This document shows positions 1 through 64,000 of a stretch of 64,000 nt of DNA, piece by piece; within the stretch, counting starts at the first letter, position 1; every line of letters starts with the position of its first letter. The stretch lies in NCBI RefSeq assembly GCF_900110455.1, contig NZ_FOIS01000001.1:558001-622000 (forward strand). Reading direction: 5' to 3'. Below the pieces are notes generated by a model. It searched no databases and was not told where the DNA came from. It saw nothing but the letters and a program-made list of their open reading frames with translations. Origin of the DNA: Natrinema salifodinae (GTDB lineage Archaea > Halobacteriota > Halobacteria > Halobacteriales > Natrialbaceae). The position numbers and the translations under genes are program-made.

Positions 1-967
1 CGCGCGAGAGCCCGATCGCTCGCAGCGCCGCGAGCCGCTCGCGCTGGTGGGCGGCCACGAGCGCGAGCGTGTTCACCGTCAGCGCGACCCCGGCGAGCAC
101 CGCCAGCGCGACGAGCGTCACCCCGCTGGCGAGGACGAGCAAGTACTCACGCAGCATCGACTCGAGTTGCTCCTCGTTCGTCCGGACGTCGTACTCGGGA
201 TACGACCGCTGGAGGGCCTCGCTGACGGCCGCCGGGTCGGCGTCGGCCGCCGTGGTTACGGTCACGTACGTCGCCCGATCGGGGCCCGTCGTGCCGGTGA
301 CCGCCTGGAGCTCCCCGAGCGGCAGCGTCACCGTTGCCGTCCCGAGGAACTGCGAGTACGTCGACGAGATGCCGACGACCTCGAATTCGCGGTCCGGGGC
401 GGTGGTCGGGCTCGTGCCGACGTAGACGGTATCCCCGACGCCGACGTCGAACCGCTCGGCCGTCTCGGGATCGACGACGATCTCGCGGCTCATCGGCCCC
501 TCGTAGGTGCCGTCGGCGTAGTGGCTCTCCCCCGACGAGAACCCGTCGCCCGCTTCGATCGAGTGGCCGCGGTGCTCGCTCGGCACCCCGACGCCCGTCA
601 CGAGTTCGAGTTCGTCGGGCTCCGTCCCGACGTAGATTCCGTGAAACGCCAGCGGCGAGGCCGCCTCGACGTCGTCGCGAGCCTCCATCTCGTCGGCGAG
701 TCCGTGGGCGTCGGTGATCGGGTTCTCGATGCCGCCGGTCGCCGTCAGTTCGACGGACTCTCCCGCGACCCAGACGTCCTGGCCGGACCGGTCGAATCGG
801 TCCTCGCCGGTCTGGATGACGCCCAGCCCGAGACTTCCCAGGAGCGTGACGGCCAGGACGGCCAGGCCGATCGCGAGGACGACGAGCGCGGTCCGCCCGC
901 GCTCGTGGCGCACTTGCTCGATCGTGAGGCGGGCGACCGCGCCGAATTTAGCGAGTTTCCCGCCCAT
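1..967 (-). CDS. ABC transporter permease, FtsX/MacB type (partial, cut by left edge)
   Basis: The gene starts with ATG at 967 and runs off the left edge, so about 322 N-terminal residues are visible. A cytoplasmic start (MGGKLAKFGAVARLTIEQ) leads into a hydrophobic segment at about residues 27-47 rich in Ala, Val and Leu. A long extracellular MacB-like region with motifs such as DVWVAG follows, and a second hydrophobic stretch lies near the edge. This is the usual layout of FtsX-family permeases in lipoprotein- or peptide-exporting ABC systems. One base separates it from the stop of the second permease upstream, so the two are almost certainly co-transcribed with the ATPase at 2329-3126. Family-level identity is clear; the substrate is unknown. 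Confidence 0.85.
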   Translation of the reverse strand, partial: MGGKLAKFGAVARLTIEQVRHERGRTALVVLAIGLAVLAVTLLGSLGLGVIQTGEDRFDRSGQDVWVAGESVELTATGGIENPITDAHGLADEMEARDDVEAASPLAFHGIYVGTEPDELELVTGVGVPSEHRGHSIEAGDGFSSGESHYADGTYEGPMSREIVVDPETAERFDVGVGDTVYVGTSPTTAPDREFEVVGISSTYSQFLGTATVTLPLGELQAVTGTTGPDRATYVTVTTAADADPAAVSEALQRSYPEYDVRTNEEQLESMLREYLLVLASGVTLVALAVLAGVALTVNTLALVAAHQRERLAALRAIGLSR

Positions 968-968
968 G

Positions 969-2336
969 TTACCGCCCCAGTTCGGCGACGACGTTCGTTC
1001 GTGCGACGAGGTAGAGCGGGTACGGAAGCGCGAGCACGCCGGCGATCAGCGCCACTCCGACGGCGTAGGGCGCGAGGACCGGCCGGAGCGCCGCGATCGG
1101 TTCCGGGGCGACGGTCGCCGTCGCCACGCGGTTCGTCACTGCGATCCCGACGACGCCGAGGCCGACCCCGGCCAGCGCGCCCGCCAGCGTCAGCCCGAGC
1201 GTCGTCAGCGCGACGACGGCCAGGCGCGAGCGAAGCGAGAAGCCGACCGCCGCGAGCGCGGCGATCGTCCGCCGGTCCCGCTCGATCGTCAGCGCCGCCG
1301 CGGTCGCGACGAACAGCGAACAGATCGCGACCGCGACGACCAGCGCCACCAGGCTCGTCGCGAGCGCGAGGTCGTCGCTTCGAATCGACGCCACCCCGCC
1401 GTCGCCGCCGGCCCGGACCGTCGCGTTCGGATACGCGTCTTCGGCCGCCGCCTCGACCGTTCCCGTCGACGCGTCCGAACCGGCTTCGACGAGCACCTGG
1501 TCGGCGAGGTCGCCGTCGTCGGCGCCGGTCAGCGTCTGGAGTTCGCTCAAGTGGACCACGACCAGCGGTAGCTCGCCGGCTAGATCGGTGGTTTCGGTGT
1601 CGTCGACGGCGGTCACCGTTACGGTTCGGACGCCGGCGGGGGTTCGAGATCGGTTTTCGTCCGCTTCGTCCTCCGCCTGCCGTTGCTGTCCCCCCGCCCC
1701 CGACAGTTGCGACCGCGGACTTCCGATCGCGATGTCGTCCGCCGCCGTCGCGTTGAGGTCGTTCGCGACGGCGTCCGTCACGACGATTTCGTCCGTCCGC
1801 GGGCCGTCGAACGACCCGTTCGCGAAGTGCGGATCGCCCGGCTCGAGTCCGGCCGTCGAGACGCCTTCGATCTCGGTCGGTTTGGCCGGCGGCACGACGC
1901 CCAGCGCGAGCGCGGTTTCGGTCTCCCCGTCGGCGGTCCGGAGCCGCACGAGCTCCGTGAGGATCGGCGTCGCGTGCGCAACGTCGTCGCGGTCGTCGAT
2001 CGTCGCCGTCCGCCCGTGGGTGTCCCCGAGGCGCGGCCCCTCGACGTCGATCACCGACGAGAGCGTGCCGCCGCCCTCGGGGACGACGCGGATCTCGGAT
2101 TCGTCGGTCGTCGACTCGCCCGCCAGGCCGACCGCAATCCCGGTGACGACGAGCAACAGTGCGATCGTGAGCGCGACCAGCGAGACCGTCACCCCGGTCC
2201 GTCTCGGATGCCGGCGCAGTCGCGCGGCCAGGCGGTCGAGCGAGAGCCGGCAGAGGCCGAGCCACTGCTGGCGGCGGCTGCCGCGGCCGTGTTCTCTCCC
2301 TCGCTCGCGATCGCGGGTCTCGGGTTCGTCAGCCAT
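969..2336 (-). CDS. ABC transporter permease, FtsX/MacB type
   Basis: 455 residues. An acidic/basic cytoplasmic N-terminus is followed by a membrane helix at about residues 50-72 (VSLVALTIALLLVVTGIAVG). A roughly 250-residue extracytoplasmic domain comes next, then three helices in the last 140 residues. That is the MacB/LolC permease architecture. The gene starts with ATG at 2336, overlaps the end of the ATPase gene by 8 bases, and ends one base before the next permease. It therefore sits in a translationally coupled ATPase-permease-permease operon. The two permeases would form a heterodimer that extracts or exports an envelope substrate. What it carries cannot be told from sequence. Confidence 0.88.
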   Translation of the reverse strand: MADEPETRDRERGREHGRGSRRQQWLGLCRLSLDRLAARLRRHPRRTGVTVSLVALTIALLLVVTGIAVGLAGESTTDESEIRVVPEGGGTLSSVIDVEGPRLGDTHGRTATIDDRDDVAHATPILTELVRLRTADGETETALALGVVPPAKPTEIEGVSTAGLEPGDPHFANGSFDGPRTDEIVVTDAVANDLNATAADDIAIGSPRSQLSGAGGQQRQAEDEADENRSRTPAGVRTVTVTAVDDTETTDLAGELPLVVVHLSELQTLTGADDGDLADQVLVEAGSDASTGTVEAAAEDAYPNATVRAGGDGGVASIRSDDLALATSLVALVVAVAICSLFVATAAALTIERDRRTIAALAAVGFSLRSRLAVVALTTLGLTLAGALAGVGLGVVGIAVTNRVATATVAPEPIAALRPVLAPYAVGVALIAGVLALPYPLYLVARTNVVAELGR

Positions 2337-3126
2337 CGCTCGTCCCGCTCGTTACCGTTCCGTCGAGCAGTCGAAGCACGCGATCGGTCACCGCGACCGC
2401 CCGCTCGTCGTGGGTCGCGATCAGGACCGTCCGGTCGTCCGCGACGTCGACGAGGAGGTCGAGCACCCGTTCGCCGGTCGCCGTGTCGAGTTCGCCGGTC
2501 GGTTCGTCGGCCAACACGAGGTCGGGATCGGTCACCAGCGCCCGCGCGATCGCGACGCGCTGTCGCTCGCCGCCGCTGAGTTCGCTCGGTCGGTGGTCCG
2601 CGCGATCGGCCAGGCCGACCCGTTCGAGCAGGTCGGTCGCTCGCCGCCGTCGCACTCGGCGGGCCACCCCGCGTTCGATCAGCGGGAGGGCGACATTGGT
2701 GCGCGCGGTCAGCGACGGGAGCAGGTGAAACTCCTGAAAGACGAATCCGACGCGATCGCGCCGCAGTGCGGTCCGTTCGCTCGCCGAGAGTCGCGTGAGA
2801 TCCGTGCCGAGCACGTCGACGGTCCCCGCGGTCGGCTCGAGCAGTCCGCCGACGACGTGGAGGGCCGTCGACTTCCCGCTCCCGCTTGGTCCGACGAATC
2901 CGACGACCTCGCCGGCACGGGCCGTAAACGAGGCGTCGCGGAGCGCGGTGACCGATCGGGAGGGGTCGGACCGCAACCGCCCGGAACGGTCGCCGTACTC
3001 GTGAGTGACGTCCTCGCAGCGAACGGTGACGGGGGCGGACGCGTTCGTGCCCGCATCCGCGTTCGCTCGAGCCGCGTCCGCCGCAGTCGCCGGCTCGTTC
3101 GCGTTCGGTGGTGGATCGGCCGCCAT
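2329..3126 (-). CDS. ABC transporter ATP-binding protein, LolD/MacB type
   Basis: 265 residues from the ATG at 3126; a longer start at 3162 adds 12 unconvincing residues. The first ~33 residues are Ala/Asn-rich linker. Walker A GPSGSGKST is at about 79-87, the Q-loop Gln at about 131, the signature LSGGERQR at 183-190, Walker B LVLADEPTGELD from about 203, and the switch His at about 239. The GELD after Walker B and the overall length are typical of the LolD/MacB/FtsE clade. It energises the two FtsX-type permeases encoded immediately downstream and is the first gene of that operon. Confidence 0.92.
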   Translation of the reverse strand: MAADPPPNANEPATAADAARANADAGTNASAPVTVRCEDVTHEYGDRSGRLRSDPSRSVTALRDASFTARAGEVVGFVGPSGSGKSTALHVVGGLLEPTAGTVDVLGTDLTRLSASERTALRRDRVGFVFQEFHLLPSLTARTNVALPLIERGVARRVRRRRATDLLERVGLADRADHRPSELSGGERQRVAIARALVTDPDLVLADEPTGELDTATGERVLDLLVDVADDRTVLIATHDERAVAVTDRVLRLLDGTVTSGTSDG

Positions 3127-3419
3127 GCGTTGGGTTCGGTCCGGATGCCAGACGGCGCGCAATCAGTGTTTGGATTTCGTTACCGATCGCTATAAGGCGG
3201 CGGGTCGGTTTCCGAAAACGAAACCGTCGCCGGCGCCGTTTCGCGCAGCGCAACTGTCGACGCGCGGTCGATTGTCGGCGACCGTGAACGGACGGGAGGA
3301 GCGAAACGGCCGTCGGAACCGTCCCGATCCGGCCGATTCGACGGAAGCGGCCGGATTGCGTTTCGACGCGTGTCAACGGTCGCTACGTTTAGGTGCTCCT
3401 GTGTAGGCGGTTGGAACGA

Positions 3420-3701
3420 ATGCCAACCCAGCGTCGGATGCGCTTCGTCCGCGGCCACGTCGCGTGGATGGTCGCGACGCTCCTCGCGCTCGTCCTGCTC
3501 GATGCCGTCTCCTACGAGTTGTTTTTCGTCCTGTCGCTGATCGGACTGCTCGTCGTCACCGAGCTGACGGCGCCGTTTAACGTCGCGCCGACTTGGCGGC
3601 GCCGACTGCGCTGGCCGATCCTGCTCGGCCTGGCCGGCTTCGCGATCATCGTCGCGCGCCGGATCGTCGAGATCCTGCGGCCCGAGGTGGTGCCGGTATG
3701 A
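3420..3701 (+). CDS. Small membrane protein ahead of DUF4350 gene
   Basis: 93 residues from the ATG at 3420; an in-frame start at 3393 gives a less likely basic extension. Two hydrophobic segments are visible, about residues 14-47 (possibly a helical hairpin) and about 66-82, with Arg-rich flanks, so it should be an integral membrane protein. Its stop overlaps the start of the next gene in an ATGA junction, which indicates translational coupling with the DUF4350 and MoxR genes. I do not recognise a named family. It belongs by context to the MoxR/DUF58 membrane cluster. Confidence 0.75.
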   Translation: MPTQRRMRFVRGHVAWMVATLLALVLLDAVSYELFFVLSLIGLLVVTELTAPFNVAPTWRRRLRWPILLGLAGFAIIVARRIVEILRPEVVPV

Positions 3702-4831
3702 GCTGGCACGCGGGGCTGCTCGGCGACGGCGATGTCGACTGGCCGCGGGTCCTGTTGCTCGCGCTCGCGGCTACCGTGGTCCTCACGGTCGGAGCCGTCG
3801 CCGCGACGTCGTCGGCCTCGTTCGGGCCGTACAATCCCACGTGGGACGGCTCCTCGGAGTTCCGCGAGGACGTGCAGGCCGCTCCGGGCGTCGAGCACCA
3901 TCTGATCCGCGACGCCGCCGAGTACGAGGAGCTGCCGGCGAACGACACGGTCGCGTTCGTCGTCGCGCCGGACGAGCCCTACGAGGACGAAGATGCTGCG
4001 CGCGTCCGCGAGTTCGTCGCCGAGGGCGGGACGCTCGTCGTCCTCGAGAACCGCGACGGGGCGAGCAACGAGTTACTGGCCGACGTCGGCGCCGAGGCGA
4101 GGGCGGACGGCCGACTCCTGCGGGACGAACAACACCACTTCCGCGGCCCGACGATGCCGGTCGCCGCGGACGTCGGGAACCACACGCTCGCGACCGGCAT
4201 CGAGCAACTGACGTTCAACTACGCGACCGCCGTCGATCCCGGAAACGCGACGGTGCTGGTCGCGACCAGCGAGTTCGCGTACCTCGGGAGCGAGGACGAC
4301 GGACTGGACGCGGGCGACGAACTCCGTTCGTATCCGGTCGCCACGGCCGAGAACGTCAGCAACGGGCAGGTAGTCGTCGTCGGCGATCCGAGCGTCACGA
4401 TCAACGCGATGTACGACGAGCCGGACAACGCCGCGTTCGTCCGCGGACTCTACGACGACGCCGATCACGTCGTCGTCGACCGCTCCCACGGCGACGACGT
4501 GCCGCCGCTGACCGCCGCGGTCCTGACGGTCCGGGACTCGCCGTGGCTCCAACTCCTCGTCGGGACCGCAGGCATCGGCCTGGTCGCGGTCCTCTCGCGG
4601 GTGCGCGTCCGGTCCGTTCTCGAGACCGTCCGGGCCGTGCTGCCCGCGCGATTCCGGTCGGTCGAGGGACGCAGTGGCGGCGGCGGGAGTGAATCGAGCC
4701 GTCTCGGGCTCTCCGAGCACGATCGCGTCGAATACCTCCGCCGACGCCACCCTGAGTGGGATGATGATCAGGTAAAACGAATGGCAACAGCGTTTAACAA
4801 TCACCGTATGGAAGAGGACGGCTACGAATGA
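3698..4831 (+). CDS. DUF4350 domain membrane protein
   Basis: 377 residues from the ATG at 3698, chosen because it gives the ATGA overlap with the gene before; longer in-frame starts read into its coding sequence. It has an N-terminal membrane helix at about residues 15-35. A soluble outer domain of about 240 residues follows, with the PYNPTWDGSSEF start and GGTLVVLENRD segment typical of DUF4350, a class-I glutamine-amidotransferase-like fold. A second helix lies near residue 290, and a cytoplasmic tail contains a short charged helical motif (YLRRRHPEWDDDQVKR). DUF4350 proteins commonly sit beside MoxR and DUF58 genes, as here. Its biochemical role is unknown. Confidence 0.85.
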   Translation: MSWHAGLLGDGDVDWPRVLLLALAATVVLTVGAVAATSSASFGPYNPTWDGSSEFREDVQAAPGVEHHLIRDAAEYEELPANDTVAFVVAPDEPYEDEDAARVREFVAEGGTLVVLENRDGASNELLADVGAEARADGRLLRDEQHHFRGPTMPVAADVGNHTLATGIEQLTFNYATAVDPGNATVLVATSEFAYLGSEDDGLDAGDELRSYPVATAENVSNGQVVVVGDPSVTINAMYDEPDNAAFVRGLYDDADHVVVDRSHGDDVPPLTAAVLTVRDSPWLQLLVGTAGIGLVAVLSRVRVRSVLETVRAVLPARFRSVEGRSGGGGSESSRLGLSEHDRVEYLRRRHPEWDDDQVKRMATAFNNHRMEEDGYE

Positions 4832-5871
4832 GTAGCGACGATGATCCGGTCGACGAACCGAGCGCCGATCCGAGCGCCGTCTACGACCTGCTGCGCGCCG
4901 AGATCGACCGCGTCTTGATCGGTAACGATGAGGCAGTCGAGTACCTGGCGATCTCGCTGATAACTCGCGGCCACCTCCTGCTCGAGGGGGTTCCGGGGAT
5001 CGCGAAGACGACGCTTGCGAACCTCTTCGCGCGGACGACCGGCCTCGAGTACAATCGCATCCAGCTGACGCCCGATACCCTGCCGGCCGACATCACCGGC
5101 ACGCACATCTACCGACAGAGCACGGAGACGTTCGAACTGCAGCGCGGCCCCGTCTTCGCCAACCTCGTCGTCGCCGACGAGATCAACCGCGCGACGCCGA
5201 AGACCCAGAGCGCGCTACTCGAGGCGATGGAGGAACGGCGCGTGACCATCGAGGGCGAGACGCTCTCCCTGCCCGACCCCTTCATGGTCGTCGCGACCCA
5301 GAACCCGATCGAGGCCGAGGGCGTCTTCCAGCTCCCGGAGGCCCAGCGCGATCGCTTCCAGTTCAAGCTCACGCTCGATCTCCCCGATCGGAGCGACGAA
5401 CGGGAGCTGCTCGACCGCTTCGACAGCGATCCGGACCTCGGCCCCGGCGACGTCGATCAGGTCATCAGGCCGCGGGAGCTCGTCGACGCGCGCGAGACCG
5501 TCCGCGAGGTCCACGTCGCCCCGCCGGTCAAGGAGTACGTGCTCGACCTGGTCGCCGCGACGCGGGACCACGCGGACGTCTCCCACGGCGCCTCGCCGCG
5601 CGCGACGCTCGCCTTCCTCAACGGCTCGAAAGCCCGCGCCGCGATCCGCGGCCGCGACTACGTGATCCCCGACGATGTGAAGTCGATGGCCGAGCCGGTG
5701 TTGCGCCACCGCCTGGTGATGAGCACGGACGCTGACCTCAGTAACGTCGATCCGACCGACGTCGTCGCGGACATCGTCGACACGATCGAGCCGCCAGGCG
5801 CCGACGCGAGCGACGCGCCCGAGGCGCCGATGGCGAGCGACGGCGGGAACGAGTCCGTCGAGAAGCGGTAA
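4828..5871 (+). CDS. MoxR-family AAA+ ATPase
   Basis: 347 residues, starting in a 4-base ATGA overlap with the DUF4350 gene. Walker A GVPGIAKT is at 54-61, Walker B VVADEIN at 114-120, the sensor-1 segment ATQNPIE near 155, and an arginine-finger region follows (PEAQRDRF). A C-terminal AAA lid (PRATLAFLNGSKARAA) and a short acidic tail complete it. MoxR ATPases are thought to act as chaperones that remodel or activate partner proteins carrying VWA or DUF58 domains. A DUF58 gene lies 2 kb away on the other strand. The identification is firm; the client is unknown. Confidence 0.95.
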   Translation: MSSDDDPVDEPSADPSAVYDLLRAEIDRVLIGNDEAVEYLAISLITRGHLLLEGVPGIAKTTLANLFARTTGLEYNRIQLTPDTLPADITGTHIYRQSTETFELQRGPVFANLVVADEINRATPKTQSALLEAMEERRVTIEGETLSLPDPFMVVATQNPIEAEGVFQLPEAQRDRFQFKLTLDLPDRSDERELLDRFDSDPDLGPGDVDQVIRPRELVDARETVREVHVAPPVKEYVLDLVAATRDHADVSHGASPRATLAFLNGSKARAAIRGRDYVIPDDVKSMAEPVLRHRLVMSTDADLSNVDPTDVVADIVDTIEPPGADASDAPEAPMASDGGNESVEKR

Positions 5872-6014
5872 TCGGCTGCGGACCCCGAACCGCGCGACGG
5901 GTCCGTCTCGTCTTCCGCTCCGAAATCGATCTCCGGCAGCGGATAGTAACGCGGTTGCGTTAGTCAGAAACCCTGGTGAAACGCTCGTTACGAACGGGGG
6001 AGTGACTGAACGGG

Positions 6015-6212
6015 TTATCCCTCGTATGCGATTCGTTCGACGGCGACCACTACTCTGTAGACGAGATAGGCGAGGTACAGATTCACGGCCAGCAATACGC
6101 CGAGAATCGTTTCTGAGGTCAAAACACCGTATGCAATACTCGGAACGATCAAAAACATCAGAATCGTTCCGTGGATAATGGGGAGACTCACCCACGACGA
6201 ATCAGCGGCCAT
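6015..6212 (-). CDS. Small two-helix membrane protein, function unknown
   Basis: 65 residues from the ATG at 6212; a TTG at 6227 would add five residues. Two hydrophobic segments (about residues 9-31 and 35-55) end in a charged VERIAYEG tail. The region just upstream is AT-rich with TATA-like elements, consistent with its own promoter. Codon choice is less GC-biased than its neighbours. It resembles in size and topology the two small membrane proteins in the Trk block at 47.5 and 50.2 kb, but I cannot claim homology. No family recognised. Confidence 0.6.
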   Translation of the reverse strand: MAADSSWVSLPIIHGTILMFLIVPSIAYGVLTSETILGVLLAVNLYLAYLVYRVVVAVERIAYEG

Positions 6213-6345
6213 AGCGGATAGATTCAATTATAATCTCAAATAATTTTTGTTTCGATTAGCCTCGTTCGCGTTCGATACGGATGCTTTACGAACGATCTGA
6301 CCGACCCCGATTCGGAATCACTACTGAATACCGGACCCGGAGTAC

Positions 6346-7359
6346 CTACTGCTCTGGCGACGACTCGTCGTCGCCCGTCCCGCTCGCTTCGGTCTCGTCG
6401 ACGGCGGTCGCATTCGCGTCGATCGTCCCCGCGTCTTCCTCGACTCCTCGATCGTCCCAGCGACACGTAACGAGCCACTCGGCCTGCTCGTCGCCTGGCG
6501 CGATCGAGAGTCGGACCGGTCGGTCGAGGCCGGCCGCGACGCCGACCGCGAGGAACGAGGCGATCGGGTGGTCGAAGCGGTCGACGTCGCCGAACGCGCT
6601 GTCGCCGACGGCGACGGTGACCCGTCCGTCGGCCGGGTCGGCGTCCGGATCGGCGCGCGCGGCGAGTTCGAACTGTTCGACGAGTCCGTCGGCGAGCTGG
6701 GTCGCGAGCTGTCCCGGATCGGTCGCGAGGGGGTCCGTGAGCGTCCGTTCGAATTCTTCGAACAGCGTCGCGCCGGTGGGTTCGAGGACGAGCCCGCGGT
6801 GGTCGCGATCGGTCGCGATCGGTCCGTCGAGCTCCTCGCGGGCGGGAAGCGGGCGGTCGTCGGTCGCCCGCTGGGGGACGTACAGCCGCGCCCCCGCCCC
6901 CGCGTCGGCCGGCAGGTAGACGCGGTCGTCGCCCAGCCCGAGTTCGTCGGCGATCGCCGCCTGGTTGGTCGCCGTCGCGGCGTAGATGCGTTCGCCGACG
7001 TCCGCGGCGACGAACGCCCCGGGCGTCAGGTAGTAGGTCAGAACGCCGCCGAACAGCCCCGTCGCGGCGAGCGCGAATAGGACCGCTCGCCCGTCGGGGA
7101 ACGGGACCGCCGCGAGGGCGGCGAGGACCCCGATGAGCGCGAGTCCGGCCGCCGTGCGTCGGTACTGCGCCCGGCGGACGCGGGCGTACTCGGTGCGCAG
7201 TCGACGGTTCTCCGCCTCGAGGAGTTCCGCTCGCGCCGCGAGCTCGACCAGGTCGTCGTCGCCGTCGGCGGGTCCGTCCGCTGTGGCTCCGTCGTTCGCG
7301 GTAGCGTCGTCGGTCTCCGGATCGATCCGTCGCTCGTCGCTGGCGTTGCGCGTACTCAT
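6346..7359 (-). CDS. Haloarchaeal membrane protein with N-terminal coiled coil
   Basis: 337 residues. An acidic N-terminus (1-37) is followed by a coiled-coil stretch (about 38-65, with ELLEAENRRLRTEY). Two membrane helices come next (about 70-88 and 93-112), then a soluble domain with LYVPQRATDDRP and GLVLEPTGATLFEEFERTL, and a long acidic tail. The pattern matches a haloarchaea-restricted DUF family whose function is not known. It is the last gene of a minus-strand operon with the membrane protein at 7356 (4-base overlap) and the DUF58 gene at 7940, so it probably works with the MoxR/DUF58 system. Confidence 0.8.
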   Translation of the reverse strand: MSTRNASDERRIDPETDDATANDGATADGPADGDDDLVELAARAELLEAENRRLRTEYARVRRAQYRRTAAGLALIGVLAALAAVPFPDGRAVLFALAATGLFGGVLTYYLTPGAFVAADVGERIYAATATNQAAIADELGLGDDRVYLPADAGAGARLYVPQRATDDRPLPAREELDGPIATDRDHRGLVLEPTGATLFEEFERTLTDPLATDPGQLATQLADGLVEQFELAARADPDADPADGRVTVAVGDSAFGDVDRFDHPIASFLAVGVAAGLDRPVRLSIAPGDEQAEWLVTCRWDDRGVEEDAGTIDANATAVDETEASGTGDDESSPEQ

Positions 7360-7943
7360 GTCGTACTCGTGTCCGTCGTGTCCGTCATCTCGCCGGGGTC
7401 GGCGTCGAGGGTCGTCTCACCGGAGGTGTCGGGAGTCGATGCGGCTCCGTCCGTCGGCGCCCCGTTACCGTCGGCGTCAGGGACCAGGCCGAGGCGCACG
7501 AGTTCGAGTCGGTGGAGTCCGTACGCCCCGAGCGCGAGGAGCGCGAGGGCGGTCGCGGCGGCCAGCCAGGGCGGCTGCCAGCGGGCGACGAGCCACGCGC
7601 TGCCCGCGATCGACAGCGCGCTCGTGACCGCGACGAGCGCGACCCGGCCTGGGCTCGCCGTCCGGCGGAGCGGCGCGAGCACCGCAGCCGCGAACGCGGC
7701 TTCGACAATCGCGAGCGAGATCAGATCGATCCCGTCGGGGAACCACGCGAGGAGGGCGACGTGGCCGATCGCGATCGCATACGGGACGCCGAGGCCGTAC
7801 CCGACGAGCGCCGTCGCGGCTCCCGCGGCCGCACCGACCGGGCCGGCGACCGCGCCGAAGGCGGCGACGAGCGCGAGGAGCGCGACGCCGGTCGGCCAAC
7901 CCCGGCCGGTCGTCGCCGGAACCGCGTCGATGCGACCGCTCAC
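7356..7943 (-). CDS. Polytopic membrane protein between DUF58 gene and coiled-coil gene
   Basis: 195 residues with about five hydrophobic segments (roughly residues 17-38, 40-60, 62-92, 100-120 and 126-145), then a Thr/Asp/Ala-rich hydrophilic tail of about 40 residues. It overlaps the DUF58 gene upstream and the next gene downstream by 4 bases each, so the three are translationally coupled. No recognisable catalytic motif. By context it may be a membrane partner of the DUF58/MoxR pair; the family is not one I can name. Confidence 0.75.
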   Translation of the reverse strand: MSGRIDAVPATTGRGWPTGVALLALVAAFGAVAGPVGAAAGAATALVGYGLGVPYAIAIGHVALLAWFPDGIDLISLAIVEAAFAAAVLAPLRRTASPGRVALVAVTSALSIAGSAWLVARWQPPWLAAATALALLALGAYGLHRLELVRLGLVPDADGNGAPTDGAASTPDTSGETTLDADPGEMTDTTDTSTT

Positions 7944-9526
7944 GCGCGATCACCTCCGGCTCCGGCCTCGGCCCTCGACTCGGTTCCGGACCGACCCGCT
8001 TCCAAGACGGCCGAGAGCCGATCGGTCGGCGCGACCTCCAGAGCCGTCACGCCGTCCATCCGCGCGAGGTCCCGGCGGAACTCCTCGAACGCGACGTAGC
8101 GCTCGTAGGCCCGTTCGACGTCCGCCAGGCCGGCCGGCTCGTAGAGGACCGACGGCGCGAGCAGGACCGTGACGGCGGTTCCGCTCTGTCGGGCGAGTCT
8201 GACCGTCTCGCGGAGCTCCGTCGGCCGCGAGTCGTCGGTGCAGATGACGGTCCAGACCCCGTTTCGCGTCGCCGTCATCGCGGTGTTGACCGCGCCGTAC
8301 AGCGGGTCCTCGGCCATCCGCTGCCGGTAGACCTGCCGATCGGCGTAGAACGGGCGCAACGCGTCCGTGAACGCGTCGTCCGCCCCTTCGAGGTCGGCGA
8401 GCGACCGCTGGACGTCCGCCGGCGTCGTCCGGCGGCGCAGCAGCGACCCGCCCGGTTCGGCCCCGCGTCCGACTGCCGCGGTCGCCGGCATCACCTCGGT
8501 CCCGCCGGTCGACGACCCGGCCCGGGCGGTCGAAACCGGTACCGGCTCGGACGGCACGTCCGGATCCGCCGTCGGTTCGAGGTCGAGCAACCGCTGCCGG
8601 ATCGTGCGATAGGTGACGGCCGCGGCGGCCACGTCGATGCGATCGGTCGAGCCGCCGTCGCCGACGGTCACCAGGCCGATCGGATCACTGTGCCGGTTGG
8701 CCGTGCCCGCGACGACCAGCGCGACCTCGCGGAGGAACGCCAGTTTCGTCTCGCCAGGGGGACCCGTCGCGAGCGAGCCACGGTGGTCGACGACCAGCAA
8801 GGTGCGCCGATCGGTCTCGGCCTCGTACTCGCGGACGTACGGCGTCATGAGCCGCGCCGTCGCCTTCCAGTCGATTCGGTTGCCCGCGTCACCGGGAACG
8901 TACTCGCGGAGCTCGGCGGGCTCGATCCCCGTCCCGGTTCGGTCGGCGTCGTGTAAGCCGTACGAGGCGGCGATCCGGTCGCCGCCCTCCCCGACGTGGA
9001 TCCCGCGGGGACCGGGCGGTTCGACCGTCACGGTCGGCGCCGATCCCGCCGACAGCGTCTCGCGAAACAGGCCGTCGGTCGCCGTTACCGTCGGCTGCTC
9101 GAAGTCGTGGCGGCCGGCGACGGGCCAGGCGACCCGGCGCGTTCGGGAGGCGCGGTCGGTAGTCGGCTCGAGGGTGACTGCGAAGGGAGTCGTCGCGCGC
9201 GCCGCGACGGGGAGCCCGGCTTCGACTTCGACGGTCAGGGCCGTGTCCGCGTTCGTCTCCGCCCCCGGCTCGGCGTCGCGCTCGACGGCGAGCGTGATCG
9301 GCACCTCGTCGCCCGTTCGAACGTCGGTTCGGGCGGGCGACTGAACGACCGAGAGCGACGCCGTCGATCGCTCTAAGTCGCGGGCGAACCGGTACTGGTG
9401 AGCGAGCAACCAGGCGCCGACGAGGGCGGCGCCGGCAAGCGGGAGCGGACGCCCGAAGATGATTGCGAGGACGGCGAGTACGGCCGCCAGGGCGGCGACC
9501 GTTCCCCCGCGACGGGTAGGACGCAT
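7940..9526 (-). CDS. DUF58 domain protein
   Basis: 528 residues. Two adjacent membrane helices (about residues 9-24 and 28-43) are followed by an immunoglobulin-like region (about 60-170). The DUF58 signature YVPGDAGNRIDWKATAR is at 209-225, then a VWA-like stretch with LLVVDHRGS, where the metal-site motif is degenerate (D-x-R-G-S). DUF58 proteins are the usual partners of MoxR ATPases and are proposed to work in envelope or exported-enzyme maturation. It heads a three-gene minus-strand operon and is divergent from the DUF4129-like gene at 9702. The spacer between them carries the CTAGGTACTAG element. Confidence 0.92.
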   Translation of the reverse strand: MRPTRRGGTVAALAAVLAVLAIIFGRPLPLAGAALVGAWLLAHQYRFARDLERSTASLSVVQSPARTDVRTGDEVPITLAVERDAEPGAETNADTALTVEVEAGLPVAARATTPFAVTLEPTTDRASRTRRVAWPVAGRHDFEQPTVTATDGLFRETLSAGSAPTVTVEPPGPRGIHVGEGGDRIAASYGLHDADRTGTGIEPAELREYVPGDAGNRIDWKATARLMTPYVREYEAETDRRTLLVVDHRGSLATGPPGETKLAFLREVALVVAGTANRHSDPIGLVTVGDGGSTDRIDVAAAAVTYRTIRQRLLDLEPTADPDVPSEPVPVSTARAGSSTGGTEVMPATAAVGRGAEPGGSLLRRRTTPADVQRSLADLEGADDAFTDALRPFYADRQVYRQRMAEDPLYGAVNTAMTATRNGVWTVICTDDSRPTELRETVRLARQSGTAVTVLLAPSVLYEPAGLADVERAYERYVAFEEFRRDLARMDGVTALEVAPTDRLSAVLEAGRSGTESRAEAGAGGDRA

Positions 9527-9616
9527 ATCCGGATAGATTCCAATGCTCGTGTTGAAAGTATTGGTTGCTCACATTCGCCATTCGGATCGGCTATCCGAGC
9601 GCGAACGCAGCGGCTG

Positions 9617-9627
9617 CTAGGTACTAG
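9617..9627. promoter_or_regulatory. CTAG-GTA-CTAG... palindrome-like element in divergent spacer
   Basis: The element CTAGGTACTAG lies in the 175-base spacer between the divergent DUF58 and DUF4129-like genes. It differs by one inserted base from the perfect palindrome CTAGTACTAG at 13122-13131. CTAG is rare in this window, so a paired occurrence in an intergenic spacer suggests a protein-binding or methylation site. The function is inferred only from placement. Confidence 0.35.
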
Positions 9628-9701
9628 TCCGAGAGCCGTCGTCGTGGACGACGGTACGCTGAACGATACTTTTTTGCGATAGATAATGGACCCCCCCGGG
9701 C

Positions 9702-11840
9702 GTGACCGACGCCCAACTCCGAGCGCTCGTCCGTGTCGTCCTCGTCGCAGCGGTACTCGGCGGTGCCGTCGCTCCGGCCGCGACGGCGGCGACCGCTCCG
9801 CCGGCCGATACCACCGTCGAGCGCGTCGCCCTCCAGGACACGGGGAGTCCCGATGCCGCCGCGGACGGAAACGAGACGGCTCGCCACCGAAACCCCGACA
9901 CCTACGCCGAGGACGGCGACGTCGAGGCCGTCGAGGCCTGGTTGACCGATCGGATGGCCGCCCAACTGCGCGACGGAGCGATCGATCTTCAGGAGGGAGA
10001 CTACGACCGAGCCGCCGAGTCCATCGACGAGGAGTACCACGACCGACTGCTGCAGTACGCCGAAATTTCGGACGACGACGCGGCGGAGTTCGAGGAGGCG
10101 GGTGACCGACAGGAAGCGCTGACGGCCGCGGTTCGCGAGTACTGGGAGACGAAATCGGAGTACGAGGCGGCCCGCGAGGCCGGCGACGACGAACGGGCCC
10201 GCGAACTCGCCCGCGACCTCGAGCGCACGGCCGAGGAGATCGAGGAGTCGAGCGGCTCGATCCGCGGCACCTACGACGAGATCGAAGCGGAGACCGACGC
10301 GAACCTGTCGGAGTCGGACGCGGCGATCGAGAACGTTACTGAGGAGGTTCGCGCCGAACAGACAGTGGTTCGCGAGCAGGAGTTCGAGCCGACGGTCCTG
10401 ACGCTCGCCCCCGAGCGGAGCGACATTTCGTTCCGCGAGCCGCTCGTCGCCGCGGGCGAGTTGCGCACGGCCGACGGGGAGCCGATCGCGAACGAGGAGA
10501 TCGCGCTCGAAATCGGCAACCACACGGAGCGCGTCGCCACGGACTCGGCGGGCGGGTTCACCCTCGAGTACCGCCCGACCGACGAGCCGCTGTCGACGGA
10601 CGAACTCGAGGTGCGGTACGTCCCCGCCACGCAGTCGACGTACCTGGGCGACGAAACGAACGTCAGCGTCTCGATCGATCAAGTCGAGCCGACCGTCTCG
10701 CTGGACGAATCCGCGGCCAGCGACGAGATCGCCTACGGCGAGGAAGCCGCCGTTTCCGGCGACCTGACCGTCGACGGCGTCCCCGTCGACGGCGTTCCGC
10801 TCGCGGTGACGGTCGACGGCCAGCGGATCGGATCGGTCAACGCGACGGCCGGCACGTTCGACGGCACGGCGCCGGTTCCGGCCGACGTGGAAGACGGTGA
10901 CCGTGATCTAGGCGCCCAACTCCCATTCGAGGATCGCGCCCTCGCGTCCGCGTCGGACGCGACGACCGTGACCGTCCGCGAGACCGAAAGCGACCTCTCG
11001 CTCGACGCGACACCGGCCGCCACCGACGACCGAGAGATAACGGTCAACGGGACGCTCGCCGCCGGTACCGACGGGACCGGTGATGGCGACGGCGACGGAA
11101 GCGGCGGTGGCATCGCGGGCGAACCCGTCGAACTCCGGATCGACGGGACGATCGTCGGAACCGTCACGACGGCCGCAGACGGAACGTTCGGTGACACCGT
11201 CGCCGTGCCGAACTCGGTCGACGGCGGGGACGTGACGGTCGCCGCCGTCTACGACGGCAGCGGTTCGAACCTCGAACCCGCCCGCACCGAAACGGTCGCG
11301 ACGATCGGCGAGGCGGGACCGCTGTCGCTGGCGCCCGCGCAGGCCTGGCTGGCCGGCGGCGTCGCGCTTTTGCTCGCGATCGGACTCGGCGCCTGGTGGT
11401 ATCGGCGGTCGACGGCGTCGGACCCGGCGCCGGTCGGTCCCCCTGGTGATCGCGGGGACGCGGTTTCGGGACGGTCCGACGAAGACGCGATTGCGGACGA
11501 GATCGCCGTGGAACCGCTGTTCGAGCGGGCGAGGCTGCACCTCTCGAACGGGCGGCCAGATACCGCAGCCAGGGTCGGGTACGCGGCGGCCCGGCGGGCG
11601 CTGGCGTCCCGGGTCGAGGACCGGCGCGCCCTGACCCACTGGGAGTTCTACCGACGGTACCGGAACGCCGACGAGACGACCGCCGATCTGCTTCGTGACG
11701 TGACCGAAGGGTACGAACGGGCGACCTTCGGTCGTCGCGACGTCTCGACGGACGAGGCTACGGGCGTCCTCGAGAAGGCGCGGCGACTGTGCGGGATCGA
11801 CGACGAGTCCGGTCACGGGTCCGATTCCGCGGACGAGTGA
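9702..11840 (+). CDS. Secreted/anchored Ig-like protein with C-terminal DUF4129-like domain
   Basis: 712 residues from a GTG at 9702. A signal sequence (residues 1-30) ends at an Ala-rich cleavage region. A helical acidic segment (about 70-230) follows, then at least three beta-sandwich, Ig- or CarboxypepD_reg-like repeats (about 240-530), including ITVNGTLAAGTDG and a Gly/Asp-rich linker. A membrane helix at about 543-566 leads to a cytoplasmic helical domain with ARVGYAAARRALASR and LTHWEFYRRYR, like DUF4129. DUF4129 domains often accompany MoxR, DUF58 and transglutaminase genes. The outer domain may recognise an envelope component; this part is inference. Confidence 0.8.
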   Translation: MTDAQLRALVRVVLVAAVLGGAVAPAATAATAPPADTTVERVALQDTGSPDAAADGNETARHRNPDTYAEDGDVEAVEAWLTDRMAAQLRDGAIDLQEGDYDRAAESIDEEYHDRLLQYAEISDDDAAEFEEAGDRQEALTAAVREYWETKSEYEAAREAGDDERARELARDLERTAEEIEESSGSIRGTYDEIEAETDANLSESDAAIENVTEEVRAEQTVVREQEFEPTVLTLAPERSDISFREPLVAAGELRTADGEPIANEEIALEIGNHTERVATDSAGGFTLEYRPTDEPLSTDELEVRYVPATQSTYLGDETNVSVSIDQVEPTVSLDESAASDEIAYGEEAAVSGDLTVDGVPVDGVPLAVTVDGQRIGSVNATAGTFDGTAPVPADVEDGDRDLGAQLPFEDRALASASDATTVTVRETESDLSLDATPAATDDREITVNGTLAAGTDGTGDGDGDGSGGGIAGEPVELRIDGTIVGTVTTAADGTFGDTVAVPNSVDGGDVTVAAVYDGSGSNLEPARTETVATIGEAGPLSLAPAQAWLAGGVALLLAIGLGAWWYRRSTASDPAPVGPPGDRGDAVSGRSDEDAIADEIAVEPLFERARLHLSNGRPDTAARVGYAAARRALASRVEDRRALTHWEFYRRYRNADETTADLLRDVTEGYERATFGRRDVSTDEATGVLEKARRLCGIDDESGHGSDSADE

Positions 11841-11946
11841 TCGGGCGATTTCCAGTTACCCATGACGCAGTTGGGTATGAGAAGGTGAACATATAAGCAG
11901 ACGGACGGTGTCGGCCCGATCGGACGCGGTTATCTCGAATGGAAAT

Positions 11947-13047
11947 ATGCCCGATACAAAGCCCATGGAACCCGCTCGTGGGGCCGGCTCCGAATCGAAT
12001 TACCCCCGCGCAGTCGTTCACAAACGGATCCTCTCGGTCGCGGAGTCGCGCCCGGACGCGTCGATGGAGTCGATCGCGTCGGACGTCACGGGCGCGACGA
12101 CGTCGCTCGTCGAGCAGGTCCTCGAAGAATACGGCGATCCGGGTCGCACCGGAGATGCCGAAGCGGACGTCGCCGAGGAGCCGGCGGACTCCTCGGCGGC
12201 GGACCGTACCGGCGATTCGACGGCGGAGAGCGATCGGGATGCGACGCTCGAGGACAGTGACGACGTTCCCCTGGCCATGGACGACCACGACCACACCACC
12301 GCTGAGGACGAACCGCCGGTCGATCCGTCGACACTCACCGAGACGCAACTGGAAACGCTGCGCGAAATCTACAAGCGGCCGGACGCGACGCAGGCGGCGC
12401 TCGCCGAGACGTTCGACGTAAGCGACGCGACCATCAGCCAGCGAGTGAACGGAGTCGACGGGTTCGACTGGGCCCGCCGGCGGGAGTTCACGGTGCGGCT
12501 GTTCGAATCCGGGGCCGTGAGCCCCGAACCCGAGGACGCGGCCGCCACTGTGTCGGCCCCCGGCCCGGAGGCGGACGATCGCGACCCGTCCGCGGAGAAC
12601 GATCGAACGAACGACAAGTTCGAGGTTGATCGAGACGATCCGTCTGATCCACCCACCGGCGGCGATCCGGCGCTCGATACGCCGGGAGAAGCGCCGTCCG
12701 CGACGCGTCGATCCGACACGCGATACCGAACGGACGGGGCCTCGGCAGCCGTGGCGTTCGAGGACGCGACCGGCGATGCCACCGCACCGACAGCCTCCGA
12801 GACGGCCGAGACGGCCGACTCGGTCTCGGAACGACTCTCCGAACTCATCGACCGAGTCGAGCGACTCGAACGGGCGTGTGCGGCCGATCGGTCGCAATCG
12901 GTTCTCGCCGATCCCGAACTCGCACACAAGGTCGTTCACGCTTGCCTCGCTTCCGAGCAGATCTCGGAGACCGAAGAGCTTCGGATTCTGAAGGGACTTC
13001 TCGGACCGGGGCGTGACGGATGCCCCGGTGATTCTCCCGATCGCTAG
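11947..13047 (+). CDS. Winged-helix/HTH protein, haloarchaeal conserved type
   Basis: 366 residues from the ATG at 11947. A GTG at 11908 is in frame, but a TATA-like ATATAA at 11891-11896 lies too close to it. One N-terminal helical module (NYPRAVVHKRILSVAES through VEQVLEEYGDPG, about residues 18-68) resembles a DNA-binding helical repeat. A second, TETQLETLREIYKRPDATQA followed by DVSDATISQRV (about 130-170), is a clear helix-turn-helix. Acidic linkers separate a C-terminal coiled-coil-like segment (SERLSELIDRVERLERAC). It is probably a transcription regulator. Its stop codon is part of the first CTAG of the 13044-13176 cluster. Confidence 0.75.
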   Translation: MPDTKPMEPARGAGSESNYPRAVVHKRILSVAESRPDASMESIASDVTGATTSLVEQVLEEYGDPGRTGDAEADVAEEPADSSAADRTGDSTAESDRDATLEDSDDVPLAMDDHDHTTAEDEPPVDPSTLTETQLETLREIYKRPDATQAALAETFDVSDATISQRVNGVDGFDWARRREFTVRLFESGAVSPEPEDAAATVSAPGPEADDRDPSAENDRTNDKFEVDRDDPSDPPTGGDPALDTPGEAPSATRRSDTRYRTDGASAAVAFEDATGDATAPTASETAETADSVSERLSELIDRVERLERACAADRSQSVLADPELAHKVVHACLASEQISETEELRILKGLLGPGRDGCPGDSPDR

Positions 13048-13176
13048 TCCGCAGTATAGCGGCGACGCTAGTGCACTAGTGGACGAGCTAGTACGCAACG
13101 CTGATCGTTCGGGAAGCGGGGCTAGTACTAGGCCACTGGCGACCCGGGACTAGGTATCGGACCCGGACTGCACTAG
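13044..13176. repeat. Cluster of eight CTAG tetramers between HTH and DUF1616 genes
   Basis: CTAG occurs at 13044, 13068, 13076, 13088, 13122, 13128, 13150 and 13173, mostly as RCTAGT, in 133 bases. By eye the rest of the 64-kb window holds only about twenty more. The pair at 13122-13131 forms the perfect palindrome CTAGTACTAG. The cluster fills the spacer between the HTH gene and the DUF1616 gene, starts inside the stop codon of the former, and may hold the promoter of the latter. It could be an operator array, a methylation hot spot or a recombination site. Confidence 0.7.
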
Positions 13177-13274
13177 TGTCTCGCGCCGATTCCGAACCGG
13201 CGGACGGCGTGATCGCGACGGTCGGTGTTCCTATCGGTTCGCTTTTCACACCGATCGGTGGACCTGCTAATCGA

Positions 13275-14402
13275 ATGGTCGCGTTCCGTTCGCTATGGGT
13301 ATTACTTCCACGGCCGATTCGCGAGGTTCCAGCCGATCTCGCCGCAGTAGCCGCGCTCGCCGTCGCGACGAACGTCGCCACGTTCGCCCCGGTGGTTCGG
13401 GAGACGCCGATTCGGATTCCCTTGGGCCTGGTCTTCGTGCTATTCGTCCCCGGCTACGCGTTCGTCGCGGCGCTCTTTCCGAGCGCCGGCGAGCCGCCGA
13501 CCGCGTCAGCCGACGCCGAGAGCGAGGGCGACGAACCGCACCCGGGCAGTCGGACGCGGCCCGTCACGTCGTTAGGCATCGATGCATCGAGTATTGACGG
13601 TCTCGAACGCGCTGCGTTCTCGTGTGGGTTCAGTATCGCACTCGTCCCCCTTATCGGACTCCTGCTAAACGCGACGCCGTGGGGGATCGGGTTGCCCCCC
13701 ATCGTGGTCGCGGTCAGCGGGTTCACGATCGTCATGTCGGCAATCGCGGCCGGTCGTCGACAGGCGCTCCCGCCCGAGGAGCGGTTCCGAGTCCCCTTCC
13801 GCGGGTGGTATACTGCCGTTCGGACGGAACTGCTCGAACCGGACACGCGCGCCGAAGGCGTCCTGAACGTCCTGCTGGTTGCGTCGGTGTTGTTGGCGGC
13901 CAGTACCGGTGGCTACGCGATGCTGGCCCCGTCGGAGAGCGACCAGTTTTCGGCGATCTACTTGCTGACCGAGGACGACGACGGCGAGCTGGTTGCCGAA
14001 GGGTATCCGAGCGAATTCGTCCGCGGTGAGAGCCGCGAGGTGATCGTCGGGGTCGACAACCGCGAACACGAGACGACCGAGTATACGGTGGTCGTTATAG
14101 AGCAGGACGTCCGGATAACCAACGAGACTGCCACGTCACCGGAAGACGGCAATGTGACCTACCACGACACGGCCGTCACCGACCAACGAGAACTCGATCG
14201 GTTCAGCACGACTCTCGCACACAACGAGAGCTGGCAGTACGAGTACGAACTCGAGCCGACGGTCGTCGGCGAGAACCAGCGCGTGGTCTGGTTGCTCTTC
14301 CCCGGCGGAGACAGTGAGATTCCGGCCGATCCCTCGATCGAGGATACCGAGTATCACGGCCACCTCTGGATAAACGTCACCGACTCGGACACACGAGAAT
14401 GA
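13275..14402 (+). CDS. DUF1616 family membrane protein
   Basis: 375 residues from the ATG at 13275; a GTG at 13176 would add 33 poorly conserved-looking residues and overlap the CTAG cluster. Four membrane segments lie in the N-terminal half (about residues 14-33, 40-62, 108-130 and 135-155), a fifth near 200-220, followed by an outer domain of about 160 residues. The opening pattern (PADLAAVAALAVATNVATFAP, then RIPLGLVFVLFVPGYAFVAALFP) is the DUF1616 signature. In haloarchaea DUF1616 genes often border surface-glycan clusters, and here the glycan island begins just downstream. The molecular function is unknown. Confidence 0.88.
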   Translation: MVAFRSLWVLLPRPIREVPADLAAVAALAVATNVATFAPVVRETPIRIPLGLVFVLFVPGYAFVAALFPSAGEPPTASADAESEGDEPHPGSRTRPVTSLGIDASSIDGLERAAFSCGFSIALVPLIGLLLNATPWGIGLPPIVVAVSGFTIVMSAIAAGRRQALPPEERFRVPFRGWYTAVRTELLEPDTRAEGVLNVLLVASVLLAASTGGYAMLAPSESDQFSAIYLLTEDDDGELVAEGYPSEFVRGESREVIVGVDNREHETTEYTVVVIEQDVRITNETATSPEDGNVTYHDTAVTDQRELDRFSTTLAHNESWQYEYELEPTVVGENQRVVWLLFPGGDSEIPADPSIEDTEYHGHLWINVTDSDTRE

Positions 14403-14644
14403 AAGCGACCGTCCGTCCTCCTCGCTTCGAGTCCGCTCTCCGGCCTGATCTCCTTCTCGTTAGTCGATCGACCACTGTTTCACGCGTTCTCCGCAGCGTT
14501 TTACGCGGCAGTGAGCCGTCTCGTCGGCGAAACGAATTCGAGACCGAACGGACCAGCTACATTCGAGACAGCGTCCAACGCGACCAGCCGCAACCGGAAC
14601 CGATGTCCACGGAACGAATCAGCGACGGCGATCCGTCCGACGGC
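14403..14644. other. Spacer with no convincing gene
   Basis: Between the DUF1616 stop and the end of the small minus-strand gene. A plus-strand reading frame starting at 14399 is open here, but it is basic, lacks haloarchaeal acidic composition and runs antisense through the small gene. I see no RNA gene or repeat. Confidence 0.5.
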
Positions 14645-14785
14645 TTATTCCGTCTCGTTTCGAGAGTCACTGATTCGCTCCCAAATCTCGACACAGCCCG
14701 CGCCGTCAGGGACATCGGCGAGATGGTCAGTCTCCGTCTCAGTACACTCTTCATCTGCTTCGTCACAGTCGGGCCCGCTGGGCAT
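14645..14785 (-). CDS. Small acidic Cys-containing protein, hypothetical
   Basis: 46 residues from the ATG at 14785. The sequence is strongly acidic with two Cys near the start (PDCDEADEEC) and one in the middle (DGAGCVEIWERIS), quite unlike the basic products of shadow frames. A TATA-like TCTTTATTAC at 14820-14811 lies 28 bases upstream, ideal for a leaderless transcript. It is divergent from the sulfoquinovose synthase gene. The three Cys could bind a metal, but no family is recognised. A longer in-frame start at 14866 would translate AT-rich promoter DNA and is rejected. Confidence 0.6.
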   Translation of the reverse strand: MPSGPDCDEADEECTETETDHLADVPDGAGCVEIWERISDSRNETE

Positions 14786-14910
14786 ACGAGTGACGGACTC
14801 ATTTCGATCGGTAATAAAGATTGGTGTAGTCAACAGGTTTGTCTTATAATTTAATGTCAGAAACACATATTTTACTTCATATATCCAATAACCCCTACCC
14901 CTAACACAAC

Positions 14911-14920
14911 TTTTTTATTA
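14911..14920 (+). promoter_or_regulatory. TATA box of the glycan island's first gene
   Basis: TTTTTTATTA lies about 30 bases before the ATG at 14950, inside a very AT-rich stretch (14840-14945). This is the spacing expected of a haloarchaeal leaderless promoter, and it probably drives the run of overlapping or closely spaced genes starting at 14950. Confidence 0.6.
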
Positions 14921-14949
14921 TCTGTTGGAATCAGAAGATACCGATCGAT

Positions 14950-16122
14950 ATGACCATCGCAATCACTGGCGGGGACGGTTATCTTGGTTGGCCGACTGCA
15001 TTGCGTATCGCGGACCGAACGGACGAACGCGTCGTACTCGTTGACAATCTCGCGCGACGAGAGTGGGTAGAATCTGTCGGCTCGACGAGCGGTCTCCCGA
15101 TCGCCTCGATCGACGAGCGGCTCGCGGCGGCTCGCGACGTCCACGGACTCAGAAACCTCTCGTTCGTCGAGGGTGATCTAACGGACAAGGACTTCGTCGA
15201 GACGTTATTATCGGTCCACGAACCGGAGACGATCGTCCACACGGCCGCCCAGCCGTCCGCTCCCTACTCGCAGATCGACGGCGAGCGCGCGAACTTCACG
15301 CAGCACAACAACATGCAGGCGACGCGGAACTTGCTGTGGGGGCTCGAGGAACACGACCTGACCGATACGCACTTCGTCGAGACGACGACGACCGGCGTCT
15401 ACGGCGCTCCCGAGTTCCCGATCCCCGAAGGCGGCGCCGTCATGGAGAATCAAGACGGCCGCGACGAGGTCCCCTTCCCCGCGATGGCCGGCTCGTGGTA
15501 CCACCTCACTAAGAGCCACGACGCCGCGAACATGCGCCTGGCGCACAAGCAGTTCGACATTCCGATCTCCGACGTCCGGACGGCGATCACCTACGGAACC
15601 GAAACCGAGGAGACCGCGGTCGATCGCCGCCTCTCGACTCGCTTCGACTTCGACTACTACTTCGGCGTCGTCGCACACCGGTTCTGCGCCCAGGCCGTCG
15701 CCGGCTACCCGATGACCGTCTACGGGCGGGGCGAGCAGCGCAAACCCTTCATCGCGCTCGAGGACGCGGTCGAAGGCCTGGCCCGCCTGGCGCTGTCCGA
15801 TCCCGACGCGCGACCCGACGACCACACCGTCTACAACCAGGTGACGCGGGCGATCAGCATCGTCGAGATGGCGGAGACGATCGCGGACGTCGCCGGCGAA
15901 TTCGATCTCGACGTCGACGTCGAACACTTCGAGAACCCGCGCGACGAGGACGAGACCCACAAGATGGAGATCGAATACGACCGCTACGAGACCCTCATCG
16001 ACGGCCAGTCCACGACCTTCGAGGAGGGCGTCCGATCGATCCTCGGCAGGCTCCTCGAGCACGAAGACACGATCGTCGCTCACGAGGACCGGTTCCTCCC
16101 GGGCGTCCTGGCCGAGGACTGA
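14950..16122 (+). CDS. agl3: UDP-sulfoquinovose synthase homologue (SqdB/SQD1/Agl3 family)
   Basis: 390 residues, extended SDR fold. The nucleotide-binding loop is GGDGYLGW (7-14). The hallmark SAPYS-x-ID...TQHNN segment is at 103-121, then TTTTGVYG (145-152) and the catalytic YxxxK as YHLTK (Y184, K188) followed by SHDAANM. These match the SQD1/SqdB family that converts UDP-glucose and sulfite to UDP-sulfoquinovose. Archaeal members (Agl3 of Sulfolobus) supply a sulfonated sugar for protein N-glycans. The gene leads the glycan island. Assignment to the family is strong; the exact product could also be a related sulfo- or keto-sugar. Confidence 0.85.
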   Translation: MTIAITGGDGYLGWPTALRIADRTDERVVLVDNLARREWVESVGSTSGLPIASIDERLAAARDVHGLRNLSFVEGDLTDKDFVETLLSVHEPETIVHTAAQPSAPYSQIDGERANFTQHNNMQATRNLLWGLEEHDLTDTHFVETTTTGVYGAPEFPIPEGGAVMENQDGRDEVPFPAMAGSWYHLTKSHDAANMRLAHKQFDIPISDVRTAITYGTETEETAVDRRLSTRFDFDYYFGVVAHRFCAQAVAGYPMTVYGRGEQRKPFIALEDAVEGLARLALSDPDARPDDHTVYNQVTRAISIVEMAETIADVAGEFDLDVDVEHFENPRDEDETHKMEIEYDRYETLIDGQSTTFEEGVRSILGRLLEHEDTIVAHEDRFLPGVLAED

Positions 16123-16125
16123 TCC

Positions 16126-17121
16126 ATGCGGATACTCGTTACCGGCGGCTGCGGCTACATCGGGAGCGTGCTCGTCCCGCAACTCCTCGACGACGAGGCC
16201 GTCTCCGAAGTGGTCGTGCTCGACTCGTTCGCGGCCGGCACCCCCCGCACGTTGCTGGGCGCGGTCGACGACTCGCTGGAGTTCCAGCGGGGCGACGTCC
16301 GCGAGTACGGCGACGTCGAGCGCGCGATGCGCGGCGTCGACCGCGTGATCCACCTGGCGGCCATCACCGGCGCCGACAGCACGCACGACCGCCGCGAGGA
16401 GACGTTCGCGGTCAACCGGCAGGGAACCGATCACGTCGTCACCGCCGCGGGGAAGTTGGGCGTCGACACCGTCGTCTTCGCGTCGTCGTGTAACAACTAC
16501 GGCCGCGCCGCGAGCCGAAACATCGACGAGACGACGACGCCGGATCCGCTCAACCCCTACGCCGAAGCGAAGATCGAAGCCGAAGAGATAGTGCGCGACG
16601 CGGCCGACGAGTACGGGTTCGACGCCACGTCGCTGCGGATGAGCACGAACTACGGCTACGCGCCGGGGATTCGGTTCAACCTCGTCGTCAATCACTTCGT
16701 CTTCCGCGGCGTGACCGATCGTCCGCTGACGGTCTACGGCGACGGCAACAACTGGCGGCCGTTCATCCACGTCAAAGACGCCGCCCGGGCGTACAAACAC
16801 GCCGCGTTACACCCCCACCGGTGGCCGGCGGACGTCTACAACGTCGGCAGCACCGATCAGAACTACCGGATCGAAGACGTCGCTCGCCTCGTCAACGACG
16901 AACTCGAGTCTCCACTCGAGATCACCTACCTCGAGGACAAACAGCCAGGCCCCTCCTATCACGTCGACTTCGCTCGGCTGAACGAGACCGGCTTCGAACC
17001 GACCTGGACGCTCCGGACGGGCATCCGCGAACTCGTCGATCAGTTCGGCGGGACGGCGGACGAACTCGATCCCGAACCAGACGGCAGACCGAAACTCACA
17101 CCGACGAACTATGAACGCTGA
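16126..17121 (+). CDS. NAD-dependent nucleotide-sugar epimerase/dehydratase
   Basis: 331 residues, extended SDR. TGGCGYIGS (residues 6-14) is the NAD loop, FASSCNNYG holds the active-site Ser, and NPYAEAKIEAE gives YxxxK. RPFIHVKDAARAY is typical of GalE/RfbB-like enzymes acting on nucleotide sugars. Three bases separate it from the preceding sulfoquinovose synthase gene, and it overlaps the next gene by 11 bases, so it belongs to the same operon. Whether it epimerises or dehydrates, and its sugar, cannot be decided from sequence. Confidence 0.87.
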   Translation: MRILVTGGCGYIGSVLVPQLLDDEAVSEVVVLDSFAAGTPRTLLGAVDDSLEFQRGDVREYGDVERAMRGVDRVIHLAAITGADSTHDRREETFAVNRQGTDHVVTAAGKLGVDTVVFASSCNNYGRAASRNIDETTTPDPLNPYAEAKIEAEEIVRDAADEYGFDATSLRMSTNYGYAPGIRFNLVVNHFVFRGVTDRPLTVYGDGNNWRPFIHVKDAARAYKHAALHPHRWPADVYNVGSTDQNYRIEDVARLVNDELESPLEITYLEDKQPGPSYHVDFARLNETGFEPTWTLRTGIRELVDQFGGTADELDPEPDGRPKLTPTNYER

Positions 17122-18100
17122 GACCACCGACGAGTACGAGCCGAGGATCGCAGTGACTGGCGCGGCCGGATACATCGGCAGTCGCGTCGTCGAGCAGCTC
17201 CGTGCGACCCACCCCGAGTGGGAGCTGGTCGCCCTGGACAACCAGTTTCGCGGCCAGGTCGACGCCATCGGCGACGTGTCGATTCGCCACGTCGACGTCC
17301 GCGATCGCCGCTCGCTCGAGGACGCGCTCGCGGACGCCGACATCGTGTTACACCTCGCGGCGCTGAGCGGCGTCGACGACTGCGAGTCCAACCGCGACCT
17401 CGCCTACGAGGTCAACGTCCAGGGGACGAACAACGTCGCCTGGTTCTGCCGGCGAACGGGAGCCGGGATGGTGTTCCCGTTTAGCATGGCGTCGATCGGC
17501 GACCCACAGTCGTTCCCGATCACGGCCGATCATCCGCGGGAACCACTGAACTGGTACGGGCGGACGAAGGTGCTCGGCGAGCGAGCCGTCGCGTCGCTCG
17601 CCGAAGGTGCGTTCCCCGCCCACTGTTACATGAAATCGAACCTCTACGGCGCCCACGAACTCGACGGGACGAGGATCTCGAAGTCGACCGTGATCAACTT
17701 CTTCGTCGACAGGGTGGCCGCTGGCGAGCCGCTGACGGTCTACGAGCCCGGGACGCAGTCGCGGAACTTCGTGCACGTCAAAGACGTCGCACGCGCATAC
17801 ATTCGGAGCGCGGAGCGGCTCGTGACGCAACTCGACCGCGGCGACACCGGCGTGGAGACCTACGAGATCGCCAGCGACGAGGACCGCTCCGTGATGGCCG
17901 TCGCGGAACTGGTCCGGAGCCTCGCCCGCGAGGAACTCGGCATCGACCCGAACGTGGAACTGATCGAGAACCCGCGCGGTAACGAGACGCTCGTCGAGGA
18001 CTTCGCCGTCGACATCACGCGCTCCCAACGGGAGCTGAACTGGGAACCGCGACACAGCGTCGCGGAATCGGTCCGACAGTTACTGAACGATCACGCATGA
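17111..18100 (+). CDS. NAD-dependent nucleotide-sugar epimerase/dehydratase
   Basis: 329 residues, extended SDR. TGAAGYIGS is the NAD loop near residue 16, FSMASIG provides the active-site Ser region, and NWYGRTKVLGE gives YxxxK. The substrate part includes YGAHELDGTRISKSTVINFF and SRNFVHVKDVARAY. The start overlaps the previous gene by 11 bases and the stop overlaps the GT2 gene in an ATGA junction, so translation is coupled. It is the third consecutive sugar-modifying SDR of the island, suggesting a multi-step route to one or more unusual sugars. Confidence 0.87.
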   Translation: MNAETTDEYEPRIAVTGAAGYIGSRVVEQLRATHPEWELVALDNQFRGQVDAIGDVSIRHVDVRDRRSLEDALADADIVLHLAALSGVDDCESNRDLAYEVNVQGTNNVAWFCRRTGAGMVFPFSMASIGDPQSFPITADHPREPLNWYGRTKVLGERAVASLAEGAFPAHCYMKSNLYGAHELDGTRISKSTVINFFVDRVAAGEPLTVYEPGTQSRNFVHVKDVARAYIRSAERLVTQLDRGDTGVETYEIASDEDRSVMAVAELVRSLAREELGIDPNVELIENPRGNETLVEDFAVDITRSQRELNWEPRHSVAESVRQLLNDHA

Positions 18101-19194
18101 GTTCGGTGACCGTCTCCGCACTCGGAGCGGCGCTGGCAACTCACCTGGCACCGGTTCTGTTCACCGCCGGCGGGCCGAGCGCCGTCGACGGACTGCTGCT
18201 CGCCGTCGCCGCCGGAATTCTGGTCTGGGGGTTCGAGCGGTACCGCTCGCGGTTCGTGAAAGCCGACCTCCTCGGCGCCGTCGTTCTCACCGGCGGCCTC
18301 GCCCTCGTCGTGTTCGCGCCTGGCGTCTTCGACACGCTCGGTGCCGCACTGAACATCAATCAGCGGTTCGTCGTCGTCTCGCTGATTGCCAACCTGGTCT
18401 TCCTCCTGATGATCCTCTATCTCGTCACGCTCGTTCGGACCACGCGCGCCGATCTGAGCGATCTAACGCGGAGTCTGACGACCCGAGAGGCGTCGCGAGC
18501 GGACGGCGGCGGCCGGACGATCTACGTCGTCATCCCCGCGTACAACGAGGCGGAGACGATCCGCTCGGTCGTGCAGTCGCTGCCCGAAACGATCCGGGGA
18601 CACGCAGTGCAACCGCTCGTCGTCTCCGACGGCTCGGCGGACCGAACGGCGACCGAAGCGGACTGCAACGGCGCGATCGTCGTCGAGCATCCGATCAATC
18701 AGGGCCAGGGCGGCGCGCTCAAGACCGGTTTCGACGTTGCCCAGCAGAACGGAGCGGACATCGTCGTGACGATGGACGCCGACGGCCAACACCCCGTCAC
18801 CGAACTCGAGGATCTCGTCGCGCCGATCGTCGACGGCGAGGCCGACTTCGTGATGGGATCGCGGTACAAGGGCGTCAACGAGTCCGGAAACGGAACCGTT
18901 CGCGAGGCGGGGATCCGTACGTTCACGCTGCTGATCAACGTCCTGACCAAGTCCGAGATCACAGACTGTACGAACGGCTACCGCGCCATTCGCGGGTCGA
19001 AACTCGACGATCTGACGCTGACCGAAGAGCGATTCAGCGCTCCGGAGCTGATCATCGAGGCCCGGAAGAACGGGCTCGGAATTCGGGAGTTGCCCATTAC
19101 GATCGAGGAGCGGAAGGCCGGCGACACGAAGAAACCGACGCTCGGGTACGCGTTCGGGTTGACGCGAGCGATCATCACGACCTGGATTAGATGA
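18097..19194 (+). CDS. DUF2304-GT2 fusion glycosyltransferase
   Basis: 365 residues. The N-terminal ~125 residues contain three membrane helices and the DUF2304 pattern (GFERYRSRFVKADLLG, later LLMILYLVTLVRTTRADLSDLTR). A GT-A domain follows, with YVVIPAYNEAETI (143-155), VVSDGSADRT, and DADGQH at 227-232 as the metal-binding DxD. It ends with the membrane-proximal IEERKAGDTKK motif of dolichol-phosphate-sugar synthases and related polyprenyl-glycosyltransferases. DUF2304 and GT2 are normally separate neighbouring genes; here they are one protein. It probably moves a sugar onto a polyprenyl phosphate at the inner face of the membrane. Confidence 0.87.
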   Translation: MSSVTVSALGAALATHLAPVLFTAGGPSAVDGLLLAVAAGILVWGFERYRSRFVKADLLGAVVLTGGLALVVFAPGVFDTLGAALNINQRFVVVSLIANLVFLLMILYLVTLVRTTRADLSDLTRSLTTREASRADGGGRTIYVVIPAYNEAETIRSVVQSLPETIRGHAVQPLVVSDGSADRTATEADCNGAIVVEHPINQGQGGALKTGFDVAQQNGADIVVTMDADGQHPVTELEDLVAPIVDGEADFVMGSRYKGVNESGNGTVREAGIRTFTLLINVLTKSEITDCTNGYRAIRGSKLDDLTLTEERFSAPELIIEARKNGLGIRELPITIEERKAGDTKKPTLGYAFGLTRAIITTWIR

Positions 19195-19230
19195 GCGATA
19201 GTAATTCGACCGTGGAGGTGTGACCGCACG

Positions 19231-21117
19231 ATGAGCTACGGAGTCTCAGCGACGGCGGCGCTCGTTCGAAAGCGGTATTTCCCGTGGTTGGCGCTTCTCT
19301 TCAGCGGTGCCGCAACGGCGTGTCTCTATTTGCTCAACTCGTACCTCCATTTGCCGCTGGCAGTTAGCGTCGTCCTCGGGACTTTCCTCTTTCTCGTGTT
19401 TCACAACGAGAACCGTAGCGTTGCCGCGGCCGCCTTCGAGCGACGTCCCGTCCGGCTGAAAGCCTATCTGGTCGCGTATTTCGTCTGTTTGGCGCTCTCG
19501 GTATTCTTGGCGGTGAACAGCCACCATCCGCCCGGGTACGAATTCTATCTCTCGATCGCCCTGTTGTCCGCGCTGTTGCTGTGCGTGCTCACTCACGCTC
19601 GCACGTCAGTCGGGTGCGTGTTGTTCTTGGTCTCCGCCGGTTGGTTGTTCCTCTGGCCGCAGGTCGTGTTTCCGAACGGTTTCGGCGGCCAAGACTCGTA
19701 CTACCACGTTTCACAGGTTATCCGGCCGATTATAGAACACGGAAGCGTCCCCCCGCAAACGAATTATACGTACTTCCCGGGTCATCACGTTCTGGTGTCG
19801 GTTCTGTCGCTCGTTCTCGATACGAGCGCTCGGAGAACGTACTATTTCACGACGGCGTCCGTCCTGGCGATTCTCAGTTTGTTCGTCTACGCGTTCGCCC
19901 GACTGTTCTCCGTCGACCTCCTCGGGAGGACGTACGTCACTCCCGAGATTGCGGTCGTAGTGTACCTCTCTTCGAGTTTCGTGCTGCGATACGCGTACCA
20001 GGGAAACCACCTCCCGTACGCTATCTTCTTTTTGATGATCATTCTCTACCTCACGTATCGCGTGTTATTCTGGAGCGATACTGACTCGTACGCGATGTAC
20101 GTTTTACTGCTGCTCGCGTACCTCTCGCTCATCGTCACCCACCATTACACGACGGCGATGGGGTTACTCCTCGTTCTCGTGCTATTCGTCACGAGTCGAT
20201 CGAGGCGGGTCCTTCTGGTGACGTTCGCCGCCGGCGTGTTTACGTTGTTACATTGGGGGTGGATCGCGGACGTGAACGGATTAGATCTGGTGGTAACGAA
20301 CGTCGTTCCGCTCTTTCGCGACTTCGGGTTTTCCGACCCCACGAGCGCGTCGACGGACCAACCGCTCTCCGTTCTCCTCTACACCACCATCGGAACGGCG
20401 CTGGTACTCCTCTTCGCGCAAATAGGGTTACTACTCGGCATTCGGTCTTCCCGAGTGCAGACCGTCTCGCTCGTCACCGTTTGTTACTTCCTCCTGGGAC
20501 TGATCGGCGTCGGGGTTATCGTCGGAACCGAGGGCCTCTCCCCGAATCGGATCTTTTTCATCTCGCAAGTTCTCTTCTTACCGGCGCTCTGTGCGTCCGG
20601 CATCGTATTGCTCGGATCGCGACGCATTCTGCTGTTCGGAACCGTCACTATCGTTCTCGTCTCCGCCCTTACGGTCGCTGGCCCGGCGCCGGCCTTCGAG
20701 ACTGCGATTCTCGGTAACGACGTTCCGAACAGCAAGACGTTTCAGACCACCAACGAGAGAGCGGCGATCGAGTGGTACGATGACGTCGGTGACACCGACG
20801 ACCGCGTGTATACCAGCCGTTCGTACGTCGATTTCCGGACCGGAACGGCGATGTTCCGTCCCCACCTGGAGGAGTCGACCGTCGATGCGCGAATGATACC
20901 CGTAGCAGACGACGAGTACAATAAGACGGACATCGAAGACGACGAGATTTATTTCCACACCATCTATGACAAAGAGATAGGGTACAGACCGGAGCTCGAG
21001 TCGAGCAGACGGGTCGGCCAGGCCGAAACGACGCAGATCAGCGACCGAAGCGTCGACGAAATACGTACGAGAAATGATAATGTCTACAGCAACCAGGTCG
21101 TCGAGGTGTACAAATGA
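19231..21117 (+). CDS. GT-C-like polytopic membrane glycosyltransferase
   Basis: 628 residues with about a dozen membrane helices up to residue ~495 and a soluble outer domain at the C-terminus. A first-loop acidic motif GGQDSYYHV (152-160) and a second motif YFPGHHVLVS (about 181-190) have the placement and flavour of GT-C enzymes, which use lipid-linked sugar donors on the outer face. Codons are less GC-rich than in flanking housekeeping genes. The next gene starts in an ATGA overlap. It may add a late sugar or transfer a finished glycan. It lacks the WWDYG motif of AglB, so it is not the oligosaccharyltransferase. Confidence 0.72.
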   Translation: MSYGVSATAALVRKRYFPWLALLFSGAATACLYLLNSYLHLPLAVSVVLGTFLFLVFHNENRSVAAAAFERRPVRLKAYLVAYFVCLALSVFLAVNSHHPPGYEFYLSIALLSALLLCVLTHARTSVGCVLFLVSAGWLFLWPQVVFPNGFGGQDSYYHVSQVIRPIIEHGSVPPQTNYTYFPGHHVLVSVLSLVLDTSARRTYYFTTASVLAILSLFVYAFARLFSVDLLGRTYVTPEIAVVVYLSSSFVLRYAYQGNHLPYAIFFLMIILYLTYRVLFWSDTDSYAMYVLLLLAYLSLIVTHHYTTAMGLLLVLVLFVTSRSRRVLLVTFAAGVFTLLHWGWIADVNGLDLVVTNVVPLFRDFGFSDPTSASTDQPLSVLLYTTIGTALVLLFAQIGLLLGIRSSRVQTVSLVTVCYFLLGLIGVGVIVGTEGLSPNRIFFISQVLFLPALCASGIVLLGSRRILLFGTVTIVLVSALTVAGPAPAFETAILGNDVPNSKTFQTTNERAAIEWYDDVGDTDDRVYTSRSYVDFRTGTAMFRPHLEESTVDARMIPVADDEYNKTDIEDDEIYFHTIYDKEIGYRPELESSRRVGQAETTQISDRSVDEIRTRNDNVYSNQVVEVYK

Positions 21118-22043
21118 ACGTAGATAGAGGACAGCTCTTTTCGGTGGTGAAGGTGGCCGTCATCGCGTTTTCCGTCTACTATCTCCACGAGACCGTGCCG
21201 TTCACCGATGTCGTTTCGGTGGTAACGATCCCGAGCCGATTTGAACTCTTCGCCGCAAGCGTCACAGTAATCGCGACGACCCTTCTCACGAGCCGTATTT
21301 TACAGCTGCTCGCATCGCCGTACGCGGACATCCCGCTTCCGGTCTTCGCGAAAATCTACGTAATGAACTTCTCGTTGAATTCGTTCATCCCGTCGAAGGC
21401 GGGAAGTCTGCTGACGATGCCCTTCTTGATCGATCGCAATACCGACATCGAGAAGAAAGACGGGCTGAATATCCAACTGACGAATCTCGTACTTACAGCG
21501 GTAACGCTGGGAACGACGACGCTCGTCGGTCTGCTCGCCCTCGTCTCTATCCTCGAGTACGAAATAGCGCTCGTCCTGTTCTCCAGCGGGATGGCGTACT
21601 TGGCAATCCCGGTGCTCTCGCTCGGCCTCCATTCCACCGCCAACGTTCCGATCGTCGACGTGCCGATCGACAGACTCGATTACGCTACCTTCGATCGATC
21701 ACTTATCGCGAAATGTTTTCTCTTGACGATCCTGACGGTCGTCTGCATTGTCGGCCTCCGATTCGCCATTGTAACGAGTAGCGTCGGCGTCTCGTTTCCG
21801 GTGGCGTACTACTTCGTCATCCCGGTCCTCGTGTACGCCGTCTCGGTCTTGCCGATCTCGGTCGGCGGCATCGGCATCTCCGAACTCACCGGAACGAACG
21901 TCCTCATCGCGCTCGGCGTCGAACCGGACGTAGCGGCCGCGATAATACTGCTCGACAGGAGCATCTCGTTTTACATTCCGGTGGTACTGGCATACATCTA
22001 CACCATGACGGAGTTGCGTCAGTATGAGAATAGTATTTATTGA
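21114..22043 (+). CDS. Flippase-like integral membrane protein (LPG_synthase_TM family)
   Basis: 309 residues with about eight membrane helices. The family pattern is visible in NFSLNSFIPSKAGSLLTMPFLI (about residues 83-104) and the C-terminal SVLPISVGGIGISELTG. This is the lysylphosphatidylglycerol-synthase-type membrane domain (formerly UPF0104), also seen in haloarchaeal AglD/AglR-like proteins linked to flipping lipid-bound sugars. It overlaps the GT-C gene by 4 bases and the GT4 gene by 20, so the three are co-translated. A role in translocating the lipid-linked glycan is plausible but inferred. Confidence 0.8.
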   Translation: MNVDRGQLFSVVKVAVIAFSVYYLHETVPFTDVVSVVTIPSRFELFAASVTVIATTLLTSRILQLLASPYADIPLPVFAKIYVMNFSLNSFIPSKAGSLLTMPFLIDRNTDIEKKDGLNIQLTNLVLTAVTLGTTTLVGLLALVSILEYEIALVLFSSGMAYLAIPVLSLGLHSTANVPIVDVPIDRLDYATFDRSLIAKCFLLTILTVVCIVGLRFAIVTSSVGVSFPVAYYFVIPVLVYAVSVLPISVGGIGISELTGTNVLIALGVEPDVAAAIILLDRSISFYIPVVLAYIYTMTELRQYENSIY

Positions 22044-23121
22044 AACGACCGAGAAGACCCGGCCCGGACTAACCCGATTATCGAAGTCGCTGGCCGAGGA
22101 CGGACACGAGGTGTGCGTCCTGCTCCCGGAAAAAGCGAGGGAGAACCTCGATCGGGTCGAGCGAATCGACTACCGGTTCTATTCGGCGACGACCGTTCCG
22201 GGCGTTCGATACACGCTCGTCTCTCGCTCGTTTTATCGAACCTACCGGGACGCGCTGACGGACGCGGACGTCGTCCACATCTTCAGTTACTTCTACCCGC
22301 CCTGTACGCTCGCCGCAGTGATCGCCGACCGAAACGATACGAACTGTATCGTCACGATCGATTCGCTGCCGGGTATCAATTGGTCGTACGGAAACCGGAT
22401 CGTCGACTGTATCGGGTCGATTTACACCCACACGCTGGGACGGCTGACGTTCAACGCCGCGGACCGAGTCACCCTTCTCGGCGATTACTTGCGGAGCGAC
22501 GTTTCCCGGTTCACGTCGACGCAAAAGGTCGAAACGATCCCGAACGGAATCGATACGTCGACGTACGTTCCCGCGGAGCGGAGTCGCCGGTCGGACGCCG
22601 ACGTCGAGTTACTCTACGTCGGACGGCTCGACACGGTGAAAGGCATTCCGCTGCTGTTAGAGAGCATGCGCGTACTGGACGGCGAGCGCGACGCCGACAT
22701 CCGGTTAACGATCGTCGGCGACGGGACGAAGAGGGCGGAGTACGAAGAGTACTGCTCGACGCTGGGGATCCGAGACATCGTCACGTTCGAGGGACACGTC
22801 GACGATACCGTCGAATACTACAACTCACACGACGTGCTGGTGTTACCGTCGGTTTCGGAGGGACAGCCGAACGTCGTGATGGAAGCCCAGGCCTGTGGGG
22901 TACCGGTCGTCTCTACCGACGTCGGTTCGGTGAACGAAATGATCGCCGTCGGACGCGTGATCGACTCCCGTGAGCCGCGCGACCTCGCAGCCGCTATCAC
23001 GTCGGTTGTCGAGTCGGACGACGGTTCCCGAGCCGAGGCAGCGCAGTCGCACATCGAGAGCCGATACTCGATAGAGAAGGTCTGCGAGGAATACCTCGAT
23101 CTGTACGAGCGTGTCGCCTAA
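22024..23121 (+). CDS. GT4-family glycosyltransferase
   Basis: 365 residues with two Rossmann halves (GT-B). The C-terminal half has LYVGRLDTVKG (197-207), LTIVGDGTKRAEY, and the retaining-transferase EX7E motif (E279 to E287 in SEGQPNVVMEAQACGVPVV). A GT4 enzyme of this type would add a sugar from a nucleotide donor to the growing lipid-linked glycan on the cytoplasmic face. It is the last plus-strand gene of the island; the start overlaps the flippase-like gene by 20 bases. Sugar specificity is unknown. Confidence 0.9.
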   Translation: MRIVFIETTEKTRPGLTRLSKSLAEDGHEVCVLLPEKARENLDRVERIDYRFYSATTVPGVRYTLVSRSFYRTYRDALTDADVVHIFSYFYPPCTLAAVIADRNDTNCIVTIDSLPGINWSYGNRIVDCIGSIYTHTLGRLTFNAADRVTLLGDYLRSDVSRFTSTQKVETIPNGIDTSTYVPAERSRRSDADVELLYVGRLDTVKGIPLLLESMRVLDGERDADIRLTIVGDGTKRAEYEEYCSTLGIRDIVTFEGHVDDTVEYYNSHDVLVLPSVSEGQPNVVMEAQACGVPVVSTDVGSVNEMIAVGRVIDSREPRDLAAAITSVVESDDGSRAEAAQSHIESRYSIEKVCEEYLDLYERVA

Positions 23122-23167
23122 ACCACAGGTCGCTCTCGACTACGACTGGCTCTCCTCGCTCGCCTCA

Positions 23168-24058
23168 TTACAGATAGCCGAGATCAGCGAGGTGCTCCGT
23201 CGGTGCATCGATTTCGCTCGCGTCTTCGAATTCCATCTCGCCGTCGACCAACTTCTCGACCCACTCGCGTATCTCGAGGACGTGACCGGGCAGTTCCGCG
23301 TCTTTCGACGACGATATGAACGGACGCATCGAGTGCACTCCCAGTTCGGCGTCGTCGACTGCGGCGGTCTTCATCCCGTGGTCGGAAACGATGAGTAAGT
23401 GGTCCGTCCGGTCGCGGAGTTCCGCGACCAATTCGTCCATCCGCTCGTAGTGTTCTCGGAGCCGTTCGGGCCGATCAGCGTATATGTGGCCCGTCGAGTC
23501 GAGATAATGAACGTGCGCTCCGGCTATCGGGACGTTCATCATCGCTTGGCTGCGCAGCCACCCGACCCCCTTTCCGGCCAGTCCGAAGCTCCGCTGGCAG
23601 AACTCCGATTCGCTTACATCTCCGTTTTGCACGCCCCTGAACCATTCTAATTCGCGATCCCAGTCGTAACAGGGCGTCACCCCCGGCCAATTGTATACCG
23701 TCCCCTTCTGAAACATCGATTCGCGATCGGTCGTCGGATAGCCCGTCGAAGAAACCTCGTTGTACGCCCTCTTCAGGGGTTTTTTCACCGGATCGGGGAG
23801 TTTGCTTCCGAAGAGGGTCAGGAACTGCCGAATCTCGAACTCACCGGACTCGGTGGGATGAAGCGTTATCCCGTGGTCGTCGGGTGACGCGCCCGTTGCG
23901 ATCGACGGCCACACTTCGAGCGTCGCCGGAACGTCCAGCGAATAGGGTTCGACGGTCAACCGGTTCGACGTCTCGAGCAATAGATTATCGCAGTCCCATT
24001 CTTTCGCGAGTTCGTAATCCGCAGCGTCGATACCTAATACGCAGATAGTGTCGCTCAT
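23168..24058 (-). CDS. Alkaline phosphatase/type I phosphodiesterase superfamily protein
   Basis: 296 residues. CVLGIDAADYELA at the start carries the first metal Asp (D11). The segment WPSIATGASPDDHGI holds the probable Thr nucleophile, HVHYLDSTGHIY a middle metal site, and LLIVSDHGMKT the late DHG metal site. This is the AlkP/nucleotide-pyrophosphatase fold without signal peptide. It converges on the GT4 gene, 46 bases from its end. It may act on a lipid- or nucleotide-linked sugar phosphate made by the island, but the substrate is unknown. Moderately low GC. Confidence 0.82.
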   Translation of the reverse strand: MSDTICVLGIDAADYELAKEWDCDNLLLETSNRLTVEPYSLDVPATLEVWPSIATGASPDDHGITLHPTESGEFEIRQFLTLFGSKLPDPVKKPLKRAYNEVSSTGYPTTDRESMFQKGTVYNWPGVTPCYDWDRELEWFRGVQNGDVSESEFCQRSFGLAGKGVGWLRSQAMMNVPIAGAHVHYLDSTGHIYADRPERLREHYERMDELVAELRDRTDHLLIVSDHGMKTAAVDDAELGVHSMRPFISSSKDAELPGHVLEIREWVEKLVDGEMEFEDASEIDAPTEHLADLGYL

Positions 24059-24117
24059 TACCGGCGATTACTATATCCGGATATATCTATCTAACCCATA
24101 GGTCTCCGTTCGGAACA

Positions 24118-24162
24118 GTACTAGCAGAAGTCGATGGACGACCCCTCCGCGAGACTAGTGTC
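24118..24162. repeat. CTAG-bearing motifs at the island's far side
   Basis: GTACTAG at 24118-24124 and ACTAGTGTC at 24154-24162 lie in the spacer after the epimerase gene. GTACTAG also occurs at 9621 and inside the 13.0-13.2 kb cluster, and ACTAGTGTC is an exact copy of 13172-13180. The shared motifs thus flank the glycan island on both sides. Confidence 0.4.
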
Positions 24163-24203
24163 CGCTGTCCGTCGCGGGTTCGTCTTCCCGGGTTCGTCTC
24201 GGA

Positions 24204-25133
24204 TTACTCGTCCGTGTACTGCGCACAGACTCGTCGAATTCCCTCCTCGAAGTCGATCCGAGGCTCCCAGCCGGCTTCCTCGCGGATTTTCGAGGCGTCG
24301 GCGCACGTGTCGTAGACGTAGACGTCCTCGGGAATGGGGTTTTCGACGTACTCCGGTTCGACGTCGGTCCCGAGTTCGTCGTTGAGCATCTCCACGACGG
24401 TGTTGAAGTCGTAGGCGTCGCCGGTTCCGAGGTTGTAAATACCGTCGAGTTCGTGTGCCGCGGCGAGTTCGAGTCCGCGGACGATGTCGTCGACGTGCGT
24501 GAAGTCCCGCGTTTGCGTCCCGTCGCCGTACAACACCGGCGCCTCTCCGTCGGCGATGTCGTCGGCGAACTGCGCGATCACGTTAGCGTACTCTCCCTTG
24601 TGCTCCTCGGCGCCGCCGTAGCCCTGGTAGACCGAGAAGAAACGCATTCCGGCCATCGACATATCGTAGTGGTTCGAGAAGTACTCGCCGTAGCGCTCTC
24701 GAGCCAGTTTCGAGGCCTCGTAGCCGGTGTTGACCGCGACGTCCATCTCCTCTGGCGAGGGCTCCGTTCGGCTCCCGTAAATCGACGACGTCGAGGCGTA
24801 GACGACGGTGTCGCAACCGTCTTCCCGGGCCTGCTCGACGACGTTGACGAACCCCTCGACGTTCACCCGCGCTCCCGTCGTGGGATCCTCCTCGTGCATC
24901 GCGTACGACGACAGCGCCGCCAGGTGGAACACGACGTCGACGTCGGTCGGCAGGTCGTCCTCGAGAACGCTCGCGTCGACGAAGTCGACCTCGTCGGCCA
25001 GGTTCTTCGGCGTGCCCAGATAACAGTCGTCGACGACGGTTACGTCGTTCGCTTCGGCGAGGTGATTCGCCAGGTTCGAGCCGATGAAACCGGCACCGCC
25101 AGTGACGAGGACGGTGTGGTCTTCGAGTTCCAT
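24204..25133 (-). CDS. NAD-dependent epimerase, UDP-glucose 4-epimerase-like
   Basis: 309 residues from the ATG at 25133; an upstream in-frame extension to 25451 runs antisense through the MaoC gene and is rejected. TGGAGFIGS is the NAD loop (residues 11-19), VYASTSSIYG holds the active-site Ser, TGYEASKLARE gives YxxxK, and RFFSVYQGYGG and TRDFTHVDDIVRGLELA are substrate-site segments. This is the GalE/UDP-GlcNAc-epimerase-like group. It is transcribed toward the island and probably provides one of its sugars. The exact sugar is not deducible. Confidence 0.88.
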   Translation of the reverse strand: MELEDHTVLVTGGAGFIGSNLANHLAEANDVTVVDDCYLGTPKNLADEVDFVDASVLEDDLPTDVDVVFHLAALSSYAMHEEDPTTGARVNVEGFVNVVEQAREDGCDTVVYASTSSIYGSRTEPSPEEMDVAVNTGYEASKLARERYGEYFSNHYDMSMAGMRFFSVYQGYGGAEEHKGEYANVIAQFADDIADGEAPVLYGDGTQTRDFTHVDDIVRGLELAAAHELDGIYNLGTGDAYDFNTVVEMLNDELGTDVEPEYVENPIPEDVYVYDTCADASKIREEAGWEPRIDFEEGIRRVCAQYTDE

Positions 25134-25277
25134 GTCCCTACTACCAGTTCGGTGATGCATAGGTGTTTGGAACCCATACCGGTACTCTAACGGATTCCAG
25201 AAGTGCCCACCGTGTCCAGCATCCCTGTTCTGCCTCGGCCCACAAGTTCTTGCTGATACGTACCACACCACACGACG

Positions 25278-25730
25278 ATGCGCTATTACGAGGATATCGA
25301 AATCGGTGAGACCCAGGAATACGGCGAGTACCACGTCACGAAAGACGAAATTATCGAATTCGCCGACCAGTACGATCCCCAGCCGTTTCACACCGACGCG
25401 GAAGCCGCTGACGACTCCGCGTTCGGCGAACTGGTCGCCTCCGGCTGGCACACCGCCGCGATGTGTATGCGGCTGCTCGTGGACGGACCGATAGCGGGTC
25501 GGGCCGTCATGGGTGCCCGCGGCGTGGACGAGCTCCGGTGGAAGCGGCCGGTCACGCCAGGCGACACGCTCTCGATCCGCACCGAGGTCATCGACAAGCG
25601 CGTCTCCGAGAGCGATCCCCGACGAGGGTACGTCGACAGTCGACTCGAGGGGTACAACCAGGACGACGACCTCGTCGTCTCCTGGGTCAGCCTCGGGATG
25701 ATCGAGCGCCGACAGCCAGGCGGCGAGTGA
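25278..25730 (+). CDS. MaoC-like (R)-enoyl-CoA hydratase
   Basis: 150 residues, single hot-dog domain. The hydratase-2 motif is visible as YDPQPFHTDAEAADDSAFGELVASGWHTAAM (about residues 36-66), with the catalytic Asp/His pair (D37 and H42 by position). It would hydrate (R)-specific enoyl-CoA thioesters. It stands alone between the epimerase gene and a tRNA, divergent from the former. Family is certain, pathway is not. Confidence 0.9.
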   Translation: MRYYEDIEIGETQEYGEYHVTKDEIIEFADQYDPQPFHTDAEAADDSAFGELVASGWHTAAMCMRLLVDGPIAGRAVMGARGVDELRWKRPVTPGDTLSIRTEVIDKRVSESDPRRGYVDSRLEGYNQDDDLVVSWVSLGMIERRQPGGE

Positions 25731-25828
25731 CGGCGCCGGCCCTCCTGCGGAGATATTCGGATCGCCGCTTACGGATCCCCGTCTCGTTTCCAGTACTCAT
25801 CGCTACGTGTCTTACTCGCTCCGAACAG

Positions 25829-25984
25829 TCATTCGTCGTCTGTCGTCTGGTCCTCGTTATCGACACGCTCGTCCGGCGCCTGGCGGTGGTGCACGCAGAC
25901 ACGTGGATTCTCGGTCTGGCACGTCGCATCGGTGGGACGCTGAGAACCGCTGTTCGTCTCCGCTTTGCACTGTGACGACTCCAT
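25829..25984 (-). CDS. Small zinc-finger-like protein, hypothetical
   Basis: 51 residues from the ATG at 25984. The pattern QCKAETNSG, then TCQTEN, then CVHHRQ resembles the C-x-A-x-T-x(n)-C-x(n)-C-x-x-H mini zinc-binding domains common in archaeal and viral small proteins. The tail is acidic (DERVDNEDQTTDDE), as expected of a haloarchaeal protein and unlike a shadow frame. A longer start at 26128 would overlap tRNA-Glu and is rejected. Function unknown; nucleic-acid or protein binding is possible. Confidence 0.5.
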   Translation of the reverse strand: MESSQCKAETNSGSQRPTDATCQTENPRVCVHHRQAPDERVDNEDQTTDDE

Positions 25985-26098
25985 GACTTCGACTTGGCCG
26001 GCCGCACAATAGCTCCCGCTGGCGGGTGGGGGACGCGTCTCCGGATACGGTTGCCTGCTAGGGTAGTAGGGACACTCAGACAATCGAAAGTGAGAGAA

Positions 26099-26173
26099 TG
26101 CTCCGACGGGGATTCGAACCCCGGTCATTGCCTCGAGAGGGCAATATGATTGGCCGGACTACACTATCGGAGC
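26099..26173 (-). tRNA. tRNA-Glu (anticodon CTC)
   Basis: A 75-nucleotide cloverleaf on the minus strand. The acceptor GCTCCGA pairs with TCGGAGC, with discriminator A. The anticodon stem TTGCC/GGCAA encloses the loop CTCTCGA, giving anticodon CTC, and the T-arm is CCGGGGTTCGAATCCCCG. No CCA is encoded and no intron is present. A TATA-like TTTAA at 26246-26250 lies about 75 bases upstream, so a short leader is likely trimmed by RNase P. Confidence 0.97.
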
Positions 26174-26309
26174 CCGTTGCGTCGTTCTCGCTCCGTGGCT
26201 TCCGGAGCGGGCTTCGTCTGCATTCAATCGTTGCGCGGTCGACTGTTTAAGGATTCCGTTTCACCTTCGCCGTGCCGGACAATCCCACGTGACGACCTAT
26301 CAGCTTCCG

Positions 26310-27626
26310 TCACTCCTCGAACGGCGACTTCGTCGCCTCGGGCTCGAATCCCTCGAGACTGATGATGTTCTCGCGACCGACTCGGAGTTTGCTGATCGTC
26401 CCTTCTTCTTCCATATCCGAGAGGAGCATACTGACCTTCGACTTCGACCAGCTGGTCTCCTCGACGATGTTGACCTGTTTCATCCGCCCGCCGTTCTCGC
26501 GGATGAGCTTGACGACGCGGTCCTCGTCCGTCATGAGTTCCTCGTCGGGAACCGGCTCGGGCTCCGACCCGCCTGGCTCGGCGGTCTCGGCGGCATCTCG
26601 GCTACCCGTTCCTTCGCCGGTCGTATCGGCGGCGTTCGCCGTCACACCCGCGGTAGCCTCGGCTTCGTCGGGGCCGCTTGTGCCTCGCTGGTCGGCAGCC
26701 TGGCCGGAGCGGCGGTACCAGGCGACCGCCGCGGTGGCGAGCCCGATCACGAGGAGGGCGCCGACGAGATACCAGGCCAGTTCGGCATCGTCGATCGTCG
26801 CGCGCAAGCCGGCGTCGTCGTCGCCGACGGCACCGGTGCCGTCACCGCTGTCGGGCCGGTCGAACACCGCACGGGGACGGCCCTCGATGAATTCCCGTTC
26901 GCCGTTCCACTGGACCGTCTCCGCGTTTTCGAGCGAGGTCCCGGCGTATTCTCCGTTGTTGGGTTCGATCGAACGGAAGGAGAGGTCACCGCCCGCCTGG
27001 TAGACGATGGCCTGATCGGAGCTGATGTAGAGGGTCTCGAAGACGTCACCGACGACGATCCGATCATCTTCGACGACGGCGAAGTTCTCCCACGTGAACG
27101 ACATTTCGACGACGCCCTTCTCCCGGCCGAGCAACTGCTCTTCGATCGCTGCGGAGCGCCGGAAGTTCGTCGCTTCCATCTCCCGGCCCGCCTCCTGTGC
27201 GCCGGCTTCGGCCAGGCGGTCCGACTGGTTGATAAATTGGTCGTAGAGGCCCGTTTCGTTGGCCCGGAACTCCTCCGCGAAGGTCTCGAAGTTCTCCCGA
27301 GCCTCGGTCTCGTTGTCCGCCTCGGAGAATACCCGTTCGTAGCGGATGGTCCACGTCGCGCTCCCGTTTTCGTGGGCGGTGATCTCGAACGTCGTGTTGT
27401 CGAATCCCTGCGTTTCCTGCGAGACGAGTCTGCTTTCCTCCTGGGCGGCGACCATCGCTGTAGACGGCGTCGATTCGGGAGTCGCGTCCGGTGTCGACTG
27501 GGTGGCCGCCCCGGTAGTCGTGGCGGTGGGTGCGGCGGTGGCAGACGCCGCGATCGGACCACAGGCGCCGGCGACGACCGCAAAGACGAGGAGAACGACG
27601 AATCCGACGGGAGCCGACCGATTCAT
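26310..27626 (-). CDS. Membrane-anchored winged-helix protein (DUF7345/DUF7343-like)
   Basis: 438 residues from the ATG at 27626; a GTG at 27638 is possible. It has a signal sequence (residues 1-30) and a Thr/Ala-rich linker. A beta-rich outer domain of about 200 residues (FEITAHENGSATWTIRYERVF; later WENFAVVEDDRIVVGDVFETL) is followed by a membrane helix at about 280-298. After an acidic linker comes a C-terminal winged helix with RVVKLIRENGGRMKQVNIVEETSWSKSKVSMLLSDMEEEG. This is a one-component transmembrane sensor-regulator layout common in haloarchaea. The signal and target genes are unknown. Confidence 0.85.
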   Translation of the reverse strand: MNRSAPVGFVVLLVFAVVAGACGPIAASATAAPTATTTGAATQSTPDATPESTPSTAMVAAQEESRLVSQETQGFDNTTFEITAHENGSATWTIRYERVFSEADNETEARENFETFAEEFRANETGLYDQFINQSDRLAEAGAQEAGREMEATNFRRSAAIEEQLLGREKGVVEMSFTWENFAVVEDDRIVVGDVFETLYISSDQAIVYQAGGDLSFRSIEPNNGEYAGTSLENAETVQWNGEREFIEGRPRAVFDRPDSGDGTGAVGDDDAGLRATIDDAELAWYLVGALLVIGLATAAVAWYRRSGQAADQRGTSGPDEAEATAGVTANAADTTGEGTGSRDAAETAEPGGSEPEPVPDEELMTDEDRVVKLIRENGGRMKQVNIVEETSWSKSKVSMLLSDMEEEGTISKLRVGRENIISLEGFEPEATKSPFEE

Positions 27627-27810
27627 TCGTCTACTCACTACGTGCCGCAGCTAAAAATCCTTGTGAATACACGGTTCAAGCGAACTGCACCCGTTCACGC
27701 GTCGTATCCGTGGATTTGTCGGGCGAGCCGCTGGAACTTCCGGAACCGTCGCCACGGCGTCCCGGATCGGTGTCGATACCCACAAACCGGTCGCCTGCGT
27801 AGCGGGTCCC

Positions 27811-28389
27811 ATGATCACGAATCTCGCACGGGACGTCCAGGCGTTTACGAGCAACGTCTTCCTCGTGACCGGCGATCGGACCGTTCTCGTCGATACGGGA
27901 GCGAACTTCGACGTCGTCGACGCCGTCCGGTCGGAGGTAGACGACCTGGACGCGGTCGTCCTGACCCACACGCACCGCGATCACGTCGGGAACCTCGCGG
28001 CCGTGAAAGACGCCTTCGGCGTCGAGGCGTGGGGGTACGATCCCGGGATCGACGGCGTCGACCACGCGATCGCGGACGAGGAGACGGTTCGATTGGGCGA
28101 CCGCGACTACGTCGCACTACACACACCCGGTCACAAGAACGACCACCTCTGTTTCTACGCCGACGACGGCGGCGTCCTATTCGCGGGCGATCTGATCTTC
28201 CAGAACGGGAGCTTCGGCCGTACCGACCTCGAGGAGGGCGACCGCGCGACCCTGATCGAGAGCATCGACCGCGTGCGAGACCGGATCGATTCCGACCTCG
28301 CGGAGATGCACACCGGCCACGGGCCAAGCGTGACCAGCGATCCAGACGATCACGTCGAACTCGCGGGGCAGATGGCGCGCCAGGCTTGA
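27811..28389 (+). CDS. Metallo-beta-lactamase-fold hydrolase, glyoxalase II-like
   Basis: 192 residues. The metal motif THTHRDHVGN is at about 54-63, a second His in HTPGHKNDHLCFY, an Asp in FAGDLIF, and a final His near GHGPSV. These give the two-zinc site of hydroxyacylglutathione-hydrolase-like enzymes. The length is short for true glyoxalase II (about 250), so it lacks the C-terminal helical domain. It stands alone; the thioester or other ester substrate is unknown. Confidence 0.88.
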   Translation: MITNLARDVQAFTSNVFLVTGDRTVLVDTGANFDVVDAVRSEVDDLDAVVLTHTHRDHVGNLAAVKDAFGVEAWGYDPGIDGVDHAIADEETVRLGDRDYVALHTPGHKNDHLCFYADDGGVLFAGDLIFQNGSFGRTDLEEGDRATLIESIDRVRDRIDSDLAEMHTGHGPSVTSDPDDHVELAGQMARQA

Positions 28390-28426
28390 GCCGCGCGACG
28401 ACGGGCGCCGCCGTCGGGACGCTCCG

Positions 28427-29257
28427 CTACACCTGCCCGGCGGCGTCGAGCAACGCGTCGTAGGCGTCCCGGTACGCCCGAGCGATCCGCGCGGGATCGT
28501 CCCGCTGGTCGCCGCCGAGCGCCGGGAGCCGAACCCGATCGAGCGGGTCGAGGTACTCGAGGACGTCCGGGACCCGCTTCTCGAGCGCGCCGTCTTTCGG
28601 GCTCGAGCTGGCGACCTCGCAGGCGCGACAGTAGCGATCCCCGTCGTAGATCCGCGCGCGGCCGGGTTCGACGGCCGCGACGGCGGCGATCGACGCCGGG
28701 TCGAGTGACGACAGCGGCAGCGCGATGTCGCCGTAGGACTCCACGACGGCGACCTCGGTCGCCTCGATCTCGTCGGCCAGGCGCTCGAAGGCGGGGACGT
28801 ACTCCCGCGCGGCGTGTTCGTTGAATTCCTCGACGGTCTCGACGGGAACTGCGTCCTCGAGCGGGAGCGCGTCGGCGACGGCGTCGGGGACTTCTGCGGT
28901 GGCGTTGCGGACGAACAGCGGGTCCGTAGCGTCGCGACCGACGCGATCGACGACGAACTCCCGATCGGAACGGCCGAGCAATCCGCTCCCGCCGCCAGGC
29001 GCGGGCCGCCACAGCCGGTGGACGGGATTGAGCTGCTCGGGCGGTCGATCGCGGCCGTCCGCCGCCGAGAGCCTGGCCGCGTCTTTGCCGTAGAGTCGGC
29101 CCTCGGACAGCGCCGTCAGGCAGTCGTCGTGATCGAACCAGAAGTCGTTGCCGGCCCGGGGTTTGTAGCCGACCGCGCCGGTGCGCTCGAGCAGGCCGGC
29201 AGAGAAGGTGGTCTTGCCGGCATCGACGCGGTCGGCGCCGACCACGAGGAGGATCAT
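28427..29257 (-). CDS. P-loop ATPase, haloarchaeal conserved protein
   Basis: 276 residues from the ATG at 29257, which overlaps the preceding gene's stop in an ATGA junction. The N-terminus VVGADRVDAGKTTFSAGLL is a deviant Walker A like those of dethiobiotin and cobyrinate synthetases. A Cys pair in YCRACEVASSS is visible near residue 215. The rest does not match a pathway enzyme I can name. Coupled to the small protein at 29254-29520. The biochemical role is unknown. Confidence 0.75.
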   Translation of the reverse strand: MILLVVGADRVDAGKTTFSAGLLERTGAVGYKPRAGNDFWFDHDDCLTALSEGRLYGKDAARLSAADGRDRPPEQLNPVHRLWRPAPGGGSGLLGRSDREFVVDRVGRDATDPLFVRNATAEVPDAVADALPLEDAVPVETVEEFNEHAAREYVPAFERLADEIEATEVAVVESYGDIALPLSSLDPASIAAVAAVEPGRARIYDGDRYCRACEVASSSPKDGALEKRVPDVLEYLDPLDRVRLPALGGDQRDDPARIARAYRDAYDALLDAAGQV

Positions 29258-29520
29258 TCTCGCAGGCCGTAGTAGCCGGGTTCGTCCTCGTTGCGGGGTT
29301 CGGCGACTACCAGGTCGTCGGCGTTGGTCATGACCCACGGGATCGCCCAGTCGAGCAGGATATCTTCCGTCTCGCGGTCGATCTCGGCGTCGGGCTCGAG
29401 CCCCTGCAGCAGGCGCGCGATCTCGTAGACGGTGTACATCTGGTCGTCCTCGAAGAGCTCCGCGGGCGTGTAGAAGTCACACGGCGGAAGCTCGTCGAAC
29501 TCCGATTTGGGGACGGGCAT
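29254..29520 (-). CDS. Small conserved haloarchaeal protein (DUF5827-like)
   Basis: 88 residues from the ATG at 29520. Acidic, no membrane segment, with recognisable MPVPKSEFDELPPCDFYTPAELFEDD opening and a C-terminal AEPRNEDEPGYYGLRE. It matches a small family I believe is DUF5827, restricted to haloarchaea. It is the first gene of a two-gene unit with the P-loop ATPase (4-base overlap), so the two products may interact. Function unknown. Confidence 0.75.
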   Translation of the reverse strand: MPVPKSEFDELPPCDFYTPAELFEDDQMYTVYEIARLLQGLEPDAEIDRETEDILLDWAIPWVMTNADDLVVAEPRNEDEPGYYGLRE

Positions 29521-29639
29521 ATCTTGTCGTACCCGGGGCCGACGCCTAAATCGTTCGTTCGCGGTCGACCGGGACCCCCGACCGGTTCGACGGCCGCAGC
29601 GACCGCCTGCAGCGGTCGACGCGCGTCCGCCGGGGATCG

Positions 29640-30773
29640 TCACTCGGTTCGCGTCCCGCCCTCGAGATAGTACGCGATCCGATCGCGGCTCGACTCGGCG
29701 ACCTTCACGAACTCGACGACGCGCTCGCCGTCCTCGCAGCGGTCGGATTCGATCTCGATCGTCATCGCCTGGTCGTCCAGGTGATCGAACAGCGCGTCGA
29801 TGGCCGCCGACGATCCTCGAACCGTGTGTCGGTGGCCGATCGTCTCGCCGGCGTCTACGTCTCGAATCGCGTCGACCGCCGGCCGGAGGATCGACTCGCC
29901 GAGGTCGTGGGCGCGCTCCCGTAAGCGGTCGCCGTCTTCGTCCAGTTCGGCGGCCTGGAAGGCCTCGCGGATGACGCGGGAGAAGACGAAGTCCCGGCCG
30001 TGGTCGAACGGGAGCGAGAACGCGTAGGCGAGTTCGCCGTGGTGGTTCGATTCGGTCGTGTACTTGACCAGCTTGGTCCCGTCGTCGGATTTCAACACGA
30101 CGCCTTCCCGGCCCGCCGCGTCGAGGTCGTCGATAGCGCTTCGAACCGTCGCGACGGCGTCGCCCGGCGCGGCGCGGCCGAACAGGCGCGGCTGATTGAA
30201 GTCGTACGCCTCGCAGAGAGCACGCCGGTCGGCCACGGAGCGGGGCTCGCCCGACTCGCGGTCCCGGATATCGAAGACGCGGAAGTCGTGGGTGTCGATA
30301 CCCGCATAGTCGTGGGTCGTGTAGGGCGTTTCCGGACCGATCAGCTCGGCACAGAGGGTCGTCTCCGGGTGATCCGCGAAGAAGTCCTCGAGCGAGAGCA
30401 GGTCGCGTGCTCGCGAGGTCGTGTACGGGCAGACGTAGCCGCTTCGGGTGAACGCGAGCGGTTCGCCGACGTCGGCGATGCGGACGTTGAATCCGTTAAG
30501 TTTCTCCTCGATCGCGATCGTCTCGGTGCCGGCGTCCTCGAAGAACGAGGCGATACCGGGATCGAGCACGAGAATCCGTGGGATGCTCGGATAGCCGCGG
30601 ACGACGACGTCGTCGTCCGGGACGATGACGGTCCCGCGCTCGACGCCGTGGCGCGCGTCGGGGAGCGCGTGGTACGGCCGCCCCTCGACCGTCCGCTGAT
30701 CGAAGTGTTCGAAGAGGTCGGCGGCGTCGTCCGCGGTGGCCCCGAGCCGCTCGAGGTACGCGTCGCGGTCCAT
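29640..30773 (-). CDS. ATP-dependent RNA ligase (archaeal Rnl3-like)
   Basis: 377 residues from the ATG at 30773. The nucleotidyltransferase motif I is IEEKLNGFNVR with lysine K91 as the predicted adenylation site. Motif III-like FRVFDIRD, motif IV-like REGVVLKSDDG and motif V-like KLVKYTTES follow, then a helical C-terminal domain. This is the archaeal RNA ligase family (Pyrococcus Pab1020-like) that joins or circularises RNA. It is head-to-head with the HARP gene at 30901, which databases call its partner protein. A role in RNA repair or processing is likely; the substrate is unknown. Confidence 0.9.
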   Translation of the reverse strand: MDRDAYLERLGATADDAADLFEHFDQRTVEGRPYHALPDARHGVERGTVIVPDDDVVVRGYPSIPRILVLDPGIASFFEDAGTETIAIEEKLNGFNVRIADVGEPLAFTRSGYVCPYTTSRARDLLSLEDFFADHPETTLCAELIGPETPYTTHDYAGIDTHDFRVFDIRDRESGEPRSVADRRALCEAYDFNQPRLFGRAAPGDAVATVRSAIDDLDAAGREGVVLKSDDGTKLVKYTTESNHHGELAYAFSLPFDHGRDFVFSRVIREAFQAAELDEDGDRLRERAHDLGESILRPAVDAIRDVDAGETIGHRHTVRGSSAAIDALFDHLDDQAMTIEIESDRCEDGERVVEFVKVAESSRDRIAYYLEGGTRTE

Positions 30774-30900
30774 ACGTCCTCGACACCGTTCTCGGTGAAA
30801 AGCATCCGGTGGCCCGATCGGCCGGCCGTTCACCCGTTCCCGTTTGGTCGCAACGTACGGCGGGGTGAGGTCTATGTGGATGACTGCACAACCGATACGT

Positions 30901-31590
30901 ATGCAAGGCGACCTGCCGCGCCAACGGTTCGTTCTCGACACGTCGCTGTTCATCACCGAGGAGATTCGGCGGGACGACGAACCGCTGGAGGACGCCGTGA
31001 TCCGCCTGCTCGACCTGATCGCGACCGCCCGGCTCGAGCTCAACATCTCCTGTTACGTCCCGCCGTCGATCCACGACGAACTCGGGACGATGCTGCGCGA
31101 GCGCGACGTCGACGAGGTCGCGTTCTCGCGGTTGGACACGTGGGTCGTCCGCAAGAGCCCCGACCGGTACGGCGTCACGATCCCCGCGAACGTCGTCTAC
31201 AACTTCATCGACGAGATGAGCGACCGTGTCGACCGCGGTCTGCGCGTCTCGGAGGAGGCCATCCGCGAGGTCGAACAGCTCGATCCGGAGGCGCTCGCGC
31301 GCGGCTCAGGGGACGGCGAGCAAGAGGAGTACATGACCGACGCCGACCGGGTCCTCTCGAACATGCGCGATAAGTATCGCCGCGCGCTCCGCCGGGGAGT
31401 CCTCGACTCCCGTGAGGACTTCGACCTGCTGATCCTCGCCCGCGAACTCGACGCCGGCGTGGTCACCGAGGACCGAGGGATCATCTCCTGGGCCGACGAG
31501 TTCGGCCTCCGCTACGTCCGCGGCGGTCAGTTCCCGACGCTGCTCGAGGAGTACCTGCGCGCGTCCGGTATCGCGGACGACGAGGAGTGA
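30901..31590 (+). CDS. HARP, homologue of Aquifex RNase P (RNA ligase partner protein)
   Basis: 229 residues from the ATG at 30901. The PIN-type metallonuclease pattern is clear: FVLDTSLFI with D13 at the start, and [33 protein letters not shown] near the end with the clustered Asp/Glu residues. Between them is a helical insertion with [22 protein letters not shown]. This is the TIGR03875/HARP family, the protein-only RNase P of Aquifex, present in only some archaea. It is divergent from the RNA ligase with 127 bases between starts. In archaea that also have RNA-based RNase P its cellular role is unsettled. Confidence 0.9.
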
Positions 31591-31750
31591 TCGACGAGCG
31601 ACGACGAACCGCGCAACCGGCCAGCCGGCAGGCCACGTCACCGTCCGCGCTTCGAACTGGCGAACCGGCGCACCGGCACTGTCGCTGTCCGTGACTGACG
31701 CGCGATAAAAAGTCGGGATAGACTGGCTCGTCGCTGCTACTGCAGCCGGC

Positions 31751-32353
31751 TTACTCGAAGTGGTCGAGGCAGGTCTGGTACTCCTCTTCGGCCTTCTCCC
31801 AGTTGACGACGTCGAAGAAGGCGTCGATGAACTCGCCGCGGTCCGGACCGTAGTCGTAGTAGTAGGAGTGTTCCCAGACGTCCAGCGCGAGCACGGGATG
31901 GGCGCCCCAGAGCGCGCCCTGGTCGTGCTTGTCAACCGCGAGGTTGCGCAGCTGCTTGGCGACCGGGTCGTAGACGAGCAGCGCCCAGCCACCGGCGGCG
32001 CCGGCGGCCTTCTGGAACTCGCCCTTCCAGCCCTCGTAGGAGCCGAAGTCCTCCTCGATGCGGTCGGCGAGGTCGCCCTCGGGCTCGCCGCCGCCGTTCG
32101 GGGACATGTTCTCCCAGAACAGCGTGTGGAGATAGTGGCCACAGCCGTTGTGGGTGACGTCCTTGAGGGCGCCGGGCGTCGAACCGTAGTCGCCCTCCTC
32201 GCGGTTCTCCGCGAGCGTCTCTTCGGCCGAGTTGAGGCCGTTGACGTAGCCCTGGTGGTGCGTATCGTGGTGCCAGGTCAGTACCTGTTCGGATAGCGCC
32301 GGTTCGAGCGCGTCGTAATCGTACGGAAGCGGTGGAAGTTCGTGGTCAGCCAT
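31751..32353 (-). CDS. sod: Superoxide dismutase (Mn/Fe type)
   Basis: 200 residues from the ATG at 32353. The opening ELPPLPYDYDALEP is the SOD signature. Metal ligands are H28 (in TWHHDTHHQ), H76 (in GHYLHTLFW), D158 and H162 (in DVWEHSYYYDYG). These match the dimeric or tetrameric Mn/Fe family that dismutes superoxide in the cytoplasm. The Gly-rich GAAGGWALL and haloarchaeal acidic surface favour Mn. An SD-like GAGGTG lies 8-9 bases before the start, and the same 9-mer recurs twice upstream. Confidence 0.96.
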   Translation of the reverse strand: MADHELPPLPYDYDALEPALSEQVLTWHHDTHHQGYVNGLNSAEETLAENREEGDYGSTPGALKDVTHNGCGHYLHTLFWENMSPNGGGEPEGDLADRIEEDFGSYEGWKGEFQKAAGAAGGWALLVYDPVAKQLRNLAVDKHDQGALWGAHPVLALDVWEHSYYYDYGPDRGEFIDAFFDVVNWEKAEEEYQTCLDHFE

Positions 32354-32358
32354 AGTAT

Positions 32359-32471
32359 GACACCTCACTACGCGGTATCGGTATCTCGCTTGTTAAGTCT
32401 TGAGGAGTGAAATGATATCACACCTCACAAAGTCGCCGCCGTCCCGTCGTGCGATTTACCGACACCTCACT
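32359..32471. repeat. Three direct repeats of ACACCTCAC upstream of sod
   Basis: ACACCTCAC occurs at 32360-32368, 32420-32428 and 32462-32470; the first and third share 11 bases (GACACCTCACT). All lie between the sod start and the end of the DUF7344 gene. On the coding strand the first copy (GTGAGGTGT) also acts as the probable ribosome-binding site of sod, so only the other two need another explanation, such as a regulator site. Confidence 0.5.
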
Positions 32472-32569
32472 GGGTCCCACCACGGACTGCGTGTTAAACC
32501 TTTCAGCGACAGCGGAGCAGACGGCCTCGCCCGCCAGGCCGTCGGTAGTGCCGTCTCACGACTGCCCGG

Positions 32570-32971
32570 CTACCTGCTCTCCTTGTGTTGTGCGTGTTCG
32601 AGCCACTCTTCGAGGGACGGCTGGCCCCAGTAGCGCACCGTCTCGCTGCGCCGATCGACCTCGAGAACGCCCGCGTCCTCGAGTTTCGGAAGGTGGACGT
32701 GCTGCAGTTCGGCCCGTACTCCCGTTCGAAGGTCCGACGCGTCGTCCCCGGTATCGCCGATCCGCTCGCCCTCGTCGTCGCAGTTCGCCGTCCGTTCGAG
32801 GGCGACGACGTTTTCGGTGAGCGTCTCGAGCGTCGCGACCCCATCCGGTTGGTTATTGAGGTAGTACAGCGCGTACCGCCGCCGACTGTCCGAGAGCAAC
32901 TCGAAGACCAGGTCGAGCGACGGCGTGATATCCGCCCCCAACACCGTCGACTCTCCCTCCGTTTCACGCAT
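32570..32971 (-). CDS. DUF7344 winged-helix regulator
   Basis: 133 residues. The core LDLVFELLSDSRRRYALYYLNNQPDGVATLETLTENVV (about residues 19-56) and the wing region RAELQHVHLPKLEDAGVLEVDRRSETVRYWG (about 84-115) give the ArsR-like winged helix of DUF7344, abundant in haloarchaea. It likely binds DNA as a dimer. The upstream 33.0-33.1 kb is AT-rich and probably holds its promoter. Targets are unknown; it lies upstream of sod on the same strand, 216 bases away. Confidence 0.85.
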   Translation of the reverse strand: MRETEGESTVLGADITPSLDLVFELLSDSRRRYALYYLNNQPDGVATLETLTENVVALERTANCDDEGERIGDTGDDASDLRTGVRAELQHVHLPKLEDAGVLEVDRRSETVRYWGQPSLEEWLEHAQHKESR

Positions 32972-33227
32972 CCACGAACCACCTACCGTAAGTTACCATT
33001 CGAAACCACCAGCCGACCCTACTGCAGCCGACACATTAGACCTTACGTCTACCTAGAAAAATACCTGTGTTATATCTGTAAGAACGAAAACGGAGAAGAA
33101 TAACGATCGCTCAGCAGCCGTTGAATGCGGCCATCTCGCCGACTAGGCGGTGACGCCGCACCTGTTCGATACAGTAGCTGTCGATTCGTGAGAACGTCGA
33201 GAAGCGGAAGCGAAATCGAGACCGGCG

Positions 33228-33692
33228 TTACTCGTAGAGCCACTCGGCGTCGTGCTGATCGTAGTCGATCAGCTCGTCCTCGTCGAAGTGGATCGCGATT
33301 TCGCGTTCGTTGGCGCCCTCATCCTCGTGATCGGCCGCGTGAACGACGTTCCGACCGAGGTCGAGCGCGTAGTCGCCCCGGATCGTCCCGGGTTCGGCCT
33401 CGAGCGGATCGGTCTCGCCGATCATCTGGCGGACCTGGCGCGTCGCGTCCTGGCCCTCCCAGACCATCGGGACGACCGGGCCGGAGGTGATGAAGTCCAC
33501 GAGGTCATCGTAGAACGGCTTGTCCTCGTGCTCGCTGTAGTGTTCCTCGGCCCGCTCGCGGGGCATGTTCTCGACCTTGATCCCGACGAGCTTGAGCCCG
33601 CGGTCCTCGAGTCGGGAGACGACCTCGCCGACCAGGCCACGCGCGAAGGCGTCGGGCTTGACCATCACGAAGGTACGTTCGTGGTCGCTCAT
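33228..33692 (-). CDS. ndk: Nucleoside-diphosphate kinase
   Basis: 154 residues. TFVMVKPDAFARGLVGEVVSRLE at the start and NVVHAADHEDEGANEREIAIHF near residue 115, with phospho-acceptor His H118, are diagnostic. It moves the gamma phosphate of ATP to other nucleoside diphosphates. The start overlaps the stop of rpl24e by one base (TAATG), placing it last in the rpl7ae-rps28e-rpl24e-ndk operon, an arrangement conserved in archaea. The acidic C-terminus is a halophilic trait. Confidence 0.97.
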   Translation of the reverse strand: MSDHERTFVMVKPDAFARGLVGEVVSRLEDRGLKLVGIKVENMPRERAEEHYSEHEDKPFYDDLVDFITSGPVVPMVWEGQDATRQVRQMIGETDPLEAEPGTIRGDYALDLGRNVVHAADHEDEGANEREIAIHFDEDELIDYDQHDAEWLYE

Positions 33693-34108
33693 TATTCCTC
33701 GCTGTCCTCTTTGCCGCCGGCGACGTCGTCGAGTTCACCCTCGGCGGCCGCTTCGGCTTCGCCTTCGACGGCCTCCTTCTCGGCGACGGCCTCGTCGCCG
33801 GCCGGTTCGGTGTCCTCGTCTTCGTCGACGGCCTCGGCTTCCGTTTCGAGGTCCTCGTCCTCGGCGGCTTCGACCTGCTCTGCCTGATCGGCTTCCTCGG
33901 CGGCGGGCGTCTCGGCCTGGGCGGGGCCCTTGCCGCGACGACCCTCTTCGGTCCACTCGAGATCGCGCGGTTCGCGACCGAGCTTGTAGTTTTTCTCCGC
34001 CTTGGAGTTGACGAAGTGAAGCACCGTGCCGTCGTTCTTGACGTACATGATGCCCGTCCCGGGCTCGATCTCTTCGCCCGTGTAGTCGCAAGTGCGTTTC
34101 TCGACCAT
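33692..34108 (-). CDS. rpl24e: Large-subunit ribosomal protein L24e with long acidic tail
   Basis: 138 residues; the usual protein is about 60. Residues 1-62 are the L24e core ([42 protein letters not shown]). Of the four Cys that form the zinc site in many L24e proteins only C7 remains; the others are Thr, Val and Ala by alignment to the CxxC...CxxxC pattern. Residues ~63-138 are a Glu/Ala/Asp repeat-like extension with no Arg. The extension is in frame, ends at the TAATG junction with ndk, and is therefore real coding sequence. Confidence 0.92.
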
Positions 34109-34111
34109 TGT

Positions 34112-34336
34112 TTACTGTCCTCCGATGGAGTCGGCTTCGCGGGCGGTCTCGCGAAGCTGGAGTACGTCCCCTTCGCGGACCGGCCCGAGGCAGTTTCGGG
34201 TGATGATGCGTCCCTGGTTCTCGCCCTCCTGGATCCGGCACTTGACCTGCATGGCTTCTCCGTGCATGCCGGTCTTGCCGACGATCTCGATGACCTCGGC
34301 GGGCGTAGAGCCGCTTTCTTCCTCTTCAGCACTCAT
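34112..34336 (-). CDS. rps28e: Small-subunit ribosomal protein S28e
   Basis: 74 residues. [26 protein letters not shown] and [27 protein letters not shown] are the full S28e OB-fold signature. A short acidic N-terminal extension (AEEEESG) is haloarchaeal. It lies between rpl7ae and rpl24e with 11- and 3-base gaps. Confidence 0.97.
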
Positions 34337-34347
34337 CTTTGCTCACC

Positions 34348-34710
34348 TCAGTCGAGGTCCTCGACCTTGTCAGCGATATCCTCAACATCGTCGGAGGCTT
34401 CGCCTGCGTCGACGATCGCGGCAGCGGCCGAGCCGACCTCGAGGCCGGCGGCGTGACCGACGTCGTCCTGCGTCTCGATGAAGACGACGGGGATGCCCTT
34501 CTCGTCGGCGAGCTCCGGCAGGTGCATCACGATCTCTTCAGGCGAGACGTCCTCGGCGACGTAGACGAGCTCGGCGTTGCCGCGCTCGATCGCCTTCGTG
34601 GTCTCGTTGGTTCCTTTCTTTACTCGTCCGGTGTCTCGTGCGACCTCGAGCGCCTCGAGGGCGTCGTCCGCGAGGTCGGCTGGGATGTCGGTGTTAACGT
34701 AGACTGACAT
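34348..34710 (-). CDS. rpl7ae: Ribosomal protein L7Ae, k-turn binding
   Basis: 120 residues. [26 protein letters not shown] (about 32-57) and [30 protein letters not shown] are the L7Ae RNA-binding core. L7Ae binds kink-turns in 23S rRNA, in C/D and H/ACA guide RNAs and, in several archaea, in RNase P and in its own mRNA leader. It heads the rpl7ae-rps28e-rpl24e-ndk operon. The ribosome-binding site GGAGAGGTGA precedes the ATG at 34710 by a few bases. Confidence 0.97.
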
Positions 34711-34866
34711 GGTTGTTCACCTCTCCTACGCGTGGGCTCGCGCTCCCCTGCCGTCCGGGCGCTGGCACCCGGGCCGAGAACACTCGGCGGAAGTCCTGAG
34801 AGGCTAGGAGCATCATCAACCCCGCGTAGGGTGTACACTCGAATAGCGTTGCCCCCCTTAAAAGCG
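34711..34866 (-). promoter_or_regulatory. Structured 5' leader of rpl7ae with k-turn-like loop
   Basis: A TATA-like CTTTTAAG (about 34866-34858) predicts a transcript start near 34838, leaving a leader of about 125 nucleotides. CCTACGCG (34830-34823) pairs perfectly with CGCGTAGG (34732-34725), next to the ribosome-binding site. Inside lie a GGAGC/GCTCC helix (34742-34746 with 34807-34811), a perfect 6-bp hairpin with TGTT loop (34773-34788) and a 7-bp hairpin with CCAG loop (34755-34772). The loop between the outer helices has GTTGATGAT opposite GCGAG, which resembles a C/D-type kink-turn, the L7Ae binding motif. Confidence 0.65.
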
Positions 34867-35057
34867 TGTTCAAACGGCTGCTCGGATGCGAACGATCCGC
34901 ATTCGGCCGGCGATCGGCGGGCAACTGATCGTTGATGGACCGCGACGGACCACGGTGGGGGTATCGAGGCCGTCACCAGCGACCGGTGACGCGGTCAGTA
35001 CCTGCCGGGAGCTACACGGAACCAACGACCGATCACGGAGCGGCGGCGTATTCCCGA

Positions 35058-35681
35058 TTATCCGTCGTCGGCTGCCGTTTCCATGGCCCGTTGGATCAAC
35101 TCGTCCTCCGGGAGGTCGTTGCGCATGAACTGGAGCAGCCAGTCGACGTGAACATCGAGGGTGAGCCCGCCCGTTTTCTTCGTCCCCTTCTTGTGATCCT
35201 CGCCCAGAATGGTCACCGTAATCGTCTCGATTGCGGCGATGAACGCCCGAGGATCGGTGACCGCGTCGGTCGCGGCCTGAAGGATCGCCGAGAGACGCTG
35301 TTTCAGTTCCTCGTCGGAACGGTCGCTCGACAACGCATTCGCGTCGAGGCCCGAAACCGACACTTCGACGGCGAGCGTCGAGTTATTGCGACGGAAGGTT
35401 TCGAGGTGAATACCTCGCTGTGCTAACTGCTCCTCGAGTACGGCTTCGTCGATGCCAGGGACGTCGCGCTTACCTTTCGTCTCGTCGTGCTCGTCGTCTT
35501 TGTCTTTGTCTTCGTCGGTCTCATCACCGTTCTCCGTCTCCGTGTCGTTCTCCTCGGTCTCCCCTTTCTCGTCGGGTCCGGTCGTCTCTTCGTCGTCGCT
35601 CGTTTGATCCCCGCCGGAACAGCCTGCGAGGACGGTTATCAGTCCGGCGCCAGTACCGAGGAGGATTTTTCGTCGCTCCAT
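35058..35681 (-). CDS. Tat-type lipoprotein with acidic linker, hypothetical
   Basis: 207 residues. The N-terminus has twin Arg (ERRKILLGTG), a hydrophobic core and the lipobox LAGC with C21 as the lipid-modified Cys, as in most haloarchaeal Tat lipoproteins. A Glu/Asp/Thr-rich linker (about 25-70) spaces a C-terminal domain of about 135 residues from the membrane. That domain has LEEQLAQRGIHLETFRRNNSTLAVEVSVSG and GLTLDVHVDWLLQFM. No family recognised. It stands alone. Confidence 0.8.
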   Translation of the reverse strand: MERRKILLGTGAGLITVLAGCSGGDQTSDDEETTGPDEKGETEENDTETENGDETDEDKDKDDEHDETKGKRDVPGIDEAVLEEQLAQRGIHLETFRRNNSTLAVEVSVSGLDANALSSDRSDEELKQRLSAILQAATDAVTDPRAFIAAIETITVTILGEDHKKGTKKTGGLTLDVHVDWLLQFMRNDLPEDELIQRAMETAADDG

Positions 35682-35983
35682 GGGTGACGAATCAGCGATA
35701 TCTGGTAAAAGTAATGGTAATGTACAATGGAGTTCTCCGATCGTCCGCGTTTCAGCAACTGTTTCCGATCGAACAATCGGGCTGCCGTCCGGTCATCTGA
35801 CGGCCCGCTGAAGCGCCGCTCCCGACCGTCCGCTCGCTCCGCGAACGAACCGTTGGACTCGCTGAAACCGAACTAGGGGACGTTTTCGGCTGCGTCATCC
35901 ATCGACGCACCGATCATCACCGTCCGAACTCGCCCGCGGGGAACGAACGGGTACTATTACGGCCCGCGGTTCCAACGGCCCGT
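35682..35983. other. Divergent spacer between lipoprotein gene and tmcA
   Basis: 302 bases without a convincing gene. A TATA-like GTACTATTAC at 35951-35960 lies 24-33 bases before the tmcA ATG, fitting a leaderless transcript. I see no RNA gene or repeat. Confidence 0.5.
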
Positions 35984-38272
35984 ATGAACGTCGTCGACGT
36001 CGCGACCGCCCTCCGCGACGAAGCGACCGAGGTCGGCGAGCGGCGGCTGTTGGCCCTCGCGGGCGACCGCGAACGCGGCTACGACGCCCTCGCGTCGATC
36101 CTCGATACTCTCCCCGTTCCGATCACCGAAACGTCGCTCGTCGGCCCCGACGACCGGCTCCGCTGCGAGCAGCTCTCCCAGGCCAACGCGGGCGAACTTC
36201 TGGGGACGACCCGAGACGTGATCGCGGTCGATGCCCACGACGAACTCCGACCGAACGCGCTCGGAAAAGTCGTCGGCGCCGTCGACGGCGGCGGCCTCCT
36301 ACTCTTCCTGACGCCGCCGCTCGACGAATGGCCCGACCGCCGCGGCGGGTTCGACGCGTCGCTCGCCGTCCCGCCGTTCGAACTGACCGACGTCACCGGC
36401 CGGTTCAAACGCCGCCTGGTCGAGACGCTTCGCGCCCACCGCGGGATCGCGATCGTCGACCTCGACCGTGGGCAGGTCGAAGACGACGGGCTGACGCATC
36501 CGGCCCCGCGTCCGGCGACGGGTGTGCCGGCGCCGCCCGCGGACCGCCGCTTTCCGGCCGCCGCCTACGAAGCCTGTCTCACGGCCGACCAGGCCGACGC
36601 GGTCGCGGCCTTCGAGTCGCTGTCGGACGCGGCGGACGACCAGGCGGTCGTGCTCGAGGCCGACCGCGGGCGCGGGAAGTCGAGCGCGGCGGGCCTGGCC
36701 GCGGGCGCGTTCGCCGCCGACGGCGAGGACGTGCTCGTGACCGCGCCCGCGGCGCGGAACGCGCGGGAACTGTTCGATCGGGCGGGCGAACTCTGCGAGG
36801 CGCTCGCGGCTGATGGCGCCGATGGAGACACCGAGGGATGGGACCCGCTGACGGTCGAGTCCCGCCGGATCGAAACGCCCGCCGGCGGGACCGTTCGGTT
36901 CCGCGAGCCGTCCGCGGCTGTCGACGAACTCGAGTCGGCCGATATCGTCGTCGTCGACGAGGCTGCCGCCCTCCCGGTCGCGACCCTCGAGTCGCTGCTC
37001 GCCGCCGATCGCGTCGCGTTCGCGACGACGATCCACGGCTACGAGGGCGCCGGCCGGGGCTTCTCGGTCCGCTTTCGCGACCGGCTCGCCGAGAGCGATC
37101 ACGAGGTGACCGACCGCACGCTCGTCGAGCCGATCCGGTACGCGGCCGGCGACCCCGTCGAGGTGTGGGCCTTCCGCGCGCTGTTGCTCGACGCTCGTCC
37201 GCCCGTCGAACCGCTGGTGGCCGACGCCGCGCCCGAGAACGTCGACTACCGGCACCTCGAGCCCGACGACCTGCTCGCCGACGAGCGCCTGCTCCGCGAG
37301 GCCTTCGGGCTGCTCGTGCTCGCTCACTACCGGACCGAGCCGAACGACCTGGCGCGATTGCTCGACGCGCCGAACCTGACCGCCCGCGCGCTCGTCCGCG
37401 ACGGCCACGTCGTCAGCGTCGCGCTGCTCGCGCGCGAAGGAGCCCTCTCGAACGAGACGCGGGCGATGATGTACGAGGGCGGTCGCGTGCGCGGGAACAT
37501 GCTCCCGGATGTGTTGACCAGCCAGTTGCGCGACGAGGCAGCGGGCGAGCCCGCGGGCCTGCGCGTCGTCCGCATCGCGACTCACCACGCGGCCCGTTCG
37601 CGCGGACTCGGATCGCGGCTGCTCGAGCGCGTGCGCGAGGAGTTTTCGGATTCGGCGGACTGGCTCGGCACCGGCTTTGGCGCGACGCCCGGTTTACTCG
37701 ACTTCTGGCGCGAGAACGGCTACCGGACGGTCCACGTCTCGACGACCCGCAACGACGCCAGCGGCGAGTACTCGTCGCTCATGCTCGCCCCGACGAGCGA
37801 CGCGGGCCGGGCGCTGCACGATCGCCACGCCGCCTGGTTCGCCCGCCGGTTCGCCGCGCTCTGTTCGGACTCGCTGGACGACCTCGACCCCGACGTCGGC
37901 CGCGCGGTGCTCCGGTCGGTCGATTCGGGGGCCGGCCCGCCGCTCGACCTGACCGACCACGAGTGGCGTGTCGTCGCGGGCGCCGCCTACGGGCCGGGAC
38001 TGTTCGACGTCGATCCGGGGCCGTTCCGCGCACTCGTCGTCCGATATTTCGTCGACGATCCCGCCGCCGTCGACCTGACGGCTCGAGAGGAACGGCTGCT
38101 CATTTTGCGCGCGCTTCAGAGCCGCGCCTGGCCGGCCGTCGCCGAGTTCCTCGACTACCCCTCGACGGGACAGTGTATGCAGGCGCTCGGCGACGCGTTC
38201 CGTCCGCTGGTCGACCGCTACGGAACGGACGCGGCGCTCGAGGTGCGGGAGCGGTTCGCCGACGACCCGTAG
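35984..38272 (+). CDS. tmcA: tRNA(Met) cytidine acetyltransferase TmcA
   Basis: 762 residues, full length for the family. An N-terminal domain is followed by the helicase-like ATPase with Walker A ADRGRGKSS (226-234) and VVVDEAAALPV. A GNAT acetyltransferase module follows (GLRVVRIATHHAARSRGLGSRLLERV, about 525-550), and then a helical tRNA-binding tail. It makes N4-acetylcytidine using acetyl-CoA and ATP; bacterial TmcA acts on the wobble base of elongator tRNA-Met, and archaeal homologues can act more widely. Monocistronic, with a leaderless-type promoter. Identification is firm; the target range is inferred. Confidence 0.95.
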   Translation: MNVVDVATALRDEATEVGERRLLALAGDRERGYDALASILDTLPVPITETSLVGPDDRLRCEQLSQANAGELLGTTRDVIAVDAHDELRPNALGKVVGAVDGGGLLLFLTPPLDEWPDRRGGFDASLAVPPFELTDVTGRFKRRLVETLRAHRGIAIVDLDRGQVEDDGLTHPAPRPATGVPAPPADRRFPAAAYEACLTADQADAVAAFESLSDAADDQAVVLEADRGRGKSSAAGLAAGAFAADGEDVLVTAPAARNARELFDRAGELCEALAADGADGDTEGWDPLTVESRRIETPAGGTVRFREPSAAVDELESADIVVVDEAAALPVATLESLLAADRVAFATTIHGYEGAGRGFSVRFRDRLAESDHEVTDRTLVEPIRYAAGDPVEVWAFRALLLDARPPVEPLVADAAPENVDYRHLEPDDLLADERLLREAFGLLVLAHYRTEPNDLARLLDAPNLTARALVRDGHVVSVALLAREGALSNETRAMMYEGGRVRGNMLPDVLTSQLRDEAAGEPAGLRVVRIATHHAARSRGLGSRLLERVREEFSDSADWLGTGFGATPGLLDFWRENGYRTVHVSTTRNDASGEYSSLMLAPTSDAGRALHDRHAAWFARRFAALCSDSLDDLDPDVGRAVLRSVDSGAGPPLDLTDHEWRVVAGAAYGPGLFDVDPGPFRALVVRYFVDDPAAVDLTAREERLLILRALQSRAWPAVAEFLDYPSTGQCMQALGDAFRPLVDRYGTDAALEVRERFADDP

Positions 38273-38328
38273 CGCCCCGCCGAACGCGGGAGCGGCGGTT
38301 TTCCGAGCGGGGAGCCGACGAGCGAGCG

Positions 38329-39075
38329 TCAGACCAGCCGTCGAAGCAGCCGCTCGGGCATCGCCTTCAGGAACCAGACGACCAGGCGCCACCGCCTGGT
38401 GACGTACGTGTGTGTTCGCTTCTTTTCGATCGCGCGAGCGATCTGCTCGGCCGCCGTCTCGGGCGAACACTCCCAGAATCCGCCCATCGAGAGGTCGGTG
38501 TCGACGAACCCGGGTTCGACGGTCGTGATCGTCACGTCCGCGTCGCGGTCCGCCTGGCGGTTGCGCAGCCCCTCGAGGTAGGTCGTGACGAAGGCCTTCG
38601 AGGCGTTGTACGCCGGAGCGCTGCCGTTTCCGAAGTGGGCCGCGACCGACGAGATACCGACGAGGTGCCCGGCGCCGTCGCGCTCGCCCTTGCTCGCGCG
38701 GTCGGCCGTCGCCTCGAAGTACCGCATCGCGGCCGTCGCGATGGCGGCGAATCCGCGGACGTTGACGTCGGCCGTCCGCCGCGTCGGTTCCCACGCGAGC
38801 TCGCGGTTCAGCTCCCCGACGCCGGCGCTGATGACGACCAAATCGACCGACTCCATCGCCGCCGCGAGTTCGAAAAACCCCTCGCGGGCGTCCGCGGTGT
38901 CCGTGACGTCCATCGTCGCGACGGAGGCCTTGGTCGGCAGTTCCGCGCCGATCCGTCGCATCCGCTCGGTTCGCCTGGCCGCCAGGCCGACCTCGTAGCC
39001 GTCGGCGGCGAGCCGACGGGCCAGGGCCTCGCCGATGCCCGACGACGCGCCGACGAGTATCGCTCCCCGTGTCAT
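38329..39075 (-). CDS. Short-chain dehydrogenase/reductase
   Basis: 248 residues from the ATG at 39075; an upstream in-frame extension is antisense to the neighbouring promoter and rejected. ILVGASSGIGEALARRLA is the NAD(P) loop, ISAGVGE the NNAG-like motif, SSVAAHFGNGSAPAYNASKAFV the Ser-Tyr-Lys triad, and VEPGFVDTDLS the following conserved turn. The C-terminal hydrophobic RRWRLVVWFLKAMPERLLRRLV is like the membrane-leaning tails of YqjQ/DltE-type SDRs. The substrate is unknown. Confidence 0.9.
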   Translation of the reverse strand: MTRGAILVGASSGIGEALARRLAADGYEVGLAARRTERMRRIGAELPTKASVATMDVTDTADAREGFFELAAAMESVDLVVISAGVGELNRELAWEPTRRTADVNVRGFAAIATAAMRYFEATADRASKGERDGAGHLVGISSVAAHFGNGSAPAYNASKAFVTTYLEGLRNRQADRDADVTITTVEPGFVDTDLSMGGFWECSPETAAEQIARAIEKKRTHTYVTRRWRLVVWFLKAMPERLLRRLV

Positions 39076-39160
39076 ACAGTCACCTTTTCCGACCGGCGTA
39101 TAACCGTGCTGGTCGACCGCCGGCGATACGGCTTTGAGGCGATCGGTCGTTGCGTCTCGT

Positions 39161-39646
39161 ATGGTCGATGCGGTCACCGTCCTCGCGGTTGCACTGCTCG
39201 TCGGCGGCGTCGTCGGCACGGTCGTCCCGCTGATCCCCGGCGGCCTCCTTTCGCTGGCCGGACTCGGCCTCTACTGGTGGGGCTCCGGGTTCACGGAACC
39301 GGGAACGATCACCCTCGTCGTTCTGGCTCTCTTAGGTTCCCTGACCGTCATCGTCGAGTTTTTCGGCGGCTCGATCGCCGCGCGGGCCGGCGGCGCGTCG
39401 TGGGTGACGACCGCGGCCGCTGCCGTCGTCGGAATCGTTCTCATGGTCGTCACCGGCCCGTTGGGATTGCTCGTCGGCCTCTTCGGCACCGTCTTCGTCC
39501 TCGAGTTCGTCCGCAACGGCGAACTGGAGGGCAGCACCCGCTCGGCCGTCTACACGACCGTCGGCGTCCTCGCGTCGACGGCGATCCAGGTCCTGCTAAC
39601 CTCGGCGATCCTGTTCGGGTTCGTCGTCGCGGTCATCCTGTTCTGA
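39161..39646 (+). CDS. DUF456 family membrane protein
   Basis: 161 residues from the ATG at 39161; an upstream start adds nine residues. The product is a very hydrophobic protein with about five helices and the Gly-rich repeats VVPLIPGGLLSLAGL and GPLGLLVGLFGTVFVLEFVRNG typical of DUF456. Glycine-rich helices of this kind may oligomerise, and the function is unknown. The gene converges on gltX. Confidence 0.9.
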   Translation: MVDAVTVLAVALLVGGVVGTVVPLIPGGLLSLAGLGLYWWGSGFTEPGTITLVVLALLGSLTVIVEFFGGSIAARAGGASWVTTAAAAVVGIVLMVVTGPLGLLVGLFGTVFVLEFVRNGELEGSTRSAVYTTVGVLASTAIQVLLTSAILFGFVVAVILF

Positions 39647-39686
39647 TTGTCCCCCGCAGTCTCAGCGCCTGGCGACGGACCGCAAA

Positions 39687-39728
39687 TCGAAGGTCGAAAA
39701 TCGAATAACGAATATCGGATATCGAATT
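39687..39728. repeat. Heptanucleotide tandem repeat, consensus ATCGAAT, six copies
   Basis: The units read ATCGAAG, GTCGAAA, ATCGAAT, AACGAAT, ATCGGAT and ATCGAAT, each 7 bases, without gaps. The repeat lies between the convergent DUF456 and gltX genes and is AT-richer than the surroundings. Degeneracy between copies suggests an old expansion. It could mark a slippage-prone site or a protein-binding array. Confidence 0.75.
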
Positions 39729-39789
39729 CAAGAGTGCGAGCGCGAGCACCGGGGCAGATAGCGGCAGTTGCGGATCGATCGGCGTCGGC

Positions 39790-41529
39790 TCAGGGGTGTG
39801 CGTAATACGCGACCGTCTCTTCGCCGTCGCCGTCACTCTCGTGTCGATCGATACGCGCGAAGCCGACCCGCTCGAACTGCACCATCTCGTCAGGATCGAG
39901 GTCGCCGACGCCCGGCTCCGCGCGCCCGGACACATCGCCGTCCATCGTCCGCATGCGGACGGGGACGCTCTCGCCGGCCGGGACCCAGTGGATCACGTCG
40001 ACGCCCTCCTCGCGGACCACGTCGATGTCGTCGTCGGTGTACTCGAGGATGCCCTCGGCGAAGCGGAACCCGCCCAGGCCCTTCAGCCAGATGCGGCGGT
40101 CGTCCGCCCCCTCTTCGGGCAGGTCTTCGGGCTCGAGCAGGACCGAGTCGCCGACCGGAATCTCGCGGACGCCACGATCCTCGTGGTCGGGGTGTAGCGG
40201 CGGGTTCGCTTCCGCGGGCGGATCGCCGGCGAGGGGGATCTGATTGCCTTCGCGCACGAGGAACCGGCGGTCGGTCTCGTCGCCGATCAGTTCGCGGTTG
40301 TTCGCGTAGATCGAACTCATCGCGAGGTCGACGTCGCTGGTCGAGGTGCCCAGGCCGGCCATCGCGTCGACGATGGCCTGGCCGCGGATACCGCGCCGTC
40401 GCAGACTCTTGAGGGTCGGCGCGCGCGGGTCGTCCCAGCCGTCGAGTTCGCCCGTCTCGATCAGCTCCGAGATGGTCGACGTGCTCACCTTGACGTCGTA
40501 GTCGTCGAGTTGGACGTGACCCCAGTGGACGACCTCGGGGTACTCCCAGTCGAAGTAGTCGTAGACGAACTGCTGGCGCTTCGCGGAGTCCTGGAGGTCG
40601 ATCCCGCGGATGATGTGGGTGATGCCGATGAGGTGGTCGTCGACGCCGGACTGGAAGTCTAGCATCGGCCAGCAGCGGTATTCGCTAGCCTCCTCGCGCG
40701 GGTGGGGCGTGTCGATCATCCGGAAGGCGACCCAGTCGCGCAGGGCAGGGTTCTTGTGTTCGATGTCGGTCTTGACCCGCAGGACCATCTCGCCGCTGCT
40801 GTACTCGCCGTCGACCATGGCCTCGAACTCCTCGCGAACGGTGTCGACGTCCTTGTCGCGGTGGGGACACGGCTCGCCGCTGTTTTTCAGGTCGGAGAAC
40901 TCGTCGCCGGAACACGAGCAGGTGTAGGCCCCGCCCAGGTCGATCAGTTCGCGGGCGTGGTCGTAGTAGGTCTCGAGGCGGTCGCTGGCCCGATAGACTT
41001 CGTCGGGCTCGAACCCGAGGTACTCGAGGTCCTCCAGGATCGCGTCGTAGGCCCCGAGATCGGGTCGCTTGGTCTCGGGGTCGGTGTCGTCGAACCGGAC
41101 GCAGAACCAGCCGTCGTAGCGCTCGCGGTAGGTGCCGATGACGGCGGGCATCCGGGCGTGGCCGACGTGCCAGGGGCCGTTCGGGTTCGGCGCACACCGC
41201 ATCCGGATCTCGTCGTACTCGTCGGCGTTCGGCAGTTCGGGAAGGTCGTGCTCGTCCGCCTCGTCCTCAGCCTCGATCTCGGCGAGTTCCTCGGGCGCCA
41301 GATCTTCGAGGCGAGCTCGTTTCTCTTCGTAGTCGAGGTCGTTGACCCGACTCACGACGCCGCCGATGATCCCCGGCACGGCGTCGGAGTGCTCGCGGAA
41401 GTCGGGGTTGTCGCCCATCAGCGGCCCCATGACGGCGCCGACGGCGGCGTCGCTCTCGTGTTTGACGGCGTTCAACAGCGCGTGCTTCTCCGCCTCGCGC
41501 TCGACGCGATCACGCAACTCGTCGTTCAT
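39790..41529 (-). CDS. gltX: Glutamyl-tRNA synthetase, archaeal type
   Basis: 579 residues from the ATG at 41529. The class-I HIGH motif is HVGH at 121-124 in APNPNGPWHVGHARMPAV, and the KMSKS equivalent is DVKVSTSTI. The helical N-terminal domain and the archaeal/eukaryal beta-barrel anticodon domain are present. CSCSGDEFSDLKNSGEPCPHRD holds a probable zinc site. It charges tRNA-Glu; archaea of this group also make Gln-tRNA through misacylation and GatDE, so it may be non-discriminating. It is next to the AspT-like gene, downstream of the isoprenoid genes. Confidence 0.96.
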   Translation of the reverse strand: MNDELRDRVEREAEKHALLNAVKHESDAAVGAVMGPLMGDNPDFREHSDAVPGIIGGVVSRVNDLDYEEKRARLEDLAPEELAEIEAEDEADEHDLPELPNADEYDEIRMRCAPNPNGPWHVGHARMPAVIGTYRERYDGWFCVRFDDTDPETKRPDLGAYDAILEDLEYLGFEPDEVYRASDRLETYYDHARELIDLGGAYTCSCSGDEFSDLKNSGEPCPHRDKDVDTVREEFEAMVDGEYSSGEMVLRVKTDIEHKNPALRDWVAFRMIDTPHPREEASEYRCWPMLDFQSGVDDHLIGITHIIRGIDLQDSAKRQQFVYDYFDWEYPEVVHWGHVQLDDYDVKVSTSTISELIETGELDGWDDPRAPTLKSLRRRGIRGQAIVDAMAGLGTSTSDVDLAMSSIYANNRELIGDETDRRFLVREGNQIPLAGDPPAEANPPLHPDHEDRGVREIPVGDSVLLEPEDLPEEGADDRRIWLKGLGGFRFAEGILEYTDDDIDVVREEGVDVIHWVPAGESVPVRMRTMDGDVSGRAEPGVGDLDPDEMVQFERVGFARIDRHESDGDGEETVAYYAHP

Positions 41530-41757
41530 TACCGGGCGGTATTCGCGCCCGGCCCAAAACCTTCGCGATTCGCAGTGTCGTCTCGTCGGGGACGTGAGGG
41601 CCGCAACCGCGCGGTTCGCGTCCGGTCGCCGGGCCGCGAGTGCGTGACGAGCGTTCGCGCAGCCGACGCTGCCGCTCGCGGACCAGCCCACGAGCCCGCT
41701 CATCGTCTTGCTATCCTGCTTGCACCGCTCCGTCTCGACGCCTGGCCGTCGACGGGA

Positions 41758-42927
41758 TCAGCCGACGGCGACCGGCACGATCAGCGCGAGCACCTTCGCG
41801 TAGAACACCATGAATAGGAGCGCGAAGGGGTAGGCGTTGCCGTACGCCGCGCCGACTTCGTCGGCGTCCGTCGCGTCGATCGCGGCTGCGAGGCCCTTCG
41901 TATCGGTGTGGCCGCCGCAGATCCCGCCGGCCGCGGTGATCCAGTCCTGATTCCAGAGCCCTCGCGTGATCACCAGGCCGACGACGATGGCGGCGAGGCT
42001 GTTGACGGCGGCAGCGGCGACGATCTGGACGCCGTAGTCGGAGACGGTGGTGACGAATCCCGCGCCGGCGTCGACGCCGACGACCGCGAGGAACAGTCCG
42101 AGCGTGAGCGTCCGGAGTTCGGAGAGCACGTCGCGATCCATGCGCATCGTGATCGGGCCGATCGTGCCGCGATAGCCAAGCGCCAGCGCGGCGATGATGA
42201 CGCCGCCGGTCGTCCCGAGCGTGGGCGCGCCGAGCGGTCCCATCGGAATTGGGATCGAACCGATGACGACGCCGATCGCGAGCACGAGACCGAACCCGAC
42301 GAGGCTGAACGTCACTCGCGAGACGTCCGCGCGCTCGTCCGCGTTCCCGCCGACGTCGGCTTCGTACGTCCGCTTCTCGGCGTCCATGTCAAGCCCGGCG
42401 AGTTGCGGGTACAACTGGTTGAAAACGACGATCAGCACGACGCCGACCACGTACCCGATGGAGTGGCCGATCTGGTACGGCTCCCGAGCGGCCGCGGGAA
42501 GCGCTTCGATCGCCGAGGCCAGGCCGGGGCTGCTCGTGAGCGCGCCCGTGAACGACCCCATGATGAGCGCCGTCTCGGCGTCGGCAAACAGGACCGTCGC
42601 CGAGACGTAGGTGAGGGCCAGGCCGACCGCGGTCATGACCGCCGCCAGGACGATGAAAAACGGCCCGTACGTCTTGATGACGCCGGAAATGTCTTCCGCC
42701 GCAATTAGGCCGACCGACGCGACGAACAGTGCCAGGGTCAGCCCGAAGTACGGCTCCGGAACGGAGAGACCAACGTGTCCGAGGATCAACCCGGCGAACA
42801 GCGGTCCGGCAACGCCGAACGCGATTCCGCGATACCGGAGCCGTCCGAAGGCCATTCCCGCGACGACCGCGAGGGATAACACGAAGATTCCGTTACTGGC
42901 GATCGACTCTATCACGGCCACTGTCAC
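41758..42927 (-). CDS. AspT/YidE-like transporter without RCK domains
   Basis: 389 residues, about ten to eleven helices in two halves. GPLFAGLILGHVGLSVPEPYFGLTLALFVASVG and the later LRTLTLGLFLAVVGVDAGAGF are the duplicated Asp-Al_Ex motif. SFTGALTSSPGL and GGICGGHTDTKGLAAAI are the corresponding second motifs. Bacterial YidE and AspT carry TrkA_C (RCK) domains between halves; here only a short acidic linker (YEADVGGNADERADVSR) is seen. Probably an anion or amino-acid exchanger; the substrate is unknown. Confidence 0.82.
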   Translation of the reverse strand: MTVAVIESIASNGIFVLSLAVVAGMAFGRLRYRGIAFGVAGPLFAGLILGHVGLSVPEPYFGLTLALFVASVGLIAAEDISGVIKTYGPFFIVLAAVMTAVGLALTYVSATVLFADAETALIMGSFTGALTSSPGLASAIEALPAAAREPYQIGHSIGYVVGVVLIVVFNQLYPQLAGLDMDAEKRTYEADVGGNADERADVSRVTFSLVGFGLVLAIGVVIGSIPIPMGPLGAPTLGTTGGVIIAALALGYRGTIGPITMRMDRDVLSELRTLTLGLFLAVVGVDAGAGFVTTVSDYGVQIVAAAAVNSLAAIVVGLVITRGLWNQDWITAAGGICGGHTDTKGLAAAIDATDADEVGAAYGNAYPFALLFMVFYAKVLALIVPVAVG

Positions 42928-43345
42928 AGTCCCCGATCCAGTTTACTCGTGTCGGCGCGCCCGATCGTCACGTTTCGGCCGCCCGGTCCAGACTCACGGT
43001 CCCGAACCAGGCGGAGAGTCCGCTGTGGTCGATGACCGACGTCGGTGCGACCGACAGTCAATGGTGTCCCTGTCGCAGGATATCGGTGAGGCATCATTCT
43101 GATCCTCCTCAGCGCCACGTCAGGTACCGAGGGTGATAACGAGATGCCCGATTCCTAATCGATAGGAACGATATTGGGGTTGAATGCCCACTAATATTCG
43201 AAATAATTGAAATAATTAATCCATTCGCCAACCTGACCCGAGTTCAAAGTAGCCCTGCTGGTTGGCGCGCTCTCCGAGAGCGGCGAACGACGACGAGGAA
43301 GCGCGAATTTCGCCCCGAAGTCCGACCGTCGGACCGCCGGCAGAA
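42928..43345. other. Long spacer with 9-bp direct repeat, no convincing gene
   Basis: 418 bases upstream of the AspT-like gene and after the end of idsA. The only notable structure is an AT-rich patch at 43190-43225 with the tandem repeat GAAATAATT twice (43200-43208, 43209-43217). A short minus-strand reading frame (42924-43118) has a basic, non-halophilic composition and is not called. Confidence 0.5.
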
Positions 43346-44398
43346 TCAGTACCCGCGTTCGATTAGGTAATCCGCGAGCTCACAGAGCAGATCGCGGGCC
43401 TCGTTGTCCGGCAGCACTTCGAGTCGGTTTTTCCCCTGGGCGACCAGGTCGCTGGCGGTGTCGTTGGCGTAGGAGATCGAGCCGGCTGTCTCCAGTTCGG
43501 CGACGGCGTCGTCGATTTCGGCCTCGGTGACCGCGTCGACGTCGTCGGTGTCGACCAGATTATCCACGTCGACGCCCTGTTCGCGGGCGTGGACGGTGAT
43601 CAGCGTCTGTTTGTTCTCGACGAGGTCGCTGCCTCGCTGTTTGCCCAGCTGTTCGCTGGGGACGGTCAGGTCGAGTACGTCGTCTTGGATCTGGAACGCG
43701 CGGCCGATGTCGAGTCCGTACCCGTAGAGGGCGTCGATGGTCTCGTCGTCGGCTCCCAGCAGGATCGCGGGGAGACACGCCGAGGCGGCGTAGAGCACTG
43801 CCGTCTTCTGCTCGACCATCTCGAGGTACTCGTCGGGGGAGACGTCGGTCTGTTCCTCGAAGGTGACGTCCAGCGACTGTCCCTCGCAGATCTTAGTGCA
43901 GGTCGTCGCGAGCACGTCCAGAGCCTCGACGATCCGATCGGGCTCGGCACCCGTCTCGAGCATGATCTCGAAGGCCTTCGAGTACAGCGTGTCGCCAGCG
44001 AGGATGGCCGTCTCGAGGTCGTACTCCTCGTGGACGGCCGGGACACCCCGGCGGAGATCGTCGTCGTCCATAATGTCGTCGTGAATCAGCGTGAACGACT
44101 GAATGACCTCGACGCTGACGGCGGCGGCCATCATGTCCACCGGACCGCTCTCGTCGAGCGGCGTGAACGACCGGTACTCGGCCGAGAGCGACTCGACGTC
44201 GGCCAGCGCCTCCGCGGTTGTCAGGAGGACGGTCGGACGAAGCCGTTTCCCGCCTGCGTCCAGCAGATAACGCGACGCCTCGTAGAGCCGTTCGGGCCGT
44301 TTGATCGGCAACTCCTCCGGAATCGCATCGTTGACCAGCTCGCGGCGCTGACGGACCGCCTCGAGCACCGCCTCTTCACGTGCCTCGGGGCTCGTCAT
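43346..44398 (-). CDS. idsA: Geranylgeranyl/farnesyl diphosphate synthase
   Basis: 350 residues. GGKRLRP (49-55), the first Asp-rich motif DDIMDDDDLRRG (107-118) and the second FQIQDDVLD (235-243) are the trans-isoprenyl diphosphate synthase motifs. The residue five before the first Asp is Phe (F102), which in archaeal type-I enzymes favours C20 product. It elongates IPP and DMAPP to the C15/C20 chains of ether lipids. It lies one base after RNase J in the isoprenoid cluster. Confidence 0.95.
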   Translation of the reverse strand: MTSPEAREEAVLEAVRQRRELVNDAIPEELPIKRPERLYEASRYLLDAGGKRLRPTVLLTTAEALADVESLSAEYRSFTPLDESGPVDMMAAAVSVEVIQSFTLIHDDIMDDDDLRRGVPAVHEEYDLETAILAGDTLYSKAFEIMLETGAEPDRIVEALDVLATTCTKICEGQSLDVTFEEQTDVSPDEYLEMVEQKTAVLYAASACLPAILLGADDETIDALYGYGLDIGRAFQIQDDVLDLTVPSEQLGKQRGSDLVENKQTLITVHAREQGVDVDNLVDTDDVDAVTEAEIDDAVAELETAGSISYANDTASDLVAQGKNRLEVLPDNEARDLLCELADYLIERGY

Positions 44399-44399
44399 A

Positions 44400-45752
44400 T
44401 CAGTCGACTAGCTGGATCAGGTTTCCGTTGCGCGTGACGTGGAGGTCACGGCCCATTTTGTACCCCTCGTCCTCACAGAGGTTGACGTAGCTCGAGTAGC
44501 CGCTCATATCCTGGTGGGCCGGGATGACGTGCTGGGGCTGGAGTGCGTTGAGCATCTCGTAGTGGCCCTCCTGGTTGAGGTGGCCCGAGACGTGGATGTC
44601 GTCGTAGATGCGAGCGCCCTGCATGCCCAGCAGCTTCTCGGCCTGGTAGCGCTGACCCTCGTTGGTTGGCTCCGGAATGACGCGGGCGGAGAAGACGACC
44701 TTGTCCCCGTCGTCCAGTTCGTACGGCGTCTCGCCGCGGGCCATCCGAGTGAGCATCGCGCGGGGCTCGCCCTGGTGGCCGGTGACGACGGGCAGGTAGT
44801 CGCCCTTGCCCTCGTTCATGATGCGTTTGAACGTGCGGTCGACGGACTTGCGGTGGCCGAACATCCCTAGGTCGGTGGGGAAGTCGATGAAGTCGAGCCG
44901 CTCCGCGGTGCCCGAGTACTTCTCCATCGACCGACCGAGCAGGACGGGCTGGCGGCCGATGTCGTCGGCGAACTCGACGAGCGACTTCACGCGAGCGATG
45001 TGACTCGAGAAGGTCGTCGCGACGAGTCCGCCGTCGTAGTCCTCGAGACTGTAGAGAACGTCACGGAGGTGTTCGCGGGCGACCCGCTCGGAGGGCGTCC
45101 GCCCCTTCTTGTTCGCGTTGGTACAGTCCTCGATGTAGGCGAGGACGCCGTTGCCCTCGCGACCGATCTCGCGGAACCGCTTCATGTCGATCGGGTCGCC
45201 GATGACGGGCGTGTGGTCCATGCGCTTGTCCAGCCCGTAGACGACCGCACCTTCGGGCGTGTGGAGGACAGGGTTGATGGCGTCGATGATCGAGTGCGTG
45301 ACGTTGACGAACTCGAGGTCGACCTGGCCGGAGTCGCCGATCGACATCGTCTCGCCGGCCTCCATCTTGATCAGATCGTTCTCGACGCCGAACTTCTGCT
45401 CGCCCTCGATCTGCTGTTTGACGAGTTCGATCGTAAACGGCGTTGCGACGACCGGCGCGTTGTACCGGTGGGCCAGCTTGGAGATGGCGCCGATGTGGTC
45501 GAGGTGGCCGTGCGTGGGCACGATGGCCTGCACGTCGCCCTCGAGGTCGCTCATGACCCGATCGTCGGGGATTGCGCCCATGTCGATCAGATCGAGACTG
45601 TGCATCCGCTCGGTTTCGACGTTGTCGTGGATGAGAACCTGCGAGAGGTTCAGACCCATGTCGAAGATGACGACGTCGTCCCCGGCACGGACGGCAGTCA
45701 TCTGCCGTCCGACTTCTTCGTAGCCGCCGATGGTTGCGATTTCGATTTCCAT
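44400..45752 (-). CDS. rnj: RNase J, archaeal 5'-3' exonuclease
   Basis: 450 residues. The metal site THGHLDHIG begins at residue 80, with later [22 protein letters not shown] (beta-CASP motif A region) and [17 protein letters not shown] motifs B-C. Archaeal RNase J degrades or trims RNA from the 5' end. It lies directly before idsA (one-base gap). In haloarchaea RNase J typically sits with ipk, mvk and idsA, and the Trk block here separates them. A leader of about 170 bases is possible if the TATA-like GTTTTTAAGAC at 45961-45951 is used. Confidence 0.94.
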
Positions 45753-46111
45753 GATTCGTTGTACTGAAAGCCGCGTTATGGACTCTCATCGAAACGGTCC
45801 GCGGACTCCCGGTTGTGCGGCCCCGGCGTCTTACAGCGCGTCGGCCATCCCGCTATGCGTTCTGGAGACAACCGCCTCCGGTCGGCACACGACATCGTGA
45901 GCCCGAACGCACTTGCCCGCGGGTTTCGCTAGTTCCCCGTACACGCCCAGGTCTTAAAAACACCGTGGGTTAGCCTGCCCGTCGCGGCGCCACCGCTCAC
46001 ACCGCCCTCGCTCTATCCGTCGACGCGATGCTACAGCCGTTCTCGCATCGAAATCCATTTGCCGATCGCTCGAAAACCGCCGGGAATAGCAATGATTCCG
46101 GAGGGACCGTC
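45753..46111. other. Divergent spacer between rnj and trkA
   Basis: 359 bases with no convincing gene. A TATA-like element at 45951-45961 could serve rnj (minus) or trkA (plus). No RNA gene or repeat was recognised. Confidence 0.45.
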
Positions 46112-47443
46112 GTGTACGTGATCATCGTCGGAGCCGGCGAGGTCGGCCGATCGATCGCAGCCAACTTAGAAGAGACCCACGACGTCGTCGTGGTCGATCG
46201 GGACGCCGCCGTCACCGAGGAACTCACCTATTCGCTGGACGTCCTCACGATTCACGGCGACGGAACCGACCTCGAGACGCTCCGCGAGGCCGGCCTCGAA
46301 CAGGCGGGCCTGGTCATCGCGTGTACGGACAACGACGAGACCAACGCGGTCGTCTGTGGCGCCGCGAAGGCCGCGACCGACGTGTTCACCATCGCCCGCG
46401 TGCGCCGCCGGATGCTCTTGGAGACCTGGCAGGGGTCACAGGGCGCGTTCGGCGTCGACTTCATGGTCTGTACCGACCTGCTGACCGCCCAGACGATCTT
46501 CCGGATCTCGGGGCTGCCGAGCGCGCACGACGTCGACACGTTCGCCGGCGGGCTCATACGGATGGCCGAGTTCGACATTCCGACCGACAGCCCGATCGCC
46601 GACCGAACCGTCAGCGAGGCCGACTGCTACGACTCGCTGACCTTCGCCGCCCTCTTCCGCGACGACGAAATGCTCGTCACCCGCGGCGACACGGTCATTC
46701 GGGGCGGGGACCGGGTCGTCGTCATCGGCAGCCCCGACTCGATCAACGACTTCGCCGACGAGGTCGCCACGGCCCCCGAGGAGGCCGAGGAGGTCGTCAT
46801 CGTCGGCGCCAGCGAGATCGGCTACCAGACCGCCCGCGAGTTCGAGGACCACGGCTTCCGCCCGCGGCTGATCGAGCGGGATCACGACCGGGCACGCGAG
46901 GTCGCCGAGGCGCTCCCGAACACGATGGTCATGGAGAGCGACGCGACCGACGCCGACTTCCTCGCCCGCGAGCACGTCGACGAGGCCGATGTCGTGATCG
47001 CCGCCCTAGACAGCGACGAGAAGAACTTGCTGGTCTCCCTGCTGGCCGATCGTCTCGGCGTCGATCGGACCGTCGCGATCATCGAGACCCCGGAGTACGC
47101 CGACCTCTTCGAGACCGTCGGCGTCGACGTCGCGATCAATCCCCGCGAGGAGACCGCCGAGGAGATCGTCCGCTTTACCCGGACCGACCACACCGAGAAG
47201 GTGGCCATGCTCGAACACGACCGCGCGGAGGTCATCGAGATCGAGGTCGCGCCGGAGAGCGTCCTCGTCGGCCAGAACATCGCCGCTGCGACGAACAAAC
47301 TTCCCGAGGGAGTCGTCATCGGCGCGATCTCTCGGGCCGGCGAGCACATCACGCCGCGGGGCTCGACGACCGTCGAGCCTGGCGATCACGTGATCGTCTT
47401 CGTGGACGCGGCCGTCCTCGACGAGGTCGTCGACCTAATCTGA
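46112..47443 (+). CDS. trkA: TrkA, potassium-uptake NAD-binding subunit (two RCK modules)
   Basis: 443 residues from a GTG at 46112; the ORF is open from 46028, but the extra 28 residues do not belong to the Rossmann fold. Two RCK_N/RCK_C modules are visible: VIIVGAGEVGRSIAANLEE at the start and VVIVGASEIGYQTAREFED near residue 230, each followed by a TrkA_C half (GDRVVVIGS, then GDHVIVFVDAA). It gates TrkH by NAD/ATP binding. It converges on the small membrane gene and the TrkH at 47706. Confidence 0.93.
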   Translation: MYVIIVGAGEVGRSIAANLEETHDVVVVDRDAAVTEELTYSLDVLTIHGDGTDLETLREAGLEQAGLVIACTDNDETNAVVCGAAKAATDVFTIARVRRRMLLETWQGSQGAFGVDFMVCTDLLTAQTIFRISGLPSAHDVDTFAGGLIRMAEFDIPTDSPIADRTVSEADCYDSLTFAALFRDDEMLVTRGDTVIRGGDRVVVIGSPDSINDFADEVATAPEEAEEVVIVGASEIGYQTAREFEDHGFRPRLIERDHDRAREVAEALPNTMVMESDATDADFLAREHVDEADVVIAALDSDEKNLLVSLLADRLGVDRTVAIIETPEYADLFETVGVDVAINPREETAEEIVRFTRTDHTEKVAMLEHDRAEVIEIEVAPESVLVGQNIAAATNKLPEGVVIGAISRAGEHITPRGSTTVEPGDHVIVFVDAAVLDEVVDLI

Positions 47444-47487
47444 GCGTCCTTCCCATCCCCGTCCTCGTCCCCGTCCGTCTTCGTCGC

Positions 47488-47709
47488 TTAGCTCCGATTC
47501 CGGTCCTCGTGGCGGAGCCCGCGATAAAGGACGTACGCGACGAAAAAGAGGAGATACGCGATCGCGATGGCGCTCGTGATCGGCGACCGACCGACGATCG
47601 CGATGAGGACGATCAGGAACGGCCCGACGAGCAACAGCGAATCGAAGACCCGATCCTCGGCGCCCGATTCGAGAATCTCGCCGACGATCGGCACGTCGTC
47701 GACGTTCAT
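47488..47709 (-). CDS. Small two-helix membrane protein linked to TrkH
   Basis: 73 residues from the ATG at 47709, which overlaps the TrkH stop in an ATGA junction. Two helices (about 24-42 and 44-62) flank a GRSP turn; the tail is RGLRHEDRNRS. Not a TrkA or TrkH fragment. Coupling to trkH and the presence of a similar-size gene before the second TrkA suggest an accessory subunit. Family unknown. Confidence 0.7.
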   Translation of the reverse strand: MNVDDVPIVGEILESGAEDRVFDSLLLVGPFLIVLIAIVGRSPITSAIAIAYLLFFVAYVLYRGLRHEDRNRS

Positions 47710-49256
47710 CGGTACAGCCCTCCGCGGCTGAAGAGCGCCCGCAGCGTCACCAGCACGGGGATGATCTCGAGGCGGCCGATCCACATATTGAACAGGAACA
47801 TGACCTTGCCGAGCGTCGGCAGCGAGTCGGGGCCGGTGATGCCCGCCGAGAGGCCGACGTTACCCTGGGCGCTGGCCACCTCGAAGATGACGTTCTCGAG
47901 AGTGTACTCGCCAGGCGGGAGGATCAGGAGGAGCACGAACATGCCGAGACCGAGGAACAGGAACCACAACACAGCGATGATCGCCGCTTCCTCGAACTCC
48001 TGGCGCAGCTCCCGTTCGGAGAGGCGCCGACCGTTGATGTCCAGTCGCCGGACGGCCGTCTCGGGATAGAAGACGTCCGCGATGCGGAATCGGATGCCTT
48101 TCAGCAGCGTGAGCGCCCGGATCAGCTTGATCCCGCCGACGGTCGACCCGGCCGCGCCGCCGACGATCATGCCGGCCGTCACGGTCAGTTGGGCGTAGGC
48201 CGGCCATCGGCCGAGCGCCACGTTGGTCGCGTCGACGGCGGTCTGGAAGCCAGCGCAGGTCGCCGCCGAGACGAACTGGAAGGAGCCGTACCGGAACGCA
48301 GAGAACAGGGAGTCGTACGTGCCGGCGGCGTAGACGAACGCGGTGAGGACGAGCGTCCCAGCGCTCATGTAGATGAACACCCACCGCGTCTGGAGGTCCG
48401 TATAGAGGTTCCGCAGGTCACCTTGGAGGATTAGGTAGTGGACCGGGAAGGCGATGCTCCCCAGCAGCATGATCGGGAGGAGCGCGAAGTCGATCGCGAC
48501 GCTGTCGTAGGTCGCAATCGACTCGTCGGTGACGGAGAACCCGCCGGTCGCCAGGCCCGTCATCCCGTGGTTGATCGCCTCCCAGATCGGCATCCCGACG
48601 ACCCACAGTACCAGGATCGAGACGAACGTAAAGAGGATGAAGATCCACCAGATCGTCTGGACGGTCGAGACGATACTCGGGTGGATCCGCTCGGAGCGGG
48701 CCTCGCTCTTGTAGAGGGTCAGCGACCCGCTGCCGGGCCTGGCGAGGATCGCCGTCGTGAGGACGATCACGCCGACGCCGCCGACCCACTCGATGAACGA
48801 GCGCCACCACTGCAGCGTGCGCGGTAGCACTTCCTCGTTGTCGGTCATCGTCAACCCGGTACCGGTGAAGCCGCTCATGCTCTCGAACAGGGCGTTGAGC
48901 GGGTCGGTAAAGGCCGCCAGCGTCGCCGTCTGCGACGGGGTGCCAAGCGCCGGCACGCCGAGTTCGACCGTCCACGCGATGAGATAGAACGGCAGCGAGC
49001 CGAACACGGCGACGCAGAACCAGCCCATCGCGGCGATGACCATGCCGTGCAGTTTGCCCGGCCTGGTCGCCTGGCGGAACCGCCGCGTCAGGTAGTAGCC
49101 GATGACGAGCGGGACCAGGCCGGAGACGAGCAGGGCTGGAATCGCCCAGTACTCGCCCCAGACGAGCGGGACGAGCAGCGAGACGAACAGGAGGCCGGCC
49201 AGCGCCTCGAACATGCGTCCCAGGTCGCGACCGATCGTTTCTATCGCCTCGTTCAT
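47706..49256 (-). CDS. trkH: TrkH-family potassium transporter
   Basis: 516 residues, about ten to twelve helices. The four P-loop segments are FESMSGFTGTGLT, GMTGLATGGFSVTD, SAATCAGFQT and ASAQGNVGLSAG. These supply the K+ selectivity filter of TrkH/KtrB channels. LPPGEYTLENVIFE and CSAG-free ends are as usual. It is preceded by the TrkA at 49408 on the same strand and followed by the coupled small membrane protein. Confidence 0.94.
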   Translation of the reverse strand: MNEAIETIGRDLGRMFEALAGLLFVSLLVPLVWGEYWAIPALLVSGLVPLVIGYYLTRRFRQATRPGKLHGMVIAAMGWFCVAVFGSLPFYLIAWTVELGVPALGTPSQTATLAAFTDPLNALFESMSGFTGTGLTMTDNEEVLPRTLQWWRSFIEWVGGVGVIVLTTAILARPGSGSLTLYKSEARSERIHPSIVSTVQTIWWIFILFTFVSILVLWVVGMPIWEAINHGMTGLATGGFSVTDESIATYDSVAIDFALLPIMLLGSIAFPVHYLILQGDLRNLYTDLQTRWVFIYMSAGTLVLTAFVYAAGTYDSLFSAFRYGSFQFVSAATCAGFQTAVDATNVALGRWPAYAQLTVTAGMIVGGAAGSTVGGIKLIRALTLLKGIRFRIADVFYPETAVRRLDINGRRLSERELRQEFEEAAIIAVLWFLFLGLGMFVLLLILPPGEYTLENVIFEVASAQGNVGLSAGITGPDSLPTLGKVMFLFNMWIGRLEIIPVLVTLRALFSRGGLYR

Positions 49257-49407
49257 GTATCGCTCACTGCCGGAGCCGCGTTCATATACACATCGAAACG
49301 TTGATGAAACGGTTCGGACGCGACGCGCGGCGGCGCTCGACGGCGTCGGAGCGGCGATCGCGGTCGCAGTCGCTGTGACCGGACGATCCGCTCGCTCGAT
49401 AGGTGAC

Positions 49408-50094
49408 TCATTGCAACCGATCTTCCGGGTGACCGAACACGTCGGTGAGTTCGGGATCGGCGCCGAACCCGGAGTAGACGGTCACTAAATCGCCCGTTTC
49501 GATCTCGGTCTCGCCGCGCGGGGTGATCGGCGGATCCTGGCCCTCGCGTTCGATCGCGACGATCAGGACCTCGTCGTGGAGCAGTCCGTCCTCGGCCGCC
49601 TCGACGAGGGTCGTGCCGGCGATCGGAGCGTTCTCGGTAACCTCGATTTCGAACACCTCGGCCTCCTCGCCGATCTGCATGTAGTCGACGATCGCCGGTC
49701 GGGCAACCGCCCGATAGAGGTACTCGGCGATGAGTTCCTGCGGGTTCTGCATCGTGTTGACGCCGATCTGGCGGAACACGTTCATGTGGTCCGGATCGTG
49801 GACGACCGACACGATCGCGGGCACCTCGTGTTCCTGGGCGAGCAGACAGACCATGATGTTGGTCGCGTCCCGATCGGTCGTGCTGATCAGCGCGTCCGCC
49901 CGTTCGATGTTGGCGTCTAAGAGGGCCTCGTGGGACGTCGCGTCGTCGTTGAGGACCAGGCAGTCGTACTCATCGGCGACCCGATCCGCGCGCTCGGCGT
50001 CGGTCTCGATGACAACGACTTCGTTGCCCGAGCTGGTCGCGATATCGATGAGCGGAACGCCGATATCGCCCGCTCCGACGACGATAATATACAT
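49408..50094 (-). CDS. trkA: TrkA-type RCK protein, single module
   Basis: 228 residues with one RCK_N (MYIIVVGAGDIGVPLIDIATSSGNEVVVIETD) and one TrkA_C (EVFEIEVTENAPIAGTTLVEAAEDGLL, GDLVTVYSGF). Half the length of the TrkA at 46112, so it should act as a dimer or octamer. It lies upstream of the TrkH at 47706 on the same strand with 151 bases between them, and downstream of a small membrane protein gene. Confidence 0.92.
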   Translation of the reverse strand: MYIIVVGAGDIGVPLIDIATSSGNEVVVIETDAERADRVADEYDCLVLNDDATSHEALLDANIERADALISTTDRDATNIMVCLLAQEHEVPAIVSVVHDPDHMNVFRQIGVNTMQNPQELIAEYLYRAVARPAIVDYMQIGEEAEVFEIEVTENAPIAGTTLVEAAEDGLLHDEVLIVAIEREGQDPPITPRGETEIETGDLVTVYSGFGADPELTDVFGHPEDRLQ

Positions 50095-50218
50095 TACTTC
50101 GGGTTTCTTGCGTTCCCATTGAAAATATATCGCTTCGATAGGCAGGTCCTGCCTCCGGTTCGCACGCGACGATCGGCCGGGTCGGTCGGATGGCGAGCGG
50201 CCGTCATCGTCCCCGCCG

Positions 50219-50458
50219 TTATCGATTCCACGGCGACCGTCGTCGCTTCGACTGCGCTTCGGACTGTTTCAGAATGCGTTCGATAGCCCAGATCGCCCAC
50301 AGGAAGACGAGCGTCACGAGGACGGCCATCTCGATGCGAACGACGGTCCCGTATCGGACGGCCAAGACGAGCGCCATGACGGTCACTGCGGCGGCGACGA
50401 CGCCGAACACGTCGTAAAACGAGTGCGGGTCGCGGACGCTCGGCAGTCGAACGCTCAT
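50219..50458 (-). CDS. Small two-helix membrane protein upstream of trkA
   Basis: 79 residues from the ATG at 50458. Two helices (about 16-34 and 41-61) between a short N-terminus (SVRLPSVRDPHSFYD) and a basic tail (QSKRRRSPWNR). Same size and layout as the TrkH-coupled protein at 47488, though sequence similarity is weak by eye. Upstream lies an AT-rich patch (50459-50480) with the probable promoter. No family recognised. Confidence 0.65.
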   Translation of the reverse strand: MSVRLPSVRDPHSFYDVFGVVAAAVTVMALVLAVRYGTVVRIEMAVLVTLVFLWAIWAIERILKQSEAQSKRRRSPWNR

Positions 50459-50684
50459 AATTCTTTCTAGGCGCGAAACGTATATAGATCCTCGCCCGAG
50501 TGAACCGGCGGCATTCGTCCGCTGCGGTCGGCTACGGATCGCTCGCGTCTCGCCCGCACAGTCGTTTCGAGCCGAAATGCCGTTCTGTGGCGACACAAGC
50601 CCGGTTACGATGGATTAATACGATCCGATAGAATTCCCGTACATACGTGTCCCGAAGCAGGTTCCGACGGGTGATCCCCCGATT

Positions 50685-52223
50685 ATGAGGATCCGCATCA
50701 ATTGGCAGACGAGTCTCGCGCTGACCGGGACCGTCCTGAAGTATCTCTCTGTCCCGCTGCTCGTTCCGCTGACCGTCGCGCTCATCTATCGCGAAGCGAT
50801 CCTCGCGTTCGTCGCGACGATCGCCCTCACGATCGCGGTCGGCCACGCGCTCGAACGGCTCAGTCCGATGCCCGATCTCCAGGTCCGGGAGGCGATGCTC
50901 TTCGTGGCGATCTCGTGGCTGGCGGTGGCGATCGTCGGCGCGGTCCCTTACGTGCTCGCGGGCTGGGGGACCGAGTCGACGCTCGCCCATCCCGTCAACG
51001 CGCTGTTCGAGTCGATGTCCGGGTTCACGACGACCGGGGCGACCGTCCTCGGAGAGATCTCGCTCGACCGCCACTCACACGCCGTGATGATGTGGCGCCA
51101 GCTCACGCAGTGGCTCGGCGGGATGGGGATCATCGTCCTGATGGTCGCGATCCTCCCCGAACTCGCGGTCAGCGGTGCGCAACTCGTTCAGTCGGAGGCG
51201 CCGGGACCGCAGCTACAGAAGCTCACCCCGCGGATCGCCGAGACCGCGCGGATCCTCTGGCTCGCGTACTTCACGTTCACCGTCGTCTATATCGCCTTAC
51301 TGTACGGGCTCCATCTGGCCGGCCTGGCGCCGAACATGGGCCTCTACAACGCCGTCGCCCACGGCTTCACGACGCTCCCGACGGGCGGGTTCTCGCCGGA
51401 GGCCGACAGCATCGCGGCGTTCTCGGCGGCCGTTCAGTGGACCGTGATCCCGTTTATGATCATCGCCGGGACGAACTTCGCCCTGTTCTGGCACGTCTTC
51501 AGCGGCGAGCACCACCGCTTCGTCCGCAACTCCGAGTTCCGGGCGTACATCGCGGCGATCGCCGCGCTGGCGTCGCTGCTGGCCGCCATCCTCTACGCCG
51601 GCGCCGCACCCGCCCTGGCGGAGCTCGGCGGCGTGACGGAGGGCATCCTCGAGAACTCGCTGCGTCAGAGTGCCTTCCAGATCGCGTCGCTGTTGACCTC
51701 GACCGGTTACGCGACCAGCGACTTCGTCGAGTGGAGTTCGACGGGCAAGATCGTCCTCCTGTTCGCGATGCTCGTCGGCGGCTGCGCCGGCTCGACCGGC
51801 GGCGGCGTCAAGGTTATCCGCTGGCTGATCGTGTTCAAGGTGTTGCGCCGGGAGCTGTTTACCGCCTCCCATCCGGAGGTCGTTCGTCCGATCCGCCTCG
51901 GCGGCAACGTGGTCGACGAGGACGCCGTCCGCGGCGTGCTCGGCTTCACCTTCATGTACCTCTTCATCTTCGCCGTCGCGGCCCTACTGATCGCGCTGGA
52001 TTACACCCGCACCGGCGGCGCGATGGCGCCGCTCGAGGCGTTCAGCGCGAGCCTGGCGACCATCGGAAACATCGGCCCGGGATTCGGATTCCTCGGCCCG
52101 TTCGGAAGCTACCTCGAGTTCCCGTACACCTCGAAGCTGCTGATGGTCTTTCTCATGTGGATCGGCCGCCTCGAGATTATCCCCGTGCTCGTCCTGTTCA
52201 CGGGCGGGTTCTGGACGCGCTGA
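50685..52223 (+). CDS. trkH: TrkH-family potassium transporter, second copy
   Basis: 512 residues, about ten to twelve helices. P-loop segments FESMSGFTTTGATVL, GFTTLPTGGFSPEAD, SLLTSTGYATSDF and ATIGNIGPGFGFLGP are typical of TrkH. They differ clearly from the copy at 47706, so this is not a recent duplicate. GGCAGSTGGGVKVIRW is the family signature before the last pore. It is divergent from the small-protein/trkA/trkH operon and shares a 226-base promoter region with it. Confidence 0.94.
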   Translation: MRIRINWQTSLALTGTVLKYLSVPLLVPLTVALIYREAILAFVATIALTIAVGHALERLSPMPDLQVREAMLFVAISWLAVAIVGAVPYVLAGWGTESTLAHPVNALFESMSGFTTTGATVLGEISLDRHSHAVMMWRQLTQWLGGMGIIVLMVAILPELAVSGAQLVQSEAPGPQLQKLTPRIAETARILWLAYFTFTVVYIALLYGLHLAGLAPNMGLYNAVAHGFTTLPTGGFSPEADSIAAFSAAVQWTVIPFMIIAGTNFALFWHVFSGEHHRFVRNSEFRAYIAAIAALASLLAAILYAGAAPALAELGGVTEGILENSLRQSAFQIASLLTSTGYATSDFVEWSSTGKIVLLFAMLVGGCAGSTGGGVKVIRWLIVFKVLRRELFTASHPEVVRPIRLGGNVVDEDAVRGVLGFTFMYLFIFAVAALLIALDYTRTGGAMAPLEAFSASLATIGNIGPGFGFLGPFGSYLEFPYTSKLLMVFLMWIGRLEIIPVLVLFTGGFWTR

Positions 52224-52352
52224 GCGGCCCGCGGTCGCATTACCGTTCTTCATCGGCCGCTCACGTTCGCGTCAAGGTAGCTGTTCGTCGCAGCGTCAAA
52301 GCAGTAGAATCAGTGCCCGAACGTGGTGCCGTCCGCCTGCAACCGTCCGGCG

Positions 52353-53096
52353 CTACTCGATCGTCGTCCCCGGGTTCTCGCCGCCGAGAAACGCGCCCAG
52401 ATCGTCGAGTCCGAAGATCGACGCGGCCGGCTCGAGGTCGAGCAACGTCCGGACCTTGCCGGCCATCCCGCCGGTCACGTCGGTCGCGTCGCTGGCCCCG
52501 AGCACGTCGGCGACGGACTCGAAATCCGTAATTCGGCCGATCACCGCATCGCGCTCGTCGAGCACGCCCGGTACCGTCGAACAGAGGCCGACCCGATCGG
52601 CCGCGAGGTCTCGGGCGAGCGCCGCCACGAGTTCGTCGCCGCTGACGACGGTCGCGCCCGCCCCGGCGTGAGCGACGACGTCCCCGTGCAACACCGGTAC
52701 GAATCCCTCCGCGAGCATGGTTTCGACCTGCTCGGTCGTCAGATGGAGGTCGCCGTCGCTGTTGCGGCGGGCCGCCGAGAACGGGTGGACCGGCACCGCG
52801 TCGACGTCGCGGGCGGCCAGGCGGCTCAGGACGAACTGATTCAGGGTCTTCATCGCGCCGTGGATGTCCAGGACTGCGTCTGCGTCGCGGGTGCCCTCGG
52901 TCGTGGTGACGCCGTGTTCGCTGGCGTGGTGGTGACCGAAGCTCCCGCCGCCGTGGACGATGACGAGGTCCTCGTCGCCGCTCCCGTCGCGGGCGTCGGC
53001 GATCGCGTCCGCGGCCCGGTCGAGGGCCTCGCCGTCGAGCGTCTCCGCGCGATCCTTCGCGGTGATGACGCTGCCGCCGAGTTTCAGGACGATCAT
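52353..53096 (-). CDS. ipk: Isopentenyl phosphate kinase
   Basis: 247 residues, amino-acid kinase fold. K5 in VLKLGGSVIT, HGGGSFGHHHA with catalytic His H55, and VPVLHGDVV are diagnostic. It phosphorylates isopentenyl phosphate to IPP in the alternative archaeal mevalonate route. It overlaps the mevalonate kinase stop by 4 bases (ATGA). The K5 and H55 calls are by alignment to the family. Confidence 0.94.
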   Translation of the reverse strand: MIVLKLGGSVITAKDRAETLDGEALDRAADAIADARDGSGDEDLVIVHGGGSFGHHHASEHGVTTTEGTRDADAVLDIHGAMKTLNQFVLSRLAARDVDAVPVHPFSAARRNSDGDLHLTTEQVETMLAEGFVPVLHGDVVAHAGAGATVVSGDELVAALARDLAADRVGLCSTVPGVLDERDAVIGRITDFESVADVLGASDATDVTGGMAGKVRTLLDLEPAASIFGLDDLGAFLGGENPGTTIE

Positions 53097-54079
53097 TCGA
53101 GCCGCTTCACCCCCTCATCGGCGAGTTCGGCGCGGAAGGCGTCCTCGCAGCCCGGCGTGAACGAGAGGGCCGTCTCGGTCTCCGGCGTCGGGTCCAGCGC
53201 GACGATACAGCCGCCCCCGCCGGCCCCGGTGAGCTTCGCGCCGTAGGCGTCCGCGTCGCGGGCCGCCCAGACCATCGTGTCCAGCGAGCGCGAGGAGACC
53301 CCCAGCGCAGAGAGGAGGCCGTGGTTGAAGTCCATCAGCCGCCCCAACTCTTCGAGGTCGCCGTCCGCGAGGGCGTCCTCGCCGTTTCGTACGACGTCGC
53401 CGATCGCCTCGACCGTGTCGGCGGCGAACTCGTACTCCTCGCGCAGGGTTCGGACGCCCGAGACCAGTTGTCCGGTGTCGCCGGCGCCGCCGTCGAACCC
53501 GATCACGATCGGCAGGTCCGGCGCCTCGATGACGCGGCAGTCGTCGCCCTCGACGCGGACCGCGCCGCCGGTCGCCGAGCAGAACGTGTCCGCGCGCGAA
53601 GCCTGGCCGTCCTGTACCTGGTACTCCGTCCGATACGCGCGCTCGGCAAGCTCGTCGACGTCGAGGGTGACGCCGAGTTCGCGGGCGGCGGCGTCGATGG
53701 CCGCGACGACGACCGCGGCCGAGGAGCCAAGCCCCGCCCCCAGCGGGATGTCGCTCTCGATCGTCACGTCGAAGCCAGCCTCGTCGTTCCCGGTAACCTC
53801 GCGGACCTGTTCGATCGCGCCGTCGACGTAGCCCATCGCGGCGTCGAGCAACGACTCCGAGACGTCGACGTCCGGCCCCTCGCCGGCCGCGCCGTCGTAC
53901 TCGACCGTGAAGCCGTCCAGACTGAGGTCTTCGGCGTTGACTCGGAGTTTGCCGTCGTCGCGTTGCTGCACACCGACTCGTGCCCGCCGCTCGATAGCAC
54001 ACGGGACGGCGGGCTCGCCGTAGACCACCGCGTGCTCCCCGAATAGGTACACCTTGCCGGGAGCGCTCGAGAGTGTCAT
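53093..54079 (-). CDS. mvk: Mevalonate kinase
   Basis: 328 residues, GHMP kinase. Motif 1 APGKVYLFGEHAVVYG (6-21), motif 2 PLGAGLGSSAA (111-121), GQASRADTFCSATGG with the catalytic Asp (about D163), and motif 3 AKLTGAGGGGC near residue 290. It makes mevalonate 5-phosphate, the first kinase step of the archaeal isoprenoid route. First gene of the mvk-ipk operon. Confidence 0.95.
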   Translation of the reverse strand: MTLSSAPGKVYLFGEHAVVYGEPAVPCAIERRARVGVQQRDDGKLRVNAEDLSLDGFTVEYDGAAGEGPDVDVSESLLDAAMGYVDGAIEQVREVTGNDEAGFDVTIESDIPLGAGLGSSAAVVVAAIDAAARELGVTLDVDELAERAYRTEYQVQDGQASRADTFCSATGGAVRVEGDDCRVIEAPDLPIVIGFDGGAGDTGQLVSGVRTLREEYEFAADTVEAIGDVVRNGEDALADGDLEELGRLMDFNHGLLSALGVSSRSLDTMVWAARDADAYGAKLTGAGGGGCIVALDPTPETETALSFTPGCEDAFRAELADEGVKRLE

Positions 54080-54174
54080 GCCGGGCCGTTCGAACGACGA
54101 CGATTAATACCTGTCTGTGTCCGCGTTGCTCGTGACAGCGAACAGTTATGCCGCTGGGGTCGAACGTCGCTCGT

Positions 54175-55098
54175 ATGTCGCTCGTTTTGCCAAGCGAACT
54201 CGTGGTCGACCGGTTCCTGCCGACGGTGCGGGCGATGCTGGCGACCAGGCTCGCCGAGCGCGGCATGACCCAACAGGAGATCGCCGCCGAACTCGGCGTC
54301 ACCCAGGCCGCGGTCAGCAAGTACGTCAGCGGCGAAAGCGGCGGTGACGACCGGTTCCGCGACGACCCCGAGACCGTTGCGACCGTCGAACGCATCGCCG
54401 ACGGCCTGGTCGGCGGCGAGATGGACGGCTACGATGCGCTGGCCGAACTCCTCTCGCTCGTCCGCAGCCTCGAGGACCGCGGTCCCATCTGCGAACTCCA
54501 CGAAGAGGAGATGCCGGCGCTGCGCGGCCTGGGCTGTGACCTGTGCGTTCGCGGCCTCGATCCCGACGTGCGGGCCGAACGGGACGTGCTCGCAAACGTC
54601 CGCACCGCCGCGCGAACGCTCGCTTCGACGCCGGAGATGACCGACTTCATCCCGAACGTCGGGACGAACGTCGGCATGTGTCTTCCAGCGTCCGGCGACG
54701 AAACCGACGTGGCCGCGATTCCGGGCCGCATCTACGCCATGGGCGGCCGGATCGAAATTCCGGCGAACCCCGAGTTCGGCGCGTCGAAACACGTTGCGAC
54801 GGCCGTCCTCGCCGCGACGGCCGTCGATCCCGAGATCCGCGGCGCCGTCAATATCGCCACCGACGACGCCCTGCTCGAGGCCGCCGAGACGCTGGGCATC
54901 GAGCCACTCGAGTTCGACGCCGACTACGAGGACCGCGGCGAGCACCTGCGAAGTCGGTTCGCGGACCGCGGAGCGGTCCCGCGCGTCGCCTACCACCGCG
55001 GCGCGTTCGGGATCGAGCCCGTCACCTACGTCTTCGGCGCGACGGCCGTCGACGCCGCCGAACTGATCGGCGACTTGCTCGAGTCGGAGTCGACGTGA
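54175..55098 (+). CDS. thiR: ThiR-type thiamine-responsive repressor (HTH-ThiN)
   Basis: 307 residues from the ATG at 54175; an upstream in-frame ATG at 54148 is possible. An N-terminal helix-turn-helix (GMTQQEIAAELGVTQAAVSKYVSG, about 30-53) is joined to a Cys-bearing linker (CELHEEEM, LGCDLC) and a C-terminal ThiN domain (FIPNVGTNVGM, AIPGRIYAMGGRIEIPANPEFGASKHVA). ThiN in this setting senses thiamine phosphate instead of making it. It is divergent from mvk with about 95 bases between starts. Confidence 0.88.
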   Translation: MSLVLPSELVVDRFLPTVRAMLATRLAERGMTQQEIAAELGVTQAAVSKYVSGESGGDDRFRDDPETVATVERIADGLVGGEMDGYDALAELLSLVRSLEDRGPICELHEEEMPALRGLGCDLCVRGLDPDVRAERDVLANVRTAARTLASTPEMTDFIPNVGTNVGMCLPASGDETDVAAIPGRIYAMGGRIEIPANPEFGASKHVATAVLAATAVDPEIRGAVNIATDDALLEAAETLGIEPLEFDADYEDRGEHLRSRFADRGAVPRVAYHRGAFGIEPVTYVFGATAVDAAELIGDLLESEST

Positions 55099-55170
55099 CG
55101 AGCATCCGATAATCTCGTTCGTTCAACCGCCCCGATTCTTCGGCTCCGTTCTCTCCCGGACCGGCGGCGG

Positions 55171-55605
55171 TCAGCCCTTCACTCCGTACCCCGAACTTCC
55201 GCCGTCGTCGTCGCGTTCCTGTTCGCGTTCGCGCTCGAGCCTGCGACAGCCGCGGACCAGGCGGTCCGGCATCGCGTCCACGTTCGCGTACAGGCTCTCG
55301 AGGACGATGGTCACTTCCTCGAAGTCGCGGCCGCGATACGCGCGAAACGGGTCGCGCTCCCACTGGACGAGCCCTGCGTCCGCCAGCACGGGGAGATGGT
55401 GGTGATGTAATTGCGTTTGAAGGCGCTCGGGTTCGGTTTCGAGCGCCGGATTCGTGCCGGCCTCCGGGAGCGAGACCGCTTCACCGGGAGCGACGTCCAT
55501 GAGTTCGGTGACGATCTGCCGTCGCGGCTCGGCCGAGAGCGCGGCGAATACCCGGTCCCATCGCTCGACGACCTCGCCCGGACCGCCAGGCTGTCGACTC
55601 TGCAT
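55171..55605 (-). CDS. DUF7344 winged-helix regulator
   Basis: 144 residues. The winged-helix core WDRVFAALSAEPRRQIVTELMDVAPGEAVSLPEA (about 16-49) and ERLQTQLHHHHLPVLADAGLVQWERDPFRAYRGRDF (about 59-94) match DUF7344. A C-terminal charged coil (RRLEREREQERDDD) and Gly-rich tail follow. The upstream 55621-55668 carries a nested palindrome that may be its own operator. Confidence 0.85.
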   Translation of the reverse strand: MQSRQPGGPGEVVERWDRVFAALSAEPRRQIVTELMDVAPGEAVSLPEAGTNPALETEPERLQTQLHHHHLPVLADAGLVQWERDPFRAYRGRDFEEVTIVLESLYANVDAMPDRLVRGCRRLEREREQERDDDGGSSGYGVKG

Positions 55606-55620
55606 GGGATATGTGACTGT

Positions 55621-55668
55621 ACCACGTCCGGTAAACTTTGCGAATTACCATCGGTAACTGAACGTGGT
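55621..55668. promoter_or_regulatory. Nested palindrome upstream of DUF7344 gene, possible operator
   Basis: Outer arms ACCACGT (55621-55627) and ACGTGGT (55662-55668) enclose GGTAA (55630-55634), TTACC (55645-55649) and GGTAA (55653-55657). The start of the DUF7344 gene is 16 bases away. Nested inverted repeats in a promoter are typical of dimeric winged-helix regulators, so autoregulation is the simplest guess. Confidence 0.5.
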
Positions 55669-55785
55669 CGGGACCGATCGGTTCGACGGTGGTTAATCGG
55701 TTTCGAGAAGCGACAGGGCGGTCGCACCGCTCGGGACGAACGTGGGGACGAGAAACGAAACGATCAGTGTCGACTAAAAACCCGG

Positions 55786-56598
55786 TTACGGCGTGCTCTC
55801 GAAGTCCTCGAGCGAGTAGGACGGCTCGGCGCCGCGGCGGTCGAGAACCTCGTTGGCGAGCAGCCAGTAGACGACCGAGAGGGCCTTTCGACCCTTGTTG
55901 TTCGTCGGGACGACGAGGTCGACGTTGCTGAGCTGGTTGTTCGAGTCGCACATTGCGATGACCGGGATGCCGACCGTGATGGCCTCCTTGACGGCCTGGG
56001 CGTCGCCGATCGGGTCAGTGACGACGACGACATCGGGCTCGATGTAGCCGTCGTACTTGGGGTTGGTCAGCGTGCCCGGGATGAAACGGCCGGTGCGGGC
56101 GCGAGCGCCGACGGCCTCGGCGAACTTTTCGGCCGGGAATCGCCCGTACTGGCGGCTCGAGGTGACCAGAATCTGCTCGGGGTCGTAGTTCGAGAGGAAG
56201 TCCGCGGCCGTGCGGATGCGGCCGTCGGTCTTGGAGACGTCCAGCACGTAGAGCCCGTCGGTCCGGACGCGGTGGATGAACCGCTCCATGTCCGCGGTCT
56301 TCTGCTGGGTACCGATGTGGACACCGGCGCCGAGGTAGTCCTCGACGGGGATCAGCAGGTCCGCTTCCTCGTCGGACATGACGTCGTCGTCGAGGGTCGG
56401 ACCGGCGTCTTCGGTCTCGGCGTCGTCGGCTGCGTCTGTGTCGGCCTCCGCCTCGGGCTCTCCCTCGGCGTTGGCGGGCTGTTCGGCTGCTGGCTCGACG
56501 TCCTCGTCGGCGGCGGGGCCAGCCCCTTCGGCTGGCTCCTCGTCGATCGCCTCCTCGGCAGCGTCGAGCCCTTCCTGGGATGCGTCGTTCTCTGTCAT
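55786..56598 (-). CDS. rps2: Small-subunit ribosomal protein S2 with acidic N-terminus
   Basis: 270 residues. The core starts near residue 73 ([29 protein letters not shown]) and continues with [28 protein letters not shown] and [33 protein letters not shown]. The first ~70 residues are an Asp/Glu/Ala-rich extension absent from most S2 proteins. It overlaps eno by 4 bases (ATGA) at the end of the large ribosomal/RNA polymerase operon. Confidence 0.96.
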
Positions 56599-57800
56599 GT
56601 CGCGTCGTCTGCGATTCGGATGAGCTCGTTGAGCTTTGCGGTTCGCTCGCCGCCGACGGCGCCCGTCTTGATGAAGGGCGCGTCGGTCGCAACGGCGAGG
56701 TGTGCGATCGTCGCGTCTTCGGTCTCGCCCGACCGGTGGGAGACGACCGAGTCGTAGCCGTTCTCGGTCGCGAGTTCGATCGCGTCGAAGGCGTCGGTCA
56801 GCGTCCCGATCTGGTTGGGCTTGATCAGAATGCTGTTGGCCGCGCCCTGATCGATCCCGTTGCGGAGCCGATCGGTGTTGGTGACGAACAGGTCGTCACC
56901 GCAGATCAGCGTCCGATCACCCACTTCGTCGGTGAGATCGGCGAAGGCCTCGTAATCGTCCTCGTCGAGCGGGTCCTCGACGTAGACGAGATCGTACTCG
57001 TCGACGAGCTCGGCGATGTACGCGATCTGTTCGTCGGTGTCGCGGCTCGCGTCGCTGTACTCGTAGGTGCCGGAATCGGCATCGTACAGCTCCGCGCCCG
57101 CCACGTCGAGGCCGAAGCCGACCTCGAAGCCGACCTCTTCCTCGACCATCGAAACGGCCTCGTCGACGATCTCGAAGGCCTCGCCGTCGTCGATCGACGG
57201 CGCCCACGCGCCCTCGTCGCCCTTACCGCAGGGCACGCCGCGGTCCTCTAAGAGGTCCGCAACGGCGGCATGGACGGCCGCGTTCGCGAAGACGGCGTCC
57301 TCGACGCTTGGCGCGCCGACGGGCGCGGCGAGGAACTCCTGGATGTCGGTCGCGTCGGCGGCGTGTTCGCCGCCGCCGACGACGTTCCCTAGCGGAATCG
57401 GGAAGTTCTCGCCGCGGAACGTCCCACCGAGATGCTGGAACAGCGGCGCACCGAGCACGTCGGCACCGGCCTTCGCGGCGGCCATCGAGATGGCCACCGC
57501 GCTGTTGGCACCGATCTCCGAGAAGTCGTCGGTGCCGTCTGCGGCGTGCAGAACGGCGTCGACCTCGCGCTGGTTGCCCGCGTAGGCCTCGCCGACGAGC
57601 CGGGGAACGGCGTGTTCCCGGGCCGCGGCGATCGCCTCGGACGGGGGACGCTCGACGGCCTCGTATTCACCGGTGCTGGCACCGCTGGGGGCCGCGGCGC
57701 GGCCGAACCCGCCGCTTTCGGTCAGAACGTCGGCCTCGACCGTCGGGTTACCCCGCGAGTCGAGGATTCGACGCAGTCGAACGTCCGTGATGAGCGTCAT
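56595..57800 (-). CDS. eno: Enolase
   Basis: 401 residues. [18 protein letters not shown] (9-26), [11 protein letters not shown], the metal Asp/Glu in [22 protein letters not shown] and CGDDLFVTN, and [18 protein letters not shown] at the C-terminus are diagnostic. It converts 2-phosphoglycerate to phosphoenolpyruvate. Overlaps rpoK and rps2 by 4 bases each. Confidence 0.97.
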
Positions 57801-57982
57801 TGCTCGTCGTACCCCCGTTTGACCGTAAAGGGCAACACGCCGGCGTCGTACTCCTCGGCGGCGATGAGAATCGGTTCCGTCTGATCGGTCTCGATCAGTA
57901 CCGGCGCACCGTAGGACACCTGCAGCGCTCGCGCGCCGAGGATGCGTGCCTTCTCGTAGCGGTTGTGCTGTTGCTGTTGCAT
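57797..57982 (-). CDS. rpoK: RNA polymerase subunit K (RPB6 homologue)
   Basis: 61 residues. [25 protein letters not shown] is the RPB6/omega core that braces the largest subunit. The gene overlaps eno by 4 bases and follows rpoN after three bases. Confidence 0.96.
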
Positions 57983-57985
57983 AGG

Positions 57986-58180
57986 TTACTGGTACGGAGA
58001 GACGACGTCGACGAGGTCAGTGTGACTGACGAGCATGCGCCGACAGCAGTAGCGCTCGACGCCGAGCTCGTCGAGGACCTTCTGCGGGTCCTCGTCGCCC
58101 TCGTTTGCTCGCTCGTCGAACTCCTCCCAGTGTTCGCCGACGACGTTGCCACAGGTGAAACACCGGACCGGTACCATCAT
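57986..58180 (-). CDS. rpoN: RNA polymerase subunit N (RPB10 homologue)
   Basis: 64 residues from the ATG at 58180; a second ATG at 58177 follows immediately. [16 protein letters not shown] and [12 protein letters not shown] give the CxxC...CC zinc site of RPB10. It stabilises the D-L assembly platform of RNA polymerase. Lies between rps9 and rpoK. Confidence 0.96.
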
Positions 58181-58192
58181 GCTTGAATCACC

Positions 58193-58591
58193 TTAGCGGT
58201 AGGACTTCTGGTAGCGCGCCCGAGCGCCCGGGCCGCCCCACTTCTTCGGTTCGGACTGGCGAACGTCGTTGACCAGCAGCGACCGATCGAACTCCATGAA
58301 CGCGTCGCGGAGTTCGGCGTCGTTCGTGTGCTGGACGATCCCGCGCGCGATGGCGGTGCGAACGGCGTCCGCCTGGCCGCTGATGCCGCCACCCTCGACG
58401 CGCACATCGATGTCCATCTCGCTGCGGAGGTCCTCGCCGGCGATGCGGAACGGCTCGACCATCTTGAGCTGGGACATCTCCGGTTCGACCAGTTCGACCG
58501 GTTGCGAGTTGATTCGAACGCGACCCTCGCCCTCGCGCACCGTGGCGCGAGCGACGGCCGTCTTTTTCTTGCCACTCGTGTTGGTTACCAT
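58193..58591 (-). CDS. rps9: Small-subunit ribosomal protein S9
   Basis: 132 residues. [22 protein letters not shown] at the start, [18 protein letters not shown] in the middle, and the C-terminal [17 protein letters not shown] tail that contacts P-site tRNA. Overlaps rpl13 by 7 bases, the usual L13-S9 pair. Confidence 0.97.
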
Positions 58592-59031
58592 GTGACGTTA
58601 GCACCTAACTGTTCGGAGACTTCGCTGAGGTGAACGAAGCGGATGTTCGACAGCCGATCCAGCGACGTTCCCTCGAGGACCTCCGTCTCGCGGTCGTCGT
58701 CCTCGTAGGGATTGCCGACGTAGACGCGGACGCTGTCGAGCGCCTCGCGGCCGCGCGGTTTCTTGTACGGCAGCATCCCGCGAACGGACCGCTTGAAGAT
58801 CGTGTCCGGTCGTCGGGGGTAGTAGGGCCCACTGTCCGAGCCCATCTGCAGCCGCGTGCGGTACGTCTCGAAGATATCTTCCTTGTCGCCGGTGATGACC
58901 GCGTCCTCGGCGTTGATGATCGCGACGCGTTCGCCGTCCAGCGCGCGCTGGGCGACCTCGCTGGCGACGCGACCGAGGATGCAGTCACGGGCATCGACGA
59001 CGGTGTCTGCGTCGAATTCAGCGAGACTCAT
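58585..59031 (-). CDS. rpl13: Large-subunit ribosomal protein L13
   Basis: 148 residues. [47 protein letters not shown] and VYVGNP are the archaeal L13 signature. Overlaps rpl18e by 4 bases and rps9 by 7. Confidence 0.97.
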
Positions 59032-59381
59032 CGAATCACCCGGACGTTGGAACCTTCGGGGTTCTCTTCGAGCGCTTGCTCGAGCGGTACTGGTTCGCCG
59101 ACCTGGTCGATCTTCGTCTCCGCCGACGAACTGAAATTGATCGCCGCGACGGTGACGTTCTTCTGTAGTGCGCCCGAACCCAGCACTTTGCCGGGAACGA
59201 CGACGGTCTCTTCTTCGCGTGCGTATCGCTCGATACGGCCCAGGTTCACCTCAGCGTGGGTGCGCCGGGGCTTCTCGAGTCGATCCGCGACGTCTCGCCA
59301 GACGTCGGCGTCCGTCTCTCGGGACGTCGACTTCAGCTCGGCGATGAGATCGTTGAGCCTCGGATTAGTCTTGCTACTCAT
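59028..59381 (-). CDS. rpl18e: Large-subunit ribosomal protein L18e
   Basis: 117 residues. [14 protein letters not shown] at the start and [28 protein letters not shown] are the L18e core. It follows tRNA-Leu by 108 bases and overlaps rpl13 by 4. Confidence 0.97.
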
Positions 59382-59489
59382 TGGTATCCTCCAACTGCTA
59401 CTGCAACTGCACGACCGTCGGCGGCACGAGTACTCGTGTCTGTGCCGTCGACTGTCGGACTGGAATCGATCTGGTAGAAGTGGAAGTGA

Positions 59490-59574
59490 TGCAGGGAGCA
59501 GGATTTGAACCTGCGGACTCCTACGAGACAGCGCCCTGAACGCTGCGCCGTTGGCCTGACTTGGCTATCCCTGC
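59490..59574 (-). tRNA. tRNA-Leu (anticodon CAG)
   Basis: 85 nucleotides with a long variable arm, as in tRNA-Leu. The acceptor GCAGGGA pairs with TCCCTGC, with discriminator A. The anticodon stem CAGCG/CGCTG encloses TTCAGGG, giving CAG. The T-arm is GCAGGTTCAAATCCTGC. No CCA or intron. It lies between rpoD and rpl18e inside the ribosomal block and is probably excised from the common transcript. Confidence 0.97.
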
Positions 59575-59703
59575 TCGCACTTCCGTGTACCCGCCGCCCC
59601 TTCAAACCCCTTTCGATTCCAGTGGACGAGCGACCGCTGGTCTCGTCGCTCACGGCGCCGGCGAACGACTCGTCCTGTGTGGGTCGGGGGCGTCGGGTCA
59701 TGT

Positions 59704-60453
59704 CTATAGCTGTACTGCCTCTTCGAGTTCGGTCGCGCGCGCTCCGATCGTGTCCGCGGCTCGCGTGACCAGTTCCTCGACGGTAAAGGAGCCGTCCGTC
59801 TCCACGTGGAAGACGAAGGCGTTGGGCACGTCCTCTACCCGGACTTCCTTCCCCGGATAGCGGTTCGAGAGGTCGTGGTCGAACTCGCTCGTGGGAACGA
59901 GCTCGCCGTCCTCTTCGATCACACCGCGGATGATCCGGCTCTCCTGTTCCTCGAACTCGGGGAGATCACCGGCGACCTCCACGCGCTGAAGGTGTCGGTA
60001 GCCGACCGCGACGCCACCCTGATGTTTGGCGTGGTCCTTGCCGCGGTCGAGGATGGCGTCGGCCTCGGCTTCGAGGCGCTGCCCGTCCTTGAGTTCGATA
60101 ATCGGGACGTTCTCGTCCGCGGGCTGGACGAGTTCGTCGCTCGATTCGAGGTCACCGGAGTAGGCGGTGGCCGGCCCTTCGACGTCGATCGAGAGCGTGA
60201 CGGTGTCGTCCTCCGAAAACTCGCCTTCCGGCGGTGTCGTCAGGGGGACGAGCCCGAGCCGGAGCGCGAGCTGCTCGTCGAACATGACCGACGAGTTCTC
60301 GACAAACCGGACGGTGTCGATCGCCATCGTCGGCACGTCGGCGACCATCGCGCGACGGATGCCGTTGGCGAAGCCGGGCGTCACGCCCCGGACGAGGAAC
60401 CGCGCTTCGCGATCCCCGCGTTCGACGAACTCGACGTCGTACTCTGCACTCAT
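59704..60453 (-). CDS. rpoD: RNA polymerase subunit D (RPB3 homologue)
   Basis: 249 residues. [44 protein letters not shown] is the alpha-like dimerisation core. No Cys is present anywhere, so the iron-sulfur cluster seen in subunit D of some archaea is absent. It follows rps11 after three bases. Confidence 0.96.
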
Positions 60454-60456
60454 GAT

Positions 60457-60846
60457 CTAGTAGCCGCCCTTCCCTTTGGGTGCGCGCGATCCGTCGTGCG
60501 GAATCGGCGTGACGTCTTCGATGCGCCCGATCTCGATACCCGAGCGGGCCAGCGCGCGGATCGTTGCCTGCGCGCCCGGACCGGGGGACTTCTGGAGGTT
60601 GCCGCCGGGGCCACGCACGTGAACGTGTAGGCCCGTGATGCCGGCCGCCTTGACCTCCTCGGCGACGGACTCGGCCATCTGCATGGCCGCGTACGGCGAC
60701 GCCTCGTCGCGGTTCTGCTTGACCGCCGTCCCGCCGGAGGACTTGGCGATCGTCTCCGCGCCCGTGAGGTCCGTCACGGTCATGATCGTGTTGTTGAACG
60801 ATGCGTGCACGTGGGCGATTCCCCACTTTTCGTCGTCCTGACTCAT
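60457..60846 (-). CDS. rps11: Small-subunit ribosomal protein S11
   Basis: 129 residues. [26 protein letters not shown] and [50 protein letters not shown] are diagnostic. Between rps4 and rpoD with 3-base gaps. Confidence 0.97.
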
Positions 60847-60849
60847 GGT

Positions 60850-61371
60850 TTACTGACCCTCCGCGCGTTCGGGGTGGAGTTCGTCCGCCAGCGGGCTGTT
60901 CTCGTCGAAGGCCACCAGGCCCTCCTCGTCGACGTCGACGACGTAGGAGGGAACGCGGTGGCGCTGCTCGCCGACCACGACGTGGCCGTGCGTGATGAAC
61001 TGACGAGCCTGCTGGGTCGTGTTCGCCAGGCCCTTGCGGTAGACGACCGTCTGGAGGCGACGCTCGAGGATGTCCTCGATCTCCAGCGACAGGATGTCGC
61101 CGAGTTCGTCGGCCTCGTCGAGGATGCCGACGCGCTTGAGCCGACCGAGGAACTCGTCGGACCGCTGCTGGACGGTCTCGTCGTCCTGGGCCTGGCCGAG
61201 AAGGTCGCGAGCCTCGCGTCGCAGCGAGCGAAGCTCGGACTGGGCGCGCCAGAGCTCTTCCTTGTTTTTGAGCCCGTAGCGGTCGATCAGGGAGTGTTCG
61301 GAGGCGATGCGCTCACCCTGGTAGGGGTGGTTCGGCGTCTCGTACTGCTTGGTGCGGGTTCCGAGCGGCAT
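60850..61371 (-). CDS. rps4: Small-subunit ribosomal protein S4
   Basis: 173 residues. [33 protein letters not shown] and the S4 domain [34 protein letters not shown]. Its start overlaps the last base of the rps13 stop. Confidence 0.97.
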
Positions 61372-61889
61372 TATTCACCACCCTCCTCGTCGCCGCCTTC
61401 TTCGGCTTCCTCGCGGATCTCTTCGACGTTGACGCCGATGGTGCCCTCCGTACGACCGGTGGACTTGGTCCGCTGACCGCGGACCTTCTGACCGCGCTTG
61501 TGGCGGACTCCCTTGTAGGAGTCGATCATCTTCATCCGGTTGATGTCGTGCTGACGGGTCAACTGGAGGTCGTTGCCGATCTCGTGGGTCGTTTCGCCGG
61601 AGTAGAAGTCCTCGCGCCGGTTGTTGAGCCAGTCGGGGACTTCGTTGGCGTAGTTCTCGACGATCTCGACGACCGCGTCGATGACGTCGTCGTCGAGTCG
61701 ACCGAACGTCGCCGTCCGGTCGACGCCCGCTTCCTCGGCGATGAGACGGGCGGTTCGGCGACCGATCCCGTTCATCTCCGTCAGCGAGCGCTCGACGGAC
61801 TTCGTCCCATCGAGGTCAGTCTGCCCGATGCGGACGAAGTAACGAAGATCTTCGTCGTCTTCTTGTTCTTGAGGTTCTTCCGCGCTCAT
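61371..61889 (-). CDS. rps13: Small-subunit ribosomal protein S13
   Basis: 172 residues from the ATG at 61889; an in-frame extension to 62015 reads through tRNA-Ser and is rejected. An acidic N-terminus precedes [33 protein letters not shown] and the basic [23 protein letters not shown] tail, followed by a haloarchaeal acidic end. First protein gene of the operon, 71 bases after tRNA-Ser. Confidence 0.97.
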
Positions 61890-61930
61890 ATGTCGTGTAT
61901 TTATGTCTGGTCTGCGTGCGTTGCAAATGA

Positions 61931-61948
61931 CTGGCGGGAAAACGCCAG
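61931..61948. other. Perfect 6-bp hairpin between tRNA-Ser and rps13
   Basis: CTGGCG-GGAAAA-CGCCAG lies in the 71-base spacer between the tRNA and the first ribosomal gene. It would form a stable stem-loop in the primary transcript on either strand and may help tRNA release or shape the rps13 leader. Confidence 0.4.
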
Positions 61949-61960
61949 TGAAGTATCCGA

Positions 61961-62043
61961 CGTCGTGGCGGGGATTCGAACCCCGGAGGCTTGACGCCAC
62001 ATGGTTAGCAACCATGCGCCTTGGGCCGCTTGGCTACCACGAC
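61961..62043 (-). tRNA. tRNA-Ser (anticodon GCT)
   Basis: 83 nucleotides with a long variable arm. The acceptor GTCGTGG pairs with CCACGAC, with discriminator G. The anticodon stem CATGG/CCATG encloses TTGCTAA, giving GCT for AGY serine codons. The T-arm is CGGGGTTCGAATCCCCG. No CCA or intron. It is the first gene after the operon promoter. Confidence 0.97.
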
Positions 62044-62122
62044 ACCGTGTCTCTATCGTCGCCCTCCCGGACTCGGGGATCGCTCCCCTACACGTATCGC
62101 ACTCTGACCTACCCCCGTCGAC

Positions 62123-62132
62123 TACTTAAACG
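62123..62132 (-). promoter_or_regulatory. Likely TATA box of the tRNA-Ser/ribosomal operon
   Basis: GTTTAAGTAG on the minus strand lies about 80 bases upstream of the tRNA-Ser 5' end. It is the only AT-rich element in the spacer and fits the haloarchaeal TTTAAG-type box of strong stable-RNA and ribosomal promoters. Confidence 0.5.
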
Positions 62133-62276
62133 CAACGAAAGGTAGCGACAATGGTAGTCGGGTGCAGAGTGACCGTATCGGCCCGGAATCCCGCGATACA
62201 GTCGTCCGGCTGCCGGCCGCCTCTCGGGCCGGAATTGCGCCGCAGGCGACGACGGAATCGCCGTCGTCGCTGACAC

Positions 62277-62942
62277 TCAGACGACTTCGACGCGAATGCC
62301 CTCATCCTCGAGTTCGGCTGCGAAGGCTTCGGCGTCGGCGTCGATGGTATCGAAGGTATCGTAGTGGATCGGGATCACGAGGGCTGGATCGACGCTTCGA
62401 GCGAAGTCGGCCGCTTCGTGGCGATCCATCGTGTAGTGGCCCCCGATCGGGGGAACGAAGACATCGGCCTCGATCGATTCGTGGTGGTCGAAGAAGTCCG
62501 TATCCGAAGGAACGTACACGTCGATTCCATCGAGAGCGAGCAGCAGGCCGATTCCCTCGCCCTCCGCGTGGAACGGCATCCCGTCGTCGTCGACGTGATC
62601 CCCTTCGGGGTCGTTGTACGCGGGGACGGTTTCGACTTCGATCCCGTCTACACCCGTCTCGCCCGAGTAGGGGAGGTCGACGACGTCGACTCCGAGATCG
62701 CTTGTGTCGACCGCCTCGAAGACGGCGACCGTCGCGTCGGGTCCGGCGACCGCTGCGATCCCGTCGGGATCGTAGTGATCGAAGTCGGCGTGGGTGACGA
62801 ACACGACATCCCCGTCGCCTGGCTCGTCCTCGAGGACGTCGGACCAGGGGTCGACGTAGACGACCGTGCCGTCTCCCGTTTCGAGTCTCACGCTCGCGTG
62901 ACCGAGTCGGTCGATAGTCAGGTGGTCGTATTCGACGGCCAT
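62277..62942 (-). CDS. Metallo-beta-lactamase-fold hydrolase, UPF0173-like
   Basis: 221 residues. LGHASVRLETGDGTVVYVDPWSD (about 13-35), the metal motif VTHADFDHYD (about 49-58), VPSDTDF and a final IPIHYDTF fit the UPF0173/UlaG-like group. HADFDH stands in for the usual HxHxDH, one His being Ala-like in position, so metal binding may be altered. Stands alone. Substrate unknown. Confidence 0.85.
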   Translation of the reverse strand: MAVEYDHLTIDRLGHASVRLETGDGTVVYVDPWSDVLEDEPGDGDVVFVTHADFDHYDPDGIAAVAGPDATVAVFEAVDTSDLGVDVVDLPYSGETGVDGIEVETVPAYNDPEGDHVDDDGMPFHAEGEGIGLLLALDGIDVYVPSDTDFFDHHESIEADVFVPPIGGHYTMDRHEAADFARSVDPALVIPIHYDTFDTIDADAEAFAAELEDEGIRVEVV

Positions 62943-63124
62943 GGCCGCGACCTACGACGGTGCTACCTTTACCGTTTCCCGTGGCTCGTGACCGTGCCTG
63001 GGGAGGAACGGCACCGATCTCGGAAGATCGGGGACTCGTGAGCGGTCGCAAGGTGGCGTCAATAGGGAGGAGAACCGGGTCGTGACGATCGGGGACGGAA
63101 TCCGGGACGATCGGTCGCGCCCGC

Positions 63125-64000
63125 TCAGACGCTGATGTACTCCTCGTTGATCTCCCACTCCCCCTCGTCGTTCTGGATCATGTACTCGCCGTAGTAGGGC
63201 ACCCGGTTTGCGACGACCTCGCGGAAGGCCTCGCGGATCTCGGGTTTGGTCATCTCGCCCATCGACTTGAGGTCGTCGTTGCGGTTGAGACACCCCTTCA
63301 GATACCCCTCGTGCGTGACCCGGACGCGGTGGCAGTTCGCGCAGAACGTCGGGTTCTCGACCGGATCGACGATCTCGACCATCCCGCCGTTCACCCAGTA
63401 GCGCCGCCGGTCGTGCATCTCCCGGTGTTCGATCTCGTCCGCCTGGTCGGCCAGCCAGTCGTGGACACGCTGGATGTCGATGTTCCACTCCGGCTTGCCG
63501 GTCAGTTCGGGCATGTACTCGATTAGCTGTAGCTGCAGGCCGTCGTTCTCGGCGACGTGGTCGACCATCTCGGGGACGTAGCCGGCCGTGTGCTCGAAGA
63601 CGACCATGTTGAGCTTGACCGGGTCAAGCCCGGCCTCGAGCGCGGCGTCGACTCCCTCGATGACCTTGTCGTAGGCCCCGCTCTTGGTGATCTCGGCGAA
63701 GTCCTGCGGGTCGAGCGCGTCCTGGGAGACGTTGACCCGTTCGAGCCCCGCGTCGACGAGGTCGTCGGCGCGGCCCGGGAGGAACGTACCGTTGGTCGTC
63801 AGCGAGACTTCCATCTGGTCGGGCGTGCGAGCGATGATCTCCTCTAAGTCCTGTCGGAGCATCGGCTCTCCCCCGGTGAACTTGACGGCGTCGACGTCGA
63901 ACTCGGCGGCGACCTCGAGAAACCGGACGACGTCGTCCGTGTCCATCTCGTCGTCCTGCGGGTCCATCGGCCCGCGGGTGTCGCCCAACCCCTCGTTGTG
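63125..64000 (-). CDS. moaA: GTP 3',8-cyclase MoaA (partial, cut by right edge)
   Basis: 291 residues are visible; the start and the radical-SAM CxxxCxxC lie beyond the edge, though the following [10 protein letters not shown] is present at the boundary. [18 protein letters not shown] and SLTTNGTFL are radical-SAM core. [20 protein letters not shown] holds the second cluster CxxC...C that binds GTP. It makes cyclic pyranopterin precursor for molybdenum cofactor. An internal TTG near 63988 is not the true start. Confidence 0.95.

What the first reader, a model, noticed from the sequence alone, without database searches (positions are those of the whole stretch)
34711..34866. Highly structured rpl7ae leader with k-turn-like loop: likely L7Ae autoregulation
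The ~125-base leader folds by eye into an outer 8-bp helix (34823-34830 with 34725-34732), a GGG/CCC extension, an internal loop GTTGATGAT opposite GCGAG, a GCTCC/GGAGC helix and two perfect adjacent hairpins. UGAUGA opposite CGA resembles a box C/D kink-turn, and the outer helix ends next to the ribosome-binding site. L7Ae is known to repress its own mRNA through a k-turn leader in other archaea; I am not aware of a described haloarchaeal example with this fold.
Basis: partly seen in the sequence, partly recalled or inferred. Interest (0 to 1): 0.65.

Follow-up and report, generated by a model that had tools for sequence, protein, structure and literature searches.

The report
Haloarchaeal L7Ae kink-turn mRNA leader
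The mRNA for ribosomal protein L7Ae in salt-loving archaea starts with an elaborate, evolutionarily conserved RNA fold carrying the protein's own binding site (a kink-turn), very probably so that L7Ae can limit its own production; the principle is known in archaea, but this enlarged version across nearly all haloarchaea has not been properly described.

Summary
The leader is 34834-34711 (- strand), directly upstream of rpl7ae-rps28e-rpl24e-ndk. A covariance model built from it hits 370 of 391 Halobacteria genomes (nearly always one match) and nothing convincing outside the class; no Rfam family matches. In 93 divergent copies 16 of 20 pairs show compensatory changes (0/500 shuffles reach this). 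An ordinary helix drawn through the central loop shows none. The loop has the kink-turn fingerprint: U at L3, G1b, A2b and A1n in 93/93; 2n is G (86) or A (7); the bulge is 3 or 4 nt. The four basal haloarchaeal genomes sampled and 20 of 29 outgroup genomes (3% of shuffles) carry instead a compact kink-turn hairpin with its second GA at or 3 nt before the Shine-Dalgarno, the published L7Ae autoregulatory type. The haloarchaeal element is thus an enlarged descendant: a 12-bp C-helix separates kink-turn and ribosome-binding site, and a variable apical domain holds an unexplained GGA motif. L7Ae feedback repression is the best explanation. Prior work (Daume 2017; Huang 2019) covers the principle and named H. 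volcanii. This leader is predicted stably folded alone, unlike the published switch. New variant of a known kind; binding and repression untested.

The parts
34858..34863 (-). TATA box TTTTAA of the rpl7ae operon promoter
   Evidence: Sequence; TATA-like box at nearly fixed distance from the leader start in homologues
34832..34835 (-). Initiator TACA; inferred transcription start about A34834
   Evidence: Distance from start of TATA to TACA clusters at 28 nt (25-30, the lower values partly from a second TA match) while leader length varies from about 87 to over 200 nt; not tested by RACE
34711..34834 (-). Structured 5' leader (about 124 nt) of the rpl7ae mRNA
34823..34830 (-). Outer helix, 5' arm CCUACGCG (C-helix, distal part)
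   Evidence: Covaries with 34725-34732
34725..34732 (-). Outer helix, 3' arm CGCGUAGG; its AGG foot abuts the SD
34820..34822 (-). C-helix proximal 5' arm GGG, pairs with CCC 34734-34736
   Evidence: GC/CG/AU changes at the first pair
34815..34819 (-). -1b (U34819, pairs with G34737) and k-turn bulge U-G-A-U (34818-34815)
   Evidence: Bulge is 4 nt (UGAU, CGAU) or 3 nt (UGU, CGU, CAU) with last U in 93/93; -1b:-1n is U:G, C:G or U:A
34813..34814 (-). G1b A2b of the k-turn
   Evidence: Invariant in 93/93
34738..34739 (-). G2n A1n of the k-turn
   Evidence: A1n 93/93; 2n G 86, A 7
34807..34811 (-). NC-helix 5' arm GCUCC, pairs with GGAGC 34742-34746
   Evidence: All five pairs show two-sided changes
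34742..34746 (-). NC-helix 3' arm GGAGC
34802..34804 (-). Upper helix GCC, pairs with GGC 34750-34752
34794..34796 (-). Conserved apical GGA motif, function unknown
   Evidence: G 92, G 88, A 86 of 93
34773..34788 (-). Apical hairpin 1, present in Natrialbaceae, compensatory arm changes
34755..34772 (-). Apical hairpin 2, variable, expanded in some genera
34717..34723 (-). Shine-Dalgarno GAGGUGA, 6 nt before the start codon
   Evidence: Sequence; match to the 16S 3' end from general knowledge
34348..34710 (-). rpl7ae (eL8), presumed ligand, 120 aa
   Evidence: TIGR03677 172 bits; closest solved chain 9l94_E, E 1e-61
34112..34336 (-). rps28e, second gene of the operon
   Evidence: NF003080
33692..34108 (-). 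rpl24e with a long acidic C-terminal tail
   Evidence: NF034186, PF01246
33228..33692 (-). ndk, last gene of the cluster
   Evidence: NF001908

Best explanation
The leader is a cis-acting binding site for L7Ae and works as a translational feedback device. Free L7Ae, made in excess over its rRNA, box C/D, H/ACA and RNase P partners, binds the k-turn formed by UGAU-GA (34818-34813) and GA (34739-34738). Binding clamps the 12-bp C-helix, whose CCU/AGG foot borders or contains the first bases of the Shine-Dalgarno, and puts a protein next to the ribosome-binding site, so 30S loading on rpl7ae (and probably the downstream rps28e-rpl24e-ndk genes) falls. Shown here: the RNA fold, the k-turn fingerprint, conservation with rpl7ae, homology of position and motif with known L7Ae leaders. 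Inferred: L7Ae binding, repression, steric or clamping mechanism, effect on downstream genes.
For: Fold: 16/20 pairs with two-sided changes, 95.3% of cells paired, 0/500 shuffles. Core: L3 U, G1b, A2b, A1n 93/93; 2n G or A; bulge 3-4 nt; -1 pair U:G, C:G, U:A. A normal helix through the loop has no covariation. The model hits 370/391 Halobacteria; in a separate set of 168 L7Ae-anchored upstream regions 164 have the b-strand. Four basal genomes and 20/29 outgroup genomes (3% of shuffles) have a compact k-turn hairpin with GA at or 3 nt before the SD. A. fulgidus L7Ae bound to its UTR k-turn has been crystallised (PMC6298567), and S. acidocaldarius L7Ae represses several archaeal l7ae leaders in a reporter (PMC5539422). 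A k-turn with A at 2n has been crystallised with L7Ae (PMC3985660). The window protein is a canonical L7Ae with the GTNE motif.
Against: No binding or expression data. Folding calculations make the outer helix about 99% formed without protein and show no change of SD accessibility on adding a k-turn bonus, so the simple unfolded/folded switch of A. fulgidus is not reproduced. In about half of the 93 copies the best SD match starts after the helix. The bulge is 4 nt in most copies rather than the standard 3. Conservation of the apical GGA motif is not explained by L7Ae binding to the k-turn.
Confidence: 0.82

Rival explanations
1. The leader is a structured element whose k-turn binds L7Ae, but the main effect is on mRNA stability or processing, or it activates or insulates translation, rather than repression at initiation.
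For: The leader is predicted stably folded regardless of ligand, so SD occlusion need not be switched. Its 5' end is at the helix base, which would protect the transcript end.
Against: Compact relatives place the SD at the C-helix, which argues for initiation control (PMC6298567).
Confidence: 0.12
2. The conserved element binds something other than L7Ae (another r-protein of the operon such as S28e or L24e, or a metabolite); the k-turn is only architectural.
For: The apical GGA motif is nearly invariant and unrelated to the k-turn; k-turns also serve as architecture in riboswitches (general knowledge; abstract of PMC4316175).
Against: Strict linkage to rpl7ae; relatives with only the compact k-turn hairpin keep the linkage without the apical domain.
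Confidence: 0.05
3. A translated upstream ORF starting at AUGAUG in the k-turn strand (leader peptide or attenuation).
For: An ORF starting MMLLA... occurs in many copies.
Against: Frame and end of the ORF are not conserved: all three frames relative to rpl7ae, some stopping in the leader and others running past it; some lineages lack any upstream ATG.
Confidence: 0.01

Closest known systems
L7Ae-binding k-turn leaders of archaeal l7ae mRNAs (Daume et al. 2017, PMC5539422; Huang et al. 2019, PMC6298567)
   Same: Same gene, k-turn core with L3=U followed by GA opposite GA, hairpin on the NC-helix in some members, SD close to the C-helix; outgroups of this genome carry that form.
   Different: Crown haloarchaeal form is 85 to over 200 nt rather than a short hairpin; about 12-bp C-helix separates k-turn from SD; 4-nt bulge in most; large apical domain with conserved GGA; predicted stable without protein.
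Yeast RPL30 k-turn autoregulation (L30e, cited in PMC6298567)
   Same: An L7Ae-family protein binds a k-turn in its own transcript.
   Different: Eukaryotic, also controls splicing; no sequence relation.
Archaeal ribosomal leaders of Eckert and Weinberg 2020 (S15 in Halobacteria, eL15, L4; PMC7247131)
   Same: Covariation-supported leaders upstream of archaeal r-protein genes.
   Different: Their table of new motifs has no L7Ae leader; eL7 appears only in a figure legend; their supplement could not be read here.
Box C/D and Kt-23-type k-turns
   Same: U at L3, tandem G.A pairs; A at 2n, seen here in one family, is known from Thelohania Kt-23 bound to L7Ae (PMC3985660).
   Different: Not a guide RNA: no guide sequence or second box pair was noticed, and it lies in an mRNA leader.

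Membership tests
L7Ae autoregulatory k-turn leader | Located in the 5' leader of the l7ae gene | tested here: met
   168 L7Ae-anchored upstream regions: 164 with the large form, 4 with the compact form
L7Ae autoregulatory k-turn leader | K-turn: 3-nt bulge then tandem G.A/A.G pairs between two helices | tested here: met
   Invariant U, GA, A; helices covary; bulge 3 nt in some lineages and 4 nt in most
L7Ae autoregulatory k-turn leader | SD adjacent to or within the k-turn stem | tested here: inconclusive
   SD borders or overlaps the foot of the C-helix but lies about 15 nt from the GA strand; adjacent in basal genomes
L7Ae autoregulatory k-turn leader | RNA unfolded without L7Ae, folded with it | tested here: inconclusive
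   Thermodynamic model predicts stable helices without protein; k-turn kinking itself cannot be computed
L7Ae autoregulatory k-turn leader | Direct binding by L7Ae and repression of translation | not testable with these tools
   Needs gel shift and reporter
Rfam RNA families (any) | Match to a covariance model | tested here: not met
   No match at gathering score or at E up to 5

The most novel reading that the evidence does not exclude
The haloarchaeal leader is a two-part device: the k-turn senses L7Ae while the conserved apical GGA domain contacts a second partner (ribosome, another protein or a tertiary docking site), so that the stably folded leader is controlled by a mechanism other than the unfolded-until-bound switch of other archaea.
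Probability: 0.2. Interest if true: 0.65.

Novelty: new variant of a known kind. Interest (0 to 1): 0.45.

Why it matters
Haloarchaea mostly use leaderless or short-leader mRNAs, and a transcription-start study concluded that structured leaders are not typical there (PMC4983044). This is a clear exception: a leader present in nearly all Halobacteria sampled, with strong covariation and a named ligand, not in Rfam. It shows how a minimal k-turn hairpin next to an SD grew into a large regulatory domain, gives a genetically tractable test (Haloferax volcanii) of L7Ae feedback, and suggests that the 50-bp H. volcanii fragment tested earlier lacks half of the native k-turn.

Tried and rejected
Ordinary helix through the internal loop (the in-silico minimum for this genome): no covariation, rejected. 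Alternative hairpin UCCU/AGGA between the NC-helix 5' arm and the apical loop: the apical GGA stays constant when the 5' arm changes, so not maintained. Pairing of the 5' UACA with the SD: UACA is better explained as the initiator, since its distance from TATA is nearly fixed. Upstream ORF: frame not conserved. Comparison with the genome's own 23S k-turn (Kt-15): no 23S found in this assembly. My first outgroup scan required a 3-bp C-helix and found almost nothing because the SD itself is the C-helix strand there; the second scan used NC-helix plus GA plus SD, so that criterion was chosen after seeing the sequences. Some automatic n-strand assignments were wrong and were replaced by the model alignment A2.

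Full report
1. Observation. The helices, the internal loop and the two adjacent hairpins are present at the stated coordinates. The leader folds 3.6 standard deviations better than dinucleotide shuffles. Downstream lie rpl7ae (34710-34348), rps28e, rpl24e and ndk, with short or no gaps.

2. Extent and promoter. A TATA-like box (TTTTAA, 34863-34858) precedes a TACA initiator (34835-34832). In nearly all haloarchaeal copies examined this spacing is close to 28 nt although the leaders vary greatly in length. The transcript therefore most likely starts at about A34834, four nucleotides before the outer helix. This is an inference from promoter geometry; no start-site data were available.

3. Conservation. 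Eighty named haloarchaeal loci encoding L7Ae were fetched and their upstream regions read. A structural alignment of 30 diverse leaders (A1) gave a consensus with 10 of 20 pairs covarying. A covariance model (R1) matched 370 of 391 Halobacteria genomes, nearly always once each. Where I compared positions with the L7Ae hits the match lay immediately upstream of the L7Ae gene. Outside the class the best scores were about 22 bits (E 0.015 or worse), against 28 to 121 bits inside. The genomes missed by the model in Halobacteria mostly carry a diverged version. No Rfam family matches.

4. Covariation on 93 copies (A2). 95.3% of cells are paired, 16 of 20 pairs change on both sides, and none of 500 shuffles reaches any of the five measures; sliding one strand by 1-3 columns abolishes the signal. 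A2 was fitted to the model, so it leans towards the structure; A1, which was aligned by sequence only, gives the same result.

5. The k-turn. Across the 93 copies the last bulge base is U, followed by GA, in 93/93; the facing A is 93/93, and the base before it is G in 86 and A in 7. The bulge is UGAU or CGAU in most, and UGU, CGU or CAU in others. The closing C-helix pair is U:G, C:G or U:A. The neighbouring 3b and 3n positions vary freely. An ordinary helix through the same bases, which the thermodynamic minimum prefers in this genome, shows no covariation. A at 2n is unusual, but an L7Ae complex with such a k-turn has been crystallised (PMC3985660, abstract).

6. Relatives. Four genomes of two divergent Halobacteria families (L167-L170) lack the large element but have a compact hairpin, e.g. 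CGU-AAU-GA-CGCGC-GGGA-GCGCG-GA-ACG followed by AGGUG, i.e. a classic k-turn 3 nt before the SD. In 29 outgroup genomes of the phylum, 20 have a k-turn hairpin whose second GA runs straight into the SD (GAAGGAGG or GAATGAGGT type), against 3% of shuffles that keep the SD zone. This is the type described by Daume et al. (PMC5539422) and solved by Huang et al. (PMC6298567, bulge GAU). The crown haloarchaeal leader therefore looks like this element enlarged twice: the C-helix grew to about 12 bp, pushing the SD away from the k-turn, and the NC-helix gained an apical domain (up to about 80 nt more in some Natrialbaceae).

7. Mechanism. Shown: conserved fold, k-turn core, gene linkage. Inferred: L7Ae binding, and repression of translation. 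The helix foot CCU/AGG is nearly invariant; in about half of the copies the best match to the SD consensus starts within the last three bases of the helix, in the rest it starts just after it (the SD consensus used is general knowledge). L7Ae clamping the C-helix would thus hinder 30S loading. Vienna calculations predict the outer helix to be formed about 99% of the time without any ligand and find no change of SD accessibility with a k-turn bonus. The unfolded-until-bound model of A. fulgidus is therefore not reproduced, and a steric, kinetic or stability-based effect is possible. The conserved apical GGA has no explanation.

8. Prior work. Daume et al. concluded that L7Ae feedback is a general archaeal feature, reported strong sequence conservation of leaders only in Sulfolobales, and tested 50 bp of H. 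volcanii upstream sequence; they note that a Kt-b strand lies further upstream in their alignment. In nine Haloferax species here that strand is 105-108 nt from the ATG, outside a 50-bp fragment. A start-site study judged structured leaders untypical of haloarchaea (PMC4983044). Eckert and Weinberg (PMC7247131) list four new archaeal leaders, none for L7Ae. I found no published haloarchaeal consensus structure in the searchable library; supplements could not be read.

9. Verdict. New variant of a known kind; interest 0.45.

Noticed in passing
34794-34796 and A2 columns 47-49: Apical GGA in the leader is nearly invariant (92, 88, 86 of 93) though the helices around it covary; no role found.
   Followed up: partly
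L120, L136, L138, L139, L140, L166 (family f2): One haloarchaeal family has A instead of G at k-turn position 2n (GCGCAAGCCC), a rare natural k-turn type.
   Followed up: partly
L009, L019, L020, L023, L025, L033, L037: Several Natrialbaceae (Natrialba, Haloterrigena salina) carry roughly 60-80 nt extra inside the second apical hairpin of the leader.
   Followed up: no
33692-34108: L24e has a 70-residue acidic Ala/Glu/Asp-rich tail after the L24e domain (Pfam covers residues 5-66 of 138).
   Followed up: no
35984-38272: Gene for tRNA(Met) cytidine acetyltransferase TmcA on the opposite strand; between it and the rpl7ae operon lies an unassigned 207-aa acidic protein with a lipoprotein-like start (35058-35681).
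   Followed up: no
L167-L170: Basal Halobacteria carry the compact k-turn hairpin directly before the SD, an apparent ancestral state of the large leader.
   Followed up: yes
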